Both the position numbers and the translations under genes were made by a program. Source: Acidimicrobiia bacterium (GTDB taxonomy: Bacteria > Actinomycetota > Acidimicrobiia > UBA2766). From it: a stretch of 64,000 nucleotides of DNA. Shown one piece after another: positions 1 through 64,000 of the stretch. A model generated the notes under the pieces. The model did not search any database, was not told where the DNA came from, and saw only the letters and a program-made list of their open reading frames with translations. Each line of letters starts with the position of its first letter. Positions within the stretch are counted from its first letter, which is position 1. The stretch covers positions 1-64,000 of the forward strand of contig JADZDR010000004.1 in NCBI GenBank assembly GCA_020850945.1. The letters run 5' to 3'.

Positions 1-988
1 CATAGGGCGGTGCGAGGTCGACGGCGCGGCCCCGCACGTCGATCACCGTCGTGCCCAGGGCCGCCTGCGCCGCGCCGCAAAGGAGTCCCTCGGTCAGGTC
101 CATCATCCCGGCGTAGTCGGTGAACGCCTCGTAGGCCTCGAGGATCGTGAACTCGGGGTTGTGCCGCGAGTCGAGTCCCTCGTTGCGGAACACGCGTCCG
201 ATCTCGAACACGCGGTCCATGCCGCCGACAACGAGACGCTTCAGATGCAGTTCGAGGGCGATGCGGAGGTAGACGTCGATGTCGAGCGCGTTGTAGTGCG
301 TCACGAAGGGCCGGGCCGTGGCTCCACCCTGGATCGTGCCGAGGACGGGGGTCTCGACCTCGACGAAGCCGCGGTCCCCGAGGTGTGCGCGCATCGCATC
401 GATTGCGGCGTGGCGGATCGTGAAGACACGGCGGGCGTCCTCGTTCACCATGAGATCTACGTAGCGCTGCCGGTAGCGCGTCTCGACGTCGGCGAGTCCC
501 TTCTGCTTGTCGGGCATGGGCCGCAACGCCTTAGCGAGCATGCAGAAGTCGGCGACCTCGACGGACAGCTCACCGCGGCGTGTCGAGATGACGCGGCCCT
601 CGACACCGACCCAGTCGCCGGCATCCACGGCCTTGAAGCGGTCCATCGTCTCCTTGCCGCACACCGCCTGGGAGACGAGGAGCTGCACCTCACCTGTGCT
701 GTCCCGCATCGTCGCGAAGACGAGCTTGCCGTGTCCGCGGACGAGCATCACCCGCCCTGCCGTGCGCACGTGGACGTCTGTCTCCTCCTCCGCCCCGAGG
801 TGTCCCCACTCGTCCCGGATCTCCCCCAGCGTGTGCGTGCGATCGAAGCGGCTCGGGTAGGGGTCGACGCCCTGCGCGCGCAGGCCATCCACCTTCGCGT
901 AGCGGGCTTCGAGGAGGTCGGGTGGTTCGCCCTGCGTCCCACCTGCGGGGGGGTCAGGACGCGACGGTTCGGCACCGGGTTCGGTCAT
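1..988 (-). CDS. lysS: Lysyl-tRNA synthetase (class II), N-terminal part, truncated by window edge
   Basis: Reverse-strand translation MTEPGAEPSRPDPPAGG...YAKVDGLRAQGVDPYPSRFDRTHTLGEIRDEW...GRVMLVRGHGKLVFATMRD...VETPVLGTIQGGATARPFVTHYNALDIDVYLRIALELHLKRLVVGGMDRVFEIGRVFRNEGLDSRHNPEFTILEAYEA; class II LysRS motifs. Confidence 0.93.
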   Translation of the reverse strand, partial: MTEPGAEPSRPDPPAGGTQGEPPDLLEARYAKVDGLRAQGVDPYPSRFDRTHTLGEIRDEWGHLGAEEETDVHVRTAGRVMLVRGHGKLVFATMRDSTGEVQLLVSQAVCGKETMDRFKAVDAGDWVGVEGRVISTRRGELSVEVADFCMLAKALRPMPDKQKGLADVETRYRQRYVDLMVNEDARRVFTIRHAAIDAMRAHLGDRGFVEVETPVLGTIQGGATARPFVTHYNALDIDVYLRIALELHLKRLVVGGMDRVFEIGRVFRNEGLDSRHNPEFTILEAYEAFTDYAGMMDLTEGLLCGAAQAALGTTVIDVRGRAVDLAPPY

Positions 989-1020
989 GCTGGGCGCACC
1001 CTAGAGGACGTCACGAGGGT

Positions 1021-1064
1021 TCTGGGTACCTGAGCGGCGATATATCGCCGCTCAGGTACCCAGA
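1021..1064. repeat. Perfect 44-bp palindrome (22-bp arms, no spacer) between divergent lysS and HIT genes
   Basis: TCTGGGTACCTGAGCGGCGATA|TATCGCCGCTCAGGTACCCAGA read directly. Confidence 0.95.
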
Positions 1065-1144
1065 CCTTGTGCATGGCGAGGGGGACCCGCGTCCGTGATC
1101 GGTGGTATATCCACGTGGAACCCTTTACCTGCCGGAGGTCTGGT

Positions 1145-1513
1145 ATGGCGACCGCGTACGACCGGGACAACATCTTCGCGAAGATCCTGCGAGGTGAGAT
1201 CCCCTGCGACCGCGTCTACGAGGACGACCACGTCCTCGCCTTCCGCGACATCAACCCGCAGGCGCCCGTCCACGTCCTCGTGATACCCAAGGGCGAGTAC
1301 GTGTCGATGGACGACTTCGCGGAGAGCGCGGGCGATGCCGAGATCGCCGCCTTCGTCCGGGCCGTGGGCCGGGTCGCGCGTGAGCTCGGCCTGCAGGACC
1401 CCGGCTACCGCATCCTCGCGAACCACGGCGCGGACTCGCACCAGGAGGTGCCGCACCTGCACGTGCACATCTTCGGCGGCCGCCCGCTCGGACCGATGCT
1501 CGTGCGCACGTGA
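1145..1513 (+). CDS. HIT (histidine triad) family protein
   Basis: NIFAKILRGEIPCDRVYEDDHVLAFRDINPQAPVHVLVIPK...HQEVPHLHVHIFGGRPLG; HxHxH triad. Confidence 0.93.
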   Translation: MATAYDRDNIFAKILRGEIPCDRVYEDDHVLAFRDINPQAPVHVLVIPKGEYVSMDDFAESAGDAEIAAFVRAVGRVARELGLQDPGYRILANHGADSHQEVPHLHVHIFGGRPLGPMLVRT

Positions 1514-1627
1514 CCCCACCGGCTGGAGGCACACCCCGAGGCGGCGCGTAGACTGGCCTACGCCGGACGCGTCCGTCGAGTCGTCCCCCGGCCAGAGATC
1601 TCCATCGAGCAGCTCCGAGGAGCCCGC

Positions 1628-1954
1628 ATGAAGCCCGACATCCATCCCGAGTACAGATCGGTCGTGTTCCAGGACCGATCGGAGGACTTCGCGTTCCTCA
1701 CGCGGTCGACGATCGAGACGAACGAGACGATCGACTGGGAGGACGGCAACACGTATCCCCTCGTACGCGTCGAGATCTCCTCGGCGAGCCACCCCTTCTA
1801 CACGGGCAAGATGAAGCTCGTCGACACGGCAGGGCGTGTCGAGAAGTTCCGGACCAAGTACCAGGAGGGTGCGGCAGCGCCTAAGCGCCACGTCTCCAAG
1901 AAGCGGCGCAAGGCCGTCGAGGCCGCCGAGCGCAGTCCCGAGGAAGAGGACTGA
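1628..1954 (+). CDS. rpmE2: 50S ribosomal protein L31 type B
   Basis: [28 protein letters not shown]...[36 protein letters not shown]. Confidence 0.92.
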
Positions 1955-2030
1955 CCCAGCCTCATCCGTGCCCGGCACACGTGTTCGTGCGGGCCGTGCG
2001 CGTCTGGCTATCGTCGGCACAGCCGCACAA

Positions 2031-2222
2031 CTCCGGCGGGAGAGTCCCCCACGTTGGGGCGCCGAAGGAGCAACCGACCCCGGAATCTCTCAGGCCCCAG
2101 GACCGCCGGAGCAGGCACCTCTGGAGAGAAGGCACACCCACGAAGCCCACGACAGTGCCTCACCGAAGGGGAAAGCCGGCCCTGGGCCGGCGAAGCTCTC
2201 AGGTACCGCGACAGAGGGGGTC
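2031..2222 (+). ncRNA. Tandem glycine riboswitch (gcvT motif, two aptamers)
   Basis: Aptamer 1 ...CGGCGGGAGAGTCCC...GGCGCCGAAGGAGCAA...AATCTCTCAGGCCCCAGGACCGCCGG; aptamer 2 ...CTCTGGAGAGAAGGC...CACCGAAGGGGAAAGCCGG...GAAGCTCTCAGGTACCGCGACAGAGG; directly upstream of gcvP. Confidence 0.95.
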
Positions 2223-2239
2223 CGACCGGGGAGGTCACG

Positions 2240-5113
2240 ATGCCCGACGTGCGCAGCGGTACCGCGAAGCCCGCACCGTTCACATCCAGACACATTGGCC
2301 CGTCACAGGACGAGCAGCGACGCATGCTCGACGTGATCGGCTGCGGGACCCTCGACGAGCTGATCGACCGCGCAGTACCCAAGTCGATCCGGGCGGACGA
2401 ACCGCTCGCGCTCCCACCCGGCACGGACGAAGCGGAGATGCTCAGTCGACTCCGGGACATCGCGTCCGAGAACGAGGTCTTCACGAGCCTGATCGGACTC
2501 GGCTACCACGACACGCACACCCCGCCGGTCATCCTGCGTAACGTCCTCGAGAACCCCGGCTGGTACACGGCGTACACCCCCTACCAGCCGGAGATCTCCC
2601 AGGGCCGCCTCGAGGTCCTCCTCAACTTCCAGACGATGATCTGCGACCTCACGGGCATGGACATCGCGAACGCGTCGCTGCTCGACGCCGGCACGGCCGC
2701 GGCAGAGGCGATGACGCTGCTCCTCCGCCGGCAGCCCAAGGCCCCCCAGCGCTTCCTCGTCGACGCCGACTGCCACCCGCAGACGATCGAGATCGTGCGC
2801 ACGCGCGCCCGTCCCCTCGGCATCGAGGTCGTCGTCGGTGCGGCCGAGACCGATCTCGCCGCCGAGCTGTCCGACGGTGGGCTGTTCGGTGTCCTCGTGC
2901 CCTATCCGGGATCGAGCGGGCGGATCCCCGATCTCGAGGCGATCACCGCATGTGCGCAGGCCGGCGGCGCGGGTGTCGCCGTCGCCGCAGATCCGCTTGC
3001 CCTTGTGCTGCTGCGTTCCCCCGGCGAGCTCGGCGTTGACGTCGTGACCGGCACCGTGCAGCGCTTCGGCGTGCCTCTCGGGTTCGGGGGGCCGAACGCC
3101 GGATTCATCGCCGTGCGCGAGAAGGCCGAGCGATCACTGCCGGGGCGTCTCGTCGGGGTGTCCGTGGACAGCGCCGGGCGTCCTGCCCTGCGGCTCGCGC
3201 TCCAGACGCGCGAGCAGCACATCCGCCGCGAGAAGGCGACGTCGAACATCTGCACGGCGCAGGTGCTCCTCGCAGTCATGGCCGCCCTGTACGCGCAGTG
3301 GCACGGACCAGACGGTCTGCGCGACATCGCCGAGCGCGTCCACAGGCACACTGCCGTCCTCGGCGCCGGACTCCGCGCCGGGGGTGTCGAGGTCGCGCAC
3401 GAGCTCTTCTTCGACACGATCACGCTGTCGGTACCCGCCCGTGCCGCCGAGATCGTGCAGGCCGCAGCCGGGCGGCGCGTCAACCTGCGGTACGTCGACC
3501 CCGACACTGTGGGGATCAGCCTCGACGAGACGACGACACCGGAGATCGTGGAGTCGGTCTGGGCGGCGTGCGGTGTCGAGGCGGACTACGCCGACGTGGC
3601 CCGGGGGGCACGCGGGGTGCTCGGCCCGGAGCAGTGCCGCACGGACGAGATCCTCACGCATCCCGTGTTCCACTCCTACCGGTCCGAGACGGAGATGCTC
3701 CGCTATCTGCGGCGTCTCGCCGACCGCGACATAGCGCTCGACCGGGCGATGATCCCGCTCGGTTCGTGCACGATGAAGCTGAACGCGGCGGCCGAGATGA
3801 TCCCCGTGACGTGGCGGGAGTTCGCCGCCGTCCACCCCTTCGCCCCGCTCACGCAGGCGGCCGGGTACCTCCACCTCGTCCGCGAGCTGTCGCGCATGCT
3901 CGTCGAGATCACCGGCTACGACGCGATCTCGCTCCAGCCCAACGCGGGGTCGCAGGGCGAGTACGCGGGGCTGCTCGCGATCCGGGCGTGGCATGCGAGC
4001 CGGGGAGAGGGAGGGCGGGACGTCTGTCTCATCCCCGCGTCCGCGCACGGTACGAACGCGGCGTCTGCGGCCATGGCGGGCATGGAGGTCGTCGTCGTCG
4101 CGTGCGACGAGGGCGGCAACGTGGACATGGACGACCTGAAGGCGAAGGCGGCGCAACACGCGGGCCGCCTCGCCGCGATGATGATCACGTACCCGTCGAC
4201 GCACGGCGTCTACGAGGAGCACGTGCGGGAGCTGTGCGACGTCGTCCACGCGAGCGGCGGCCAGGTGTACCTCGACGGCGCGAACCTCAACGCCCTCGTC
4301 GGGCTCGCCGCCCCGGGCCACTTCGGCGCCGACGTGAGCCACCTCAATCTGCACAAGACGTTCTGCATCCCCCACGGCGGCGGGGGTCCCGGGGTCGGTC
4401 CGGTGGCGGTGCGGGAGCACCTCGCCCCCTTCCTCCCGAGCCATCCTCTCGTGCCCGAAGCCGGTCCGGCCACGGGTGTCGGCCCGATCTCGGACGCGCC
4501 GTGGGGATCCGCCGGCATCCTGCCGATCGCTTGGGCCTACATCACCCTCATGGGTGAGGACGGGCTCCTGGCCGCGACCCGTGTCGCCGTCCTCAGCGCG
4601 AACTACGTGGCTCACCGCCTCGCCCCGCACTACCCGGTCCTGTACACCGGGGAGCACGGCCTCGTGGCGCACGAGTGCATCGTCGACATCCGCGGCCTGA
4701 CTGCCGAGACGGGTGTGACCGTCGACGACATCGCGAAGCGCCTCGTCGACTACGGCTTCCACGCGCCCACGATGTCGTTCCCCGTTCCCGGCACGCTCAT
4801 GGTCGAGCCGACGGAGTCCGAGAGCCTCGCCGAGCTCGACCGCTTCTGTGAGGCGATGATCGCGATCCGTGCCGAGATCGACCGCCTCGCGGCGGGGGAG
4901 TGGCCCGAGGACGACAACCCCCTGCGCTGTGCCCCGCACACGGCCGAGGACGTCACGGCCGACGACTGGTCACACGCGTATCCGCGGGAGCTCGCCGCCT
5001 ACCCCGTGGCGGGCCTGCGCCGCGACAAGTACTGGCCGCCCGTGGGCCGTATCGACAACGCGTGGGGCGACCGTCACCTCTTCTGCTCCTGCCCCCTGCC
5101 CGAGGAAGCCTGA
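2240..5113 (+). CDS. gcvP: Glycine dehydrogenase (decarboxylating), single-chain P protein
   Basis: [18 protein letters not shown]...[13 protein letters not shown]...[16 protein letters not shown]...[22 protein letters not shown]. Confidence 0.97.
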
Positions 5114-5118
5114 GTCGT

Positions 5119-5502
5119 TCATGCGGCGAAGTCGACGGCATCCGGTGAGAAGAGATCGTGGAGGCGGGTGACGCCGTCGAGGTTGTCGGCGTAGTAGCGC
5201 GCCACGCGACCGCCCCTGGTGTGGTCGACCATGTCGACGCTGTCCGTTCCTGTCGCCTGTAGCACCGTGTAGACGAAGTCGCCGAGATGCAGGGCGCTCG
5301 CCTCGACCCCGCCGGCGAGGACATCGCACTCGAAGGTGAAGACGGATCCCGAGCCGGCCCCACGGATCTCGTGTTCCCCCCCGTTCCGGGTGTCTCTGGC
5401 GTGTCCGACTTCGCTGACGAAGATCACGGGCCGCTCGGACGAGGGAGCCGTCGAGGCCGACGGCGGGGTTCCGGCTGCTCTGCTCAGAGGGATCAGATTC
5501 AT
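5119..5502 (-). CDS. Hypothetical protein (start could be 5532)
   Basis: ORF MNLIPLSRAAGTPPSAS...HLGDFVYTVLQATGTDSVDMVDHTRGGRVARYYADNLDGVTRLHDLFSPDAVDFAA; ends 5 bp from gcvP stop. Confidence 0.55.
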   Translation of the reverse strand: MNLIPLSRAAGTPPSASTAPSSERPVIFVSEVGHARDTRNGGEHEIRGAGSGSVFTFECDVLAGGVEASALHLGDFVYTVLQATGTDSVDMVDHTRGGRVARYYADNLDGVTRLHDLFSPDAVDFAA

Positions 5503-5549
5503 CGTGGGCCTCCTCTCTCGGACATGGGACACACAGCACCCGGTCGTGC

Positions 5550-5963
5550 TTACACGGTGTCTGACGCGGGAGGCATCGCCGGGGTTCCCCGGCGCGTGTT
5601 ATCGGACGGGTGGTGCCGGGGGGGCTGCGCGGGCGGAGGGCCAGGTGGAGGCTGCGGTTGGGCCGGGTCCTGTTGGGGTCCGAGTTGTTCGTACGGCATG
5701 GGAGGAATCGCCGTCGCCCACTCCCGCACCGTCGTCGCGTAGACCTGTTGGTGCGGCATGCGGCCGGCTTGCACCATGGCCTCGTACCGGGTTTTGGCGA
5801 TGTCGCTCACAGGGGCGATCGCGACGGCAGTCCCGTACGCGCAGATCTCGCTCCACTGGCCGATTGCACCGGAGTCGAAGCGCATCCCGATGATGCCGTT
5901 CGCTCCCCGCGCCTCTGCCTCCTGGACCATGCGGGGGTGACTCCTACCTGTCCCGCTCGTCAC
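5550..5963 (-). CDS. YbjQ/DUF74-like C-terminal domain protein with Pro-rich tail; N-terminal half absent
   Basis: MVQEAEARGANGIIGMRFDSGAIGQWSEICAYGTAVAIAPV matches the C-terminal YbjQ motif; GTG start overlaps bacterioferritin stop (GTGA). Confidence 0.6.
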   Translation of the reverse strand: MTSGTGRSHPRMVQEAEARGANGIIGMRFDSGAIGQWSEICAYGTAVAIAPVSDIAKTRYEAMVQAGRMPHQQVYATTVREWATAIPPMPYEQLGPQQDPAQPQPPPGPPPAQPPRHHPSDNTRRGTPAMPPASDTV

Positions 5964-6424
5964 ATCTGGTCGGCGAGGTAGGTCTGGGAGCCGAGGTCGC
6001 CGATGAGGTTGAGTTGGGTCTCGAGCCAGTCGACGTGCTCCTCCTCGGACACGAGGATCTGCTCGAGCATGTCGCGCGATCCGTTGTCACCCTTCTCGGT
6101 GCACACGCGGATCCCGTTGTTGAGGCGCTCGACGGCGTCGTGCTCGACGACGAGGTCGAGGCGCAACTGCTCCTCGACCGTGCCGCCGAGGCTGATGGGG
6201 CCGAGGCGCGAGACGTCGGGGCGGCCATCGAAGTAGAGGATGCGCTCGATGAGCGATTCGGCGTGCTTCATCTCTTCGATCGACTGGGTGCGTGTCGTCT
6301 GTGCGAGCTTCGCATAGCCCCAGTTCGTCTGCATCTTCGCGTGCGCGAAGTACTGGTTCACCCCCGTCAGCTCGGCGCTGAGCACGTCGTTGAGGATCTC
6401 GAGAACCTCGGGATCACCTTGCAT
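5960..6424 (-). CDS. bfr: Bacterioferritin
   Basis: [41 protein letters not shown]...[21 protein letters not shown]...[17 protein letters not shown]. Confidence 0.93.
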
Positions 6425-6529
6425 CGTCAACCTCCTCGGGCGCGGCCGGGCGCCGCGGCTCGTCTGCGTCTCCGGTCAGACGCTACCGTGAACGGCGCAG
6501 GGGTTCAGGGTCCAAGGGGGTAGGCCTCC

Positions 6530-8263
6530 GTGGCGAGGGGTTGCGACAGTCCTTTCGAGCAGGCGGTAGCGGACCTGACCCGTCCCGGAGCGAGGTTCGA
6601 GATGGTCACCGAGACGGTGGGTAGGACCCCGATGCGGGTCTTCAGGAAGCGCCTCGGCAGCCTCCGCGAGATCGGGCGGCGGGCGATCGCGCGTGGCGAC
6701 CGTCCGGCTGTCGTGGCCGGTACGCGGCGCCTCACCTACGCCGAGCTCTTCCGGGCCGTGAACGGGGTGTCACGGGAGCTCGCCGCCCGCGGTGTCGGCA
6801 AGGGGGACCGGGTCGCGATCCTCTCCGCCAACAACCTCGAGTGGATCGTCACCTTCTGGGCCGCCGTCGATCTCGGTGCAGTCGCCGTCGGCCTGAACGG
6901 CTGGTGGACAGGCGACGAGATCCTCCATGCCCTGCAGGACAGCGGGGCGAAGCTCCTCGTCGCGGACACGAAGCGCCTCGAGCGAATACTCGGCAAGCTC
7001 GACGCGGTTCCCGAACTCCGCCACATCCTCGTGATCGGCCGCCATCCGGACGGCACCGGCGGCCAGACCGTGATCGAGGAGTTCGACGTGCTGTGGGGCG
7101 AAGCGGGGGACGAGTTCCCCGTGGTCGAGATCGACGAGGACGACCCGGCCGTGATCCTCTACACGAGTGGCACGACGGGCCGCGCGAAGGGAGCCGTCGC
7201 CACCCACCGCTCCTGGATCGCGTCGATCGACAACACGACCGCACTCGCGGCCGCCCGCAAGCTGGCCGCGGACTCGCCGCACGGCGACGCGCGTCCCGCG
7301 TACGAGGTGGCCCTCGTGACGGTGCCGTTCTTCCACGTGGCGGGTGGGCACACGCACCTCGTGATGGGCATCCTCGCGGGTTGGACTCTCGTCCTCCTCG
7401 AAGGCCGCTTCGACGCAGGCGAGGCGCTCCGCCTCATCGAGGAGGAGAAGGTCACGCGCTGGACTGCGGTACCGACGATGATCCGGCGCGTCGTCGACGA
7501 TCCCGCCATAGGCCTGCGCGACACCTCCACCCTGCACACGATGGCCTGGGGGGGTGCGCCCGCCCCACCCGAGCTGCGTGACGATGTGCGCAGGGCGATC
7601 CCGAGCCTGAAGGAGGGTGAGCTCGGCAACGCGTACGGCCTCACGGAGACGTCCAGCGCGGTCACCTTCCACGGCGAGCGCGGCAGCGGTCTGAAGCCGG
7701 CCTCCGTGGGCCGGGCCGTGTTCTGCGTGGACATCCGCATTGCCGACGCCGGCGGCGGGCCCGTACCGGCCGGGGAGGCCGGCGAGATACAGGTACGCGG
7801 ACCCATGGTCTTCGCCGGCTACTGGAACAACCCCGCGGCCACGGAGGCGGTCTTCGACGACGGCTGGTTCCGCACGGGTGACGTCGGGTACCTCGATCCC
7901 GACGGGTATCTGTTCGTCACGGATCGAATGAAGGACGTCGTGATCCGGGGCGGTGAGAACGTCTACTGCGTCGAGATAGAGGATCGCCTCGTGGCCCACC
8001 CCGACGTCCTCGACGCCGCCGTGGTCGGAGTCCCCCACGCCGACCTCGGCGAGGAGGTCAAGGCGGTGGTCCAGGTACGGGTGGGCTCGACCTTGGACGA
8101 GGCCGGCGTGCGGGAATGGGTCCGTTCGACCCTTGCGTCGTTCAAAGTGCCCTCTATCGTCGAGGTCCGGACGGAGCCGTTGCCTCGCAACGCGGCCGGG
8201 AAGCTCCTCAAGACGGTGTTGCGCAATCCTGCGGGTGAGACGGGTTTCGTCGAGACGTTGTGA
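6530..8263 (+). CDS. AMP-dependent acyl-CoA synthetase/ligase
   Basis: ILYTSGTTGRAKGAVATH, GNAYGLTETSS, DGWFRTGDVGYLDPDGYLFVTDRMKDVVIRGGENVYCVEIE. Confidence 0.92.
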   Translation: MARGCDSPFEQAVADLTRPGARFEMVTETVGRTPMRVFRKRLGSLREIGRRAIARGDRPAVVAGTRRLTYAELFRAVNGVSRELAARGVGKGDRVAILSANNLEWIVTFWAAVDLGAVAVGLNGWWTGDEILHALQDSGAKLLVADTKRLERILGKLDAVPELRHILVIGRHPDGTGGQTVIEEFDVLWGEAGDEFPVVEIDEDDPAVILYTSGTTGRAKGAVATHRSWIASIDNTTALAAARKLAADSPHGDARPAYEVALVTVPFFHVAGGHTHLVMGILAGWTLVLLEGRFDAGEALRLIEEEKVTRWTAVPTMIRRVVDDPAIGLRDTSTLHTMAWGGAPAPPELRDDVRRAIPSLKEGELGNAYGLTETSSAVTFHGERGSGLKPASVGRAVFCVDIRIADAGGGPVPAGEAGEIQVRGPMVFAGYWNNPAATEAVFDDGWFRTGDVGYLDPDGYLFVTDRMKDVVIRGGENVYCVEIEDRLVAHPDVLDAAVVGVPHADLGEEVKAVVQVRVGSTLDEAGVREWVRSTLASFKVPSIVEVRTEPLPRNAAGKLLKTVLRNPAGETGFVETL

Positions 8264-8280
8264 TCGGGGAGGAGAGTGAC

Positions 8281-9696
8281 ATGGCCATATACCCACGACC
8301 TGTGCGAACGGGCCTCGAGAGCGCGCGGGACGACTGGAAGTCCCGCTCGTACTGGGCGACGACCGTCGACTACACGCCGACCGATCCCCTGCAGGGGGAC
8401 AGGTCTGCCGACGTCGTGATCATCGGGGGCGGTTTCACGGGACAGCACGCCGCGCAGGCGCTCCGCGAGGAGGACCCGGGCCTCGATGTCGTCATCGTCG
8501 ATGCCGCCGTGTGCGGGTATGGGGGCAGTTCACGCAACGGCGGGTTCATGATGACGATGGTCGACCGCGGCCTCGCCGACTTCGCCCGTGATGTGGGGGA
8601 CATGGACGCGCGGGATGCGTGGCACGCCATCGCCGCCGAGATGGACGAGATCGAGAAGCTCTGCATCGCCGAGGGGGTCGATGCCGACATCCGCCGCACC
8701 GGCATCTACACCGTCTCGAACGGGCCCGAGCAGGACGAGAGGGTCGCGGAGGAATACGAGACGGCGCAGCGACTCGGCCTCCCCGGGTTCCGCTATCTCG
8801 ACCGGGAGGAGATCACCTCCCACATCCAGTCGAACTGGTTCCGCTGCGCCACGTTCGAGGACACGTGCCGGCTCCTCAATCCGGCCAAGCTCGTATGGGG
8901 ACTGCGGGACATCTCGCTGCGGCGGGGAGTCGCCGTGCACGAGATGTCGCCGGTGCGCGAGCTCATCGTCGACGGCGGCGGGGTGTCCGTCGTGACGGAC
9001 GGCGGGCGGGTGCGGGCGGACCGGGCGCTCGTCGCCACGAACGCCTTCTGCAGCGCCCTGCCCGATCTCCGCCGCTACCTCATGACCTTCTACGCGTACA
9101 TCATCCTCACGCGCCCCCTCACCGACGAGCAGTGGAGCCGCGTCGGCTGGCACGACCGGGCGGGTGTCGAGGACCGGCGTGTCTTCCATCACTACGTGCG
9201 ACCCACGGTGGACGGCCGCATCCTCTGGGGTGGACGTGACGCCCCTTTCGTGCCGGGTGAGCCCGACCCCGCATACGACCGCAACTACCCCGACTTCGGC
9301 CGACTCGAGGAGACGTTCCGGCACGCGTTCCCCCAACTCGACGACGTCGAGTTCGAGTACCGCTGGGGTGGACCCGTCGCCGCGACCGCCTCGTTCCTGC
9401 CGTTCGTCGGATGGTGGGACGACGCGCGCCGCGTCGTGCACGCCGTCGGCTACACGGGCCACGGTGTGGGTCCGTCCCGCCTCATCGGCCGCACCGCAGC
9501 CGACCTCCTGCTGGGGCGGGACACGGCGCGGACGCACCTCGTGTTCGCACGCAAGCGGCCGCAGTGGCTGCCGCGTGAACCGTTCCGGCAGTGGGTCGTG
9601 AACGCGTCGTCGAACCTCCTGCAGCGGGCTGACGACCACTCGAACGCGGGACCGATGGGCAGGGTCCTCGACGTGGCCTCCAAATACCTGAAGTAA
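8281..9696 (+). CDS. FAD-dependent oxidoreductase (DAO / gamma-glutamylputrescine-oxidase-like)
   Basis: ADVVIIGGGFTGQHAAQALRE Rossmann FAD motif; C-terminal GYTGHGVGPSRLIGRTAADLLLG. Confidence 0.88.
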   Translation: MAIYPRPVRTGLESARDDWKSRSYWATTVDYTPTDPLQGDRSADVVIIGGGFTGQHAAQALREEDPGLDVVIVDAAVCGYGGSSRNGGFMMTMVDRGLADFARDVGDMDARDAWHAIAAEMDEIEKLCIAEGVDADIRRTGIYTVSNGPEQDERVAEEYETAQRLGLPGFRYLDREEITSHIQSNWFRCATFEDTCRLLNPAKLVWGLRDISLRRGVAVHEMSPVRELIVDGGGVSVVTDGGRVRADRALVATNAFCSALPDLRRYLMTFYAYIILTRPLTDEQWSRVGWHDRAGVEDRRVFHHYVRPTVDGRILWGGRDAPFVPGEPDPAYDRNYPDFGRLEETFRHAFPQLDDVEFEYRWGGPVAATASFLPFVGWWDDARRVVHAVGYTGHGVGPSRLIGRTAADLLLGRDTARTHLVFARKRPQWLPREPFRQWVVNASSNLLQRADDHSNAGPMGRVLDVASKYLK

Positions 9697-9708
9697 CTTG
9701 AGAAGTCC

Positions 9709-9727
9709 GATAATCATGATTATTATC
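9709..9727. promoter_or_regulatory. Fur-family-like operator
   Basis: GATAATCATGATTATTATC matches 16/19 positions of the classical Fur box GATAATGATAATCATTATC; AT-rich dyad in a GC-rich intergenic gap. Confidence 0.6.
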
Positions 9728-9810
9728 TGACTTGTCGCCCGCGGTTTCCGTCGCGGCGCGATTCGCCGTGCCGACCACGACGACGCACAACACAGGGGGG
9801 TTCCCAGGTC

Positions 9811-10956
9811 ATGGCTGAGACGCAGACGTATGCCGAGGCGATGAAGCTGACCGACGACACGGTCAACGACGCCATCCGGATCCTCGCGACGAGCCAGGGA
9901 AACGTCGACGAGATCGAACACGCCGTCGAGACAGGTGGCCTCACCTCCTTCACGTGGGACTACGAGCTGAGCCGTCCCCCCCTCGTGAAGCTGTACGAGA
10001 AGGCCAAGTCGTCGCAGTGGAACGGGACCACCGACCTCGACTGGTCGATCGAGGTCGACCAGCTCAAGCTCGCGCAGGAGAACGCCGCCACGAACCTGCG
10101 GGCGCAGATGATGCGCGAGTACGCGTCGAAGGACAAGACCTGTCCCCTGTACGGCTGGACCGACAGCGACTTCGACAAGCTGAGCATCGAGTTCCAGAAC
10201 TGGCTGCTGTCCCAGTTCCTGCACGGTGAACAGGGTGCCCTCGTCTGCACCGCGAAGATCGTCGAGCAGGTGCCCTGGATCGACGCCAAGTACTACGGCG
10301 CCACACAGGTGATGGACGAGGCGCGCCACGTCGAGGTGTTCGCCCGGTACCTCGACTCCAAGCTCTCGGGTCACTACCCGATCAACGTCCACCTCGAGGC
10401 GCTGCTCGACGAGATCATCCGGGACAGCCGCTGGGACATGACCTACCTCGGCATGCAGATCATGGTCGAGGGCCTCGCCCTCGCCGCATTCGGCTTCATG
10501 CACATGATGACGTCCGAGCCGCTCCTCAAGAAGCTCCTCCGGTACGTGATGAGCGACGAGGCCCGCCACGTCGCGTTCGGTGTCCTGTCGCTCAAGGAGG
10601 TCTACGACGACATGTCGGCGGCGGAGCTGCGGGAACGCCAGGAGTTCGCGTACGAGGCAGCCGTTCGCATGCGGGACCGCTTCCTCATGCAGGAGGTCTG
10701 GGAACGCCTCGGTGTGGGAGCGAAGGAGATGGTCACATGGCAGCTCCAGCAGTCCAACAGCGACGACGAGTTCACGCCGTTCCTCTTCAGCAAGATCGTT
10801 CCGAACCTCAAGAAGCTCGGGCTCCTCGACACCGAGGACCCGTGGCTGCGTGACCGCTTCACGGAGATGGGCGCGATCGAGTTCGAGAACTTCGTCGACA
10901 CCGGCGACGAGTACGAGGCCCTCGACGAGGTTGCCAAGGACCGCGCAGCGAGCTGA
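9811..10956 (+). CDS. Ferritin-like diiron-carboxylate protein
   Basis: Paired diiron motifs VMDEARHVEVFARYL and VMSDEARHVAFGVLSL. Confidence 0.8.
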   Translation: MAETQTYAEAMKLTDDTVNDAIRILATSQGNVDEIEHAVETGGLTSFTWDYELSRPPLVKLYEKAKSSQWNGTTDLDWSIEVDQLKLAQENAATNLRAQMMREYASKDKTCPLYGWTDSDFDKLSIEFQNWLLSQFLHGEQGALVCTAKIVEQVPWIDAKYYGATQVMDEARHVEVFARYLDSKLSGHYPINVHLEALLDEIIRDSRWDMTYLGMQIMVEGLALAAFGFMHMMTSEPLLKKLLRYVMSDEARHVAFGVLSLKEVYDDMSAAELRERQEFAYEAAVRMRDRFLMQEVWERLGVGAKEMVTWQLQQSNSDDEFTPFLFSKIVPNLKKLGLLDTEDPWLRDRFTEMGAIEFENFVDTGDEYEALDEVAKDRAAS

Positions 10957-11985
<1,029 letters not shown>

Positions 11986-12996
11986 GTGGACCGGGCCGAT
12001 CTCGTACTCGAGGGAGGCGGTGTCAAGGGCATCGCACTCGTGGGGGCTCTCGCCGCGCTCGACACCGCGGGTGTCCGCCCGCATCGCATCGCCGGCTCCT
12101 CGGCCGGTGCCGTCGTCGGGGCGCTCGCCGCGGCAGGCATGCCGACCGCCGACCTGGCCGGCGAGATGAGACGTGTCGACTACACCCGGTTCCGCGACGA
12201 GAGTGTGCTCGATCGCGTGCCCGTCGTCGGCAAGCTCGCGTCGATCCTCCTCGAGCGGGGCATGTACGAGGGGAAGGCGATCGTGGCCTGGCTCGAGGCG
12301 CGGCTCGGCGCAGCCGGGGCGACCACGTTCGGTGACTTGCACCTATCCGACGACGATCCGGGGAGCGCCACCCGCGATGCAGGAAGGGCGTACAGGTTCG
12401 TCGCCACGGTCTCCGACGTCACGTTGGGACGCCTCGGGCTCCTCCCGTGGGACTTCCACACGGTCTACCGGACGATCTCGGATCCGGGCGGGACCGACCG
12501 CCGCTCCGTCGCAGAAGCGGTGCGGGCTTCGACGGCCATTCCCTACTACTTCGAACCGTCCACGCTCACCTACGAGACGGAGGGGGAGGCAGGGGATATC
12601 CAGAAGAGGGAGTCACTCCTCGTTGACGGAGGGCTCCTGTCGAACTTCCCCGTCCACGTGTTCGACCGCAGCGAGGGTCGACCCCGCTGGCCCACGATCG
12701 GGATCAAGCTGTCCGCCCGGCCGGAGCCCACACCGCCCACCCTGGACGCGCGGCCCGGCCCCGTGCGATACCTGACGGGTCTCGTGGGGGCGATGACGGG
12801 CTTCTTCGACCGCCAACACATCGAAGATCCCGATGTCGTGTCGCGCACGATCTTCGTCGACACGACAGGCTTCGGCAGCGTCGACTTCGACATCGGCCGG
12901 GAGGAGCGCGACGTGCTCTTCGAGCGGGGCAGGAAGGCGGCCGAGGCCTTCCTCGCCACCTTCGACTTCGACGCCTACTGCCGCAACCGCACCTGA
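11986..12996 (+). CDS. Patatin-like phospholipase
   Basis: DLVLEGGGVKGIALVGAL, GSSAG, DGGLLSNFPV (catalytic Asp motif); GTG start abuts the hemB stop. Confidence 0.92.
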   Translation: MDRADLVLEGGGVKGIALVGALAALDTAGVRPHRIAGSSAGAVVGALAAAGMPTADLAGEMRRVDYTRFRDESVLDRVPVVGKLASILLERGMYEGKAIVAWLEARLGAAGATTFGDLHLSDDDPGSATRDAGRAYRFVATVSDVTLGRLGLLPWDFHTVYRTISDPGGTDRRSVAEAVRASTAIPYYFEPSTLTYETEGEAGDIQKRESLLVDGGLLSNFPVHVFDRSEGRPRWPTIGIKLSARPEPTPPTLDARPGPVRYLTGLVGAMTGFFDRQHIEDPDVVSRTIFVDTTGFGSVDFDIGREERDVLFERGRKAAEAFLATFDFDAYCRNRT

Positions 12997-13033
12997 CGTG
13001 GCCCCCGGCGCGGGGCGTGGGGGGCGAAGAGCT

Positions 13034-13080
13034 ACGTGGGCGTACTGAAACACATCTGGTGTGGTTGGGTACGCCCACGT
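13034..13080. repeat. Palindromic intergenic repeat element, copy A (12-bp perfect arms)
   Basis: ACGTGGGCGTAC-tgaaacacatctggtgtggttgg-GTACGCCCACGT; related to 26245 and 26317 copies; between convergent genes. Confidence 0.9.
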
Positions 13081-13104
13081 GGGGGGGGAGGGAGGGGGAG
13101 TGCG

Positions 13105-13734
13105 TCAGGGGGTGATGCGGGCGAGCCACGCCCGCATGTCGACGAGACCTTCGAGCGTGATGTCGTGGCCGGCGGGATACTCCCCGTAGGTGACGTCGAG
13201 TCCGGCATCCCGCACATGTGCCGCGATGTCGCGTCCCCGCGCGACCGGGATGAGGGTGTCGTCAGTGCCGTGCTGGACCAGCACCGCCACCTCTCGGGCA
13301 CCGTCGAGATCCCAGACGAGTCCCTCCACGTCGGGCATGAAACCGGAGAGGCACATCACACCCGCCACGCGTGTCCGCTCCGTTGCGCCGAGAGCCAAGG
13401 CGAGGGCGAGGCCCGCCCCCTGTGAGAAGCCACCGACCACCGTGTCCCCGCGGTCGAAGCCGCGGGCAGAGCACGTCTCGCCCACCAACGCGTCCAGCGC
13501 CTCGAGCACGTCGAGGAAGCCGCGGTCGTCCCCGCCGCCGGGCTCGATCCAGTACGAGTCGTGAGGTGGGAGGGGATGCGGCCCCCGCGGAGCCATCACG
13601 AGATAGTGCGCGTCGGGATCGACGAGAGGACCCAGCGTCGAGAGGGCGTAGGGCTGGCTGTAATAGCCGTGGACGAGGAACATGAGGCGGTCGGGGTTCC
13701 CCCGACCTTCGATCACATGCGTCTCCAACTGCAC
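13105..13734 (-). CDS. Alpha/beta hydrolase, phospholipase/carboxylesterase type
   Basis: MFLVHGYYSQP, GGFSQGAGLALA, QHGTDDTLIPVARG, GHDI. Confidence 0.87.
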   Translation of the reverse strand: MQLETHVIEGRGNPDRLMFLVHGYYSQPYALSTLGPLVDPDAHYLVMAPRGPHPLPPHDSYWIEPGGGDDRGFLDVLEALDALVGETCSARGFDRGDTVVGGFSQGAGLALALALGATERTRVAGVMCLSGFMPDVEGLVWDLDGAREVAVLVQHGTDDTLIPVARGRDIAAHVRDAGLDVTYGEYPAGHDITLEGLVDMRAWLARITP

Positions 13735-13801
13735 CCGTGCCTCCCGTGCCGAGTTCTCTAGGGTGGGTCTCAGTCTTGGGGCAACTCCGGGCGGAGGTCC
13801 A

Positions 13802-14677
13802 ATGGAGAGCGTGGAGTCGTGGGTGGGTCGGGGTGCCTACATCACGGTCGACGGTGAGAGAGTCTGGACCCTCGACGTCCCTGCGGACGGCTCCACTCCC
13901 GTCTCGGACCCTCTCCTCGTCCTCCACGGGTTTCCCACGTCCGCCTACGACTGGCACCAAGTCGTCGCGGCCCTCGCCGGCAGGCGTCGTGTCGTCCTCT
14001 TCGACATGCCCGGCTACGGCGCGTCGGACAAGCCGGACCGTGCCTACTCGCTCTTCCACCAAGCGGATGTGGCCGAGGCCGTCGCCGCCGCCTTCGGTCT
14101 GCGCCGCGTCGTCCTCGTCTCGCACGACATGGGGGACACCGTCGGTGGGGAGTTGCTCGCGCGCGATCTCGACGGGAGGCTCCCCTTCGCAGTGTCGCGG
14201 CGAATCCTCACGAACGGGAGCATCTACATCGGACAGGCCCATCTCACACAGGGCCAGCAGATGCTGCTCGGCATGCCCGATGCCCTTCTCGACCCGGGCG
14301 TGACACCTTCCGCCGAAGCCCTCGGGCTGACCCTGCGTGCGATCCTGTCACCGGAGACCGGCGTAGCCGATGACGAGACACGGGCGATGGGCGAGCTCGT
14401 CGTGCGGGGTGGTGGCGCCAGGCTCCTGCCCCGCCTCATCCGTTATGTCGAGGAGAGACGAGAGCACGAGTCCCGCTGGACGGGTGCGATCGAACGCCAT
14501 CCGAGTCCCCTCACGGTGATCTGGGGTGACGCCGATCAGATCGCGCGCTGGGACATGGTGGAGCGGCTCCAGGCCGCGCGTCCCGACGCCGAGTGTGTGA
14601 GGCTCAGGGGTGTGGGCCACTATCCGATGGCCGAAGTCCCGGCCGACTTCACGCAGGCGCTCCTGCACGGCACCTGA
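13802..14677 (+). CDS. Alpha/beta hydrolase (haloalkane dehalogenase / epoxide hydrolase-like fold)
   Basis: LLVLHGFPTSAYDWHQV, VLVSHDMGDTVG, GDADQIA, GHYPMAEVP. Confidence 0.87.
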   Translation: MESVESWVGRGAYITVDGERVWTLDVPADGSTPVSDPLLVLHGFPTSAYDWHQVVAALAGRRRVVLFDMPGYGASDKPDRAYSLFHQADVAEAVAAAFGLRRVVLVSHDMGDTVGGELLARDLDGRLPFAVSRRILTNGSIYIGQAHLTQGQQMLLGMPDALLDPGVTPSAEALGLTLRAILSPETGVADDETRAMGELVVRGGGARLLPRLIRYVEERREHESRWTGAIERHPSPLTVIWGDADQIARWDMVERLQAARPDAECVRLRGVGHYPMAEVPADFTQALLHGT

Positions 14678-14705
14678 GCGGCGGCCGCGAGGTTCCGCCA
14701 GCCGG

Positions 14706-15719
14706 TCAGGGGACGAGCACCGCCGCCCCCCGCACGGTCCCGGCGACGAGGTCCGCGATCGCCCTGTTCGCGTCCTCGAGCGGAAACGTCTCGACCTCGG
14801 TGCGAACGGGAACTGCGGGGGCTACCGAGAGGAGTCCGATCCCGTCCGCGCGTGTGAGGTTCGCGACGGACGTGAGGGTGCGCTCCTCCCACAGATCCGC
14901 GTAGGGGAAGGAGGGTATGTCGCTCATGTGGATGCCGCCCGAGACGACACGGCCGCCGCGGTCGACGGCGCGGAGGGCAGCCACCATGAGGGGCCCGACG
15001 GGCGCGAACACCATCGCGGCATCGAGCTCGACCGGGGGCGCCACGTCGGACCCTTCCGCCCAGACGGCCCCGAGGCTGCGGGCGAACTCCTGTGTCTCGA
15101 TGTCGCCGGGAGATGTGAACGCGTAGACCTCACGGCCTTCGTGCACTGCGATCTGGCAGACGATGTGCGCCGCCGCCCCGAAGCCGTAGATGCCGATCCT
15201 GGCGGCGTCCGGCCCGCATCGCCTGTAGGCGCGATATCCGATGAGGCCGGCGCAGAGGAGCGGTGCGGCATGGGCGTCGTCGTAGGTCTCGGGTACGGGG
15301 AAGCAGAACCGGGAGTCGGCCACGGCGAGCTCGGCGAACCCGCCGTCGACCGTGTAACCGGTGAACGCGGGTTCGGTGCAGAGGTTCTCCCTGTCGCTGA
15401 GGCAGAAACGGCAGGTGCCGTCCGTGTGGCCGAGCCAGGGCACACCGACACGGGCACCGACCGCGAAGTTCGCATCCGGCCCCGTCGCGGCGACGCGGCC
15501 CACGATCTGGTGTCCGAGCACGAGCGGCAGCTTGGGGTGCGCCAGGTCGCCGTCAATGATGTGGCGGTCGGTCCGGCACACCCCGCACGCACCGACGCGT
15601 AGCAGCACCTGGCCGGGGCCGGGCGACGGAACGGGGATACGGCGTAGAACGAGCGGCGACCCGGGTCGGTCGAGGACCATGGCCCGCATGTCACGAGGGA
15701 GGGAGCCGTCTGCCATCAT
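14706..15719 (-). CDS. Zinc-dependent alcohol dehydrogenase
   Basis: GACGVCRTDRHIIDGDLAHPKLPLVLGHQIVGRV; TCRFCLSDRENLC structural Zn motif. Confidence 0.93.
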   Translation of the reverse strand: MMADGSLPRDMRAMVLDRPGSPLVLRRIPVPSPGPGQVLLRVGACGVCRTDRHIIDGDLAHPKLPLVLGHQIVGRVAATGPDANFAVGARVGVPWLGHTDGTCRFCLSDRENLCTEPAFTGYTVDGGFAELAVADSRFCFPVPETYDDAHAAPLLCAGLIGYRAYRRCGPDAARIGIYGFGAAAHIVCQIAVHEGREVYAFTSPGDIETQEFARSLGAVWAEGSDVAPPVELDAAMVFAPVGPLMVAALRAVDRGGRVVSGGIHMSDIPSFPYADLWEERTLTSVANLTRADGIGLLSVAPAVPVRTEVETFPLEDANRAIADLVAGTVRGAAVLVP

Positions 15720-15749
15720 CCCCGATTATGGAGTTCAGGAGGTTGTGAC

Positions 15750-16550
15750 GTGGGGACAGGAAAGTGGTCGAGGGCACTCGTGACCGGTGCGTCCTCGGGT
15801 ATCGGCAAGGCGTTTGCCGAGGCGCTGGCACGCCAGGGCACCGACCTCGTGGTGGTCGCGCGGGACGAGGCGCGCCTCGGCGAGCTCGCCGCCCGCCTCG
15901 AGCACGACGCCGGTGTCGGTGTCGAGGTGATCGGGGCGGACTTGACCGTCGTCGAGGACCTGGCGCGGGTCGCCGCCCGGACGGCAGCGGGGACAGACCC
16001 CTGCGACCTCGTCGTCAACAACGCCGGCCTCGGCGTGTCGGGTTCGTTCGTGGACGCAGGGCACGAGGCTGCAATGGCTCAGGTGGACCTGAACGTGCGT
16101 GCCCTGGTCCGCCTCACGCACGCAGCCCTCTCCCGCATGCGCACGAGCGGTGAGGGTGGGATCCTGAACGTGTCCTCGACGGCGGGGTTCTTCCCGAGCC
16201 CCGGTGGCGCGGTCTATTCGGCGAGCAAGGCCTTCGTGATCAACTTCGGCCTCGGTGTCGCCGAGGAGCTCCGCATGCAGGACTCGGCCGTCCGCATCTG
16301 CACGCTCTGCCCCGGCTTCACGCGGACCGAGTTCCAGGCGCGGGGTGGGTTCGTGACCGACGGGATACCGGGCTTCCTCTGGCACGATGCGGACATCGTC
16401 GTGCGAGAAGCCCTCACGGCACTCGGTACGGGCCGCACGTTGTGCGTGCCAGGGGTCCACAACCGGGTCGGGGCGATGGCTGCCCAGGCTGTTCCCCGGA
16501 CAGTGCAGGCACGTCTCATTGCGGGGATGTCACGCGGCTTCCGGGCGTGA
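15750..16550 (+). CDS. Short-chain dehydrogenase/reductase
   Basis: ALVTGASSGIGKAFAEALA, NNAGLG, YSASKAF. Confidence 0.92.
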   Translation: MGTGKWSRALVTGASSGIGKAFAEALARQGTDLVVVARDEARLGELAARLEHDAGVGVEVIGADLTVVEDLARVAARTAAGTDPCDLVVNNAGLGVSGSFVDAGHEAAMAQVDLNVRALVRLTHAALSRMRTSGEGGILNVSSTAGFFPSPGGAVYSASKAFVINFGLGVAEELRMQDSAVRICTLCPGFTRTEFQARGGFVTDGIPGFLWHDADIVVREALTALGTGRTLCVPGVHNRVGAMAAQAVPRTVQARLIAGMSRGFRA

Positions 16551-16574
16551 GTGCCTCGAGCCTCACCGGAGACG

Positions 16575-16889
16575 TCACGGCGACGTGCCGGAGTCCCTCT
16601 TGTCCATGTACTCGCGGATCCTGCGCTCCTCCCAGTTCTTCCCGTAACGGGCACTCACGAGATCGAGCACGATGAAGAAGAGGGGGATGGCCATGCCGAG
16701 AAGGGTCCACACGAACCAGGGGTAGCCACCGCCGGAGAGCGCCCAGATCACGACGAGAGCGGCGTTCACGACCACATAGACCCCGAGATAGCTGATGAGC
16801 GCCTTCTGCTTGCCCACGTACTCCTTGGCCTCTGCGTAGAGCTCGTCTTCGCCCTCGTTCGGCTTTGCGGCTTCGGTCTCGTCGTTCAT
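16575..16889 (-). CDS. 2TM-domain-like small membrane protein
   Basis: MNDETEAAKP...ALISYLGVYVVVNAALVVIWALSGGGYPWFVWTLLGMAIPLFFIVLDLV: two TM helices. Confidence 0.75.
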   Translation of the reverse strand: MNDETEAAKPNEGEDELYAEAKEYVGKQKALISYLGVYVVVNAALVVIWALSGGGYPWFVWTLLGMAIPLFFIVLDLVSARYGKNWEERRIREYMDKRDSGTSP

Positions 16890-16930
16890 GCGGGAGAATC
16901 TAGCGGCCCCCCGGCCGCAGCAGGTGACGC

Positions 16931-17323
16931 TCACGGCGGCCGTGGGAGCAGTGCCGTGGCCTCGATCTCGACGAACCAGCGGGGGTCGAGGAGCCCGGCG
17001 ACGACGACCATGGACGTGGCGGGACGCACGCTGCCGAACACCTCGGCGTGAGCCTCACCCACCTCGTCGGCGACGTCGGGTGTGGTCACGAACATGCGAG
17101 TCCGCACGACGTCTTCGGGACCACCGCCCGCCTGCGCCACTGCCTCGAGGATTATCTCGAGACACCGCTCGGCCTGAGCCTTGGGGTTCGGGTCGCAACT
17201 TCCGTCGGGCCAGATCGGGGCTGTCCCGGCGACCTCTACCACCCTTCCGACCCGCACCGCCCGACTGAACCCGTAGCGGTCCTCGTACGGCGACCCCGAG
17301 CCGATCCGGCTCCGCTGCTCCAT
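16931..17323 (-). CDS. RidA family protein
   Basis: RIGSGSPYEDRYGFSRAVRVGRVVEVAGTAPIWPDG...QAERCLEIILEAVAQAGG...RTRMFVT. Confidence 0.85.
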   Translation of the reverse strand: MEQRSRIGSGSPYEDRYGFSRAVRVGRVVEVAGTAPIWPDGSCDPNPKAQAERCLEIILEAVAQAGGGPEDVVRTRMFVTTPDVADEVGEAHAEVFGSVRPATSMVVVAGLLDPRWFVEIEATALLPRPP

Positions 17324-17428
17324 GGTCGAACTGTAACGGGCGGCCGGCACGGGTGCTTCGAAATGGGGGTACCCGCTTGGGTAGGGTGGGTCATCCCAGG
17401 CCAGGGAATTCGGGTGAGGAAGGATCCG

Positions 17429-18313
17429 ATGAGCGAGGACGAAGGCCGCACGCCTCCGGGCCAGGTTGCCGAGAGTGGAGCGCCCCCTGTCCCTCCGCGG
17501 CCCGTCCACGTGAGAGCGGACGGAACGCCGATCGAGTCCACCGCGCCGGACCCTGCCGCGACGCAGGCGATGCGGGTGCAGCCCGGTGCCGCACCCGCCG
17601 TGCCGGCACCTCCGCCCGCACCTGGTCCGGGTCCCGCGACACCCTCCGCGTTCGCACCGCCGGCCGCAGCGGCCGCACCGGCGCCATCCGGAGGGACCCC
17701 GGTCACGGCGACCTCACCCGCAGCCCCATCGACACAGCTGATCAGCACGACCCCTGCATCGTCGCCGCCCCAGACCGCACGCGTCACCCCCGCGGGGCCA
17801 GTCGAGGTGGGCAGCACCGGTGCGGCCGAGCCGAAGAGGCGGCGCTGGCCCCTCTATCTCGGGATCGGACTGGCCGGCGTAGTCGTCCTCGGCGTCATCG
17901 GGGCGATCCTCATCCCCGGGATCTTCCGTGAGATCTCGCGGGGGGAGCAGATCGCCTTCCAGGAGGAGTCCGACGAGTTCACGGAAGTCCTCAACGACTG
18001 GCAGTCCGAGATAGCCCAACTCGACTTCGCGGACTTCGACACCGCCAAGTCGGTCAGCGATCCCTACGTGGCGCGGATGGAGGAGGCGCTCGGGCAGATG
18101 AAGGCGAAGGCCGCATCCCTCGACGGTTCCCACAAGGCGGCGGCCGACGCCATGATCGAGGCGGGAGGTACTGTCGTCGAGGATGTGAAGGCTGTCGTGG
18201 CCGCCATGACCAAGGGTCGGCAGGACGAGATCACGGCGGCGGCAGAGGCGCTCGACAAGTCGATCGATGCCTACAACGAGACCGTCGTCAAGTGGAACGA
18301 CCTCAACGCCTGA
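17429..18313 (+). CDS. Hypothetical membrane-anchored protein: Pro/Ala-rich N-terminus, one TM, helical extracytoplasmic domain
   Basis: MSEDEGRTPPGQ...PAPPPAPGPGPATP...RRRWPLYLGIGLAGVVVLGVIGAILIPGIF... Confidence 0.7.
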   Translation: MSEDEGRTPPGQVAESGAPPVPPRPVHVRADGTPIESTAPDPAATQAMRVQPGAAPAVPAPPPAPGPGPATPSAFAPPAAAAAPAPSGGTPVTATSPAAPSTQLISTTPASSPPQTARVTPAGPVEVGSTGAAEPKRRRWPLYLGIGLAGVVVLGVIGAILIPGIFREISRGEQIAFQEESDEFTEVLNDWQSEIAQLDFADFDTAKSVSDPYVARMEEALGQMKAKAASLDGSHKAAADAMIEAGGTVVEDVKAVVAAMTKGRQDEITAAAEALDKSIDAYNETVVKWNDLNA

Positions 18314-19819
18314 CTACCAGAGGCCGTCCCAGCGTGCGATGCGGTCGGCGTCGGGGCTCGTGACGACTCGGCATGCCGTGTCGAACACAGCAGTCGCGCG
18401 CCCTGTCGGGGTCCACGTCTCCCAGTCCTCGAGTGGGCCCACGCTGCCGGTGCCGCCGTGCGCGAAGTCGGACCAGACTCCCTGCACGGCCCGTGTCAGC
18501 TCGATCGGCCGCTCCGGCCCCGCGAGCAGAGCCATCACGCTGTCCTGTGACGGATCGAAGAGGAAGGGCAGCTCTATCGCGTGGCACGCCCCGAGCCGGC
18601 CGTCGAGGAGAGGGCTCGGGTAGTCGAACCGGTACATGCGGGTGTCGTCGCGATGGGGTGCCTGGGCGGCGGCGAGGCGCTCGGCCGGGATGCGGAACAC
18701 GAGGTCTGTGAGGAAGTCGACGGCACCCGCGTGCACGTCACCTCCGGCGTCGTCGACGTAGCCGTGCGCGATGGCCTCGGCGTCACCGTCACCATCGAAG
18801 ACGTATCTCACCCTGGACTCGAACTTCTCGATGTCACGGGGCACAGGCGCGCTCATGAGCGTGCTGAAGAGACGGAACTCGTCCTTGGTGGTACCGACGA
18901 CGATCGGGATCTCCCCAGCCGCGCCGGCGGCGACGGCATCCACGGGCCGCTCGGGTAGGACCTGGCCGTCGACGACCGGACACCAGGCGATCCCGAGCGC
19001 ACGTTGCGCTCCGCGTCTGTTCCGGATGATGTCCAGGGTCGTGCGGTTCTGGAGATCGATGATCGTCTCGGGGGGGAGTGAGGAGAGCTCGGTCGGTCCG
19101 TCCACGCCGGCGACGTCGAGGAAGAGCTCGGTGCCCGCAGCCGCCGCCTCCCGGTCGACGACCGTGTGGGCCGCCCCACTCTGGAGGATCGCCCTGTGGA
19201 AGAGACCGCGAGCAGACGGCATCGCGAGGAGAGTCCCGACGCTCATCGCCCCGGCACTCTCGCCGAACACCGTCACGTGGGTCGGGTCGCCGCCGAATAC
19301 CTCGGCGTTCGTGCGCACCCAGTCGAGAGCGGCGATCTGGTCGAGGATCCCGGCGCAGCCCGAGCCATCGAACTCGGGGCCGAAGGCGTCGGCGAGATGC
19401 ATGAATCCGAGGGCGCCGGTGCGGTACTCCACGGACACGATCACGGCGCCGGTTGCCGCGGCGAGGTTGCGCCCGTTCCAGCCGGGGTCGGATGCCGCCA
19501 TGACCATGAAGGCGCCGCCGTGAATCCACACCATGACGGGGCGATCCGCGCCCTGCGTGGCCGGAGTCCACACGCTCACGTGCAGACAGTCCTCCCCTTG
19601 GGGGGGGAGGCCGGTCGTTATCGGCAGGGCAGGCTGGGGAGGTGTCAGACCCCACGCAGTCGCCTCGCGGGTGCCGGTCCAGGGCCGAGGGGGTCGGGGT
19701 GGTTTGAAGCGGAGGTCTCCGACGGGTGGCGCCGCATACGGGATCCCGAGGAACGTGAGGATGCCGTCGTCGTCGAAGCCGCTCACCTTGCCGTACGATG
19801 TCTCGACCGTTGTTGACAT
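18314..19819 (-). CDS. Type B carboxylesterase
   Basis: FLGIPYAAPPVGDLRF, EDCLHVSVWTP, VFGESAGAMSVGTLL. Confidence 0.94.
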   Translation of the reverse strand: MSTTVETSYGKVSGFDDDGILTFLGIPYAAPPVGDLRFKPPRPPRPWTGTREATAWGLTPPQPALPITTGLPPQGEDCLHVSVWTPATQGADRPVMVWIHGGAFMVMAASDPGWNGRNLAAATGAVIVSVEYRTGALGFMHLADAFGPEFDGSGCAGILDQIAALDWVRTNAEVFGGDPTHVTVFGESAGAMSVGTLLAMPSARGLFHRAILQSGAAHTVVDREAAAAGTELFLDVAGVDGPTELSSLPPETIIDLQNRTTLDIIRNRRGAQRALGIAWCPVVDGQVLPERPVDAVAAGAAGEIPIVVGTTKDEFRLFSTLMSAPVPRDIEKFESRVRYVFDGDGDAEAIAHGYVDDAGGDVHAGAVDFLTDLVFRIPAERLAAAQAPHRDDTRMYRFDYPSPLLDGRLGACHAIELPFLFDPSQDSVMALLAGPERPIELTRAVQGVWSDFAHGGTGSVGPLEDWETWTPTGRATAVFDTACRVVTSPDADRIARWDGLW

Positions 19820-19901
19820 GTGAGTCAGGATACGGGCTCCGGGCCGGGGCGGCCGATTCGGAGTGCCCCACGGGCGTGCCTGGCCTCCGTTCACGACGGC
19901 G

Positions 19902-20606
19902 TCAGGGCGTCACTTCGCCGTCGGATACCTCCGTCGTGTACTCCACGGCCTCGAAGGTGAGGTTCGCGACAGGATCCGAATCCACCCGCATCGTGACGAG
20001 GCCCGCCGCGTAGAGGACAGCTCCCGAGGCGGCGATGCACAGCTCCTGCCCGGTGCCGTGCACGCACGCCGCCGGGACGCCCGCAATCGTGCGCTGTTCC
20101 GTGGTTGCCCCAGGCCTCTCCGACAGGGTTACGACTCGTTGTGCAGCCGTGGTGGGCGCGAGGGCCTCGAGGCGGGAGAAGAGGGCCGCCAACTCCGAGA
20201 CGGTGTCGGCTCCGCACGTGTACTGGCCGAGGATAGTGAGACAAAGGGTCCACGTCCCGGTGGAGGTATCGAGGTAGTTGCTGAAGGGGTAACCGGCGTA
20301 GGTGCCGTCGAGGCGTGTGAGCGGCGGCTTCCACCACACCTCCATGTGGTCGAAGTAGGGGGTGCCGGTCACCTGGTAGACCACGTGGAACGCCGAGACC
20401 GGGAGGGCGGCGGCGGCCGCTGCGACGCTGACGCCTCCCGTGTCGGCAGGCTGTGTGTCGGGTGGCTGGGGCCGGGTCGGGCGCGAGACCTGAGGAGCAT
20501 CCTGTCTGCCCTGCCGCGGCTGGGCAGAGGGCGGACCGGAGCAGCCTGTTGCCACGATCAGGAGGAGGGCGGCCACGGTCGCCACCGCGGAGGTGAATCC
20601 GTCCAC
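19902..20606 (-). CDS. Putative lipoprotein
   Basis: Signal sequence with lipobox LLLIVATGCSG. Confidence 0.7.
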   Translation of the reverse strand: MDGFTSAVATVAALLLIVATGCSGPPSAQPRQGRQDAPQVSRPTRPQPPDTQPADTGGVSVAAAAAALPVSAFHVVYQVTGTPYFDHMEVWWKPPLTRLDGTYAGYPFSNYLDTSTGTWTLCLTILGQYTCGADTVSELAALFSRLEALAPTTAAQRVVTLSERPGATTEQRTIAGVPAACVHGTGQELCIAASGAVLYAAGLVTMRVDSDPVANLTFEAVEYTTEVSDGEVTP

Positions 20607-20612
20607 CTGCGT

Positions 20613-21311
20613 CTAATCGGCCTCGTCGGGCCAGACTTGCGCCTGAACGTGGTCACCCAGATGGGTCGTGTCGTTCAAGGACCGCAGGATCAGGCGATCT
20701 TCGACCACGACGACCCGCGTGATCGAGGTCTGGTCGACGATCGTCGCCATGGTTCGTTCCGATCCCGTCGCCTCGGCTACTACGGCTCCGATCACGCCGC
20801 CGTGGGTCACGACCGCGATCTGCTGTCCGGCATGGCGGCGGGCGACCGCGAGGAGGGCATCGTTCACGCGTGTGCGGAATGCGACGTCGCCTTCGCCACC
20901 CGGGATCGGATCCCACGAGCCGCTCACGAGGTGGTCGACGAATGCGGGATGCGCGTCGGCGGCCATCTGCCTGTAGACGCCGCCTTCCCACTCGCCGAGG
21001 TGGACCTCACGCAGGTCCGGAACCTCGACGGCTTCCAGACCGAGCAGCGTGGCGAGGGGTGCCGCTGTCTCGTGGGTGCGACGCAGCGTCGAGACGTACA
21101 CGGCGTGCACATGCGCGTCCCCGAGGCGTTCGGCGAGCCTCTCAGCCTGTGTACGGCCGCGCGGGGTCAGGCCCGGGTCGCCATGCCCGTCCCGGGACGG
21201 GAAGAGGCGGCCCTCGACGGCGGCCTCGGACTCACCGTGGCGGACGAGGAGGATGTCGGTCGCAGAGCGTGGGAATCGTGGGAAACCCACGTTCGGGAAC
21301 TGTCTGGCCAT
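20613..21311 (-). CDS. Histidine phosphatase family protein (phosphoglycerate mutase-like)
   Basis: ILLVRHGESEAAVEGR...LREVHLGEWEG...VVTHGGVIGA. Confidence 0.92.
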   Translation of the reverse strand: MARQFPNVGFPRFPRSATDILLVRHGESEAAVEGRLFPSRDGHGDPGLTPRGRTQAERLAERLGDAHVHAVYVSTLRRTHETAAPLATLLGLEAVEVPDLREVHLGEWEGGVYRQMAADAHPAFVDHLVSGSWDPIPGGEGDVAFRTRVNDALLAVARRHAGQQIAVVTHGGVIGAVVAEATGSERTMATIVDQTSITRVVVVEDRLILRSLNDTTHLGDHVQAQVWPDEAD

Positions 21312-21353
21312 CGGGGCATCGTATCCGTCCCGGGCATCTCCTTCGGCGGTCGG

Positions 21354-22214
21354 TCACCACTCGGATGCGGCGACGCCGTCCACGATCCAGTCGGCTGTGA
21401 CCTCGCACCAGGCGGCGAGCCCGCGCCACGCTCCGAAGCGCCGGTAACGCCACGCGATCTGGCGGTCGGAGAGCCTGCGTCCGACGAGGCGGGCGAGCTT
21501 GGCCCGCACCCACGAGTCGAGACCGAGGCCGTCGAAGTGGCCGCAGAGCTTCGCCACGTTGTCGGCGACGTAGGGACCGCATCCGGGCAACGCGCGGATC
21601 AGGTCCCGGATCGCGGCACCCGGGAGGTCGGGGTCGAGCCATGCCTCCGGCTCGACTCGACCCTCTGCCACGGCGGTGGCGATGGCGGCGACGGCTTCGG
21701 CGCGGTAGCCGAACGACATGTCCCGGAGACCGGCACCTCCCGCCTCGGCGATCACGGCCGGCGTGGGGAACCGGTCGCCACCCATATCGACGAGGCCGGA
21801 GACCATACGTTCCGTCAGGGACCACGAGCAGTTCGTCGTGCAGACCATCTTCACGAGATCCTCGAAGACGGTGGGGGAGCGCAGGAGGCGGCCCGCGCCG
21901 GTCAGGGGCACCCAGGCCAGGTCGGGTTCGCCGCGTCCCGGCGTTCGCGTGCACATCTCGTAGAACCCGGTGAGATCGACGTCGAAGTTGAGGCAGCGCG
22001 CGACCTCTGCCTGTGCAGGCCCGTCCGTGCGACCCGCGACGGCGACCGACGCGGCGGATGCCTCCCTCACCGTCCACCCATCCCGCTCGAGCTCCCATCT
22101 CGCCCGTTCGAGGCGGAACGGGGGCAAGGAGGCCCAGCCGTGCGAGAGCACTGTGCGCTGGAACATGAACGACGGGGGAGTCCGCAACAGGACGGCGCGC
22201 GGCGGCGCGGTCAC
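21354..22214 (-). CDS. HhH-GPD DNA glycosylase family protein (AlkA/OGG-like)
   Basis: LVKMVCTTNCSW...AIRDLIRALPGCGPYVADNVAKLCGHFDGLGLDSWVR (HhH-GPD region, LPGCGPYVA); GTG start overlaps AKR stop. Confidence 0.8.
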   Translation of the reverse strand: MTAPPRAVLLRTPPSFMFQRTVLSHGWASLPPFRLERARWELERDGWTVREASAASVAVAGRTDGPAQAEVARCLNFDVDLTGFYEMCTRTPGRGEPDLAWVPLTGAGRLLRSPTVFEDLVKMVCTTNCSWSLTERMVSGLVDMGGDRFPTPAVIAEAGGAGLRDMSFGYRAEAVAAIATAVAEGRVEPEAWLDPDLPGAAIRDLIRALPGCGPYVADNVAKLCGHFDGLGLDSWVRAKLARLVGRRLSDRQIAWRYRRFGAWRGLAAWCEVTADWIVDGVAASEW

Positions 22215-23185
22215 AAGCGGATGGGGATGCGGCGCCGCACGATCCGCATGGTCGCGTCGAGGCCGGTGATGGGGTCGAAGCTCTCGGCGGCATCCGTGAG
22301 GGCGTCGACTTCGCCGGGAGCGAGCACGACGTCGGCTGCCGCCACGTTCGCCTCGAGCTGCGCCACGCTCGATGCGCCGGGTATGACGACGACATTCGGG
22401 TGGTGGATCAGCCACGCGAGCGCGATCTGGGACGGGGTCGCGTCGTGTCCGGACGCGACCTCGCGCAACGTGTCGAGGAGCTTCGCAGCCCGTTCGAGGT
22501 TCTCGGGGAGGAACAGGGCGTTCCCCGACCTGACCACACCCGGCGGTGGGTTGTCGGGTCCGTAACGTCCCGACAGGAGTCCTTGGCCGAGCGGGCTGTA
22601 CGCGATCACGATGCGGTCGTGCTCGGCTGCCCACGGCACGAGGTGAACGCGGGGCCGGGGGTGGGCGAGGCTGAACTGGACCTGATTCGAGAGGACAGGC
22701 AGTCCCAGATGGGTCTCGGCGCCCTGCCAGCCGTCGAGGGAGAAGTTGCTCACACCGGCGTGGGCGACGGAGCCGTCCTCGAGGAGGCTGCGCATGCCGT
22801 GCATGGTCGACGCCACCGGGATGACGGGATTCCGCCAGTGCACCTGGTAGAGGTCGAGACGATCGACGCCGAGGCGGCGGCGGCTCGCTTCCGCCCGCTG
22901 CCGGACCACCGGGGCGACGGGGAGGACGGGGAAGATCTTCGTGGCGACGAAGACCTCGTCGCGCCTCTCACGTATCGCCCTCCCCACGATGCGCTCGGAT
23001 CTCCCGAAGGCGTACACCTCGGCCGTGTCGACGACGTTCACGCCGAGATCGAGGGCACGGTGCAGGATCTCGACCGCTCCCTTCTGGGCATAGTCGGTGC
23101 CGTAGCCCCATTCGCGGGATCCGAACTGCCACGTGCCGAGGCCGATCGCGGACAGGTTCACGCCGTTGGCTGTCACGTATCGCAT
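22211..23185 (-). CDS. Aldo/keto reductase
   Basis: VNLSAIGLGTWQFG...VNVVDTAEVYAFGRSERIVGRAI...LYQVHWRNP...IAYSPLGQGLLSG. Confidence 0.93.
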   Translation of the reverse strand: MRYVTANGVNLSAIGLGTWQFGSREWGYGTDYAQKGAVEILHRALDLGVNVVDTAEVYAFGRSERIVGRAIRERRDEVFVATKIFPVLPVAPVVRQRAEASRRRLGVDRLDLYQVHWRNPVIPVASTMHGMRSLLEDGSVAHAGVSNFSLDGWQGAETHLGLPVLSNQVQFSLAHPRPRVHLVPWAAEHDRIVIAYSPLGQGLLSGRYGPDNPPPGVVRSGNALFLPENLERAAKLLDTLREVASGHDATPSQIALAWLIHHPNVVVIPGASSVAQLEANVAAADVVLAPGEVDALTDAAESFDPITGLDATMRIVRRRIPIRL

Positions 23186-23247
23186 CCGCCCAGACTGCCA
23201 CAAGTGGCGACCTCACGCCGTGGGATGCGCCTGTTGCGGCATCCGGA

Positions 23248-23285
23248 ATCGCAGTTTGCCCCTGCTACGCTGGGCAAACTGCGAT
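23248..23285. repeat. Perfect inverted repeat (14-bp arms, 10-nt loop) just upstream of tRNA-Cys
   Basis: ATCGCAGTTTGCCC-ctgctacgct-GGGCAAACTGCGAT. Confidence 0.93.
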
Positions 23286-23300
23286 CAGCAGGGCAGTGAG

Positions 23301-23372
23301 GGCGGCGTAGCCGAGTGGCTCAGGCAGAGGTCTGCAAAACCTTGTACGGCGGTTCGATTCCGCCCGCCGCCT
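23301..23372 (+). tRNA. tRNA-Cys (anticodon GCA)
   Basis: GGCGGCG acceptor pairs with CGCCGCC; anticodon loop CTGCAAA; T-arm GGCGG-TTCGATT-CCGCC; no encoded CCA. Confidence 0.93.
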
Positions 23373-23401
23373 CGAATACGGCAGTCCGGCGGACACGCGC
23401 G

Positions 23402-24409
23402 ATGGATCCACTGTTCCGCAACATGGTCGAGGCCGCCTCGCGGGCTCCGAGCGTGTACAACTCGCAACCGTGGTGCTTGCGCATCGCAGGGGGGGCCCTG
23501 TGTGCGAAGCTCGATCCCACGCGTCTCCTGCCGGTGCTGGACCCCGACAACCGCCTCGCATGGGTTTCCCTCGGCGCGGCCGTCGAGAACGCGCGACTCG
23601 CCGCCCTCCGTACGGGGTGCGACGTGGAGGTGCGCTGGTTCGAGTCCGAGCGTGCACGGGGAGACGAGGGCGGAGACGAATCCGAGACGTGGCCCGTGGT
23701 CGTGGCGCCGGTCCGTATGCGTGGCATAGCCCAGGCAGACCTCGAGCTGGCCGGCTGGATCGAACGTCAGACCGTCGCCCGCGGCATGATGACGAGCGGA
23801 CCGAATCCGCTCGACACCGCCCTCGAGGCGGCAGCGGTCTCCGCCCTCCCCGGCGCCCGGCTCGTCGAACTGCCCGCGGGCCGCCGCGGTCTCCTCGTCG
23901 AGCTCACGGAGCGGGTCGTTCTCGAGGGGTACACGCAGCCGAGGCTGCGGCGGGAACAGCTCGCATGGGTGCGGACGCTGCCGTGGCAGCGCCGGGACGC
24001 GGGACTGCGCCCGGCGGATCTCGTCGACTCGCCGTTCAAGCGGCTTCTCGCGCCTCTCGTCCTCTCCCGGCCTCTTCTCGTACCTCTCGGCATGGGTCCC
24101 CGGCTCGCCCGCGAAGCCCGTGCCGTCTCCGCGTCCACGCTCACATTCGTCGTTGTCACAGGGACGAACGGGGGCCCGGACGGCTGGTTCGACTCGGGGC
24201 GAGGCTGGCAGCGTGCGGCCCTCGCCCTGGCCGCGTACGGATATGCGACCGACTGGCCGGCCGCGGTACTCGCCCGTGCCGAGGCCACAGTCCGTGACCT
24301 CTTCGAGATCTCACCTGCAGAGCCGGTCGCGCTTCTCGCCCGGATCGGTGTGCCCGCGCGTCCCGTGCGTGAGGCCACGCGGCGCGCGCCTGAGAGCATG
24401 CTGCGATGA
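23402..24409 (+). CDS. Nitroreductase-fold (Acg-like) protein
   Basis: FRNMVEAASRAPSVYNSQPWCLRI...LDPDNRLAWVSLGAAVENARLAAL. Confidence 0.75.
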   Translation: MDPLFRNMVEAASRAPSVYNSQPWCLRIAGGALCAKLDPTRLLPVLDPDNRLAWVSLGAAVENARLAALRTGCDVEVRWFESERARGDEGGDESETWPVVVAPVRMRGIAQADLELAGWIERQTVARGMMTSGPNPLDTALEAAAVSALPGARLVELPAGRRGLLVELTERVVLEGYTQPRLRREQLAWVRTLPWQRRDAGLRPADLVDSPFKRLLAPLVLSRPLLVPLGMGPRLAREARAVSASTLTFVVVTGTNGGPDGWFDSGRGWQRAALALAAYGYATDWPAAVLARAEATVRDLFEISPAEPVALLARIGVPARPVREATRRAPESMLR

Positions 24410-25014
24410 GTCGGGCCCTGCTCTCCGCCCCGGATCTCGTCGGGGTCGTGATCTCCGGCGGGCGGTCCGAGCGCCTCGGCCGCGACAAGGCACGTGAGGA
24501 GATCGGGGGCGTGCGCCTCCTCGACAGGGTTCTCGCCGCCCTCGGCGAGGTCGTCGAGACGAGCGTGGTCGTGGGGCCGTGGGCTCCACCCGGGGTCGCA
24601 CGGACCGAGGAGATGCCACGCTTCGAGGGTCCGTTGCGCGCGTTCGCGCACGCCGCCCGCGTTGTCCCCGCATCGCGCCTCCTCCTCGTCGGCTGCGACC
24701 ATCCGTTCCTCCAACCCGACCTTCTCCGTCACCTCGCGTCGCGACGCACCGATGCCGATGTCGTCGTGGCGGCGAGACCGGAGGGGCCGGAACCCCTGCT
24801 CGGGGTCTATGCGACGGATCTGGCCGACATGGCGGACGGACTCCTCGAATGTGGTGTGCGCAGCCTGAAGAAGCTCATCGAGTCGGCCCGGAGCGCCCTC
24901 GTCGAGGAGACGGAATGGCGGGTGTGGGACCCGGAAGGCCTCTCCTTCGTGGACATCGACGACCCCCCCGCCCTCGAACGCGCGCGCCGCCTCTGCGAGG
25001 GGAGCACGGACTGA
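24406..25014 (+). CDS. mobA: Molybdenum cofactor guanylyltransferase (MobA-like NTP transferase)
   Basis: GVVISGGRSERLGRDKA...GPLRAF...LLLVGCDHPFLQPDLL...FVDIDDP; ATGA overlap with upstream gene. Confidence 0.78.
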   Translation: MSRALLSAPDLVGVVISGGRSERLGRDKAREEIGGVRLLDRVLAALGEVVETSVVVGPWAPPGVARTEEMPRFEGPLRAFAHAARVVPASRLLLVGCDHPFLQPDLLRHLASRRTDADVVVAARPEGPEPLLGVYATDLADMADGLLECGVRSLKKLIESARSALVEETEWRVWDPEGLSFVDIDDPPALERARRLCEGSTD

Positions 25015-25079
25015 CGCGACGCAGCCTCGGTGCACGAGGCGTCGCTTCGCGACATGCGTGAGGAAGGCGGGGACGTAGA

Positions 25080-26213
25080 GTGGGCAGCATGGCTGCGCGG
25101 ATGTCGCTGGGACGGCGCATATCGAGGCGTGTGCCGCTCGAGGCGGTCGACCGAGCCGGGAGCCAGGCGTGGGCCCTTGTCGGCGTCGCAGCCCTCGTGG
25201 GCGTCGCCGGTCTCGTACTCGCCTCGATCGGCTGGTTCCTCATACCCCTCGCGTTCGCGATCGTCGTCGGAGTCGTCGCCGCTCCTCTCGTCGGTGTTCT
25301 CGAGCGTCGAGGCCTCGGCCGGGGCTGGGCGACAGGTTCCGTGTTCGTCGTCATCGTGGTCGTGGCCGTCGCCGCCCTCTGGGCGGTCATCCCTCCGTTC
25401 GTGACGCAGGCCACGCGGCTCGTGTCGTCCGTGCCGGGCTTCTTCGAGGAGGTAGCCGACAACACGGGGGAGTTCGAGGAGAGACTCGCTTCGACGAATC
25501 CTGCCGCCGTCGAAGCGCTGCGGGGGTTTCAGGACGGCCTCGAACAACAGGCGGTCGAGTACGCGGCCCACCTACCCGACGCGATGCTCGGAATCGTGAA
25601 CGTCTCGTTCGGTCTCGTGCTCGCCGCCCTCATGGGTGCCGTCGTCGCGTTCCTGGCCGTGAAGGACCTGCCTGTCTACACCGAGGTCGTGAACCATTGG
25701 ATCGAACGGCCCGCCAACCTGCGCCTGAAGGGGGCGTTGCGCCAGATGGCCCGCACCGGGTCCCTGTTCATCCGGGGCCAGCTCCTCCTCGCCCTCATCG
25801 TGGGTTTGGCATCCGGACTGGCACTCGGTCTTCTCGGCGTGCCGTTCCCCGTTCCCCTCGGCGTGCTCGCGGGCATAGGTGAGCTCGTGCCCACGGTCGG
25901 ACCGATCCTCGCCGGCATCCCCGCCGTGGTGTTCGCGTTGGGTGAGGGCGGCGTCGGGCTGGGGCTTCTCGCGGCCGGGGCCCTGTTCCTCGTCCAACAG
26001 GCCGAGTCCTACTTCCTCGTCCCGCTCGTCGTGGGCAAGGTCACCGAGATGTCGGCGATCACCGTGATCGTGGCGTTGACCGTAGCGGGTGGGACGTTCG
26101 GCATCGTGGGCATGGTCGTCGCCATCCCGCTCCTCGCGCTGATACGTGACGGCCTGCGCTGGTTCTTCATGAGCGACACGGAGGTCCTCGAAGCGCTGAG
26201 TGCGCAGCCCTAG
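25080..26213 (+). CDS. AI-2E family transporter (PerM-type membrane protein)
   Basis: Multiple TM helices; GVPFPVPLGVLAGIGELVPTVGPILAGIPAV. Confidence 0.88.
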   Translation: MGSMAARMSLGRRISRRVPLEAVDRAGSQAWALVGVAALVGVAGLVLASIGWFLIPLAFAIVVGVVAAPLVGVLERRGLGRGWATGSVFVVIVVVAVAALWAVIPPFVTQATRLVSSVPGFFEEVADNTGEFEERLASTNPAAVEALRGFQDGLEQQAVEYAAHLPDAMLGIVNVSFGLVLAALMGAVVAFLAVKDLPVYTEVVNHWIERPANLRLKGALRQMARTGSLFIRGQLLLALIVGLASGLALGLLGVPFPVPLGVLAGIGELVPTVGPILAGIPAVVFALGEGGVGLGLLAAGALFLVQQAESYFLVPLVVGKVTEMSAITVIVALTVAGGTFGIVGMVVAIPLLALIRDGLRWFFMSDTEVLEALSAQP

Positions 26214-26244
26214 CCTTCCCGACCGTCTCCGCTCGCGTTTCCAC

Positions 26245-26295
26245 CGACGTGGGCGTACTCACCCACGTCCAGTGTGGTTGAGTACACCCACGTGG
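26245..26295. repeat. 51-bp palindromic repeat element, copy B
   Basis: CGACGTGGGCGTACTCACCCACGTCCAGTGTGGTTGAGTACACCCACGTGG. Confidence 0.95.
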
Positions 26296-26316
26296 GGGGG
26301 TGGAGGGGATTCAGGT

Positions 26317-26367
26317 CGACGTGGGCGTACTCACCCACGTCCAGTGTGGTTGAGTACACCCACGTGG
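26317..26367. repeat. 51-bp palindromic repeat element, copy C, identical to copy B, period 72 bp
   Basis: Same 51 bases as 26245..26295. Confidence 0.95.
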
Positions 26368-26381
26368 CTGAGGGAGTCCTG

Positions 26382-29300
26382 TCAGCCGACGGTGAAGTCA
26401 CCCGTGTCGAGTGGCGCCGAGTAGAGGTAGTTCTTGCCTCCACCCGTCACGCGGACCGCGATCGTGTCACCCGAAGGCCCGTTGTCGAACACCGCGATGC
26501 GGTAGTTGTACATGACGAGGCCGGTCTGGAAGGAGAACCCGCCGATCGCCGAGCCCGCGTAGTAGGCGGCGTTGGGCGCCGTCTTCACGGCACGACTCGA
26601 GAGGAACCACATCGTCTGCACGCTGATGCCGGTGTCGTAGAGGCTGAGCGAGCCGGTGAGGAGCTTGATGCCGAGGAAGTTGGTCTCGCTCACGCACCCG
26701 CCGAGCCGGCCGGTTCCACCGGACACGCCGGTGAACTGGCCACTACCGCAGAGCCTGCTGAGCTTGGACAGTGATGCCGACTGGGGTGCGGCGTCGAGGA
26801 GATTGATGACACCGTCACCGTCGTCGTCGTCCGTCGGTCCACCGCCGCCACCGACCGGGTTGACCTGGACGGCGGGGAGGTTGCGGGCGGTCACACCGCC
26901 GTCACCGTCGTTCGCCGTGACCGTGCCTGTGTAGGTCCCGGGCGTGGAGAAGGTGCGGGCGGGTGGCGTGGCCCCCGTGTAGTCCGTGGAGCCGTTCCCG
27001 TCGAAGTCCCACGTGTACGTGAGTGTGTCGGCGGGGTCCGACGCCGTGACGGAGTAGTTGAACGCCGTGGTGTCCACGACTCCGACCGTCGGGGTCACCG
27101 TCGCCGCGCTGACTGTGGGTGCGACGTTCTGCACGGTGATCGTCGTGGAGTCGTCGGCCGTGCCGTCGGGGTCGGTCACGGTCAGGGCGACCGTGCGCGT
27201 CGCGGGGCCGTCACCGGCGGGGAAGGAGAACGTCGCCGACGGGCCGGACTGCTCGACGTCACCGTCGTCGTCGAGGTTGAACGCGTAGTTGCTGATCGAC
27301 TGTCCGGGATCGACGGGTGTGGAGCCGGACGCGTTGACGGTCACGTTCGCACCCTCGTTCACGGTCTGGCTCGGGCCTGCATCGGCGACGGGTGGGTTGC
27401 CGTTCACGGTGATCGCCGGCAGGGTGTCGGTGTCGGTTCCGCCGTCACCGTCGTTCACAGTGACCGTGCCTGTGTACGTTCCCGGTGTCGAGAATGTACG
27501 GGCGGGTGGTGTCGCCCCCGTGTAGTCCGTGGAGCCGTTCCCGTCGAAGTCCCACGTGTACGTGAGGGTGTCGGCAGGATCGTTCGCCGACACCGTGTGC
27601 GTGAACTGGGTGCTACCGGCGAGCCCGCTCAGCGGGGTGACCGTGGCAGACGTGATCGTGGGTGCGACGTTCTGCACCGTGACGACCGCGGCATCCTGGG
27701 GCGAGGTACCGTCGGGATCGGTGACACGCAGGCCCACCGAGACCGAGCTCGGACCGTCCCCGGCCGTGAACTGGTAAGTGGGCTGGGGGCCTGTCTGGTC
27801 CGTGCCGTTGAGGCCACGGTCCCAGATGTAGTCGATGATCGACTGTCCGGCGTCGTTCGGGGTCGAACCGGCACCGTTGAGGGTGACCGAAGCACCCTCG
27901 TTCACGGTCTGGTCCGGTCCGGCCGCGGCCGTCGGCAGGTTCCCGCCGCCGCCCGAGTTGACCGTCACGGTCGGGATGGACGCGGTGGCACTCGCGCCGT
28001 CGCCGTCGTCCACGGTGAGTGTGCCGCTGTACACACCCGCGCTCGCGAACACGTGGGTCGGGGCCGGCTGCGTGGAGTCGACGACGGTGTCGCCGTCGAA
28101 GTCCCATGCGTAGCTGATGGGATCCACGACGTCAGCGGCGATCGCCGAGTACGAGAACGACGTCGCGCCCGCGTTCCCGACGGTGGGGCTGACCCCGGCG
28201 AATCCGATGACCGGCGCCACGTTGTTGATCGTGAGGTTGACGAGGTCCTCGGGCGAGGTCCCGTCGGAGTCGGTGACCGTCACGGACACGACATCCGCCG
28301 CCGGCCCGTCACCCGCCACGAACTGGTACTGCGGGCTGGCGCCGGACTGGTCGATCGTCCCGTCGTCGTGCAGGTCGAAGTCGTAGGAGAGGAGGATCTG
28401 GCCGACGTCGTTGGATGACGAGCTGCTCGCGTTGATGGTCACGTTCGCACCCTCGTTCACGGTCTTGTCGGGGCCGCCGTTGGCCGTGGGCAGGGTTCCG
28501 CCCGCCTGGCCCTCGAGGATGTCGACCATGACGAAGTCGTCCACGCCGTTCGTGTCGCCTGCCGCAGCGGCCGTGGCTGTGGGGTAGACGGCGCGCAGCC
28601 CGTTACCCGAGACGATGGCGTACTGGATGAAGCGCACTTCGGCGGGCGCGAGGGGAATCACCTCTCCCGTGTCCATGTGGACGACACGGGGCGGAGCAGC
28701 CGTGGGCACGTTGCGCTGGGCGATGCCTGCCGTGCCGTCGTCGCCCATCGACGTGAGCTCGAAGTCCGGCTCGGCACCGGGCGCGTCCGGGACCTCGTAC
28801 CAGGTCGTACCCGCGACGGTGGTGATGTCGACGGCGTAGTAGTGGCTGTTCCCGAAGTCGATCGTCCCCGACGAGTCGGATACCTGCAGGGCGAGCCAGT
28901 TGCCGTTCGGGCTCATGTCTATGACGCGCACGACGAGGTTGTCTGGGTAGGCAGGTGTGTCGAACGGGGCGGGGAGCGCCGTGAGGTGCTGCCACGTCGT
29001 GGTGTCGCGCTTCACGTAGACGCTGTGCGTCGTTCCGTCCACGTAGCTGTACGCGTAGCGGTTGCCGGTGCTGTCACACGAGGCCGAGGTCACCTTCTGG
29101 GTGGCGGTCCCGTCCATGTGGGTGATTCCGGAGGAGGGGCGACCCTTGGGATTCGTGAAGGGGTTCGGACTGGTCCCGCTCGAGTCCATCTTGAAGAGGC
29201 GGCCGCCGATCATGACGCCGTTCTCGTCCGTCGTCTCGGGTCCCGCGATCCAGTAGATGTAGCGGCCGTTGTCCGTGATGCACTGCGTGATGTCGTTCTT

Positions 29301-29804
29301 CGTCGAGTTGTGGTAGGCGTAGATGTATCCCCCGTAGCCGTTCGTGCGTACGACGTCGAGTTGGTTCGCGTAGGAGAAGGTCAACGGGTTGAAAGAGAGC
29401 GTGGTGTAGGCGACGTGGCCTGCGGTCGAGACCTCGCCTTTGAGGGCGAAGGCACTCCCTGAGTACGGCACCTCCTTCTCGCCGTAGTGGCTCGCGGCGA
29501 CGGAGGAGTCGGCTCCGTTGGCGTGCACCATGAGCTTGCCCGTACCGAAGCCGCCGTTCAGGTTGAGGAAGGCGAGACGGCCCCCATCCGTGGCGAGCGC
29601 GTTCGCAGCCATCGCCGGGTCCGTCTGTGTGGACGCCTCGCTGAAGGAGAGACCGCCGCTGGCGGGGGACATCCACACGTGATTGCCCGCGTAGTCGCCG
29701 CGGGCGGGGACGAGCGCGAGGCTGCCCGCGAGGACGAGGAGCGTGGCACCCGCGAGAAGCCGCCGGAGCAGCGTCGTGTGCGAACGCCTACGTGTGATGC
29801 GCAT
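26382..29804 (-). CDS. Large secreted protein: N-terminal beta-propeller-like region, alternating PKD-like repeats, Ca-binding-like DDDGDGV linker, C-terminal domain resembling post-COAP-1
   Basis: Signal peptide LLAGATLLVLAGSLALVPARG; GP(D/S)(K/Q)TVNEGA(N/S)VT and YTWDFDGNGSTDYTGATPPARTFSTPGTYTGTVT repeats; C-term FSFQTGLVMYNYRIAVFDNGPSGDTIAVRV. Confidence 0.85.
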   Translation of the reverse strand: MRITRRRSHTTLLRRLLAGATLLVLAGSLALVPARGDYAGNHVWMSPASGGLSFSEASTQTDPAMAANALATDGGRLAFLNLNGGFGTGKLMVHANGADSSVAASHYGEKEVPYSGSAFALKGEVSTAGHVAYTTLSFNPLTFSYANQLDVVRTNGYGGYIYAYHNSTKNDITQCITDNGRYIYWIAGPETTDENGVMIGGRLFKMDSSGTSPNPFTNPKGRPSSGITHMDGTATQKVTSASCDSTGNRYAYSYVDGTTHSVYVKRDTTTWQHLTALPAPFDTPAYPDNLVVRVIDMSPNGNWLALQVSDSSGTIDFGNSHYYAVDITTVAGTTWYEVPDAPGAEPDFELTSMGDDGTAGIAQRNVPTAAPPRVVHMDTGEVIPLAPAEVRFIQYAIVSGNGLRAVYPTATAAAAGDTNGVDDFVMVDILEGQAGGTLPTANGGPDKTVNEGANVTINASSSSSNDVGQILLSYDFDLHDDGTIDQSGASPQYQFVAGDGPAADVVSVTVTDSDGTSPEDLVNLTINNVAPVIGFAGVSPTVGNAGATSFSYSAIAADVVDPISYAWDFDGDTVVDSTQPAPTHVFASAGVYSGTLTVDDGDGASATASIPTVTVNSGGGGNLPTAAAGPDQTVNEGASVTLNGAGSTPNDAGQSIIDYIWDRGLNGTDQTGPQPTYQFTAGDGPSSVSVGLRVTDPDGTSPQDAAVVTVQNVAPTITSATVTPLSGLAGSTQFTHTVSANDPADTLTYTWDFDGNGSTDYTGATPPARTFSTPGTYTGTVTVNDGDGGTDTDTLPAITVNGNPPVADAGPSQTVNEGANVTVNASGSTPVDPGQSISNYAFNLDDDGDVEQSGPSATFSFPAGDGPATRTVALTVTDPDGTADDSTTITVQNVAPTVSAATVTPTVGVVDTTAFNYSVTASDPADTLTYTWDFDGNGSTDYTGATPPARTFSTPGTYTGTVTANDGDGGVTARNLPAVQVNPVGGGGGPTDDDDGDGVINLLDAAPQSASLSKLSRLCGSGQFTGVSGGTGRLGGCVSETNFLGIKLLTGSLSLYDTGISVQTMWFLSSRAVKTAPNAAYYAGSAIGGFSFQTGLVMYNYRIAVFDNGPSGDTIAVRVTGGGKNYLYSAPLDTGDFTVG

Positions 29805-29963
29805 GATTCCTCCCAGCAGGCCCGCCGTACCGAGCCTCCCTCACGGTCCCCTACCTGGCGAATTCTGTCACCTTGTCGCGTACGAGCCAAACCGGACCCA
29901 CTCCCTAGGTTCGAGTCCGGCCCTTCCCGTTCCTCCCGAATCGTGCGGACCGGACCGGGCGGC

Positions 29964-31157
29964 TCAGGCTGTCGCCGTGTCGGGTGGCACCTCGGCCGCG
30001 CCCGGGATCGTGCCGGAGCCGTTCGACGTCGTGGGGCCGGGCGTGACGGCGCTCGGATCCTGCGCAGGCGCGACTGCCCGCGCGGCCGGGCCGGCATCTC
30101 CGGCGGGCATCCCGAAGCCGTGGAAGACCAGTTCTGTGCGTCCGAGCAGGACTCGGTCGCCGTGGGTGAGGTCGACCTCGTCTATGCGCCGGCCGTTCAC
30201 CCACGTGCCGTTGGTGGACCGCAGATCCGTGACGTGGATGCCTCCCTGGCGGGCCTCGAGACGGCAGTGGACGCGAGACACGCTCGGATCGTTGAGCACG
30301 ATGGCGTTGCGGGGATCGCGTCCCACGGTCATCACGCCGAGGAGGGCCTGCGAGCGGCCATACGGGCCGACGAGCTCGCCCACGGGTGGGCCGCTCACAC
30401 CCGGGCCCGCCGCCGTGCCCGCTGTCTCGAGCGGGGCGGGAACACCCTCCGCGAGGGCGTGGACGAGGGTGTCGTCGGCAGTCGGATAGGGCGTCGCCTC
30501 GTCTGCCGAGTGGCCGTCCGTGTTCCAGTCCGGCCCGGCCCCGAACGGATCGGGGTTCGCGTCGGCGGCGTCGGCGCCGAAGAAGGCATCGGCGGTGGCT
30601 GTCCATTCGCTCGAGCCGTGGTCGACGGCCGCGGGCTCGGGGAAGGGCGCGTCGTCCGCGACCCGTGGCCTGATCGCTCCGAGCGACGCATCGCTCCACG
30701 CGGTGTCCGGGGGCGGGGTGAGGCCGTTCGGGGCGACGCCGACAACAGGGATCGCCTCCGGAGGCGCAGGTGTGGATACGGGTGACCTGACCTCGGGGGG
30801 GTGTGCAGCCGTGAGCGGACGTTCCGGAGACACCTCCCACGTGGAATCGGCGGCTGCGGAGGGCTGCGGGTCCGTGCTTGCGGCGAACGTCTGCCAGGCG
30901 GAGTCGGGTGCCTCGAAGGCGTCCGCGGGGGACGGCGGCTCGGGGGGCGGCGGCTCGGGGGGCGGGGGGGCGGCATCGCCCCCGTACCCGGCAGGGGGGG
31001 GAGTCGGCGGTACGGCAGGGGTGTGGGCGGGCGCGTCGAACCCGGTCCCGCAGGAGCGACACCGGGGTGCTTCGGGATGGTTGAGCACCGAACATGACGG
31101 GCAGATGAGGGTCATGTCGGCGGACGGGAAATCGAACATGTCCTCGGTCGTGGACAA
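29964..31157 (-). CDS. FHA-domain protein with N-terminal zinc ribbon and Pro-rich linker
   Basis: CPSCSVLNHPEAPRCRSCG zinc ribbon; TVGRDPRNAIVLNDPSVSRVHCRLEA...DLRSTNGTWVNGRRI FHA core. Confidence 0.93.
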   Translation of the reverse strand: MSTTEDMFDFPSADMTLICPSCSVLNHPEAPRCRSCGTGFDAPAHTPAVPPTPPPAGYGGDAAPPPPEPPPPEPPSPADAFEAPDSAWQTFAASTDPQPSAAADSTWEVSPERPLTAAHPPEVRSPVSTPAPPEAIPVVGVAPNGLTPPPDTAWSDASLGAIRPRVADDAPFPEPAAVDHGSSEWTATADAFFGADAADANPDPFGAGPDWNTDGHSADEATPYPTADDTLVHALAEGVPAPLETAGTAAGPGVSGPPVGELVGPYGRSQALLGVMTVGRDPRNAIVLNDPSVSRVHCRLEARQGGIHVTDLRSTNGTWVNGRRIDEVDLTHGDRVLLGRTELVFHGFGMPAGDAGPAARAVAPAQDPSAVTPGPTTSNGSGTIPGAAEVPPDTATA

Positions 31158-31250
31158 CGGGTTGCCGGGCCCCCCGTGTGTGCCGGGGGGGCGCCACCTG
31201 CGACGATACCACTGTCCGTGGCATCGGGGACGAGCCGCGGCAGACGGCGT

Positions 31251-31880
31251 TCAATCGAGTCGGAGGCTGCGGGCGGCGGCCTCGACGACTTCGCTCAGGT
31301 AGTCGTCGATCGGCACCTCGGGCTCTTCGGTGGAGATGCCCACCCCGAGGAGGGAGGTGGAGAGGTCGGACATCACGATCCCGCCGATGAACTGGCGGGC
31401 GAACACGTAGGCGTTGCACTGGCGTGCCTCGCCGGCCTCGATGAAGTCCCTGATCCGGGCCGCGAAGTGGTTGAGGAGGTCGTCGATGACGTCGGTGATG
31501 CGCCGGTCGCCTTCGAGCAGCGTGCTCTCGGCGATGATGAGCCGGAACACGTCCGAGTCGCGGCGGGCGATCTCGACCGCCGTGTACGCGGCAGCTTCGA
31601 GGGTCTCGCGGAGTTGCAGGCCCTTGAGGAGAGGCGCTCCGAACTGCACGTAGGGCTGCAGGTGACGGAGGCCCTCGTCGATCACGGCGTCGAAGAGCTC
31701 ACGTTTGGACGGGAAGTACCGGTAGAGGAGGGCGTCGGACATCTGCACGTGCCTGGCGATCATGCGTGTTGTCGTGGCGTGGTAGCCGTGCTCGAGGAAG
31801 AGGTGCCGGGCGGCGGCGAGGATCTCGAGGCGACGACGCTCGCCCTCCGTCATCTCCATTCGCTGGGCCGGTTCGGTCAT
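31251..31880 (-). CDS. TetR/AcrR family transcriptional regulator
   Basis: RRLEILAAARHLFLEHGYHATTTRMIARHVQMSDALLYRYFPSKRELF. Confidence 0.93.
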   Translation of the reverse strand: MTEPAQRMEMTEGERRRLEILAAARHLFLEHGYHATTTRMIARHVQMSDALLYRYFPSKRELFDAVIDEGLRHLQPYVQFGAPLLKGLQLRETLEAAAYTAVEIARRDSDVFRLIIAESTLLEGDRRITDVIDDLLNHFAARIRDFIEAGEARQCNAYVFARQFIGGIVMSDLSTSLLGVGISTEEPEVPIDDYLSEVVEAAARSLRLD

Positions 31881-31980
31881 GTCGTGCGCTCACCCCGGCT
31901 GGGTGTCGGAACTGCAGCGTGAGGCCCCGCTGCCCGTAGAATCCCGGAGGGTCTCGGAACTACCTGAACAGGCATCCTAT

Positions 31981-33732
31981 ATGGCCGAGTCGGACCGGTT
32001 GGTCGGGGAGGAATCCCCGCGTGCAGGTGACCGCGGGCGTCTGCAGAGGCACCTGCTCCGCGAGCTGATCGAGGCGAACCTGCTCGGGGCGTCGATCATC
32101 GCCTTCTTCTACCTCGTGTTCCAAGTCGACGAGCTCCCGGTCGCGTCGCGTACGGCCATGCAGGTCATGGCGGGGGCGATGCTCCTCGGGTTCCTCCTCG
32201 TGCTCTACCTCTCGTACCGGATCACGAGTCCTCTTGTCACCTGGTTGCGTGCCGAGTCACCGGCGCCGCCGCCCTCGCGCCTGCAGATCGCCGTGGTCGT
32301 GCAGCCTGCCGTGCAGGCGCTGCTCGTCTTGACGCTCTGGGCCGTCGCGGCCGTGGCCTTCGCCACGGCCGAGGCACTCACGTCGGACGAGGCCGTGCCC
32401 CTGCGGTTCTTCGTGACGCTGATGGGGACCCTCATCGGAGGTGTGGCCACGGCAGCCATCACGTACCTGCGGGTCGAGCACACGTGGCGGGAGTGGATCC
32501 CGACCTTCTTCCCCGGCGTCGACGCGCCGACACGGTTGCCGCTGCCGTCGCGGGGCGGTCTCGCGTCCCGGCTCCACGTGGCCTTCGTCCTCGGGACGGT
32601 TCTTCCCCTCCTCGCCGTCGGCATGGCCGCCTCCGTCGGTCTGCGTCTCGGTACACCCGTCAACGCCACACAGATCACGTGGTTCCTGGTGATCGCCGGG
32701 ATCGTCGTCGGCGCGATCCTGTCCGTGAACATCCGTCGTTCGATCACACAGCCGATTCACCGCATCCAGGAGGCGATGGAGAAGGTGAGCCGGGGGGACC
32801 TCGCCACGATGGTCCCCGTCGACCGTGTCGACGAGCTTGGCCGGCTCGAGAGCGGCTTCAACCAGATGATGGCCGGCCTGCGCCAGCGCGAGGACCTCGA
32901 GCAGCTCCTCAACCGTCAGGTGGGCGACAAGGTCGCCGAACGCGCGATCCGGTCCGGCCCGGAGGCGGACATCGGCGGTGAGATCCGCCGTGTCACAGCG
33001 CTCTTCGTCGATCTCGTGGCCTTCTCCACCGTCGCCGAGTCGGCATCCCCGGGGGCCCTGGCTGCGCTCCTCAACGTCGTGTTCGGTGTCATCGTCGATG
33101 CTGTCGAGAGCCGGGACGGGATCGTGAACAAGTTCCAGGGCGACGCCGTCCTCGCCATTTTCGGGGCGCCGGAGAACGATCGCAAGCATGCCGAACACGC
33201 CCTCGAGGCCGCGGAGGCGATCGCGAGCGGTCTCGAGGCGGTGAACCTCGATTTCGGGATAGGGGTCTCCACGGGCGAGGTGTTCGCCGGGAACGTGGGA
33301 ACGGAGACGAGATACGAGTACACCGTGATCGGCGATCCCGTGAACGAGGCCGCCCGCCTCCAGGAGCTCACGCGCATGCTCGAGCGGCGCGTCCTCCTCT
33401 CGGGTGCGACTGCCGCCGCCGTACGCGATGCCGTGGGGGGCCGCCTCGTCTCCGCCCTCGTGCCGCTCGAGCCCGTGGTGCTGCGGGGCAAGACGGAGGC
33501 GACCGAGGTCTACAGCCTCAGCCCCGAGCTGTGGAGGGGGCCGAGTGTGGATGTCGAGTCGACAGAGCCCACCTCGGGAGAGGACGGCGGGGACGGTGCG
33601 GCATCGGGAGCCGTCCCAGGAGGCGAAGCCGGGGAGGAGAGCGCCGCGTCAGGTCTGCTCGAACTCGGGGCAGTCACGGGAGCAAATGCGCGTACCACTC
33701 CCGACAGCGTCGATGAGGGCAGCCTCGAGTGA
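31981..33732 (+). CDS. Membrane-bound class III adenylate cyclase with HAMP domain
   Basis: N-terminal TM helices; HAMP ITQPIHRIQEAMEKVSRGDLATMVPVDRVDELGRLESGFNQM; cyclase TALFVDLVAFST...NKFQGDAVLAIFG...YTVIGDPVNEAARLQ. Confidence 0.93.
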   Translation: MAESDRLVGEESPRAGDRGRLQRHLLRELIEANLLGASIIAFFYLVFQVDELPVASRTAMQVMAGAMLLGFLLVLYLSYRITSPLVTWLRAESPAPPPSRLQIAVVVQPAVQALLVLTLWAVAAVAFATAEALTSDEAVPLRFFVTLMGTLIGGVATAAITYLRVEHTWREWIPTFFPGVDAPTRLPLPSRGGLASRLHVAFVLGTVLPLLAVGMAASVGLRLGTPVNATQITWFLVIAGIVVGAILSVNIRRSITQPIHRIQEAMEKVSRGDLATMVPVDRVDELGRLESGFNQMMAGLRQREDLEQLLNRQVGDKVAERAIRSGPEADIGGEIRRVTALFVDLVAFSTVAESASPGALAALLNVVFGVIVDAVESRDGIVNKFQGDAVLAIFGAPENDRKHAEHALEAAEAIASGLEAVNLDFGIGVSTGEVFAGNVGTETRYEYTVIGDPVNEAARLQELTRMLERRVLLSGATAAAVRDAVGGRLVSALVPLEPVVLRGKTEATEVYSLSPELWRGPSVDVESTEPTSGEDGGDGAASGAVPGGEAGEESAASGLLELGAVTGANARTTPDSVDEGSLE

Positions 33733-33879
33733 CCCCGTCTCGACGCTGCGCCGGTAGCGTCGGCCTCGCTCCACGCACAGGACGGTGTCCGTTCCGCACA
33801 CCGCGACGACGCCCGTGGCACAGAGCGCCTCACGTTGGGTGCGGTTGCTCCGCCGGGCACACTGTGCCAGAAACCACAC
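33649..33879 (-). CDS. Possible Cys-rich 76-aa protein overlapping the 3' end of the cyclase gene
   Basis: ORF MWFLAQCARRSNRTQREALCATGVVAVCGTDTVLCVERGRRYRRSVETGSLEAALIDAVGSGTRICSRDCPEFEQT, 16 bp after the lipoprotein stop on the same strand. Confidence 0.35.
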   Translation of the reverse strand: MWFLAQCARRSNRTQREALCATGVVAVCGTDTVLCVERGRRYRRSVETGSLEAALIDAVGSGTRICSRDCPEFEQT

Positions 33880-33895
33880 GACGGAGATCAGGGCG

Positions 33896-34567
33896 TCATG
33901 TGTCGCCGGCTGCCTTCACCTTCGTGACGGCGGTGGAGAGGGCGGCGTCGAGAACGTCGCGCGCCACGGGCGGCTCGCCCAAGTTCGCACTGCTCACCAC
34001 GACCACGATGTTGCCGGACTGCGCGACCAGCATGTCGGACGTGTACCTGCGCCCACTGCTGTCGGTGTCGGAGATCTCGGCCGCGTCCGCCCGGTCTCCG
34101 ACGTCGGGCGCGTCGCCAGCTCGGACGGTGGCCTTCGGCGTGCCGGCGTCACCTGTTTCGCAGGCATCCACCGCGGCCGAGAACTCCTCCATGAATGCGG
34201 CCGCTTCCGTGGCGTCTGTGTACACGAGCAGGTTCTCGAGTACGAGGTTCTCCTCCGGGTTCCCGTGGGCGATGGCGAGACGTCCGGCCGGTGGGGCGAG
34301 CTCGAGGATGTCCTGGCCGCAGAGGTCGAACTTGCCGAAGGAGACCTCTGCCACCTTCGCGAAGTCGCCGGGGAGGTCCGATCCCGAGAGGAGGGCGGAT
34401 TCCAGGTCCGCGACCTGAGGGGCCACTGCTTCGTCGCCGATGCTCGTCGGTGTCGACGCCGCCTTGCCCGCATCGGGGGAGCTGCACGCGCCGAGGCCGG
34501 CAAGGACGAGGAGCGCGGCGGCGAGGCTCGTCGTGGTGGCGAGGCGCCTCGACCGGGCACCTCTCAC
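33896..34567 (-). CDS. Putative lipoprotein
   Basis: LAAALLVLAGLGACSS lipobox; overlaps YqeY-like stop. Confidence 0.75.
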   Translation of the reverse strand: MRGARSRRLATTTSLAAALLVLAGLGACSSPDAGKAASTPTSIGDEAVAPQVADLESALLSGSDLPGDFAKVAEVSFGKFDLCGQDILELAPPAGRLAIAHGNPEENLVLENLLVYTDATEAAAFMEEFSAAVDACETGDAGTPKATVRAGDAPDVGDRADAAEISDTDSSGRRYTSDMLVAQSGNIVVVVSSANLGEPPVARDVLDAALSTAVTKVKAAGDT

Positions 34568-35022
34568 GCCGAGCCCAGGCGTTCGTTCACGAGCCTCTTG
34601 ACGAGCGCGGGATCGACGACATCGCGGTGCTCCTTCATGATCACACCTGTGATCCGTCCCGCCAGCTTGGGGTCGGAACCGATCTCTGCCACGGCGTCGT
34701 CGACGAGGGCGGCCGTGGCGGCCTCGTCCAGCGTCTGCGGGAGCCAGCGGGACAGGCAGTCGATCTCGGCCCGCAGCTTGGTCGCATGCTCGATCCCGCG
34801 GTCACCGAGCCCCTCGTAGGTCTCGAGGCTCTTGCGCAGGGTCTTGACGTAGGCGGCGATGACGCGCCGGTGGAACGCGTCCCCGTCGTCCCCGTCGAAA
34901 TCGGGGGCGGTCTTCGCCTTCTGGATCTCGGTGCGCACACCGCGGATCGCGTCGAGGGTGGTCTTGTCCTTCGAGCGCATCGCATCCGTCAGTGCCGCCT
35001 GGAGCTCGTCTGCGGTCGACAC
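34564..35022 (-). CDS. GatB/YqeY domain protein
   Basis: LQAALTDAMRSKDKTTLDAIRGVRTEIQKAK...ITGVIMKEHRDVVDPALVKRLVNERL. Confidence 0.85.
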   Translation of the reverse strand: MSTADELQAALTDAMRSKDKTTLDAIRGVRTEIQKAKTAPDFDGDDGDAFHRRVIAAYVKTLRKSLETYEGLGDRGIEHATKLRAEIDCLSRWLPQTLDEAATAALVDDAVAEIGSDPKLAGRITGVIMKEHRDVVDPALVKRLVNERLGSA

Positions 35023-35053
35023 GCGGAGAACGCTACCAACACGCCCACCCCCC

Positions 35054-35095
35054 GTTGGGTGCGGTTTGTTGCGCTGGCGCAACAAACCGCCCAAC
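35054..35095. repeat. Near-perfect palindrome (14-bp arms, 2-nt loop, plus outer GTTGG/CCAAC)
   Basis: GTTGG-gt-GCGGTTTGTTGCGC-tg-GCGCAACAAACCGC-CCAAC between divergent genes. Confidence 0.93.
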
Positions 35096-35123
35096 CGTCG
35101 AGCGCGGTCCTACCCTCGTCGGG

Positions 35124-35888
35124 ATGAGCGGCACCTTCGATCTGAGCGGGCACGTTGCCGTGGTGACGGGCGGGAACAGCGGGATCGGGGCCGGCTTCGC
35201 ACGTGGTCTGGCCCGCGCTGGTGCGTCGGTGGCCGTCTGGGGGAGAACAGCCACCCGCAACGACGCAGTGGCGTCCGAGCTGCGCGAGCTCGGCGGGGAG
35301 GGTGCCGGCGTCGTGTGTGACGTGACGTCCGAGGACGACGTGGTGCAGGCGACAGAGGTGACGCTCGAGCGGTACGGCCGCATCGACTCCTGCTTCGCGA
35401 ATGCGGGAGGAGGGGACCTCAGCCCGTTGCTGGGCACCAGTGTCGAGCAGTGGGACAGGGTCCTACGGCTAGACCTCACGTCCGTCTTCCTCACGTTCAG
35501 GGAGGTGGCCCGACACATGGTGGCACGGGGTGGTGGGGGTCGACTCGTGGCGACGTCGTCGATCGGCACGATCTTCGGCATGCCGCGCCAGTCGTCGTAC
35601 TCAGCGGCGAAAGCCGGGGTCGACGCCCTCGTCAGATCCCTCGCCGTCGAGCTCGCCCGCCACGCCATCCGCGTGAACTCGGTCCTCGCCGGCTGGGTCG
35701 ACACGCCCATGACGGCACCGTTCCTCACGTGGGAGAAGTTCGACGAGGCGATCGTGGCGCGGACCCCGGTGCGGCGCTGGGGGCGGCCCGAGGACTTCGA
35801 AGGCATCGCCGTCTACCTCGCGTCTCCGGCATCGGAGTTCATGACGGGTGAGACCCTGCGCCTCGACGGGGGCTACTCGGTCTTCTGA
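35124..35888 (+). CDS. Short-chain dehydrogenase/reductase
   Basis: VAVVTGGNSGIGAGFARGLA, NAGGG, YSAAKAGVDALVRSLAVELA, SEFMTGETLRLDGGYSVF. Confidence 0.94.
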   Translation: MSGTFDLSGHVAVVTGGNSGIGAGFARGLARAGASVAVWGRTATRNDAVASELRELGGEGAGVVCDVTSEDDVVQATEVTLERYGRIDSCFANAGGGDLSPLLGTSVEQWDRVLRLDLTSVFLTFREVARHMVARGGGGRLVATSSIGTIFGMPRQSSYSAAKAGVDALVRSLAVELARHAIRVNSVLAGWVDTPMTAPFLTWEKFDEAIVARTPVRRWGRPEDFEGIAVYLASPASEFMTGETLRLDGGYSVF

Positions 35889-36304
35889 CGCCGCAGCATG
35901 TTCGTGCCGGTACCTTCCACGATGAGGCGGCCTTCGGTGTCGGTGACGGCAGCACGGGCGAAGGCGACCGCGCGACCGAGACGCGTGACTTCCCCGCGCA
36001 CGTGCAGCTCCTGGCCGTGGCGGGCACCTCGCAGGTACTGCATGTTCATGTCGAGGAGCGATCCGCTCTCCCCCCGGTCGAGGGACGCGAGGGTCGCGAA
36101 CGTCATGGCGGCGTCGACGACCGCGCCGAAGACGCCACCCTGCACGGGACCGTTGGGGTTGCAGGCCCGCTCGGTCGGCACCCACGTCCCCTCCACCCAG
36201 CCGAGTCCTCCGTCACCCACGCCGTATCGATCGAGGTCGAGGCCGAGCTCCCCGAGCAGCGGCATGCCGCCGTCACCCAACCAGCGATCCATGTTGCGCG
36301 GCAT
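35873..36304 (-). CDS. PaaI-type hotdog thioesterase
   Basis: NPNGPVQGGVFGAVVDAAMTFATLASL...DMNMQYLRGARHGQELHVRGEVTRLGR. Confidence 0.85.
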   Translation of the reverse strand: MPRNMDRWLGDGGMPLLGELGLDLDRYGVGDGGLGWVEGTWVPTERACNPNGPVQGGVFGAVVDAAMTFATLASLDRGESGSLLDMNMQYLRGARHGQELHVRGEVTRLGRAVAFARAAVTDTEGRLIVEGTGTNMLRRQKTE

Positions 36305-36368
36305 TTCCTGCTGCCCCCTTCGCATGTGCCAGAGTTCCCTGCAGGACCACGAGACTACGGGGGGACGT

Positions 36369-37319
36369 GTGGCACGCCCATGTCGGTTCGGTATCCAGCT
36401 GTCCACGTTGCCCGCTGACGGCTGGGTGGAGCGCGTGCGCAGCATCGAGTCACTCGGCTACTCGACGTTGTTCCTCCCCGACCATTTCGGTCCGCAGCTC
36501 GACCCCACTGTGGCGATGACCGCCGTGGCAGCCGTGACCGAGACCCTCAACGTCGGCTCCCTCGTCTACGGGATCGACTACCGCCACCCCGTCGTCTACG
36601 CGAAGCAGGCCGCGACCCTCCATCTCCTGTCGGGTGGCCGGCACGAGTTCGGTCTCGGGGCGGGCTGGATGCAGTCGGACTACGACGAAGCCGGCATCGG
36701 ATTCGACGAGCCCGGCGTGCGCGTGTCCCGCCTCGCCGAGGCCCTCACGTTGATCAGGTCGATGTGGACCGAGGAGAGGACCACGTTCGAGGGAGAGCAC
36801 TTCCGCGTGACGGACATCGCCTCCGCCGCCCGTCTTCCGGCAGGGAAGCGGCCACGCATCGTCGTGGGTGGGGGCGGGCGCCGCCTCCTCAGCGTCGCCG
36901 CGGCACAGGCCGACATCGTGGGGATCAACCCGGCTCTGCCCCACGGCCGGGTCGTTGCCGAGACGCCGAGCGACCTGACCCCCGATCGCGTGGCGGAGAA
37001 GGTCGGCTGGGTGCGCGATGCGGCCCGGGCCGCAGGGCGGGACCCCGACGACATCGAGTTGAGCTCACTCTCGTTCATGGTTTCGATCACCGACCAGGGT
37101 GCAACAGTGCGGGACGGAATCGCGCAGGGCCTCGGCATGTCGGGGGGCGAGGTGGAGTGCTGCCCCCTCTTCATCGTGGGAACGGCCGAGGAGATCCGTG
37201 ATCAGCTCGTGCGCCGCCGCGAGCTCTTCGGTATCAGCTACGTCGTGATCTCGACCGAGGATCCCGCCCTCATCGAGGCGTTCGCCGAAATCGCGGTCCG
37301 GCCGCTCACGGGCACCTAG
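36369..37319 (+). CDS. LLM-class F420-dependent oxidoreductase
   Basis: CRFGIQLSTLP...YSTLFLPDHFGPQLDPTVAMTAVAAVTETLNVGSLVYGIDYRHPVVYAKQAATL...GAGWMQSDY. Confidence 0.9.
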   Translation: MARPCRFGIQLSTLPADGWVERVRSIESLGYSTLFLPDHFGPQLDPTVAMTAVAAVTETLNVGSLVYGIDYRHPVVYAKQAATLHLLSGGRHEFGLGAGWMQSDYDEAGIGFDEPGVRVSRLAEALTLIRSMWTEERTTFEGEHFRVTDIASAARLPAGKRPRIVVGGGGRRLLSVAAAQADIVGINPALPHGRVVAETPSDLTPDRVAEKVGWVRDAARAAGRDPDDIELSSLSFMVSITDQGATVRDGIAQGLGMSGGEVECCPLFIVGTAEEIRDQLVRRRELFGISYVVISTEDPALIEAFAEIAVRPLTGT

Positions 37320-37375
37320 ATCTCCCGACGTCACCCAGCATGTCTCTGCACTGTCGATGCAAGTAATCTTCGAGG

Positions 37376-38059
37376 GTGGTGTCGCATACGGACGTAGCGA
37401 TCGATCGCGCAGGGGACGGCAACGACGTCTCCGAGACGGACCGAGACGCGGGCGCGGCGCGCCGGCGGCGTGCGGCCCTGCTCGTCGTCTGTGCGGTCCT
37501 CGCGTTCAAGGGGGCCCTCACCTTCCAGCAGCTCGGGGCGTTCGTGGCGATGAAAGCGGTGGGCTGCGCGGACGCGTCGCTCCACATCGGGTTCGGGCCC
37601 GGCTCACCGCAGGCACGGGGCATGGAGTCGTGCACCGACACACAGATCTACGTGGCTGCCTCGATCGGGCTCGTCGCCGGCCTCGCCCTTGCCGTTCCCC
37701 TCCTGGTGGCGTTCGCGTCGGGACGGGGCCCACGCCGGCGGCCCCTCGCCCTGTTCCTCTACCTGCTCGCCGTCGGGTCGCTCGCCGAGGTCCTGAGTGG
37801 CACCGTGGTCTTCGGTGTCTTCGGCAGGTTCGAGGCGGCCGAGCTGATCGCCGCCGGCGTGCCCGCGTGGACCATCGTCGCAGGCGGAGTCGCCATCGGT
37901 CTCGCTCTCGCCCGACCTGTGCACGTGACCGCTCCCCAACTCGCCGACCTTGCCGGCCGCCCCGCCCACCATCGCCACATCTTCCAGAAGGCGGTCTGGT
38001 TCAAGCTCACGTTCGGTGTGGCGATCCTCTCGACCATGCGTGTCGTGCTCAGCCCCTGA
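37376..38059 (+). CDS. Hypothetical multi-TM membrane protein
   Basis: Hydrophobic segments ALLVVCAVLAFKGAL, IYVAASIGLVAGLALAVPLLVAF, PLALFLYLLAVGSLAEVLSGTVVFGVFG. Confidence 0.65.
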   Translation: MVSHTDVAIDRAGDGNDVSETDRDAGAARRRRAALLVVCAVLAFKGALTFQQLGAFVAMKAVGCADASLHIGFGPGSPQARGMESCTDTQIYVAASIGLVAGLALAVPLLVAFASGRGPRRRPLALFLYLLAVGSLAEVLSGTVVFGVFGRFEAAELIAAGVPAWTIVAGGVAIGLALARPVHVTAPQLADLAGRPAHHRHIFQKAVWFKLTFGVAILSTMRVVLSP

Positions 38060-39128
38060 GGCCGAGCAGCGCGTCACGTATCGCAGCCGCCAGCTCGTCG
38101 CCGGCACGCCGAGGCGTGCGCCCGAGGCCGACGGCGTTCACCCAGCCGTGCACGAGCCCGCTGTGCCGGCGCAGAGTCGTGGGCACACCGGCCTTGTCGA
38201 GCCGCGCGGCATACTCCTCTCCCTCGTCCCGCAGCACGTCGAAGCCGGCAGTTGTCACGTATGCAGGCGGTAGGCCGGACAGGTCCGGGGCGAGGATCGG
38301 GGAACACCGCGGGTCCGTGCCGTCCGCCTCGCCGATGTAGTGGTGCCGGTACCAGTCCATCTGCGCCTCCGTGAGGAAGTAGCCCTCGCTGAAGAGTCGG
38401 TAGGAGCGGCGTTTCGTGGACAGGTCCGTGACGGGGTAGATGAGCACCTGGAGGGCAGGGGCGGGCCCGCCCGCGGCCGCGGTTGTCTGCGCTACGCACG
38501 CGGCCAGGTTCCCGCCGGCACTGTCACCGGCCACGGCGATCCGCGTCGGATCCACATCGATGGTGGCAGCGGCCTGCACCGCCCAGCGGAATGCGGTCAC
38601 GGCATCCTCGACTGCGGCGGGGAAGGGATGTTCCGGCGCGAGGCGGTAGTCGACAGCGAGCACGACGAAGCCGGTCTCGCGTGCGAGGAAGCGGCAGACG
38701 GGGTCGTGCGTCTCGAGGTCACCCACGACCCAGCCGCCACCGTGGTAGTAGACGACGAGGGGGATCGGCGGACCGGGTAGGGCCGAGGGCACGTAGAGCC
38801 GGGCACGGATCTCGCCACCGGGGCGGGGGATCGCGACGTCCTCCGCCTCGACACCGGGTGTGCGCAACCCCGAGAAGAGGCGGGCTTCACGGCGGATCAC
38901 CTCCCTCGCGTCGGGGGGCTCCTGGCATTCGAAGGACTCCCCGGGCACGAGGCCGAGAAGCCGCAGGCTGAGTGCGATCTCCGGTGCGAGCTCGAGGCCG
39001 TCACAGCGGATCGGACCGCCCGCCCCGAACTGCTGCACGCGGGTGGGGAGCGCAGCAAGTCCCCGCAGGGCGGTGGTGCCCGCGCCGTACGCCAGGCTCG
39101 CCAGAATCTCCGAGATCGGGCTCAACAC
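38049..39128 (-). CDS. Alpha/beta hydrolase, HSL (lipase/esterase) family
   Basis: VVYYHGGGWVVGDLETHD, VAGDSAGGNLAACVA, GLVHGW. Confidence 0.93.
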   Translation of the reverse strand: MLSPISEILASLAYGAGTTALRGLAALPTRVQQFGAGGPIRCDGLELAPEIALSLRLLGLVPGESFECQEPPDAREVIRREARLFSGLRTPGVEAEDVAIPRPGGEIRARLYVPSALPGPPIPLVVYYHGGGWVVGDLETHDPVCRFLARETGFVVLAVDYRLAPEHPFPAAVEDAVTAFRWAVQAAATIDVDPTRIAVAGDSAGGNLAACVAQTTAAAGGPAPALQVLIYPVTDLSTKRRSYRLFSEGYFLTEAQMDWYRHHYIGEADGTDPRCSPILAPDLSGLPPAYVTTAGFDVLRDEGEEYAARLDKAGVPTTLRRHSGLVHGWVNAVGLGRTPRRAGDELAAAIRDALLGLRG

Positions 39129-39231
39129 ACCTCCCGCCGGCCACGGTTCGCGCCCTTTCAGGCGACGCCTAGCCTGCACGCGGAGATGCAGTGAGTTCCA
39201 GCCGGGCACAGCTGGGCGGCGAGGAGAGACC

Positions 39232-40257
39232 ATGACGACGATCGGTGTGGATCTGGGTGGAACGAAGATCCAGGCAATCAGGCTCCAGGACACGGGAACA
39301 CGCGCGGCTGCACCCGACGGCCTGGATGCCCTCGCCGACGGTGGGAACTACACGGGGCCGGTCGGAGGGGGTTACGAGGTCACCGGTACACACAGGTTGC
39401 CGACGCCTCCACGCGGATCGGCCACCGACATCGCCGACGCCGTTGCCCTCGCTGCGAAGGAGGCCGGACTCGACGACGTGGCGGCACTCACGATCGGCTT
39501 CGCCGGTCCCGTGGATCACGACCGAGGCACCGTCGTGCGGGCACCCAACCTCCCCGGATTCGGCCAGGCCGTCCCCTTCGCGCGGCTCGTCGAGGATCGC
39601 GTCGGGGTCCCCGTGAGTCTGGAGAACGACGTGAACGTGGCCGTCGTCGGAGAGCATCGCCTCGGCGCCGGTGCCGGGGTGGACGACCTGCTCGGTGTGT
39701 GGCTGGGTACGGGTGTGGGAGGGGGCCTCGTCCTCGACGGCAGCCTACGGCGGGGACCCCACGGATTCGCAGGTGAGATCGGCCACATGGTCGTGCGGTT
39801 CAAGGGCCGTCGTCCCCCGGCCGGGATCAGGGGCTCGCTCGAGTCGTATGCAGGCCGTGCCTCCATGCAGGCGACAGCCGCGCGCTGGGCACGCAAGGGC
39901 AAGGGCAGGTCCGCGATCTTCCCCTTGATGAAGGCGAAGGGGCGGACGGCGGCGACGAGCGGCACATTCCACAAGGCGTATGCGAAGGGCGACCACGTCG
40001 CCCGCAAGCTCATCGACGAGGCGGAGTACGCGACGGGAGTCGCAACTGCCTCCCTCGTTAACGCGCTCGATCTCGAACGGGTCGTGGTCGGCGGTGGTGT
40101 CGCGGACCGCTTCGGAGAGCCGATGATCCGCCGCATCGCCGCGGTCATGTCCAAGCACCTGATCGCGCCCGACAACGCGCCGGAGGTCGTGGGCGCGCGT
40201 CTCGGCGACCTCGCGGGTGGGCTCGGCGCGGCACTTCTCGCCGAAGACCCGGGCTGA
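39232..40257 (+). CDS. ROK family sugar kinase-like protein lacking the canonical zinc cysteines
   Basis: TIGVDLGGTKIQAI, ENDVNVAVVGEH, LGTGVGGGLVLDG, GFAGEIGHMV; RPPAGIRGSLE in place of CxCGxxGCxE. Confidence 0.9.
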   Translation: MTTIGVDLGGTKIQAIRLQDTGTRAAAPDGLDALADGGNYTGPVGGGYEVTGTHRLPTPPRGSATDIADAVALAAKEAGLDDVAALTIGFAGPVDHDRGTVVRAPNLPGFGQAVPFARLVEDRVGVPVSLENDVNVAVVGEHRLGAGAGVDDLLGVWLGTGVGGGLVLDGSLRRGPHGFAGEIGHMVVRFKGRRPPAGIRGSLESYAGRASMQATAARWARKGKGRSAIFPLMKAKGRTAATSGTFHKAYAKGDHVARKLIDEAEYATGVATASLVNALDLERVVVGGGVADRFGEPMIRRIAAVMSKHLIAPDNAPEVVGARLGDLAGGLGAALLAEDPG

Positions 40258-40348
40258 GGCGGCCTGCGCAGAACCACCGACGACGGCAGAGTGCCCGGAA
40301 GGGGGCAGGCAGTTGGACCAGTCCGAGACCAAGCCCTCCAGGTTCACG

Positions 40349-42307
40349 ATGGCCGGTGAATCCATGCCGCGCAGCAACCTGAGACTCGTCGCCGCGGTCG
40401 CGCTCACCATCCTCGGCCTGACGCTCATCGCGGACTACCTGAACGGCTTCGGCCTGGTTCTGGTGGCCGACCTCGTCGGGATCGGGCTCTTCGCAACCGT
40501 GCTGCTGGCCGCGAAGAAGGCGCGTCACTTCACGTGGCTCTGCCACCTCCTGCTGGCGGGCGGCCTGGGCGTGATCTCGGCCACGTATCTCCTCAAACTC
40601 GACCAGGGTGTGGAGAACCTCGATCTCCTGTACACGCCGCTGATCGTCGTGGCGGCGGCGTTCATCGTGTCCGTGCGCTCCCTCTTCGCATGGACCGTCG
40701 TGACGATCGTGGCCACCGCCGCTCTCCTCGTCTTCACGGCCGGTGCAGCGACCGAGACCGAGCCGGGCCTGGCCGACCAGATCCTCGCCTACGGGTTCGT
40801 GATGGTCGGCTTCCTGGCCTTCGGAGCGGTGACCCGAGACAATGCCCACCGCTATGTCACCGACGCCCGGGTCCAACGCGATCGGGCCAACGCCTTGGCA
40901 GCCGAGTTGGAGCAGCGGGTGCAGGCACGCACGGCGGAGCTCGCCGACGCGAACACGCGGTTGCGCGTTGAGATGGACCAGCGCCTCGGCTACGAGAAGG
41001 TCCTGGCCCACCAGGCGGCCCACGACCCCCTGACCGGACTGCCGAATCGCACGAAGCTGAACACATGGCTCGGCGAGGCCCTGGCACGATGCTCACCCGA
41101 GTCCCCCCTCGGACTGATCTTCCTCGACCTGGACATGTTCAAGCAGGCGAACGACACCATGGGCCACCAGGCCGGGGATTGCGTACTCGTCGCCGTCGCC
41201 GAACGCCTCCGCCGGCTCGAGTCGGACCACACGCTCGTCGCACGGTTCGGCGGGGACGAGTTCGTGCTCGTGCGCGAAGACACCGACGCGGCGGCGCTGC
41301 TCGAGATCTCAGACCGGATAGCAGAGCTCTTGCGGGATCCGTTCTTCGTGCAGGAGTCCGCCGTGTACCAGTCTGCCTCGGGGGGTGCCGTGCTCGCCGT
41401 GTCCCCCGCGACCAACCCAACCCACCTCTTGCGGGATGCCGACATCGCGATGTACCGCGCCAAGGACAAGGGCCGCGGTCGCACCGAGCTCTTCGTGCAG
41501 GAGATGGGCGACGACATCGCCGACAGGGTCAGGCGGGAACGGGCCCTCCGCCAAGGTGTCAGTCGGGACGAGTTCGTGGTCCACTACCAGCCCATCGTGG
41601 ACATCCGGGACGGAACCACGATCGGGGCAGAGGCCCTCCTGCGTTGGGTGCGGGGCGGCGAGGTCGTGCCGGCCGGTGAGTTCATCGACATCGTGGAGGA
41701 GACGGGCCTGATCCTCGAGCTCGGTTCGTGGGTGCTTCGCGAGGTGTGCGGTCAGCACGCTGCCCTGGAGGCTCAAGTGCGGAGCCCGCTCAGGGTGCAT
41801 GTCAACGTGTCGCCCCTGCAGGCCCAGCAGCCGGACTTCGTCGCCGAGGTGTTGCAGGCACTCGATGACGCCTCTGTCCCGCGACGCAGCCTCGGTATCG
41901 AGATCACCGAAGGCACGCTTGTCGACGCGAGCTCGGACGTGTACTCGAAGCTCGCCACCCTGCGTGATGCCGGGATCCAGGTGATCCTCGACGACTTCTG
42001 CACGCGGTATTCCTCACTCGCCTACCTGAAACAACTCCCGGTGGACGCGATCAAGGTCGACCGGTCCTTCGTCGACGGCATCGGCATCGACCCGGTCGAC
42101 GACGCGATCGTGCGGGCCATCCTCGACCTCGCCTCGTCGCTGGGGATCGGTGTCGTCGCCGAAGGAGTCGAAACCTTCGAACAGGCCCGTACGCTCTCGG
42201 ACCTGGGCTGTCCGATGGCTCAAGGGTGGCTCTACGGGAAGGCGCTCCCGGTGTCGGCCTGGCCGGGAGCCACCACCGCACACACGCGGACCGGCCGGGC
42301 GCCCTGA
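40349..42307 (+). CDS. Membrane GGDEF-EAL bifunctional c-di-GMP enzyme
   Basis: Multiple TM helices; ARFGGDEFVLVRED; GAEALLRWVRGGEVVPAGEFI; DDFCTRYSSLAYLKQLPVDAIKVDRSFV. Confidence 0.95.
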   Translation: MAGESMPRSNLRLVAAVALTILGLTLIADYLNGFGLVLVADLVGIGLFATVLLAAKKARHFTWLCHLLLAGGLGVISATYLLKLDQGVENLDLLYTPLIVVAAAFIVSVRSLFAWTVVTIVATAALLVFTAGAATETEPGLADQILAYGFVMVGFLAFGAVTRDNAHRYVTDARVQRDRANALAAELEQRVQARTAELADANTRLRVEMDQRLGYEKVLAHQAAHDPLTGLPNRTKLNTWLGEALARCSPESPLGLIFLDLDMFKQANDTMGHQAGDCVLVAVAERLRRLESDHTLVARFGGDEFVLVREDTDAAALLEISDRIAELLRDPFFVQESAVYQSASGGAVLAVSPATNPTHLLRDADIAMYRAKDKGRGRTELFVQEMGDDIADRVRRERALRQGVSRDEFVVHYQPIVDIRDGTTIGAEALLRWVRGGEVVPAGEFIDIVEETGLILELGSWVLREVCGQHAALEAQVRSPLRVHVNVSPLQAQQPDFVAEVLQALDDASVPRRSLGIEITEGTLVDASSDVYSKLATLRDAGIQVILDDFCTRYSSLAYLKQLPVDAIKVDRSFVDGIGIDPVDDAIVRAILDLASSLGIGVVAEGVETFEQARTLSDLGCPMAQGWLYGKALPVSAWPGATTAHTRTGRAP

Positions 42308-42449
42308 GGGGCTCGCCGCGGGACACCGTGCAGTCTCCCCCGGAGGGTCCGGGACGTATGGCAGTATCGGCCCGGAAGGAGTCGTGCCCGGGCATCCGGC
42401 CCCACGACGGGAGCCCGTTCCGGGAGTCACGATCGTGCCGGGATGCGAG

Positions 42450-43205
42450 ATGAAGACGGTCGCCGTGCTCGGCGCGATGCCCGCGGAGCTGCGACCGCTC
42501 CTGCGCCATGTCGACCGACGGGTGTCACCTGCCGGTCGACTGCGATCCCTCGCTTCCGGAGCCGCCACGGAGCTCACGCTCGGGGCATGTCCCGGCACGA
42601 CCTTGCTGGCCGCCGTCACGGGTGTGGGCACAGCCGCCGCCGGGGTCGCGGCTGCGCGGATCCTCGCCACCCGGGAAGTCGACCGGCTCTTCCTGATAGG
42701 GATCGCAGGTGGAGTCGGGCCACGCATGCACGTCGGTGATCTCGTCGTGCCCGAGGTCGTCGAGGACGGGGCGAGTGGGGCTCTCTTCCGACCACGGCCC
42801 CTTCCCGGGATCGAACCGAGGGGGAGGCTTCTCACGACGGACACGCTTGTCGTCGATCACGGTGAGCTGTCCCACCTCGCGGCCGGCGGGACGATCGCTC
42901 TCGACATGGAGACTGCGGCGGTCGCCGCCGCCTGCGAGGACGTGGGCTGCCCGTGGTCCGTGATCCGAGCCGTGAGCGACCGAGCCGGAGCGAGCGGAGT
43001 GGACAGCGGGGTCCTCGACCTCGTCCGCACCGACGGCAGCACAGATCTCTCTGCCGTCCTTCGTCATGTCACCGCTTCGCCGTGGCGCATCCCCCGGCTC
43101 ATCCGTCTCGCCCGCGGCATGCACGTCGCAACGCGCGTCGCCGTCCGCACGTTCCTGGATGCCCTCACCCGCCTCTGCACCGCCCCGGTGGGGGAGGAGC
43201 CCTGA
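42450..43205 (+). CDS. Nucleoside phosphorylase/MTA-SAH nucleosidase-like protein
   Basis: VAVLGAMPAELRPLL...VTGVGTAAAGVAAARIL...DRLFLIGIAGGVGPRMHVGDLVVPE...ALDMETAAVAAACEDVGCPWSVIRAVSD. Confidence 0.88.
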   Translation: MKTVAVLGAMPAELRPLLRHVDRRVSPAGRLRSLASGAATELTLGACPGTTLLAAVTGVGTAAAGVAAARILATREVDRLFLIGIAGGVGPRMHVGDLVVPEVVEDGASGALFRPRPLPGIEPRGRLLTTDTLVVDHGELSHLAAGGTIALDMETAAVAAACEDVGCPWSVIRAVSDRAGASGVDSGVLDLVRTDGSTDLSAVLRHVTASPWRIPRLIRLARGMHVATRVAVRTFLDALTRLCTAPVGEEP

Positions 43206-43224
43206 GCGTGCCGGTCGCGACCGG

Positions 43225-43917
43225 TCAGTTCTCGCCTGCTGCGCGGGCACGGCCGGCGATCTCACCCAGCTCCGAGAGGTCGGTGAACGCCTCGTCCACT
43301 TTGGCGCCCGCGTCCTGGAGCTCCTCGATCTTGAGGTTCATGGCAGCGAGGATCGCCTCACGTTCACCCACGAGACGGTTGAACGTCTCCACATTCGTGC
43401 CGAAAGCCGCCGCGATCTCCTCGCTCTTGGCGAGCTCCTGGGCCGACAGGGCGTCGACCTCGGCCACGCTGACGACGTATGCCTCCACCGCGGCCAGGTA
43501 GGCCTCTACCGTCTCCCTGCCCTTTCCCACGATCTCGCGCTCCTCTTCTAGTGATGCCTGCGCGCGGGCGAGCTCCTCGGGAGTCACTTCGTTCGACGCC
43601 TGATCCGCCCGGTAGCCGAGGAAGGCGAGGAGGAGGCCGAAGAGGAGCACGAGGGTCCCGGCACTCAGGATCAGGAGAGGCCGGTGGTCCTCCCAGTAGC
43701 GGCGAACGACAGACCGGGCGGCAGAGTCCGTTTCGGAACCTGTGTCAGCGGAAGGCTCCTTGCCCCCGGCCTTCTTGTCGCTCCCCGGCTTCGCCTGCGT
43801 GGCTTGCGACGCGTCCGCGTCCGGTTTCGCGTCCAGGGGCATGGCGGACCACGCGGCCTCGTAGATCGTGCGGTCCTCAGCCGTCGGCTTGGATTCGGGT
43901 GGGGTCGGTTCCGTCAT
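43225..43917 (-). CDS. Hypothetical single-TM protein, disordered N-term, helical C-term
   Basis: ...RRYWEDHRPLLILSAGTLVLLFGLLLAFLGYRADQASNEVTPEELARAQ...; ATGA overlap with upstream gene. Confidence 0.7.
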   Translation of the reverse strand: MTEPTPPESKPTAEDRTIYEAAWSAMPLDAKPDADASQATQAKPGSDKKAGGKEPSADTGSETDSAARSVVRRYWEDHRPLLILSAGTLVLLFGLLLAFLGYRADQASNEVTPEELARAQASLEEEREIVGKGRETVEAYLAAVEAYVVSVAEVDALSAQELAKSEEIAAAFGTNVETFNRLVGEREAILAAMNLKIEELQDAGAKVDEAFTDLSELGEIAGRARAAGEN

Positions 43918-44645
43918 GCGGCGAGCTCCTGGAGGCGTGTCACAGCCTCGTGGAAATGCTGCTCCGCCTGTGACGCGGCGGCGAAGGCGGCGGCACCCTG
44001 TTCCGCCATGAGGGCATTCGCCTCGTCGCCTTTCCCCTCGTCACTCAGGACGACGGCCTGGTTCGTCACCTCGATCACATGGTCGGCGGCCTTCCGGTAC
44101 GCCTCCCCGGTCTCGAGCACCTCACCGATCGCGTCAGCGACGTCTATGGCCGCGAACACCTGGGTGAGCGCCTCCTCCGCGAGGTCGGCGCGTTCGGCCG
44201 CGATCTCGGCGTATGCATCCGCACGGGCTGTGGCGTCGGCATCCGCCCGTCCGGCCGAGATGAGCGCCTCGGCCCCGAAGATCGCCGCCGCGAGTCCGAA
44301 GAGAGCGAGCGCGGCCCCGACAATGACGAGCACGAGGTCCCGCCGCGGCCGGTTCGGGATCGGTTCGACAGGAGCGTCGTGCTTGTGAACGACAGCAGGC
44401 ACGGAGGCGGCGTCCGCCCCGCCGGTGCCGGATTCTCCGCCGCCGGTGGTCTGCCCGGGAGTACCGGGCTGTCCCGGCGGGAAGGCGGCGGCCCATGTCC
44501 CGTCTTCGAGGCTGCCGAGGCCGTCCCATGTCACTGCCGTCGCCTCGGCCGGCGCGCGCACGCCCGCTGCCGCCGTGTCCTGTGGTAGCGGGCGGAGCTG
44601 TTCGGCCGTCGGGGCAGCGTCGGGTTTCCTGTCGGTCTCACCCAT
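43914..44645 (-). CDS. Hypothetical single-TM protein, same architecture as downstream neighbour
   Basis: ...PNRPRRDLVLVIVGAALALFGLAAAIFGAEALISAGRADADATARADAYAEIAAERADL... Confidence 0.7.
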   Translation of the reverse strand: MGETDRKPDAAPTAEQLRPLPQDTAAAGVRAPAEATAVTWDGLGSLEDGTWAAAFPPGQPGTPGQTTGGGESGTGGADAASVPAVVHKHDAPVEPIPNRPRRDLVLVIVGAALALFGLAAAIFGAEALISAGRADADATARADAYAEIAAERADLAEEALTQVFAAIDVADAIGEVLETGEAYRKAADHVIEVTNQAVVLSDEGKGDEANALMAEQGAAAFAAASQAEQHFHEAVTRLQELAA

Positions 44646-44710
44646 GCGATCCGCGCGAGCCTACAGCCGCCCTGTGGACGCCCGTACGATCCGCTCCAGG
44701 GCCCTCCCGG

Positions 44711-46333
44711 TCAGTACCGCTGTGGGCCGCGTCGGGAGCGGGGGCGAGGCAGGCGGGTCGCCGTGACCGTCTTCTCGCGCCAGGCCGGCCCCTCGGCGGC
44801 GTGCGCCGCTGCCTGGTCGGGGTGCATGAACGGGGAGTCGGGAACCTGGCCCGGCACGGGCCTCGCGTCCAGGGTGTCGGGGATCACGCCGGCGTCGACC
44901 GCCTCCTCGAGCTCGGGCTGGCCACCCACGAGACGGCCGCGTCCCGTGCCGGCCGCAGCCTGTGCCACGGGAAGCGGTAGGAGTTCGGGGGGCGGAGGGA
45001 GAGGTGCGTCGGGCCGTGGCGTCCGGGCTGCGCCGAGCTCCGTGACGGCGGCCTCGGCGGACCAGAGGGTCTCGGGTTCGGGTGACTCCCCGCCCGGGAG
45101 GTCGATGGGGTCGGCAGGGCCGACGATCCTGTTGAACTGGGCGAGGGCGATGAGCGAATCGTCGACGTCCGGCACGGGGAACGAGGGAAGGTCGGTTCGC
45201 ATCTGCGAGAAGTCGAACGCGTAGAGGATGCTCGTCGCCGCTTCGTTGCGGACCGTGAGGGGAGGCAGGCCGAAGCGCCACTGGATGAAGGCGAGGGCAG
45301 ACGTGTGGTCGTGCGTCTCGCCGGCGACGTAGCCGCGGCGTGCCCAGGGCGAGATCAGCATCGACGGGACACGGAACCCGATCGGCGAGCCGAGTCCCCG
45401 GTCGTCGGGCATCGTGGGGGGTGGCACATGGTCGAAGAAGCCGCCGTGTTCGTCGTACGTGATGACCAGGGCCGTTTGCGGCCACTGGGGACTGTTCTGC
45501 AGGGCGTTCACCACGTCGTGCATGAGGCGCTGGCCTGCCTGCGCGTTCGCAGGCGGGTGGTCGTCCGTTCCCACGACGTATCCCGGTTCGAGATGCACGA
45601 CGGGGGGGAGGCGCCCGGCGGCGGCGTCCGCGTAGAACCGGTTCATCGTCTTGAACCTGCTCGACCAGCGCAAGGCCACGTCGAAGTACAGGGCGGTGAA
45701 CGGCACGTCCGTGAAGTACACGGCCCAGTCGATCCCCGCGCCCGAGAGCTGATGCCAGATCGTGCGTTCCGTGAGACCGAACTTCCCCTTCGAGAACTCG
45801 TTCGCCGTACGGCCACCGGAGGTCCCGGCATGGAAGTGCGATCGGTTCGGCCAGGTCGGACCGAGGATCGAGCAATGCCAGTGGTCGAACGTGACGTACT
45901 CGGACGCGGCCGCATACATCCACGGGATCTCGCGAGGGCTCATGTAGGTCATCGTCTGGGACCCCGAGTCCGCGACGAAGCCGCCGTTCGTCCCCTCCTT
46001 GTACTGGGCGACGGACTCCTCACGGCCGTGATGCGGGTCCCCGATCGTGATCATCATGTCCTTGGCACGGTGCGCGTACACCGGGTTGCCGTCGGCGTCG
46101 AGATTGTGCATCTCGCGCGTGAGGCCCTCGACGCCGGGAAGGCGGCCCAACATGTGGTCGAACGAGCGGTTCTCCATGAGGAGGACGACGATGTTCTCGA
46201 TCGGGCATTCCGCGGGGGAGATCACGGCGGCCTGGGCCCGCCGGTTGCCGAGCATGTGGGCCGACACCGCTGCCCCACCGATCGCGGTACCCGCCCGCAA
46301 GAGATCGCGACGGCCAATACCCATATCCCACAT
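44711..46333 (-). CDS. Tat-exported phosphoesterase (phospholipase C / acid phosphatase family)
   Basis: Twin-Arg signal GRRDLLRAGTAIGGAAVSAHML; NIVVLLMENRSFDHMLG; ITYDEHGGFFDHVPPP. Confidence 0.93.
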   Translation of the reverse strand: MWDMGIGRRDLLRAGTAIGGAAVSAHMLGNRRAQAAVISPAECPIENIVVLLMENRSFDHMLGRLPGVEGLTREMHNLDADGNPVYAHRAKDMMITIGDPHHGREESVAQYKEGTNGGFVADSGSQTMTYMSPREIPWMYAAASEYVTFDHWHCSILGPTWPNRSHFHAGTSGGRTANEFSKGKFGLTERTIWHQLSGAGIDWAVYFTDVPFTALYFDVALRWSSRFKTMNRFYADAAAGRLPPVVHLEPGYVVGTDDHPPANAQAGQRLMHDVVNALQNSPQWPQTALVITYDEHGGFFDHVPPPTMPDDRGLGSPIGFRVPSMLISPWARRGYVAGETHDHTSALAFIQWRFGLPPLTVRNEAATSILYAFDFSQMRTDLPSFPVPDVDDSLIALAQFNRIVGPADPIDLPGGESPEPETLWSAEAAVTELGAARTPRPDAPLPPPPELLPLPVAQAAAGTGRGRLVGGQPELEEAVDAGVIPDTLDARPVPGQVPDSPFMHPDQAAAHAAEGPAWREKTVTATRLPRPRSRRGPQRY

Positions 46334-46473
46334 CTCCTCAGTCCAAGGACGTCACCGAGTCTCCCCAAGGCCTGTGACACGATGCAACTCGTCTCTGTGT
46401 GCGGGTTCTCCGCCCACCTGCTCGTGTCCTCCCGGAGGAGACGTGGGACGCGACATGCGCGGTGTCGGACCGG

Positions 46474-47439
46474 TCAGCCGCAGGCTGCCTTGAGCGAGTC
46501 GTAGGGGTTGAGTGTGACCCCACTGTGCGTCTCGAAGTGAAGGTGCGACGCGGATCCGCCCGCGTTGCCGCTGTTGCCCACCGTGCCGAGCACCTGGCCT
46601 GCGCTCACGCGCTGGCCGGGGCTCACGCTCACCGAGTCGAGGTGGGCGTGGTAGTAGCTGAGGCCGTCATCGCCGTTGAGCCACACGCGCAGGCCGCCCT
46701 TGCCCGTGTCGGGCCCGGCCCGGCCCACACGTCCGGATACGGTGGCCACGACGGGTGTCCCCTTGCGGGCGAACACATCGATGCCCTGATGTTGCCTCAC
46801 ACCCCCGTCGCGGGGAGCGCCGAAGCTGTTCCCGAAGTAGGCCGAGCTCGCGACGGGACACTGGCCCGAACGCGGTGCCGCTGCCGGGGACGGGGATGGG
46901 GCCGGGGACGGGGACGCGTCGGGCCGTCCGACGTCACCGCCTCCGCCACCCCCTCCGGGGACGACGAGGGTCTGGCCGACCCAGATCATGTACCGGGGCG
47001 CCTGCAGGCCGTTGGCCTCGATGACGGCATTCACGTCGACACCGTACTTCTGCGCGATCGACCAGGCCGACTCGCCTTTCACGACGACATGTCCGCCCCC
47101 GCCGCCGGAGGTCGACCCCGTGTCCGACGGCTCGCTTTCCGTCTGCGATGCGCCCCCTCCCGGGATGACGAGGGTCTGGCCGACCCAGATCATGTAGTCC
47201 GGCCCGGCGAGACCATTGGCCGAGATGACCTCCTGGACGGACACACCGGCCCGCGTGGCGATGTCCCATGCGGAGTCCCCCGCCTGCACCGTGTAGGTGT
47301 CCGATCCGATGGCCGACCTGTCGTGCGCCCCGGCAGCCTGGGCCGGGACGAGGAGCAGCGCCGCGACGAGGGACGAGAGGCCGAGGGTGATCACAAGGGT
47401 CCTGCGTGATCGCGCGAGCACGGGGGACGTGGGTTGCAT
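46474..47439 (-). CDS. Secreted LysM (x2) - M23 peptidase
   Basis: TYTVQAGDSAWDIATRAGVSVQEVISANGL, HVVVKGESAWSIAQKYGVDVNAVIEANGL; M23 QHQGIDVFARKGTPVVATVSG...HLHFETH. Confidence 0.95.
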   Translation of the reverse strand: MQPTSPVLARSRRTLVITLGLSSLVAALLLVPAQAAGAHDRSAIGSDTYTVQAGDSAWDIATRAGVSVQEVISANGLAGPDYMIWVGQTLVIPGGGASQTESEPSDTGSTSGGGGGHVVVKGESAWSIAQKYGVDVNAVIEANGLQAPRYMIWVGQTLVVPGGGGGGGDVGRPDASPSPAPSPSPAAAPRSGQCPVASSAYFGNSFGAPRDGGVRQHQGIDVFARKGTPVVATVSGRVGRAGPDTGKGGLRVWLNGDDGLSYYHAHLDSVSVSPGQRVSAGQVLGTVGNSGNAGGSASHLHFETHSGVTLNPYDSLKAACG

Positions 47440-47442
47440 GGA

Positions 47443-47556
47443 ACTTGCCTTCTTCCAGCTCCGCCCGAGCCGGGTGGCTGCCCACTTACATCCGGACGGC
47501 ATCCCGCTTCATCGGATACGTCCGGTTCCTCCGAAGTGCACAGTTTAGAGCGTGCC
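47443..47556 (-). ncRNA. Probable c-di-AMP (ydaO-yuaA) riboswitch upstream of the M23 gene
   Basis: Reverse strand, in order: CGCTCTAAACTG, GGAGGAACCGG, CCGATGAAGCGGG, GGGCAGCCACCCGGCTCGGGCGGAGCTGGAAGAAGG; compare ydaO blocks CGCTTAATCTG, GGGGACCCAA, TTGGGTGAATCC, GTCAGCTAACCTCGTAAGCG..GAGGA. Confidence 0.6.
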
Positions 47557-47599
47557 GGAGCGGCTCGCGCCAGTGGGGCGCCTCGTGTCGCGATCCGGG

Positions 47600-48394
47600 T
47601 CAGGCCGTGGCGATGTCGCGACGACCGAACATCGGCAGCGAGGCCCCGAGGAACACGGCTCCACCGAGGAACATCCACACGTAGCCGACCGGCACCCCCG
47701 CTCCCACCGGTCCGCTGTGGAGCGCCTGGTGGAACGGGGAGATCGGCCCCCACGTCGAGAGGGACGAGACGAGCGTCGCCGCCACGTAGAGGATGTAGGA
47801 GAGGAGGGCGAAGCCTGCTGCGACACCGACAGCGAGACCGCGCCTCCCCGTCGCGGCACCTACAGCAAGGGCGAGGAGGCCGTGTTCCCAGCCGAGGAGG
47901 ACCATGGCGAGCGTGCCGGTCGCGAGGGCGGGAACGCCTACGTGCATGTCCGTCACGAGATCGCCGCCGAGGGCCGCGATCAGCAGGACACCCCCGAGGG
48001 CGGCGACGGATGCGACGAGAGCACCGGCTGTCTCGAGGAGAACCCGTACACGGGATACGGGGGTGCTCAAGACCACCTCGAGTGTGCCGTTCTGCTCGTC
48101 GCCGGCGACAAGGCGCGCGCCGCGGCCAATCGAGTAGACGAGGAACACGGCAGGCAGCATGAGGCTGAACAGCTCGGCGTTCAGGTAGCCGGCGCCGGTG
48201 CCGAACGCCTCGATGCCGAACAGCTCTTTCACGCCCTCGGGGTAGTTCGCGAGGAACGTCTCGAGGTCGGGCATGTCGCGCACCGAAGGCCAGAGGGCGA
48301 CCATCAACACGACGAGCACGACGATGCCGATGCTCCATCCTGTGAAGCTGCGCACCTGGTCACGCAGGCTCTTGGTCAGCACCGTGCCGAACAC
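47600..48394 (-). CDS. ABC-2 type transporter permease
   Basis: LTKSLRDQVRSFTGWSIGIVVLVVLMVALWPS...GDEQNGTLEVVLSTPVSRVRVLLE... Confidence 0.87.
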   Translation of the reverse strand: MFGTVLTKSLRDQVRSFTGWSIGIVVLVVLMVALWPSVRDMPDLETFLANYPEGVKELFGIEAFGTGAGYLNAELFSLMLPAVFLVYSIGRGARLVAGDEQNGTLEVVLSTPVSRVRVLLETAGALVASVAALGGVLLIAALGGDLVTDMHVGVPALATGTLAMVLLGWEHGLLALAVGAATGRRGLAVGVAAGFALLSYILYVAATLVSSLSTWGPISPFHQALHSGPVGAGVPVGYVWMFLGGAVFLGASLPMFGRRDIATA

Positions 48395-48397
48395 CGC

Positions 48398-49294
48398 TCA
48401 CCGATCCTCGTAATAGGCGAGGAAGATGTCCTCGAGATCCGTTTCGTGCGAAGAGACGTTCTCGATCCCGAAGGGGGCCGCGAGCTCGAGCAGCTCGCTG
48501 AGAGAACCGTCGACGGTGAGACGGGCTGTGCGCCCGTCGACGCCGAGATCCCGCACCCCGGCGACCTGCCGGAGCGCGGCGGCGGGGACGCTGCCCTCGA
48601 ACGTGAGATCGAGTCTGCGACGAGCCCGCGATCTCAGGTTCGCGACCTCATCCACGACGACGAGCCTGCCCTCGCGCAGGATCCCCACCATGTCCGCAAC
48701 CGCCTCGACCTCGTCGAGCGCGTGGGACGAGAGGACTACCGTGCGGCCCGCGTCGCGCGCCTCCCGCACGAGCGCGAGGAACTCGTTCTGCATGAGGGGG
48801 TCGAGGCCGCTCGTCGGCTCGTCGAGCACGACGAGATCAGGTTCGTGCATGAAAGCCTGGATCAGGCCGACCTTCTGGCGGTTGCCGTGCGAGAGAGTGG
48901 CGATCCGCCGGTCGAGGTCGAGGTGGAATCGCTTCGCGAGGACCTCGACGACATCCCAGTCGACGTCAGCGCGTCCCCGCAAGCGTGCGAGGTATCGCAG
49001 GTACTGGGTGGCCGTGAGCGCGGCGTAGCCGTAGAAGTCCCCGGGCAGGTACCCGACTCGGCGATGCACCTCGTTGCGTTCGCGCCAGGTGTCGTGGCCG
49101 TGGATCGTGGCCTGTCCCGATGTGGGCCGGAGGAGGCCGAGCAACAACCGGATCGTGGTGGTCTTCCCGGCGCCGTTCGGACCGAGGTATCCGAACACGG
49201 CACCTGCCGGCACCTCGAGATCGAGCGAGTCGAGTGCGAGGGTGGCTCCGTATCCCTTCGTGAGGCCAGTCGCCTCGATCACAGCTTCGCTCAC
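48398..49294 (-). CDS. ABC transporter ATP-binding protein
   Basis: GYLGPNGAGKTTTIRLLLGLLRPTSG Walker A; LSHGNRQKVGLIQAFMHEPDLVVLDEPTSGLDP. Confidence 0.96.
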   Translation of the reverse strand: MSEAVIEATGLTKGYGATLALDSLDLEVPAGAVFGYLGPNGAGKTTTIRLLLGLLRPTSGQATIHGHDTWRERNEVHRRVGYLPGDFYGYAALTATQYLRYLARLRGRADVDWDVVEVLAKRFHLDLDRRIATLSHGNRQKVGLIQAFMHEPDLVVLDEPTSGLDPLMQNEFLALVREARDAGRTVVLSSHALDEVEAVADMVGILREGRLVVVDEVANLRSRARRRLDLTFEGSVPAAALRQVAGVRDLGVDGRTARLTVDGSLSELLELAAPFGIENVSSHETDLEDIFLAYYEDR

Positions 49295-49323
49295 GTCACC
49301 TGCACCGTAGCCGTGATGTTCCT

Positions 49324-50520
49324 TCAAGTGCGTCTGAACATGTAGACGCGCCCGCCGTGATCGACCACGTACAGGCGCCCGTCGGCGTCCTCGCCGAAGG
49401 ACGAGATCATGAGTCCGTCGGGCACACCTCCGAGCCGTGTGGCAGGGCCGGGGGATTCCGCGTCGAGGGTCCAGATGATGCCGCTGCAGTAGTCGCCGAA
49501 GACGTACTTGCCGTCGAGGGCGGGGATCGTGGGGCCGCGGTACACATGCCCGCCCGTCACCGAGCACCCACCACCGGAGGGATCGTCGTGGGAGTAGACG
49601 GCGGTCGGTGCGTGTGGGGAGTCGACCGTCACGTCCGTCCTGTGCTCGCGCTCTCCTTCGAAGGCGGGCCACGCGAAGTTGGGCCCGCCTTCGGCACGCA
49701 GGTCCTCGGCCCGCACCAGGTCGATCTCCTCCTGTGCGTCCTGGCCGACATCGCCTATCCAGAGGTCGCCCGTCTCACGATCGAACGAGTAGCGCCACGG
49801 GTTCCGCAGTCCCTTGGCCCACGTCTCGACCACACCCGACTCGACATCGACTCGCAACATCTTGCCGAGGAGCTCGGAGTCGTCCTGGGCGCGGTCCTCC
49901 GGGTCGTCCGCGGCACCGCCGTCACCCGTCCCCACCCACAGCCACCCGTCCGGGCCGAAGACGACGTTCCCACCGTTGTGGTTCTCGTACGGCTGGGGGA
50001 TCGAGAGGAGCGTGCGACGGGAGCGGATGCGGGCGGGTGTCGTCGTGCCGGCGGGATCGACCTCGAGCTCGACGAGTTGCGTGTCGCCGTCCTTGTCGGT
50101 GAAGTCGACGTAGATGAGGCCGTTCGTGGAGAAGTCCGGGTGGAACGCGAGGCCGAGGAGACCCTGTTCGGGCCCGTCACTGCCCACGTCGGCGGTCAGG
50201 TCGAGCCACGGCTCCGCCGCGGACCCGGGAGCCCCGGTGACGAGGATGCCCCCGGGCTGTTCGACGATGAACACCCGCGGGTCCCGCGGGGGACTCACGA
50301 CCATGACCGGTGACTCGAGGCCGTCCCAGGCGAGGTCGAGTTCAACGGAGCCTCCGGCTGGGGCACCTGTCGTGGCCGCTGCCCCGTCCGAGACCACGGG
50401 CGCCGCGCCCGAGCCGTCCGGCTTCTCGGCGCCGCAGGCGGCGAGGACGGTACCGAGAGCGAGGAGGAAGGCCAGGGCCGCACACAGGCCACGTCGGTCC
50501 GGTTGTTCCAGGTGGTGCAC
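49324..50520 (-). CDS. PQQ-dependent sugar dehydrogenase-like lipoprotein
   Basis: LGTVLAACGAE lipobox; EQGLLGLAFHPDFSTNGLIYVDFTD, PYENHNGGNVVFGPDGWLWVGTGDGG, GLRNPWRYSFDRETGDLWIGDVGQDAQEEIDLV. Confidence 0.92.
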   Translation of the reverse strand: MHHLEQPDRRGLCAALAFLLALGTVLAACGAEKPDGSGAAPVVSDGAAATTGAPAGGSVELDLAWDGLESPVMVVSPPRDPRVFIVEQPGGILVTGAPGSAAEPWLDLTADVGSDGPEQGLLGLAFHPDFSTNGLIYVDFTDKDGDTQLVELEVDPAGTTTPARIRSRRTLLSIPQPYENHNGGNVVFGPDGWLWVGTGDGGAADDPEDRAQDDSELLGKMLRVDVESGVVETWAKGLRNPWRYSFDRETGDLWIGDVGQDAQEEIDLVRAEDLRAEGGPNFAWPAFEGEREHRTDVTVDSPHAPTAVYSHDDPSGGGCSVTGGHVYRGPTIPALDGKYVFGDYCSGIIWTLDAESPGPATRLGGVPDGLMISSFGEDADGRLYVVDHGGRVYMFRRT

Positions 50521-50666
50521 GTCGGTTGTTCCGGGTCGTACCGTGCGAATGGGGGGATGATCCCCGAGGCTATTGCTTCGCAGTCAACTTCGCGGGCGGA
50601 ACACCGATCAGATAAAGACGAGATCGAGACCGAATGCGGCCGCCGCGGCCGCGAAAGGCGACGAAG

Positions 50667-51746
50667 GTGAGCGTGACACCTGACACGAAGCCACCTGCCG
50701 GGCCGGCCCCACCGGAGGACGCTCTCCAGGGGATCGAGGTCGGGCCTGCTCGGACCGACCTCCCGATCCTCGTGGCCGACGACGACCTGGTCACTCGCCG
50801 TCTGCTGTCCCGCACGCTCACCAAGTTCGGACACGAGGTGGTCGAGGTCGAAGACGGCAACTCGGCATGGGAGATCCTCGCTGCCGACACGCAGCCACGT
50901 CTCGCCGTCCTCGACTGGATGATGCCCGGGCTCGACGGGCCCGAGATCTGCCGGCAGCTCCGCGAGCTCCGCAAGTTCCGCAACCTGCGGGACGAGCCGT
51001 ACACGTACGTGATCCTCCTCACGGGGCGATCCGAGAAGGCCGACATCGTCGAGGGCATGAGTGCCGGGGCCGACGACTACCTGACCAAACCCTTCGACGA
51101 GAACGAGCTCGCCGTACGTCTCCGCGCGGGACTCCGCCTCCTCGACATGCAGAGCGAGCTCGTCGAGGCCCTCAGGCAGAAGGAGCTGCTGGCCGAGCAG
51201 AATCGTCAGCAGGCGATGCACGACCCGCTCACGGGGATCCTCAACCACGGGGCCATCCGCGAGGTGTTGGAGTCGGAGCTGAACAGGGGACGGCGCTGGA
51301 ACGATCCCGTGGCCGTCGTGCTCGCCGACCTCGACCACTTCAAGTGCGTCAACGACCGGTTCGGCCATCTGGCCGGCGACGAGACCCTGCGTGAGACGTC
51401 GAAGCGGATGCGCGCTGCCCTGCGCGACTACGACACGGTCGGCCGTTATGGGGGTGAGGAGTTCCTCGTCGTCCTCGCCGGGTGCTGGCCCCAGATCGCG
51501 CGGCGCATCGCCGAGCGCATCCGCACGGTCGTGGCCGCCCGGCCCGTCTCGACGTCCTCGGGGCCGATCGATGTGACGGCGAGCTTCGGTATCGGCGTGT
51601 GCAACTGGGAGCATCCGATCGACAGCGACTCGCTGATCAACGCCGCCGATCTCGCCCTGTACCGGGCGAAGGAAGCGGGCCGGAACAGGGTCGTCGTGGC
51701 CGGATACGAGGACTACGTACCGCCGGGGGAGACGCAACTCCGGTAG
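50667..51746 (+). CDS. Response regulator receiver - GGDEF diguanylate cyclase (PleD-like)
   Basis: ILVADDDLVTRRLLSRTL, VLDWMMPGLDGPEICRQLR, YLTKPFDENEL; YGGEEFLVVLAG. Confidence 0.95.
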   Translation: MSVTPDTKPPAGPAPPEDALQGIEVGPARTDLPILVADDDLVTRRLLSRTLTKFGHEVVEVEDGNSAWEILAADTQPRLAVLDWMMPGLDGPEICRQLRELRKFRNLRDEPYTYVILLTGRSEKADIVEGMSAGADDYLTKPFDENELAVRLRAGLRLLDMQSELVEALRQKELLAEQNRQQAMHDPLTGILNHGAIREVLESELNRGRRWNDPVAVVLADLDHFKCVNDRFGHLAGDETLRETSKRMRAALRDYDTVGRYGGEEFLVVLAGCWPQIARRIAERIRTVVAARPVSTSSGPIDVTASFGIGVCNWEHPIDSDSLINAADLALYRAKEAGRNRVVVAGYEDYVPPGETQLR

Positions 51747-51794
51747 TCGGGAGCAGCGACGCACGAGCGGTTGTGCGTCAGCTACGGTCGTGAG

Positions 51795-52850
51795 ATGGAC
51801 CAGGACAGGGCGAATGCCTTCCTCTTCAAGGTCTTCGGCGATGTCGCGACGTCGGCCGCCGTCGCCTGCCTCTCGATAGGGGACAGGACGGGGCTCTTCG
51901 GCGCGATGCGAGGTGCCGGGTATCTCACGCCGGCGCAGCTCGCCGCGCGGGCGGGGCTCCACACGCGGTATGTCGAGGAGTGGCTGGCGGCGATGGCGGC
52001 GGGGGGCTACGTCGAGTACGACCCGGATGCCGGCACGTTCCGCCTGCCCGACGAGCACGCGGTCGTGCTCGCGGACACCGAGAGCACACGGTTCCTCGGT
52101 GGTCTCCTCCAGATGGCACCTGCCGTGGTGCGACAGGCAGACCGAGTGGCCGCGTCGTTCGTGGAGGGGGGTGGGGTCCACTTCTCGGAGTTCGGCGAGG
52201 ACTTCGTGGAGGGGATGGAGCGGGCCAACGCACCCAACTTCGCGAACGTGCTCACGCGGAGGTGGATCCCTCTCTCCGACACCGCCCGACGCCACCTCGA
52301 CGCGGGGCGGCGAGTCCTCGACGTCGGGTGCGGGTCGGGCCGGTCGTCGGTTGCGATCGCGGCTGCCTGGCCGCGGGCCACCGTCGTCGCAGTCGAACCG
52401 GACGCGCGTTCGCTCGCCCGTGCCCGAGACCTCGCCGTGGAGCACGCGGTCGCGGATCGGATCGAGTTCTTCGCGATCGGCGCTGAGGACCTCGTGTTCG
52501 AGGGTGAGTTCGGTGTCGCTCTCAGTGTCGACGTCGTCCACGACATGGCGGATCCACGGCGTGCTCTCGAGGCCGTGCATCGCGCCCTGACCCCCGACGG
52601 GGTCTACCTGATGGCCGAACCGAACTGCTCTTCCGACCTGCGCCACAACCTCCATCCGATCGGGACGTTCTTCTACAGCATCTCCGTCCTGCACTGCCTC
52701 ACGCAGTCACTGGCCGTCGACGGGGCGGGACTGGGAGCGGGGTGGGGACGGGAGGCCGCGGCCGACCTCGCCCGCGCGGCGGGTTTCAGGGACGTGAGGG
52801 AGCTCGACCTCGGCAACCCGATCACGGCGCTGCTCGAGTGCCTCGCCTGA
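51795..52850 (+). CDS. Class I SAM-dependent methyltransferase with N-terminal winged-helix
   Basis: LTPAQLAARAGLHTRYVEEWLAAMAAGGYVEYD; RRVLDVGCGSGRSSVAIAAAWP. Confidence 0.9.
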   Translation: MDQDRANAFLFKVFGDVATSAAVACLSIGDRTGLFGAMRGAGYLTPAQLAARAGLHTRYVEEWLAAMAAGGYVEYDPDAGTFRLPDEHAVVLADTESTRFLGGLLQMAPAVVRQADRVAASFVEGGGVHFSEFGEDFVEGMERANAPNFANVLTRRWIPLSDTARRHLDAGRRVLDVGCGSGRSSVAIAAAWPRATVVAVEPDARSLARARDLAVEHAVADRIEFFAIGAEDLVFEGEFGVALSVDVVHDMADPRRALEAVHRALTPDGVYLMAEPNCSSDLRHNLHPIGTFFYSISVLHCLTQSLAVDGAGLGAGWGREAAADLARAAGFRDVRELDLGNPITALLECLA

Positions 52851-52859
52851 CCGCCGGGT

Positions 52860-52900
52860 TGTGAGGATCTCACCCGCGATGAGGACGCAGGATCCTCACA
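52860..52900. repeat. Inverted repeat (10-bp perfect arms, 21-nt spacer) after the methyltransferase gene
   Basis: TGTGAGGATC...GATCCTCACA; possible terminator hairpin. Confidence 0.7.
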
Positions 52901-52932
52901 GCCCTCTGTTCCCGCCGGGGGACGCGGCTATG

Positions 52933-52956
52933 TTTGCACTATGCGCGTAGTGCAAA
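52933..52956. promoter_or_regulatory. Operator-like palindrome upstream of sufB
   Basis: TTTGCACTA-tgcgcg-TAGTGCAAA ends 20 bp before the sufB start. Confidence 0.6.
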
Positions 52957-52976
52957 TGCGAGGGGCGTGAGCCGAG

Positions 52977-54413
52977 ATGAGCGTTCGCGACAGCCTGGCC
53001 CTCGACCGCCCCTACCAGTACGGGTGGGAGGACGACGTCGAGTACGACGTCGTCCTCGAGCCGGGCATCGACGAGGACAGGGTCCGGCTGATCTCGGAGA
53101 TCAAGGACGAACCGGACTGGATGCTGAAACTGCGCCTGCGCGGCCTGAAGGCATTCGAGAGGAAGCCGAACCCGACATGGCTCAGCTTCGACCTCGATGC
53201 GATCGACTTCGACCGCATCTCCTTCTACATGCAGCCGCGCGGCACAGCCGACCGCAACGAAGCGTGGGAGAACCTCCCTCCCGAGATGTACGAGACGATG
53301 GACAAGCTCCAGCTCACGGAGCAGACAGCCGTCCTCGCCGGCCAGGTCGCCCAGTACGACTCGGCAACCGTGTTCCACCGCCTCCAGGAGGACCTCGCCC
53401 GCCAGGGTGTCGTCTTCGTGAGTTTCGACGAAGCCGTGACCGAATACGAGGACATCTTCCGACCGTGGATCGGCCGCGTGATCCCCCCCGCGGACAACAA
53501 GTACGCCGCCCTCAACTACGCCGCCTTCAGCGGCGGATCGGCGATCTACGTGCCACCCGGTGTGAAGGTCACGGAGCCGTTGTCCAACTACTTCCGCATT
53601 AACTCGGCTGGGATGTTCCAGGGTGAACGCACGCTGATCGTCGTCGATCGGGATGCAGAGGTCACGTACTACGAGGGGTGCTCCTCGGCGGGACAGAACC
53701 TGAAGGAGAAGCGGGACCGACCCCCGCCCCTCCACTCGGCAGTCGTCGAGCTCGTCGCACTCGACGGGGCGACGATCAACTACATCACGATCCAGGAGTG
53801 GGCAGCCGACGTCTGGAACCTCGTGACCAAGCGGGGCGCCTGCTTCGGCGAGGCGTCTCGCATCAACTGGGTCAACTTCGAGTCGGGCTCCGGCCACACC
53901 GCCAAGTACCCCGGCACCGTCTGCCTCGGAGCCGGGTCCTCGACCTCGATCGACGCCGTCACGATCGCCGGTCCCGGCCAGACGCAGGATTCCGGCGCGA
54001 AGATCGTGCTCGCGGCTCCGCACACGTCCGGTACGGTCAACGCGAAGGGCATCTCGTTCGGCGGGGGGCGTGGCATCTACCGCGGACTGCTCGAGGCGAG
54101 GCAGCGAGCAGTCGGCGCGAAGCTCGCGTCGAGTTGTGACGCACTCCTCCTCGACGACGTCAGCGAGTCGACCACCCACCCCTACATCGACATCCGCAAC
54201 GACACTGTCCATCTCGCACACGAGGCGACGACCTCGAAGATCGGCGTGGACCAGATGTTCTACCTCATGAGCCGCGGCCTCTCGGAGCGGGAGGCGCAGG
54301 CGATGATCGTCTCCGGCTTCGTGGCGGCGACCGCCGAGAAGCTGCCGGCCGCGTACTACGCCGAGGTGCAGCGCATGATCGCCCTCCAGTTCGGTGACGA
54401 GGCGATCGGCTGA
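52977..54413 (+). CDS. sufB: Fe-S cluster assembly protein SufB
   Basis: YQYGWEDDVEYDVV...EPDWMLKLRLRGLKAFE...GSAIYVPPGVKVTEPLSNYFRIN...VTYYEGCSS...YIDIRNDTVHLAHEATTSKIGVDQMFYLMSRGLSE. Confidence 0.95.
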   Translation: MSVRDSLALDRPYQYGWEDDVEYDVVLEPGIDEDRVRLISEIKDEPDWMLKLRLRGLKAFERKPNPTWLSFDLDAIDFDRISFYMQPRGTADRNEAWENLPPEMYETMDKLQLTEQTAVLAGQVAQYDSATVFHRLQEDLARQGVVFVSFDEAVTEYEDIFRPWIGRVIPPADNKYAALNYAAFSGGSAIYVPPGVKVTEPLSNYFRINSAGMFQGERTLIVVDRDAEVTYYEGCSSAGQNLKEKRDRPPPLHSAVVELVALDGATINYITIQEWAADVWNLVTKRGACFGEASRINWVNFESGSGHTAKYPGTVCLGAGSSTSIDAVTIAGPGQTQDSGAKIVLAAPHTSGTVNAKGISFGGGRGIYRGLLEARQRAVGAKLASSCDALLLDDVSESTTHPYIDIRNDTVHLAHEATTSKIGVDQMFYLMSRGLSEREAQAMIVSGFVAATAEKLPAAYYAEVQRMIALQFGDEAIG

Positions 54414-54430
54414 GCTCCGCCACCGGATCG

Positions 54431-55399
54431 CTACCGTGAGCGTGTGTCCCCCGTTGCCTTGGTCCGGTGGCCGCGGGCGCGCCATCCCGCGCGGAGCCGC
54501 TCGCGGGCGAGCTGTGTCCACGTCTTGCCCGCCGGCTGAATCTCACCCGGGTGTGCGCGGCGCCAGAGAACACCGTTGAGCTCGCCGCCGAGGAGGAGGC
54601 CCAAACTCAGGAAGTAGACCCAGAGCATCGCCGCGATGAGGATCGCGATCGAGGACGTGATCCTGTTCCCACTCGCCGAGAACTCCGTGTAGACCCGGAA
54701 CGCGACGGATACGAGGATCCAGGAGACACCCGTGAACACGGCGCCGGGGAGGTCCCAGCGCCACGGGGTGCGGTGGTTGGGAGCGAGGTGGAAGATCGTC
54801 GCCCCCCACACGACGAGCACCGCGAACATGAGGGGATACGAGAACGCCTGCCACAGCACGTGGGCCACGGAGTCGTTCTCGATCGCAGCCGCCCCGAACC
54901 CGAGGAGGGGTCCGACGACGACGACGGCAAGCGTGAGCGCCGCCACGACGAGCGTACCGAGGGACATGCCGAGGGCGAGGAGACGCACGCTGACCCACGG
55001 GCGCACCTCCTCGATGTCGTAGGCGACGTCGAGGGCACGGATCACGGCGGCGAGGCCGCGGGATGCCGAGTAGACGGCGGCAATCACGGCGATCGTGAAC
55101 AGGCCCCCCTTCGGCTCACGAAAGAGCTCGTCGACGACGGGCCCGATCGTCTCCATGCCCGAGGGGCCGAACACGGCTGTGAGCCACGTGTCGATCTGTT
55201 CACGCACCTGGGCCTGGAGGGAAGCGCCGTTCTCCGCGGTCGGCAGCCAGCCCAGCATCGCGACCAGGGCGAGGGCGGCGAACGGGATGGAGAGGAGGGT
55301 CCAGAAGGCGACCTCGGCGGCGAGGCCCGAGAGCCTGTCCTGGACGCACTCGCGCCACGTGTCCGTGACCACGTTCCCGAGCGTCCTCCACCGCGACAT
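54431..55399 (-). CDS. YihY/BrkB family membrane protein
   Basis: RLSGLAAEVAFWTLLSIPFAALALVAML...YSASRGLAAVIRALDVAYDI...ILIAAMLWVYFLSLGLLLGGELNGV. Confidence 0.9.
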   Translation of the reverse strand: MSRWRTLGNVVTDTWRECVQDRLSGLAAEVAFWTLLSIPFAALALVAMLGWLPTAENGASLQAQVREQIDTWLTAVFGPSGMETIGPVVDELFREPKGGLFTIAVIAAVYSASRGLAAVIRALDVAYDIEEVRPWVSVRLLALGMSLGTLVVAALTLAVVVVGPLLGFGAAAIENDSVAHVLWQAFSYPLMFAVLVVWGATIFHLAPNHRTPWRWDLPGAVFTGVSWILVSVAFRVYTEFSASGNRITSSIAILIAAMLWVYFLSLGLLLGGELNGVLWRRAHPGEIQPAGKTWTQLARERLRAGWRARGHRTKATGDTRSR

Positions 55400-55438
55400 G
55401 TCCTCAACGTAGCGTTCGGCACGAGTCGCCCGGGGCGG

Positions 55439-56545
55439 TCAGGGAAGCTCGGTGAGCGGTGTGGCGTTCTCGTCGGCGGTGATCTGGAGGGCGGCGTGCG
55501 CGACGTTCCAGCTCTGCAGATTGACAGCGTCCATGCTGAGACCGCCCGTATCCCAGGCGATCTGCCGCTCCGGGTACAGACTCTGAAGCGTGACGCCGTC
55601 GGCGCCGGAATCGATCAGCATCTCCGGGTGGTATGCGAAGAGGATCACGTTCCCGGCTCCGACGCCGTAGCGGACGATCGTCGCCTCCCCGGTCCCGTCG
55701 GTGGTGGCAGCCCCAACCGGAGCCACGGCCCGCCCCCACACCTCGAGGCCGGCCGGTGCCGGGTCGGCGACGAACCACGGGCCACCGGCGTAGAAGAGCC
55801 TGACTTCGCCGGGCACGCCGATCGCCGCCATCGTCGGGTTCGAGGTGTCGATCGCAACGGCGTCGAGGTTCGCATTCGTCCCCCCGTTCCACGGCATCCA
55901 CGCGAGCGGACCCATGGTCGTCCCGGGCCAGAGGGCGAGGTCGTATTCGTAGGTCTGGTAGTCCCGGTCGCCCTCGGCGAAGGTGACTGCGTCGGCCGCC
56001 CAGTACGCGCCGGCACAGAAGCCGACGAAGTTGCCGCCGGACTCGACGAAGGCACGGATTCCGCTCTCGCCGGCAGCGGTGACGAAACGGTTGCGCCACC
56101 ACGCCCATCCGCCCGGTGCCACGAGCCCACGGAAGCGGCGGGATTCACCTGTACCCAAGCCGCCTGCGTTGATCTCGTCCGAGCCGATCCGCTCGTAGGT
56201 CCAGCCGAACTCGTCGAACATCGAGACGAGCGCGGTCACCTCGTCCTCCCAGACTCCGTCATCCTCGTAGCCGGGGTCGTACAGGGCGAAGTCCTTCGTG
56301 CACGAGGGGCAGTCCGCGTTCTTGGCATGTGCGTCAGTCGTGCGATCCGTGCCCGCCCGCCCGTCCGGACCTCCCCGGCCGGGGCGGTCCACACCCGAGC
56401 CAGCCCGGTCCGGCAGGTCGCCCCGTCCCGCCGTCGGTTCTGCTCCTGGCGGCTCGTTCCCGCACGCGGCGCCAGTCACGGCGAGGACGAGCGCCGTCAT
56501 GAGGGCAAGGCGAGCCACGCCGGCCCGCGGTCCCGTCAGTCGCAT
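55439..56545 (-). CDS. Lipoprotein with class-I glutamine-amidotransferase-like (BPL_N-like) domain
   Basis: LAVTGAACGNEP lipobox; RGLVAPGGWAWWRNRF, GGNFVGFCAGAYWAAD nucleophile elbow, ILFAYHPEM. Confidence 0.75.
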   Translation of the reverse strand: MRLTGPRAGVARLALMTALVLAVTGAACGNEPPGAEPTAGRGDLPDRAGSGVDRPGRGGPDGRAGTDRTTDAHAKNADCPSCTKDFALYDPGYEDDGVWEDEVTALVSMFDEFGWTYERIGSDEINAGGLGTGESRRFRGLVAPGGWAWWRNRFVTAAGESGIRAFVESGGNFVGFCAGAYWAADAVTFAEGDRDYQTYEYDLALWPGTTMGPLAWMPWNGGTNANLDAVAIDTSNPTMAAIGVPGEVRLFYAGGPWFVADPAPAGLEVWGRAVAPVGAATTDGTGEATIVRYGVGAGNVILFAYHPEMLIDSGADGVTLQSLYPERQIAWDTGGLSMDAVNLQSWNVAHAALQITADENATPLTELP

Positions 56546-56594
56546 GCAGTCATGATCGACATGGCGACCGGCTGCCATGAGCGGAGCCCGTCGC

Positions 56595-57557
56595 TCAGCC
56601 GGGACTCCACAGGGACAGAGCGAAATCCCGGTTCGGGTCGGTCCACCAGCCGCGTAGGTCGAGCCCCGCACCCTCGAGCTCCGCCACGACCCCGTCCTGC
56701 GTGAACTTCGCACTCGTCTCGGTGAGCAACTCCTCACCTGCGACGAAGCCGACTGTCAGCCCGAGGTCGGGGACGGACACCGTCTGGTCCCGTGTGGAGC
56801 GGAGGCGCATCTCGATCCAGGCCTCGGTGTCGTTCCAGAGTGCCACGTGAGTGAAGGCCGCGAGGTCGAAGTCGGCTCCCAGCTCACGATTGATCACGGC
56901 GAGGACGTTCTTGTTGAACGCGGCAGTGACACCGCGGGCATCGTCGTACGCGGCGACGAGCCGGCCGGTGGGCTTGACGAGATCGGTGCCGAGGAGAAGG
57001 GACTCCCCCGCGTCGAGTCCGGCCGCGACCTCTCCGAAGAAGGCTGCGCGGGCCTTGGGCGGGAAGTTCCCGATCGTCGAGCCGAGGAAGACGATCATGC
57101 GTCTCCCCTCACAGGGCAGCAGGTCGAGGTGATGCTCGAAATCACCGACGACGGCGTGGACGTCGACCCCGGGATACTCCTCTTCGAGGGCAGTCGCCGA
57201 CGCGTGCAGCACCCCCTCGCTCACGTCGAAGGGGCACACACGGGTAAGGCGGCCCGCGCGTCGCATGGCATCGAGGATCAGGCGCGTCTTCTCACCCGTG
57301 CCGGAGCCGAGCTCGACGAGCGTGTCCGCTCCCGCCACAGCCACGATGTCGTCCGCCGAGGCGGCGAGGATCGACCGCTCCGTGCGCGTGGGGTAGTACT
57401 CGTCGAGGCGCGTGATCTCGTCGAAGAGCCGCGAACCCGTGTCGTCGTAGAACCACTTCGGTGGCAGCGACTTGGGGGATGCGCCGAGCCCCGTGCGCAC
57501 GTCCGTGCGGAGGGCGTAGAGCATCTCGTCCGGGCCGATGTGGACATCGATTCGCAT
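56595..57557 (-). CDS. egtD: L-histidine N-alpha-methyltransferase EgtD
   Basis: [35 protein letters not shown]...[16 protein letters not shown]...[13 protein letters not shown]. Confidence 0.95.
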
Positions 57558-57571
57558 CGTCGCTCCTCTTC

Positions 57572-58915
57572 TCATCCCGGACGTGTCTCGGCCGGGGCAT
57601 CCCGCGCGCACCGGAAACCCACGAAGATCTGACGCCGCACGGGGAAGTCCCAGTTCCGAAACGTCGTCCGGCACGCGGTCGGATGCGTCGCCCACGAACC
57701 GCCGCGCAGCACCTTGTACTCGGAACCGAAGAAGACCTCGCTGTACTCCCGGTAGGGTGCCGCCCTGAAGCCGGGATAGGCGGCGAAGTCACTCGACGTC
57801 CACTCCCACACGTCGCCGAGCATCTGCAGGCAGCCATGTGGACTGCCCGGGCCGTCGACGGGATCCGCCGGGAGCGGGCCGAACGGTGACGGAGTGCCGT
57901 CCCACCACAGGTTGGGTCGGGGCTCTCGTGTGTGGGGGCGATCCTGCCCCGGGCCGAGTGACTTGTCCGAGATGCCGTCCCAGGAGGCGGCCAGCTCCCA
58001 TTCCGCCTCGGTGGGGAGTCGCTTGCCTGCCCAGCGGGCGTATGCGTCGGCCTCGTACCAGGAGACGTGCATGACGGGCTCGTCGGGGCGGAGGTCCTCG
58101 ATGTGGCCGAAGCGGTTGCGAAGCCAGCCGCCGCCCCCGTCGCGGAGCCAGGACTGCGGGTGTTCGAGCCTGGCGCGCCGCCGGTGATCCCATCCGATCG
58201 GATCCCACAGTCTCGACTCCGCGTAGCCGCCGTCGTCGACGAAGGCGAGGAAGTCCCCGCACGTGACCGGCGTGACGTCCATGAGAAAGGGGGCGACCGC
58301 CCTCTCGTGAGCGGGCCGTTCGTTGTCGTAGGCACAGGCGACGTCGGCGCCCATCGTGAAGGATCCGCCGTCCACGAATACCTCCTCCCGCGTGGGACGC
58401 GACGTGGGACGAAGCACGCCGGCCTCGGGCGGGAGGTAACCGCGGGCCGGATCGGACTCGCCGAGGAGTTGGAGTGTGGCGAGCATCGTCTCGACATGCT
58501 GCTGCTCGTGCTGCACGACCATGTCGTAGACGTGGGGGACGAGACCCGGCCACGGTGCGAACGTCACAGTGTCGAGCCCGGCGAGCACGTCGAGGACCCG
58601 GCTCCTCACATCGGCCACGTAGGCCCGGGCCTCCGGTGGCGTGAGCAGCGGCAGGGCGGGTCGTTCGGCACGGGGATGCTCGAACGCGTCGTACATGTCG
58701 TCGTATGCGGCGGACGTGGTGGGGATCCCCGCAACTCGGTCGAGGAGCCAGAGCTCCTCGTAGTTGCCGATGTGGGCGAGGTCCCACACGAGCGGGGACA
58801 TGAGTGGCGAGATCTGGCGCGCCAGCGTCGCGTCGTCGAGAGGGGCGAGCAGATCGAGGGTACGGGCCCGGGCCTCCTCGAGCCGGGCGCCGAGAGCGGC
58901 CGTCAGCGCGTCCAC
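57572..58915 (-). CDS. egtB: Ergothioneine biosynthesis sulfoxide synthase EgtB
   Basis: DinB-like [23 protein letters not shown]...[18 protein letters not shown]-sulfatase domain [14 protein letters not shown]...[39 protein letters not shown]. Confidence 0.95.
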
Positions 58916-60105
58916 GCGGGTTCCGCAAGTCGGGCCGCTTCGAGCATCTCGTCGGCCGGGGTCCGGCCCCGCAGCACGAACCTCTCGTGGTAGGCCGCGA
59001 TGTGTGCGGCGAGGTCAGCGGCCGCCGCGATCTCGAGGGCGAGCTCGAAGCACGCCTGCGCGGCCTGCTGCAGTGGAGCGTGGCTGAGGCCGTGGCGGGC
59101 GGCGGCGAGCCACGCGCCGGACACGGGGCGGCAGATCTCACGCACGGTATCTGCCATGTCCTCCGCGCGCACGAGCGTGTCGACGAGGGCGGCCGGGACT
59201 GCCCAGAGGTCGGGGGGTGGCATGTCGATCATGCGCATCTCGAGGCAGCCGCGGGGGCGCACGGGTGGGAACAGGGTCGACAGGTGGCGGAGCACGTCGT
59301 CACGTGAGGGCCGCCGGCTCTCACCCGTGTCGATCCATCCAGCCAGTGTCATGCGCTCTCGCGGTGGTGCACATCCTCCCGCCTCGTCCTGTACGAACAT
59401 GACGCCGGCGTCGAGGGCGTAACGCACCCACGCGTCGGCGGGCGGGCGGGTGTGGTCGGCCGGACGTGTACGGGTGGGGTCGAGCATCGCCCACGTCGCC
59501 TGCCGTGACGACTTCCATCCGGTCGGGGTGCCACACCGGAGAGGCGAGGAGGCGAAGGATGCGACGAGTACCGGGCCGAGCGCATGTGCGACCTGCCACC
59601 GCGAGCGCCCGGTGCCGTTGCCGCTGCTCACGTTCACCTGGGCGGCTGCTGTGTTGCACATCATGTCGAGCCCCCACGACGTGGTGTCGCCTTCCCGTGC
59701 GCGGAAGTAGGCGTCCATGGCCTCGTATCGGGGTGAGGTGTCTACGCGTCGTGGCGGGCGGAGGGGATCCATGCCGCCACCCACGAGCTCGAGGCCGGCC
59801 TCCGCACAGGCGGCGCGGACGAGGCGCATGTCCGCCTCCGTGCGGGAGACAGCGTCACCCACGTGGCTCTCCGGTTGCGAGCTGACCTCGATCTGGCCGC
59901 CCGGTTCGAACGTGAGGGAGCCGGCGAGGGAGGTGAGGATCCCTGCTGTCGCCGACCTGACCTCGGCGGGGGGGACACGCGCGTGCGGGTCGCCGACACG
60001 GCGGACGTGCCATTCGACCTCGATACCCACGAGATCGCGGTGGTCGCGCGGTTCGGCCTCAGCCCGGATCACGTCCGCGGCCGCCTCGACGGTGAGCGGG
60101 GTCAT
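58903..60105 (-). CDS. egtA: Glutamate-cysteine ligase family protein EgtA
   Basis: LVGIEVEWHVRRVGDPHARVP...FEPGGQIEVSSQP...RYEAMDAYF...MMCNTAAAQVNVSSGN. Confidence 0.92.
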   Translation of the reverse strand: MTPLTVEAAADVIRAEAEPRDHRDLVGIEVEWHVRRVGDPHARVPPAEVRSATAGILTSLAGSLTFEPGGQIEVSSQPESHVGDAVSRTEADMRLVRAACAEAGLELVGGGMDPLRPPRRVDTSPRYEAMDAYFRAREGDTTSWGLDMMCNTAAAQVNVSSGNGTGRSRWQVAHALGPVLVASFASSPLRCGTPTGWKSSRQATWAMLDPTRTRPADHTRPPADAWVRYALDAGVMFVQDEAGGCAPPRERMTLAGWIDTGESRRPSRDDVLRHLSTLFPPVRPRGCLEMRMIDMPPPDLWAVPAALVDTLVRAEDMADTVREICRPVSGAWLAAARHGLSHAPLQQAAQACFELALEIAAAADLAAHIAAYHERFVLRGRTPADEMLEAARLAEPAWTR

Positions 60106-60111
60106 GCGTGC

Positions 60112-60222
60112 TCAGCTGTGCCCGAAGCGTGCCGCAATCCAGACGATGTTCCGCACAGGAGCGGACCAGACCCCACGTGAGGTCGCACGCGTCGACATGG
60201 AAGTGGATGCGGGGGGGTTCAT
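60112..60222 (-). CDS. Small ORF (36 aa) immediately upstream of egtA
   Basis: Translated by hand: MNPPASTSMSTRATSRGVWSAPVRNIVWIAARFGHS*; AGGAG-like RBS upstream; stop 6 bp before the egtA ATG. Confidence 0.4.
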   Translation of the reverse strand: MNPPASTSMSTRATSRGVWSAPVRNIVWIAARFGHS

Positions 60223-60308
60223 GGGCGTCTCCTGGTTCGGGCTTCCGACAAGCTAACAGCGTTCCGCCCGCGGCACATGCGAAGTCCTTCCCCCTTTTCC
60301 CCCCCTTC

Positions 60309-60388
60309 TTGCGCGCGAGTCGCGCTGTTGCGCGCGAAACGCGCCCCACGTAGCGCGGATCGCGCGCAAGAGCGCGGTTCGCGCGCAA
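60309..60388. repeat. 80-bp dyad array: two TTGCGCGCGA half-sites then two TCGCGCGCAA, each pair at 19-bp period
   Basis: Half-sites at 60309, 60328 (direct) and 60360, 60379 (inverted), symmetric about 60348/60349. Confidence 0.92.
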
Positions 60389-60417
60389 ATTCGTCGGTCT
60401 TGTCGGTGGATCGGACG

Positions 60418-61173
60418 TCAGTGCAGGGTGCAGCCGTCGACGACGAGGGCGGTCCCGTTCACGAACGACGCCTCGTCCGACGCGAGGAAGGCGATCGTGT
60501 TCGCGACCTCGTCGGGTTCGGCCATGCGGGGGCTTGCCGCGCTCGCCCGGAAGATGAGGTCGGCCTCGGCCCCTTCGGGCGGGATGAAACCGGCGGGGAT
60601 GAGCGGCGTGTTGATGCCGCCGGGGCACACGCAGTTGACCCGGATGCCCTGCTTCGCGTACTCCACGGCGAGGGCCTTGGTGAGGAGGACGACGCCACCC
60701 TTCGACGCGCAGTACGCGGCGGCGTAGGCCTGACCTCGCAATCCCGCGATGGAGGCTGTGTTCACGATGCTCCCACCCACTTCGAGGATGTGGGGCAGCG
60801 CTGCCTGGCACATGAGGAAGGTGCCTGTCAGGTTCACGTCGAGGGCCGTCTGCCACGCCCCGAGCTCGAGGTCGAGCGTATGGGAGAACTTACCGGTCCC
60901 GGCGACGTTGCAGAGGACGTCGAGGTGGCCGAAGGCGGCGACGGCATCGGCCACCGCGGTCCTGCAGGCGTTCTGATCGGCCACGTTCGCCTCACCCGGG
61001 AACGCCCTGCCGCCACCGGCGGAGATCTCCGCAGCCGTCTTCTCGGCGGTCTCGCCGAAGAGGTCGACACATGCAACGGCGGCGCCCTCTCGTGCGAGGA
61101 GCAGGGCCGTCGCCCTGCCGAGTCCGGAGCCGGCACCCGTGACGAGGGCGGTCTTGTCTGTGAAGCGTGCCAT
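60418..61173 (-). CDS. Short-chain dehydrogenase/reductase
   Basis: TALVTGAGSGLGRATALLLARE, NVAGTG, YCASKGGVVLLTKALAVEYAKQGIRVNCVCPGGINTPL. Confidence 0.94.
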   Translation of the reverse strand: MARFTDKTALVTGAGSGLGRATALLLAREGAAVACVDLFGETAEKTAAEISAGGGRAFPGEANVADQNACRTAVADAVAAFGHLDVLCNVAGTGKFSHTLDLELGAWQTALDVNLTGTFLMCQAALPHILEVGGSIVNTASIAGLRGQAYAAAYCASKGGVVLLTKALAVEYAKQGIRVNCVCPGGINTPLIPAGFIPPEGAEADLIFRASAASPRMAEPDEVANTIAFLASDEASFVNGTALVVDGCTLH

Positions 61174-61190
61174 GTCGCAGCGTACCAAGT

Positions 61191-61211
61191 GATCTGACGC
61201 CCCGTCAGATC
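61191..61211. promoter_or_regulatory. Palindromic operator-like site upstream of the SDR gene
   Basis: GATCTGACG-ccc-CGTCAGATC, 17 bp upstream of the SDR start; related to 63469..63491. Confidence 0.65.
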
Positions 61212-61362
61212 CGAGGTCGGGGCGGAGGCGGCCGGACGCGCCCGGGTATGGCCGGGATCACGTCTCCGCGCGTCTAGGGTCGGGGACCCCGCCGGGACAT
61301 CTCAGCCATCACCGTGCATCCACCCGTCGGAGCCCAGTCCCCAAAGACACCGGAGGAAAGAC

Positions 61363-61785
61363 ATGCGGAAGGGATTCATCCTGGCCCTCGTCGCCCTGCT
61401 CATGGCGGCAGTCGTGGCCGGCTGCAGCTCGGATTCGTCGGACGACTCGTCGGCGTCGGACACGACGGCGGCCGATTCGGGCGACTCCGGTTCCGGCGAT
61501 TCCGGGGACTCCTCGGACAGCGGTGACAGCGGATCGACCGACACCGTCAAGACCGGCAACGCCGAGGTGGACGCATACTGCGCGAGTGTGCAGGAGTACG
61601 TCGAGAAGGCGAAGGCAGTCATGGCCGACCCGACGAGCGGCAACGCGGCCGAGCTCTCGCAGGAGGCGGCCCAGCTCGCCCAGGATGCGCAGCAGCTCGT
61701 GTCGAGCGTGGCGCAGGACCCTGAGCTCGCCGATGCCGTCCAGAAGTGCAGCGAGGACGCCGCGAACGCTCTGACGGGCGGCTGA
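61363..61785 (+). CDS. Small lipoprotein with Ser/Asp/Gly-rich linker
   Basis: LLMAAVVAGCSSDSSDDSSASD...SGDSGSGDSGDSSDSGDSG... Confidence 0.75.
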   Translation: MRKGFILALVALLMAAVVAGCSSDSSDDSSASDTTAADSGDSGSGDSGDSSDSGDSGSTDTVKTGNAEVDAYCASVQEYVEKAKAVMADPTSGNAAELSQEAAQLAQDAQQLVSSVAQDPELADAVQKCSEDAANALTGG

Positions 61786-61875
61786 TCCCCACGTCGACAT
61801 CCGTCCAGAACGGTTGACGGCCGGCCGGGTCCCCCGGCCGGCCGTGTCGCGTCTCGGCCCGGGTACGTGTGACGG

Positions 61876-63432
61876 TCAAGGGCCGAAGCGTGCCCGCAGG
61901 TCCTGTTTCATCACTTTGCCCGCCGTGTTGCGGGGCAGGGCATCGACGACCTCGAGTTGCTCGGGGATCTTCTGCATCATGAGTCCGTTCTCACGGCAAT
62001 GGGCCTGCATCTCCTCGAACGTGATCGGTTCCGTCCCGGGTGCTGCGGCGACGACGGCGCATGCCCGCTCGCCCGTGGCCGGGTCGGGCAGGCCGATGAG
62101 GGCGACCTCGGCCACGCGCTGATGGGTGTAGAGGACGTTCTCGACCTCGACGGCGGAGATGTTCTCGCCCTTGCGGATGATGACGTCCTTGAGCCGGCCT
62201 GTGATCCTCACGTAGCCGTCTGCGTCCTCGATGCCGAGGTCACCTGTGCGGAACCAGCCATCCGCGTCGAACCCGTCGGCGTCGAGGGAGGCGTCGACGT
62301 AGCCGCGCATGACTTGGGGGCCCTTTGCCCGGATCTCGCCCTCCGTGTCGGTTCCCGGCACTGCGACGTCCCCGTCGCGGGTGACGATTCTGAGTGTGAC
62401 TCCCGTGGTAGGGCGACCTTCGGTCTGCGCCTTCTGCTCGTCCGTGTCCGTCACGCGGTTCATCGTGAGGAGCGGGGCCTCCGTGAGTCCGTAGCCCGAG
62501 ATGATCCCGTCGTTGTCGGAGATCTGCTTGAGCTCGTAGTGGAGGGCGGGAGGTATCGGTGCCCCACCACTCGGGAAGATCCGCGCGGTCCCGAAGAGGT
62601 TCTCCCTCTTGCGGGACCGGTCGAGGGTGACGAAGGCCTGGTGGATGGGGGTGGCGCCGGCGACGATCGTCACCTGCTCACGCTTCACGAGATCGGCGAC
62701 GTCGTTGGGGTCACGGAAGGCCTCGACGAGGGCGAGGCGGGCACCGGTGAAGAGCGCGGAGCACAGGATGTTCGCGCCGGCGATGTGGGTGAACGGAAAG
62801 ACGAGGACCTCCGTGTCGGCCACGGTCATCGCGATGCACTCGGCGTTGACACGGCCGCCATGCATCACCGTGACGTCCGTGTGGCGGGCACCCTTGGGGT
62901 CCGACGTCGTTCCGGACGTGTAGAAGTACCAGCGGACAGGCGCGTCGGCCGGTGTCCCGGGTGGCGGGGGCGGTGGGGGGAGGGTCGCCGGATCTCCCGC
63001 CGGCAGGGTCCTGTCCGCCACGAGGATCTCGAAGTCGAGGCCGGAGGCGGCGGCGATCCCGGCGTGCATCGCGGCGTGGTCGAAGCCACGCCACGTCGAC
63101 GGGCAGATCACGAGCGACGGTCTGAGCTGACGGGCGATGAACCCGCATTCCCGCTCCCGGTAGATCGGGACGAGCGGGTTCTGCACGGCGCCGAGGCGCG
63201 ACAGGGCAGAGACCATGACGGCGGCCTCGATCCAGGTCGGCAACTGCCAGCAGACGACGGTTCCCTCACCCACGCCGTGCTCGGCGTGGAGGCCGGCGGC
63301 CGCGACCTCGACCGCGTCGCGGTACTCGAGGAACGTCATGTCGCGCCCCTCCTCGTCGGTGAGGAAGACGGCGTCCGGCGTGGTTTCGGCTCGTCTCCCG
63401 ACGAGCTCGCACAGAGTGCGTGCCTCGAGCAT
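61876..63432 (-). CDS. AMP-dependent acyl-CoA synthetase/ligase
   Basis: YFYTSGTTSDPKGARHTD, SGYGLTEAPL, DGWFRTGDLGIEDADGYVRITGRLKDVIIRKGENISAVEVE. Confidence 0.94.
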   Translation of the reverse strand: MLEARTLCELVGRRAETTPDAVFLTDEEGRDMTFLEYRDAVEVAAAGLHAEHGVGEGTVVCWQLPTWIEAAVMVSALSRLGAVQNPLVPIYRERECGFIARQLRPSLVICPSTWRGFDHAAMHAGIAAASGLDFEILVADRTLPAGDPATLPPPPPPPGTPADAPVRWYFYTSGTTSDPKGARHTDVTVMHGGRVNAECIAMTVADTEVLVFPFTHIAGANILCSALFTGARLALVEAFRDPNDVADLVKREQVTIVAGATPIHQAFVTLDRSRKRENLFGTARIFPSGGAPIPPALHYELKQISDNDGIISGYGLTEAPLLTMNRVTDTDEQKAQTEGRPTTGVTLRIVTRDGDVAVPGTDTEGEIRAKGPQVMRGYVDASLDADGFDADGWFRTGDLGIEDADGYVRITGRLKDVIIRKGENISAVEVENVLYTHQRVAEVALIGLPDPATGERACAVVAAAPGTEPITFEEMQAHCRENGLMMQKIPEQLEVVDALPRNTAGKVMKQDLRARFGP

Positions 63433-63468
63433 CCCCGGGCCCCTCTCGTTCGTGGCTGCTCCTCTCTA

Positions 63469-63491
63469 GATACCTGGCGGGCCGTCAGATC
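63469..63491. promoter_or_regulatory. Operator-like site upstream of the CoA ligase gene
   Basis: Reverse complement GATCTGACGGCCCGCCAGGTATC shares GATCTGACG[CG]CCCG[TC]CAG with 61191..61211. Confidence 0.6.
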
Positions 63492-63552
63492 TCAAGATCG
63501 CCACCTCGGGTCGCGCAGGTGGCGCCGCCCCGTTCGCGCGAGAATGGCGCCC

Positions 63553-64000
63553 ATGTTCCCGGACCTCTCGCACATCGACCTCTCCCGCGAGACACGCTCG
63601 ATCAGCTTCGAGAACCCGACCGGGGCCCGCGGCGCCGGCGGGCGCGAGGCAGGGGGACGCAAGGGGGCGGCCTTCCGGCGGATCGAAGCGGAGGAGCGTG
63701 TCGTGCTCGCCGACATCGCCGGTCCCGGGGTCGTCAGGCACATCTGGCTCACGGTCCCGCCGGCTCCGCCCGAGGCGATGCGGGCCCTCCTCCTCGAGGT
63801 CACCTACGACGACCTCACCACGCCGAGCGTTTCCGTTCCTCTCCTCGACTTCTTCGGTGTCCCGCACGGACGGCCCGTCGCCTACGCCTCGGTACTGACC
63901 ACGATGCAGGAGGCGCGGGGGTTCAACGCCTATTTCCCGATGCCCTTCCGACGGCGCGTGCGCATCGAGATCGTGAATGCCGGCCCGCGGTTCGTGAACC
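63553..64000 (+). CDS. DUF2961-domain protein, truncated by window end
   Basis: MFPDLSHIDLSRETRSISFENPTGARGAGGREAGGRKGAAFRRIEAEERVVLADIAGPGVVRHIWLTVPPAP. Confidence 0.8.
   Translation, partial: MFPDLSHIDLSRETRSISFENPTGARGAGGREAGGRKGAAFRRIEAEERVVLADIAGPGVVRHIWLTVPPAPPEAMRALLLEVTYDDLTTPSVSVPLLDFFGVPHGRPVAYASVLTTMQEARGFNAYFPMPFRRRVRIEIVNAGPRFVN

Follow-up and report, generated by a model that had tools for sequence, protein, structure and literature searches.

A four-half-site array beside an egtA-like gene is one copy of a dispersed intergenic palindromic repeat family in an Acidimicrobiia bacterium

In this work we found that a symmetric array of four half-sites, located between an SDR-family dehydrogenase gene and an egtA-like gene, is one copy of a dispersed intergenic palindromic repeat family of about 104 bp, and that among the genomes searched this family is private to one species. 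The array had drawn attention as a possible regulatory region of the adjacent ergothioneine genes; its genome-wide distribution and the positions at which its copies vary suggest a different role, at the ends of genes.

In the window, that is, the whole 64-kb stretch of DNA that was analysed, exact matches to TTGCGCGCGA occur at four places only. Half-sites 1 (60309-60318, outer) and 2 (60328-60337, inner) lie 19 bp apart on the plus strand and form the first arm, and half-sites 3 (60360-60369, inner) and 4 (60379-60388, outer) form the second arm as the reverse complement, on the minus strand. With a spacing of N9, N22 and N9 the array measures 80 bp overall, its centre being the 22-bp spacer at 60338-60359; sequence, coordinates and spacing are exactly those given by the first-pass annotation. 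The whole repeat element extends from 60298 to 60398, where our sequence-only model, R1, scored 86.6 bits (E 3.4e-24) on the plus strand and 84.8 bits on the minus strand. The pyrimidine tract that the same annotation placed at about 60289-60309 is real (C/T-rich, 60289-60308, plus strand), and the C-rich flank preceding half-site 1 belongs to the family consensus, CCCCnCCGTTC; the G-rich flank usual in the family after half-site 4 is missing from the window copy. The predicted imperfect hairpin of about 36 bp has its counterpart in an inverted repeat: the two arms, of 36 nt each, are 86% complementary and lie 8 nt apart, and the array folds strongly on both strands (z-scores of -6.8 and -6.5). 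As had been noted, no T-tract follows it on either strand, and a search of the window against Rfam gave no family match at the array.

The position of the array between the two genes, both on the minus strand, was confirmed. The stop codon (60418) of the SDR gene (60418-61188; PF13561, E 6.6e-62) is some 20-30 bp from the element, much closer than the start codon (60105) of the egtA-like glutamate-cysteine ligase gene (58903-60105; PF04107, E 3.1e-51), which is about 190 bp away and is followed by egtB- and egtD-like genes. Elsewhere in the window we identified tandem glycine riboswitch aptamers at 2027-2221 on the plus strand (two RF00504 matches, 72.4 and 53.5 bits) and its sole tRNA gene, a tRNA-Cys (gca) at 23301-23373 on the plus strand.

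A scan of the genome (3,911,733 bases in 97 contigs, 98.5% complete) yielded 85 exact half-sites, far above chance, where the reversed control pattern matched 8 times, and the register 0/19/51/70 was found at 29 places distributed over 19 contigs. These copies are indel-free, so that their alignment of 108 columns contains no gap, and their arms form an imperfect palindrome as in the window copy, preceded by a C-rich and followed by a G-rich flank. The sequence-only model separated 29 copies above 77 bits (better strand) from one partial copy at 40 bits and from noise below 19 bits. Isolated half-sites outside the copies amounted to 7, of which 5 are inside called genes and 1 corresponds to the partial copy; the latter (L037:2966; contig C27:24215-24286) keeps the left arm and the inner right half-site and has lost the outer right half-site. 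In two of the six close copy pairs compared below (L040:2985-3146 with L046:1923-2075, and L043:2863-3040 with L059:2965-3143) similarity runs into the adjacent gene ends, the shared adjacent sequence comprising an enoyl-CoA hydratase 3' end and a GATase-like gene start; these pairs are likely to have arisen by duplication or conversion of more than the element itself. Clustering along the chromosome is weak: across the unordered contigs, neighbouring copies lie 10 kb or less from each other in 5 cases, where 1.8 would be expected (P 0.026), and the contigs occupied give P 0.09.

A search of 39 relatives, which included one genome of the same genus and two of the same family, found no copy, matches near E 1e-4 being noise, and neither did a search of a sample of 395 further genomes of the class, for which the filters were stricter than for the smaller set. 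Phage and plasmid collections likewise contained no copy, and an exact long pattern was absent from 85,462 species genomes, a set from which the source genome's own record was possibly left out. In G270, a genome that also belongs to the class, a weak match of 30.9 bits (L112:1510-1592) proved to be a single, different tandem array of CGCGCGCTTCGCG units, which is probably intergenic. The same-genus genome, G001, is distant (EgtA 59% identical) and 87% complete; it has conserved the SDR-egtA gene order and lacks the element there and elsewhere; conservation upstream of egtA, a check proposed by the first-pass annotation, did not hold in this genome. At a second, convergent locus this genome presents a clean empty site with no obvious target duplication, and at two further loci checked for empty sites the flanking genes were not found together on one contig.

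The genomic context of the copies was analysed with a home-made, codon-usage gene caller, taking as a control 67 gaps from the same loci, each 100 bp or longer and free of the element. None of the 29 copies lies within a gene, every one being intergenic; 15 occupy convergent gaps, 10 tandem gaps and 4 divergent gaps, against 5, 36 and 26 for the controls, a strong enrichment in convergent gaps (15/29 vs 5/67, Fisher 3.7e-6). In many copies the element starts 30 bp or less from a stop codon. The neighbour genes encode transporters, DNA ligase, RecR, RmuC, an FtsH-like protease, enoyl-CoA hydratases and others, and in view of these unrelated functions we rejected a regulon. The orientation of the element shows no preference relative to gene direction, which the asymmetry between the arms does not follow, and the asymmetry at its centre varies independently of the outer one. 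In the broad sense the family shares with REP/BIME elements a multicopy, dispersed occurrence, an extragenic location with a convergent and tandem bias, and an imperfectly palindromic structure.

Conservation among the 29 copies is concentrated in the half-sites. Their core, together with the CGCG between half-sites, is almost invariant, and base composition approaches randomness at the centre and at several positions of the spacers: mismatches affect 12 of 1160 cells in core columns and 610 of 1856 in the remaining ones. Six independent close copy pairs differ at the core in 3 of 83 differences, against 31.9 expected (P 7.5e-14), and the four closest pairs in none of 43. The pairing of the arms did not behave in this manner. 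RNAalifold gave no covariation support on the copies (term +0.16), 76.4% of cells pair in the full mirror structure vs 78.2 +/- 0.6% after shuffling (500 of 500 shuffles at least as high), and the covariation score was 0.078 vs 0.097 +/- 0.008 in the shuffles, implying that the stem is not kept by compensatory changes. Position 12, a T in one arm and a C in the other, forms a Watson-Crick pair in none of the 29 copies, against 9.7 expected. As the copies are related, these unpaired positions may reflect an inherited asymmetry of the arms and not selection; even so, the alignment indicates that the arms preserve their sequence rather than their pairing. Together, the near-invariant core, the random spacers and the mirror pairing below chance favour a duplex that is recognized by its sequence over a hairpin formed in RNA.

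These results led us to propose, with a confidence that we put at even, that the family is a species-private, BIME-like repeat consisting of a duplex half-site array that is read by a putative protein, marks or insulates gene 3' ends and is kept by selection. The four TTGCGCGCGA half-sites, two per inverted arm, would be recognized by a putative sequence-specific DNA-binding protein, and the complex bound at 3' ends and in convergent gaps would act as a mark or an insulator where the transcription unit ends, either by blocking read-through or by pinning the DNA. The family would have spread within this lineage, and selection on the half-sites, as the positions of the substitutions suggest, would keep the present copies intact. 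We consider it rather improbable, and put it forward tentatively, that an undescribed DNA-binding system, specific to this lineage, uses the 29 arrays as its chromosomal sites and marks transcription-unit ends as an insulator or topological boundary; the spacers would then be kept non-palindromic to avoid extrusion of the long symmetric site or its cutting by SbcCD, of which SbcD is encoded in the genome. An identity with the parS/ParB system is not needed, as a separate near-canonical parS with one mismatch is present at L203 (contig C43:5299-5314).

Some of the enterobacterial BIMEs bind IHF, gyrase or DNA polymerase I and aid Rho-dependent termination (PMC2817692). The family described here resembles BIME-1 and BIME-2 in that both are made of dispersed, intergenic, inverted palindromic units. 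However, its 29 copies share one fixed architecture whereas BIMEs are mosaic clusters, any sequence relation between them would be hypothetical, and binding proteins are known for some BIMEs while the partner is here putative.

A selfish miniature mobile element, similar to a REPIN or a MITE, is a possible, though somewhat unlikely, explanation; the core would then be needed by the copying machinery, and copies would survive at gene 3' ends because there they do least harm. The restriction of the family to one lineage, the unrelated neighbour genes and the two loci at which the congener has empty sites would agree with mobility, and the asymmetry common to the arms may be ancestral. The REPs tagged with GTAG or CGTC comprise many families of 20-100 units with an uneven species range, prefer convergent and tandem gaps and often follow a stop codon at a distance of under 20 bp (PMC3733652, where Actinobacteria are not mentioned). 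Low copy number, uneven species range, gap preference and closeness to stop codons are common to both, but the consensus of the present family contains neither tag, and its 36-nt arms contrast with REP stems of 5-13 bp. With REPINs it shares two conserved ends, inverted and flanking a variable spacer, a size of about 100 bp and an extragenic location; in REPINs, compensatory changes in the stem are frequent (PMC3116915), whereas here they are fewer than chance. In addition, no match to the Y1 (RAYT) transposase, PF01797, was found in this 98.5% complete genome, the control search being positive in 5 of 14 genomes, and none of the neighbour genes tested encodes another transposase. The absence of the Y1 transposase, of the head tag and of compensatory stem changes led us to discard a REPIN/RAYT system as defined and RAYT as the mover of the element. 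Also against mobility, the copies do not decay in series, as one partial copy is followed directly by noise, their cores are intact in close pairs despite diverged spacers, and the empty site lacks an evident target duplication.

A hairpin formed by the RNA at the 3' ends of transcripts, functional from either strand as a bidirectional terminator or as a stem protecting the mRNA, appears doubtful to us. Both the placement of the copies at 3' ends and in convergent gaps and the very stable fold on both strands speak for it, and the mean fold of gene 3' ends is -61.5 kcal/mol with the element vs -45.2 without it. Nevertheless, of the features of an intrinsic terminator only the stable G+C-rich hairpin is present, as no TTTT occurs in the 20 nt that flank any of the 29 copies, before or after; the arms, moreover, pair less than shuffled columns do, and 4 copies are located in divergent gaps. 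The first-pass annotation preferred a regulator array to a simple terminator, and this judgement survives in part: recognition of the duplex is likelier than a conserved hairpin, and the array is not a simple intrinsic terminator; its reading as an egt regulator is not supported. A cooperative array of operators that serves the ergothioneine genes alone, which the multi-site build upstream of egtA had suggested, is hardly tenable given that the proposed scan for half-site pairs at 19 bp revealed another 28 intact copies whose neighbour genes are unrelated, that both neighbours point inward in 15 of the 29, leaving in about half of the copies no adjacent gene start to control, that the congener has SDR and egtA in the same order without the element, and that the SDR stop is much the nearer of the two gene boundaries. 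A striking dyad beside an operon can therefore mislead before the whole genome has been scanned.

In summary, our work adds a repeat family to a group in which, according to a small literature search that returned nothing relevant on the 10-mer or on such repeats in Acidimicrobiia, none had been described so far. Furthermore, it suggests that hairpin formation and sequence recognition, which are usually bundled in REP-like repeats, come apart in this family, the sequence being kept and the pairing not. Were these sites read by a host protein, the function of intergenic palindromes at the ends of genes could be addressed through them directly.
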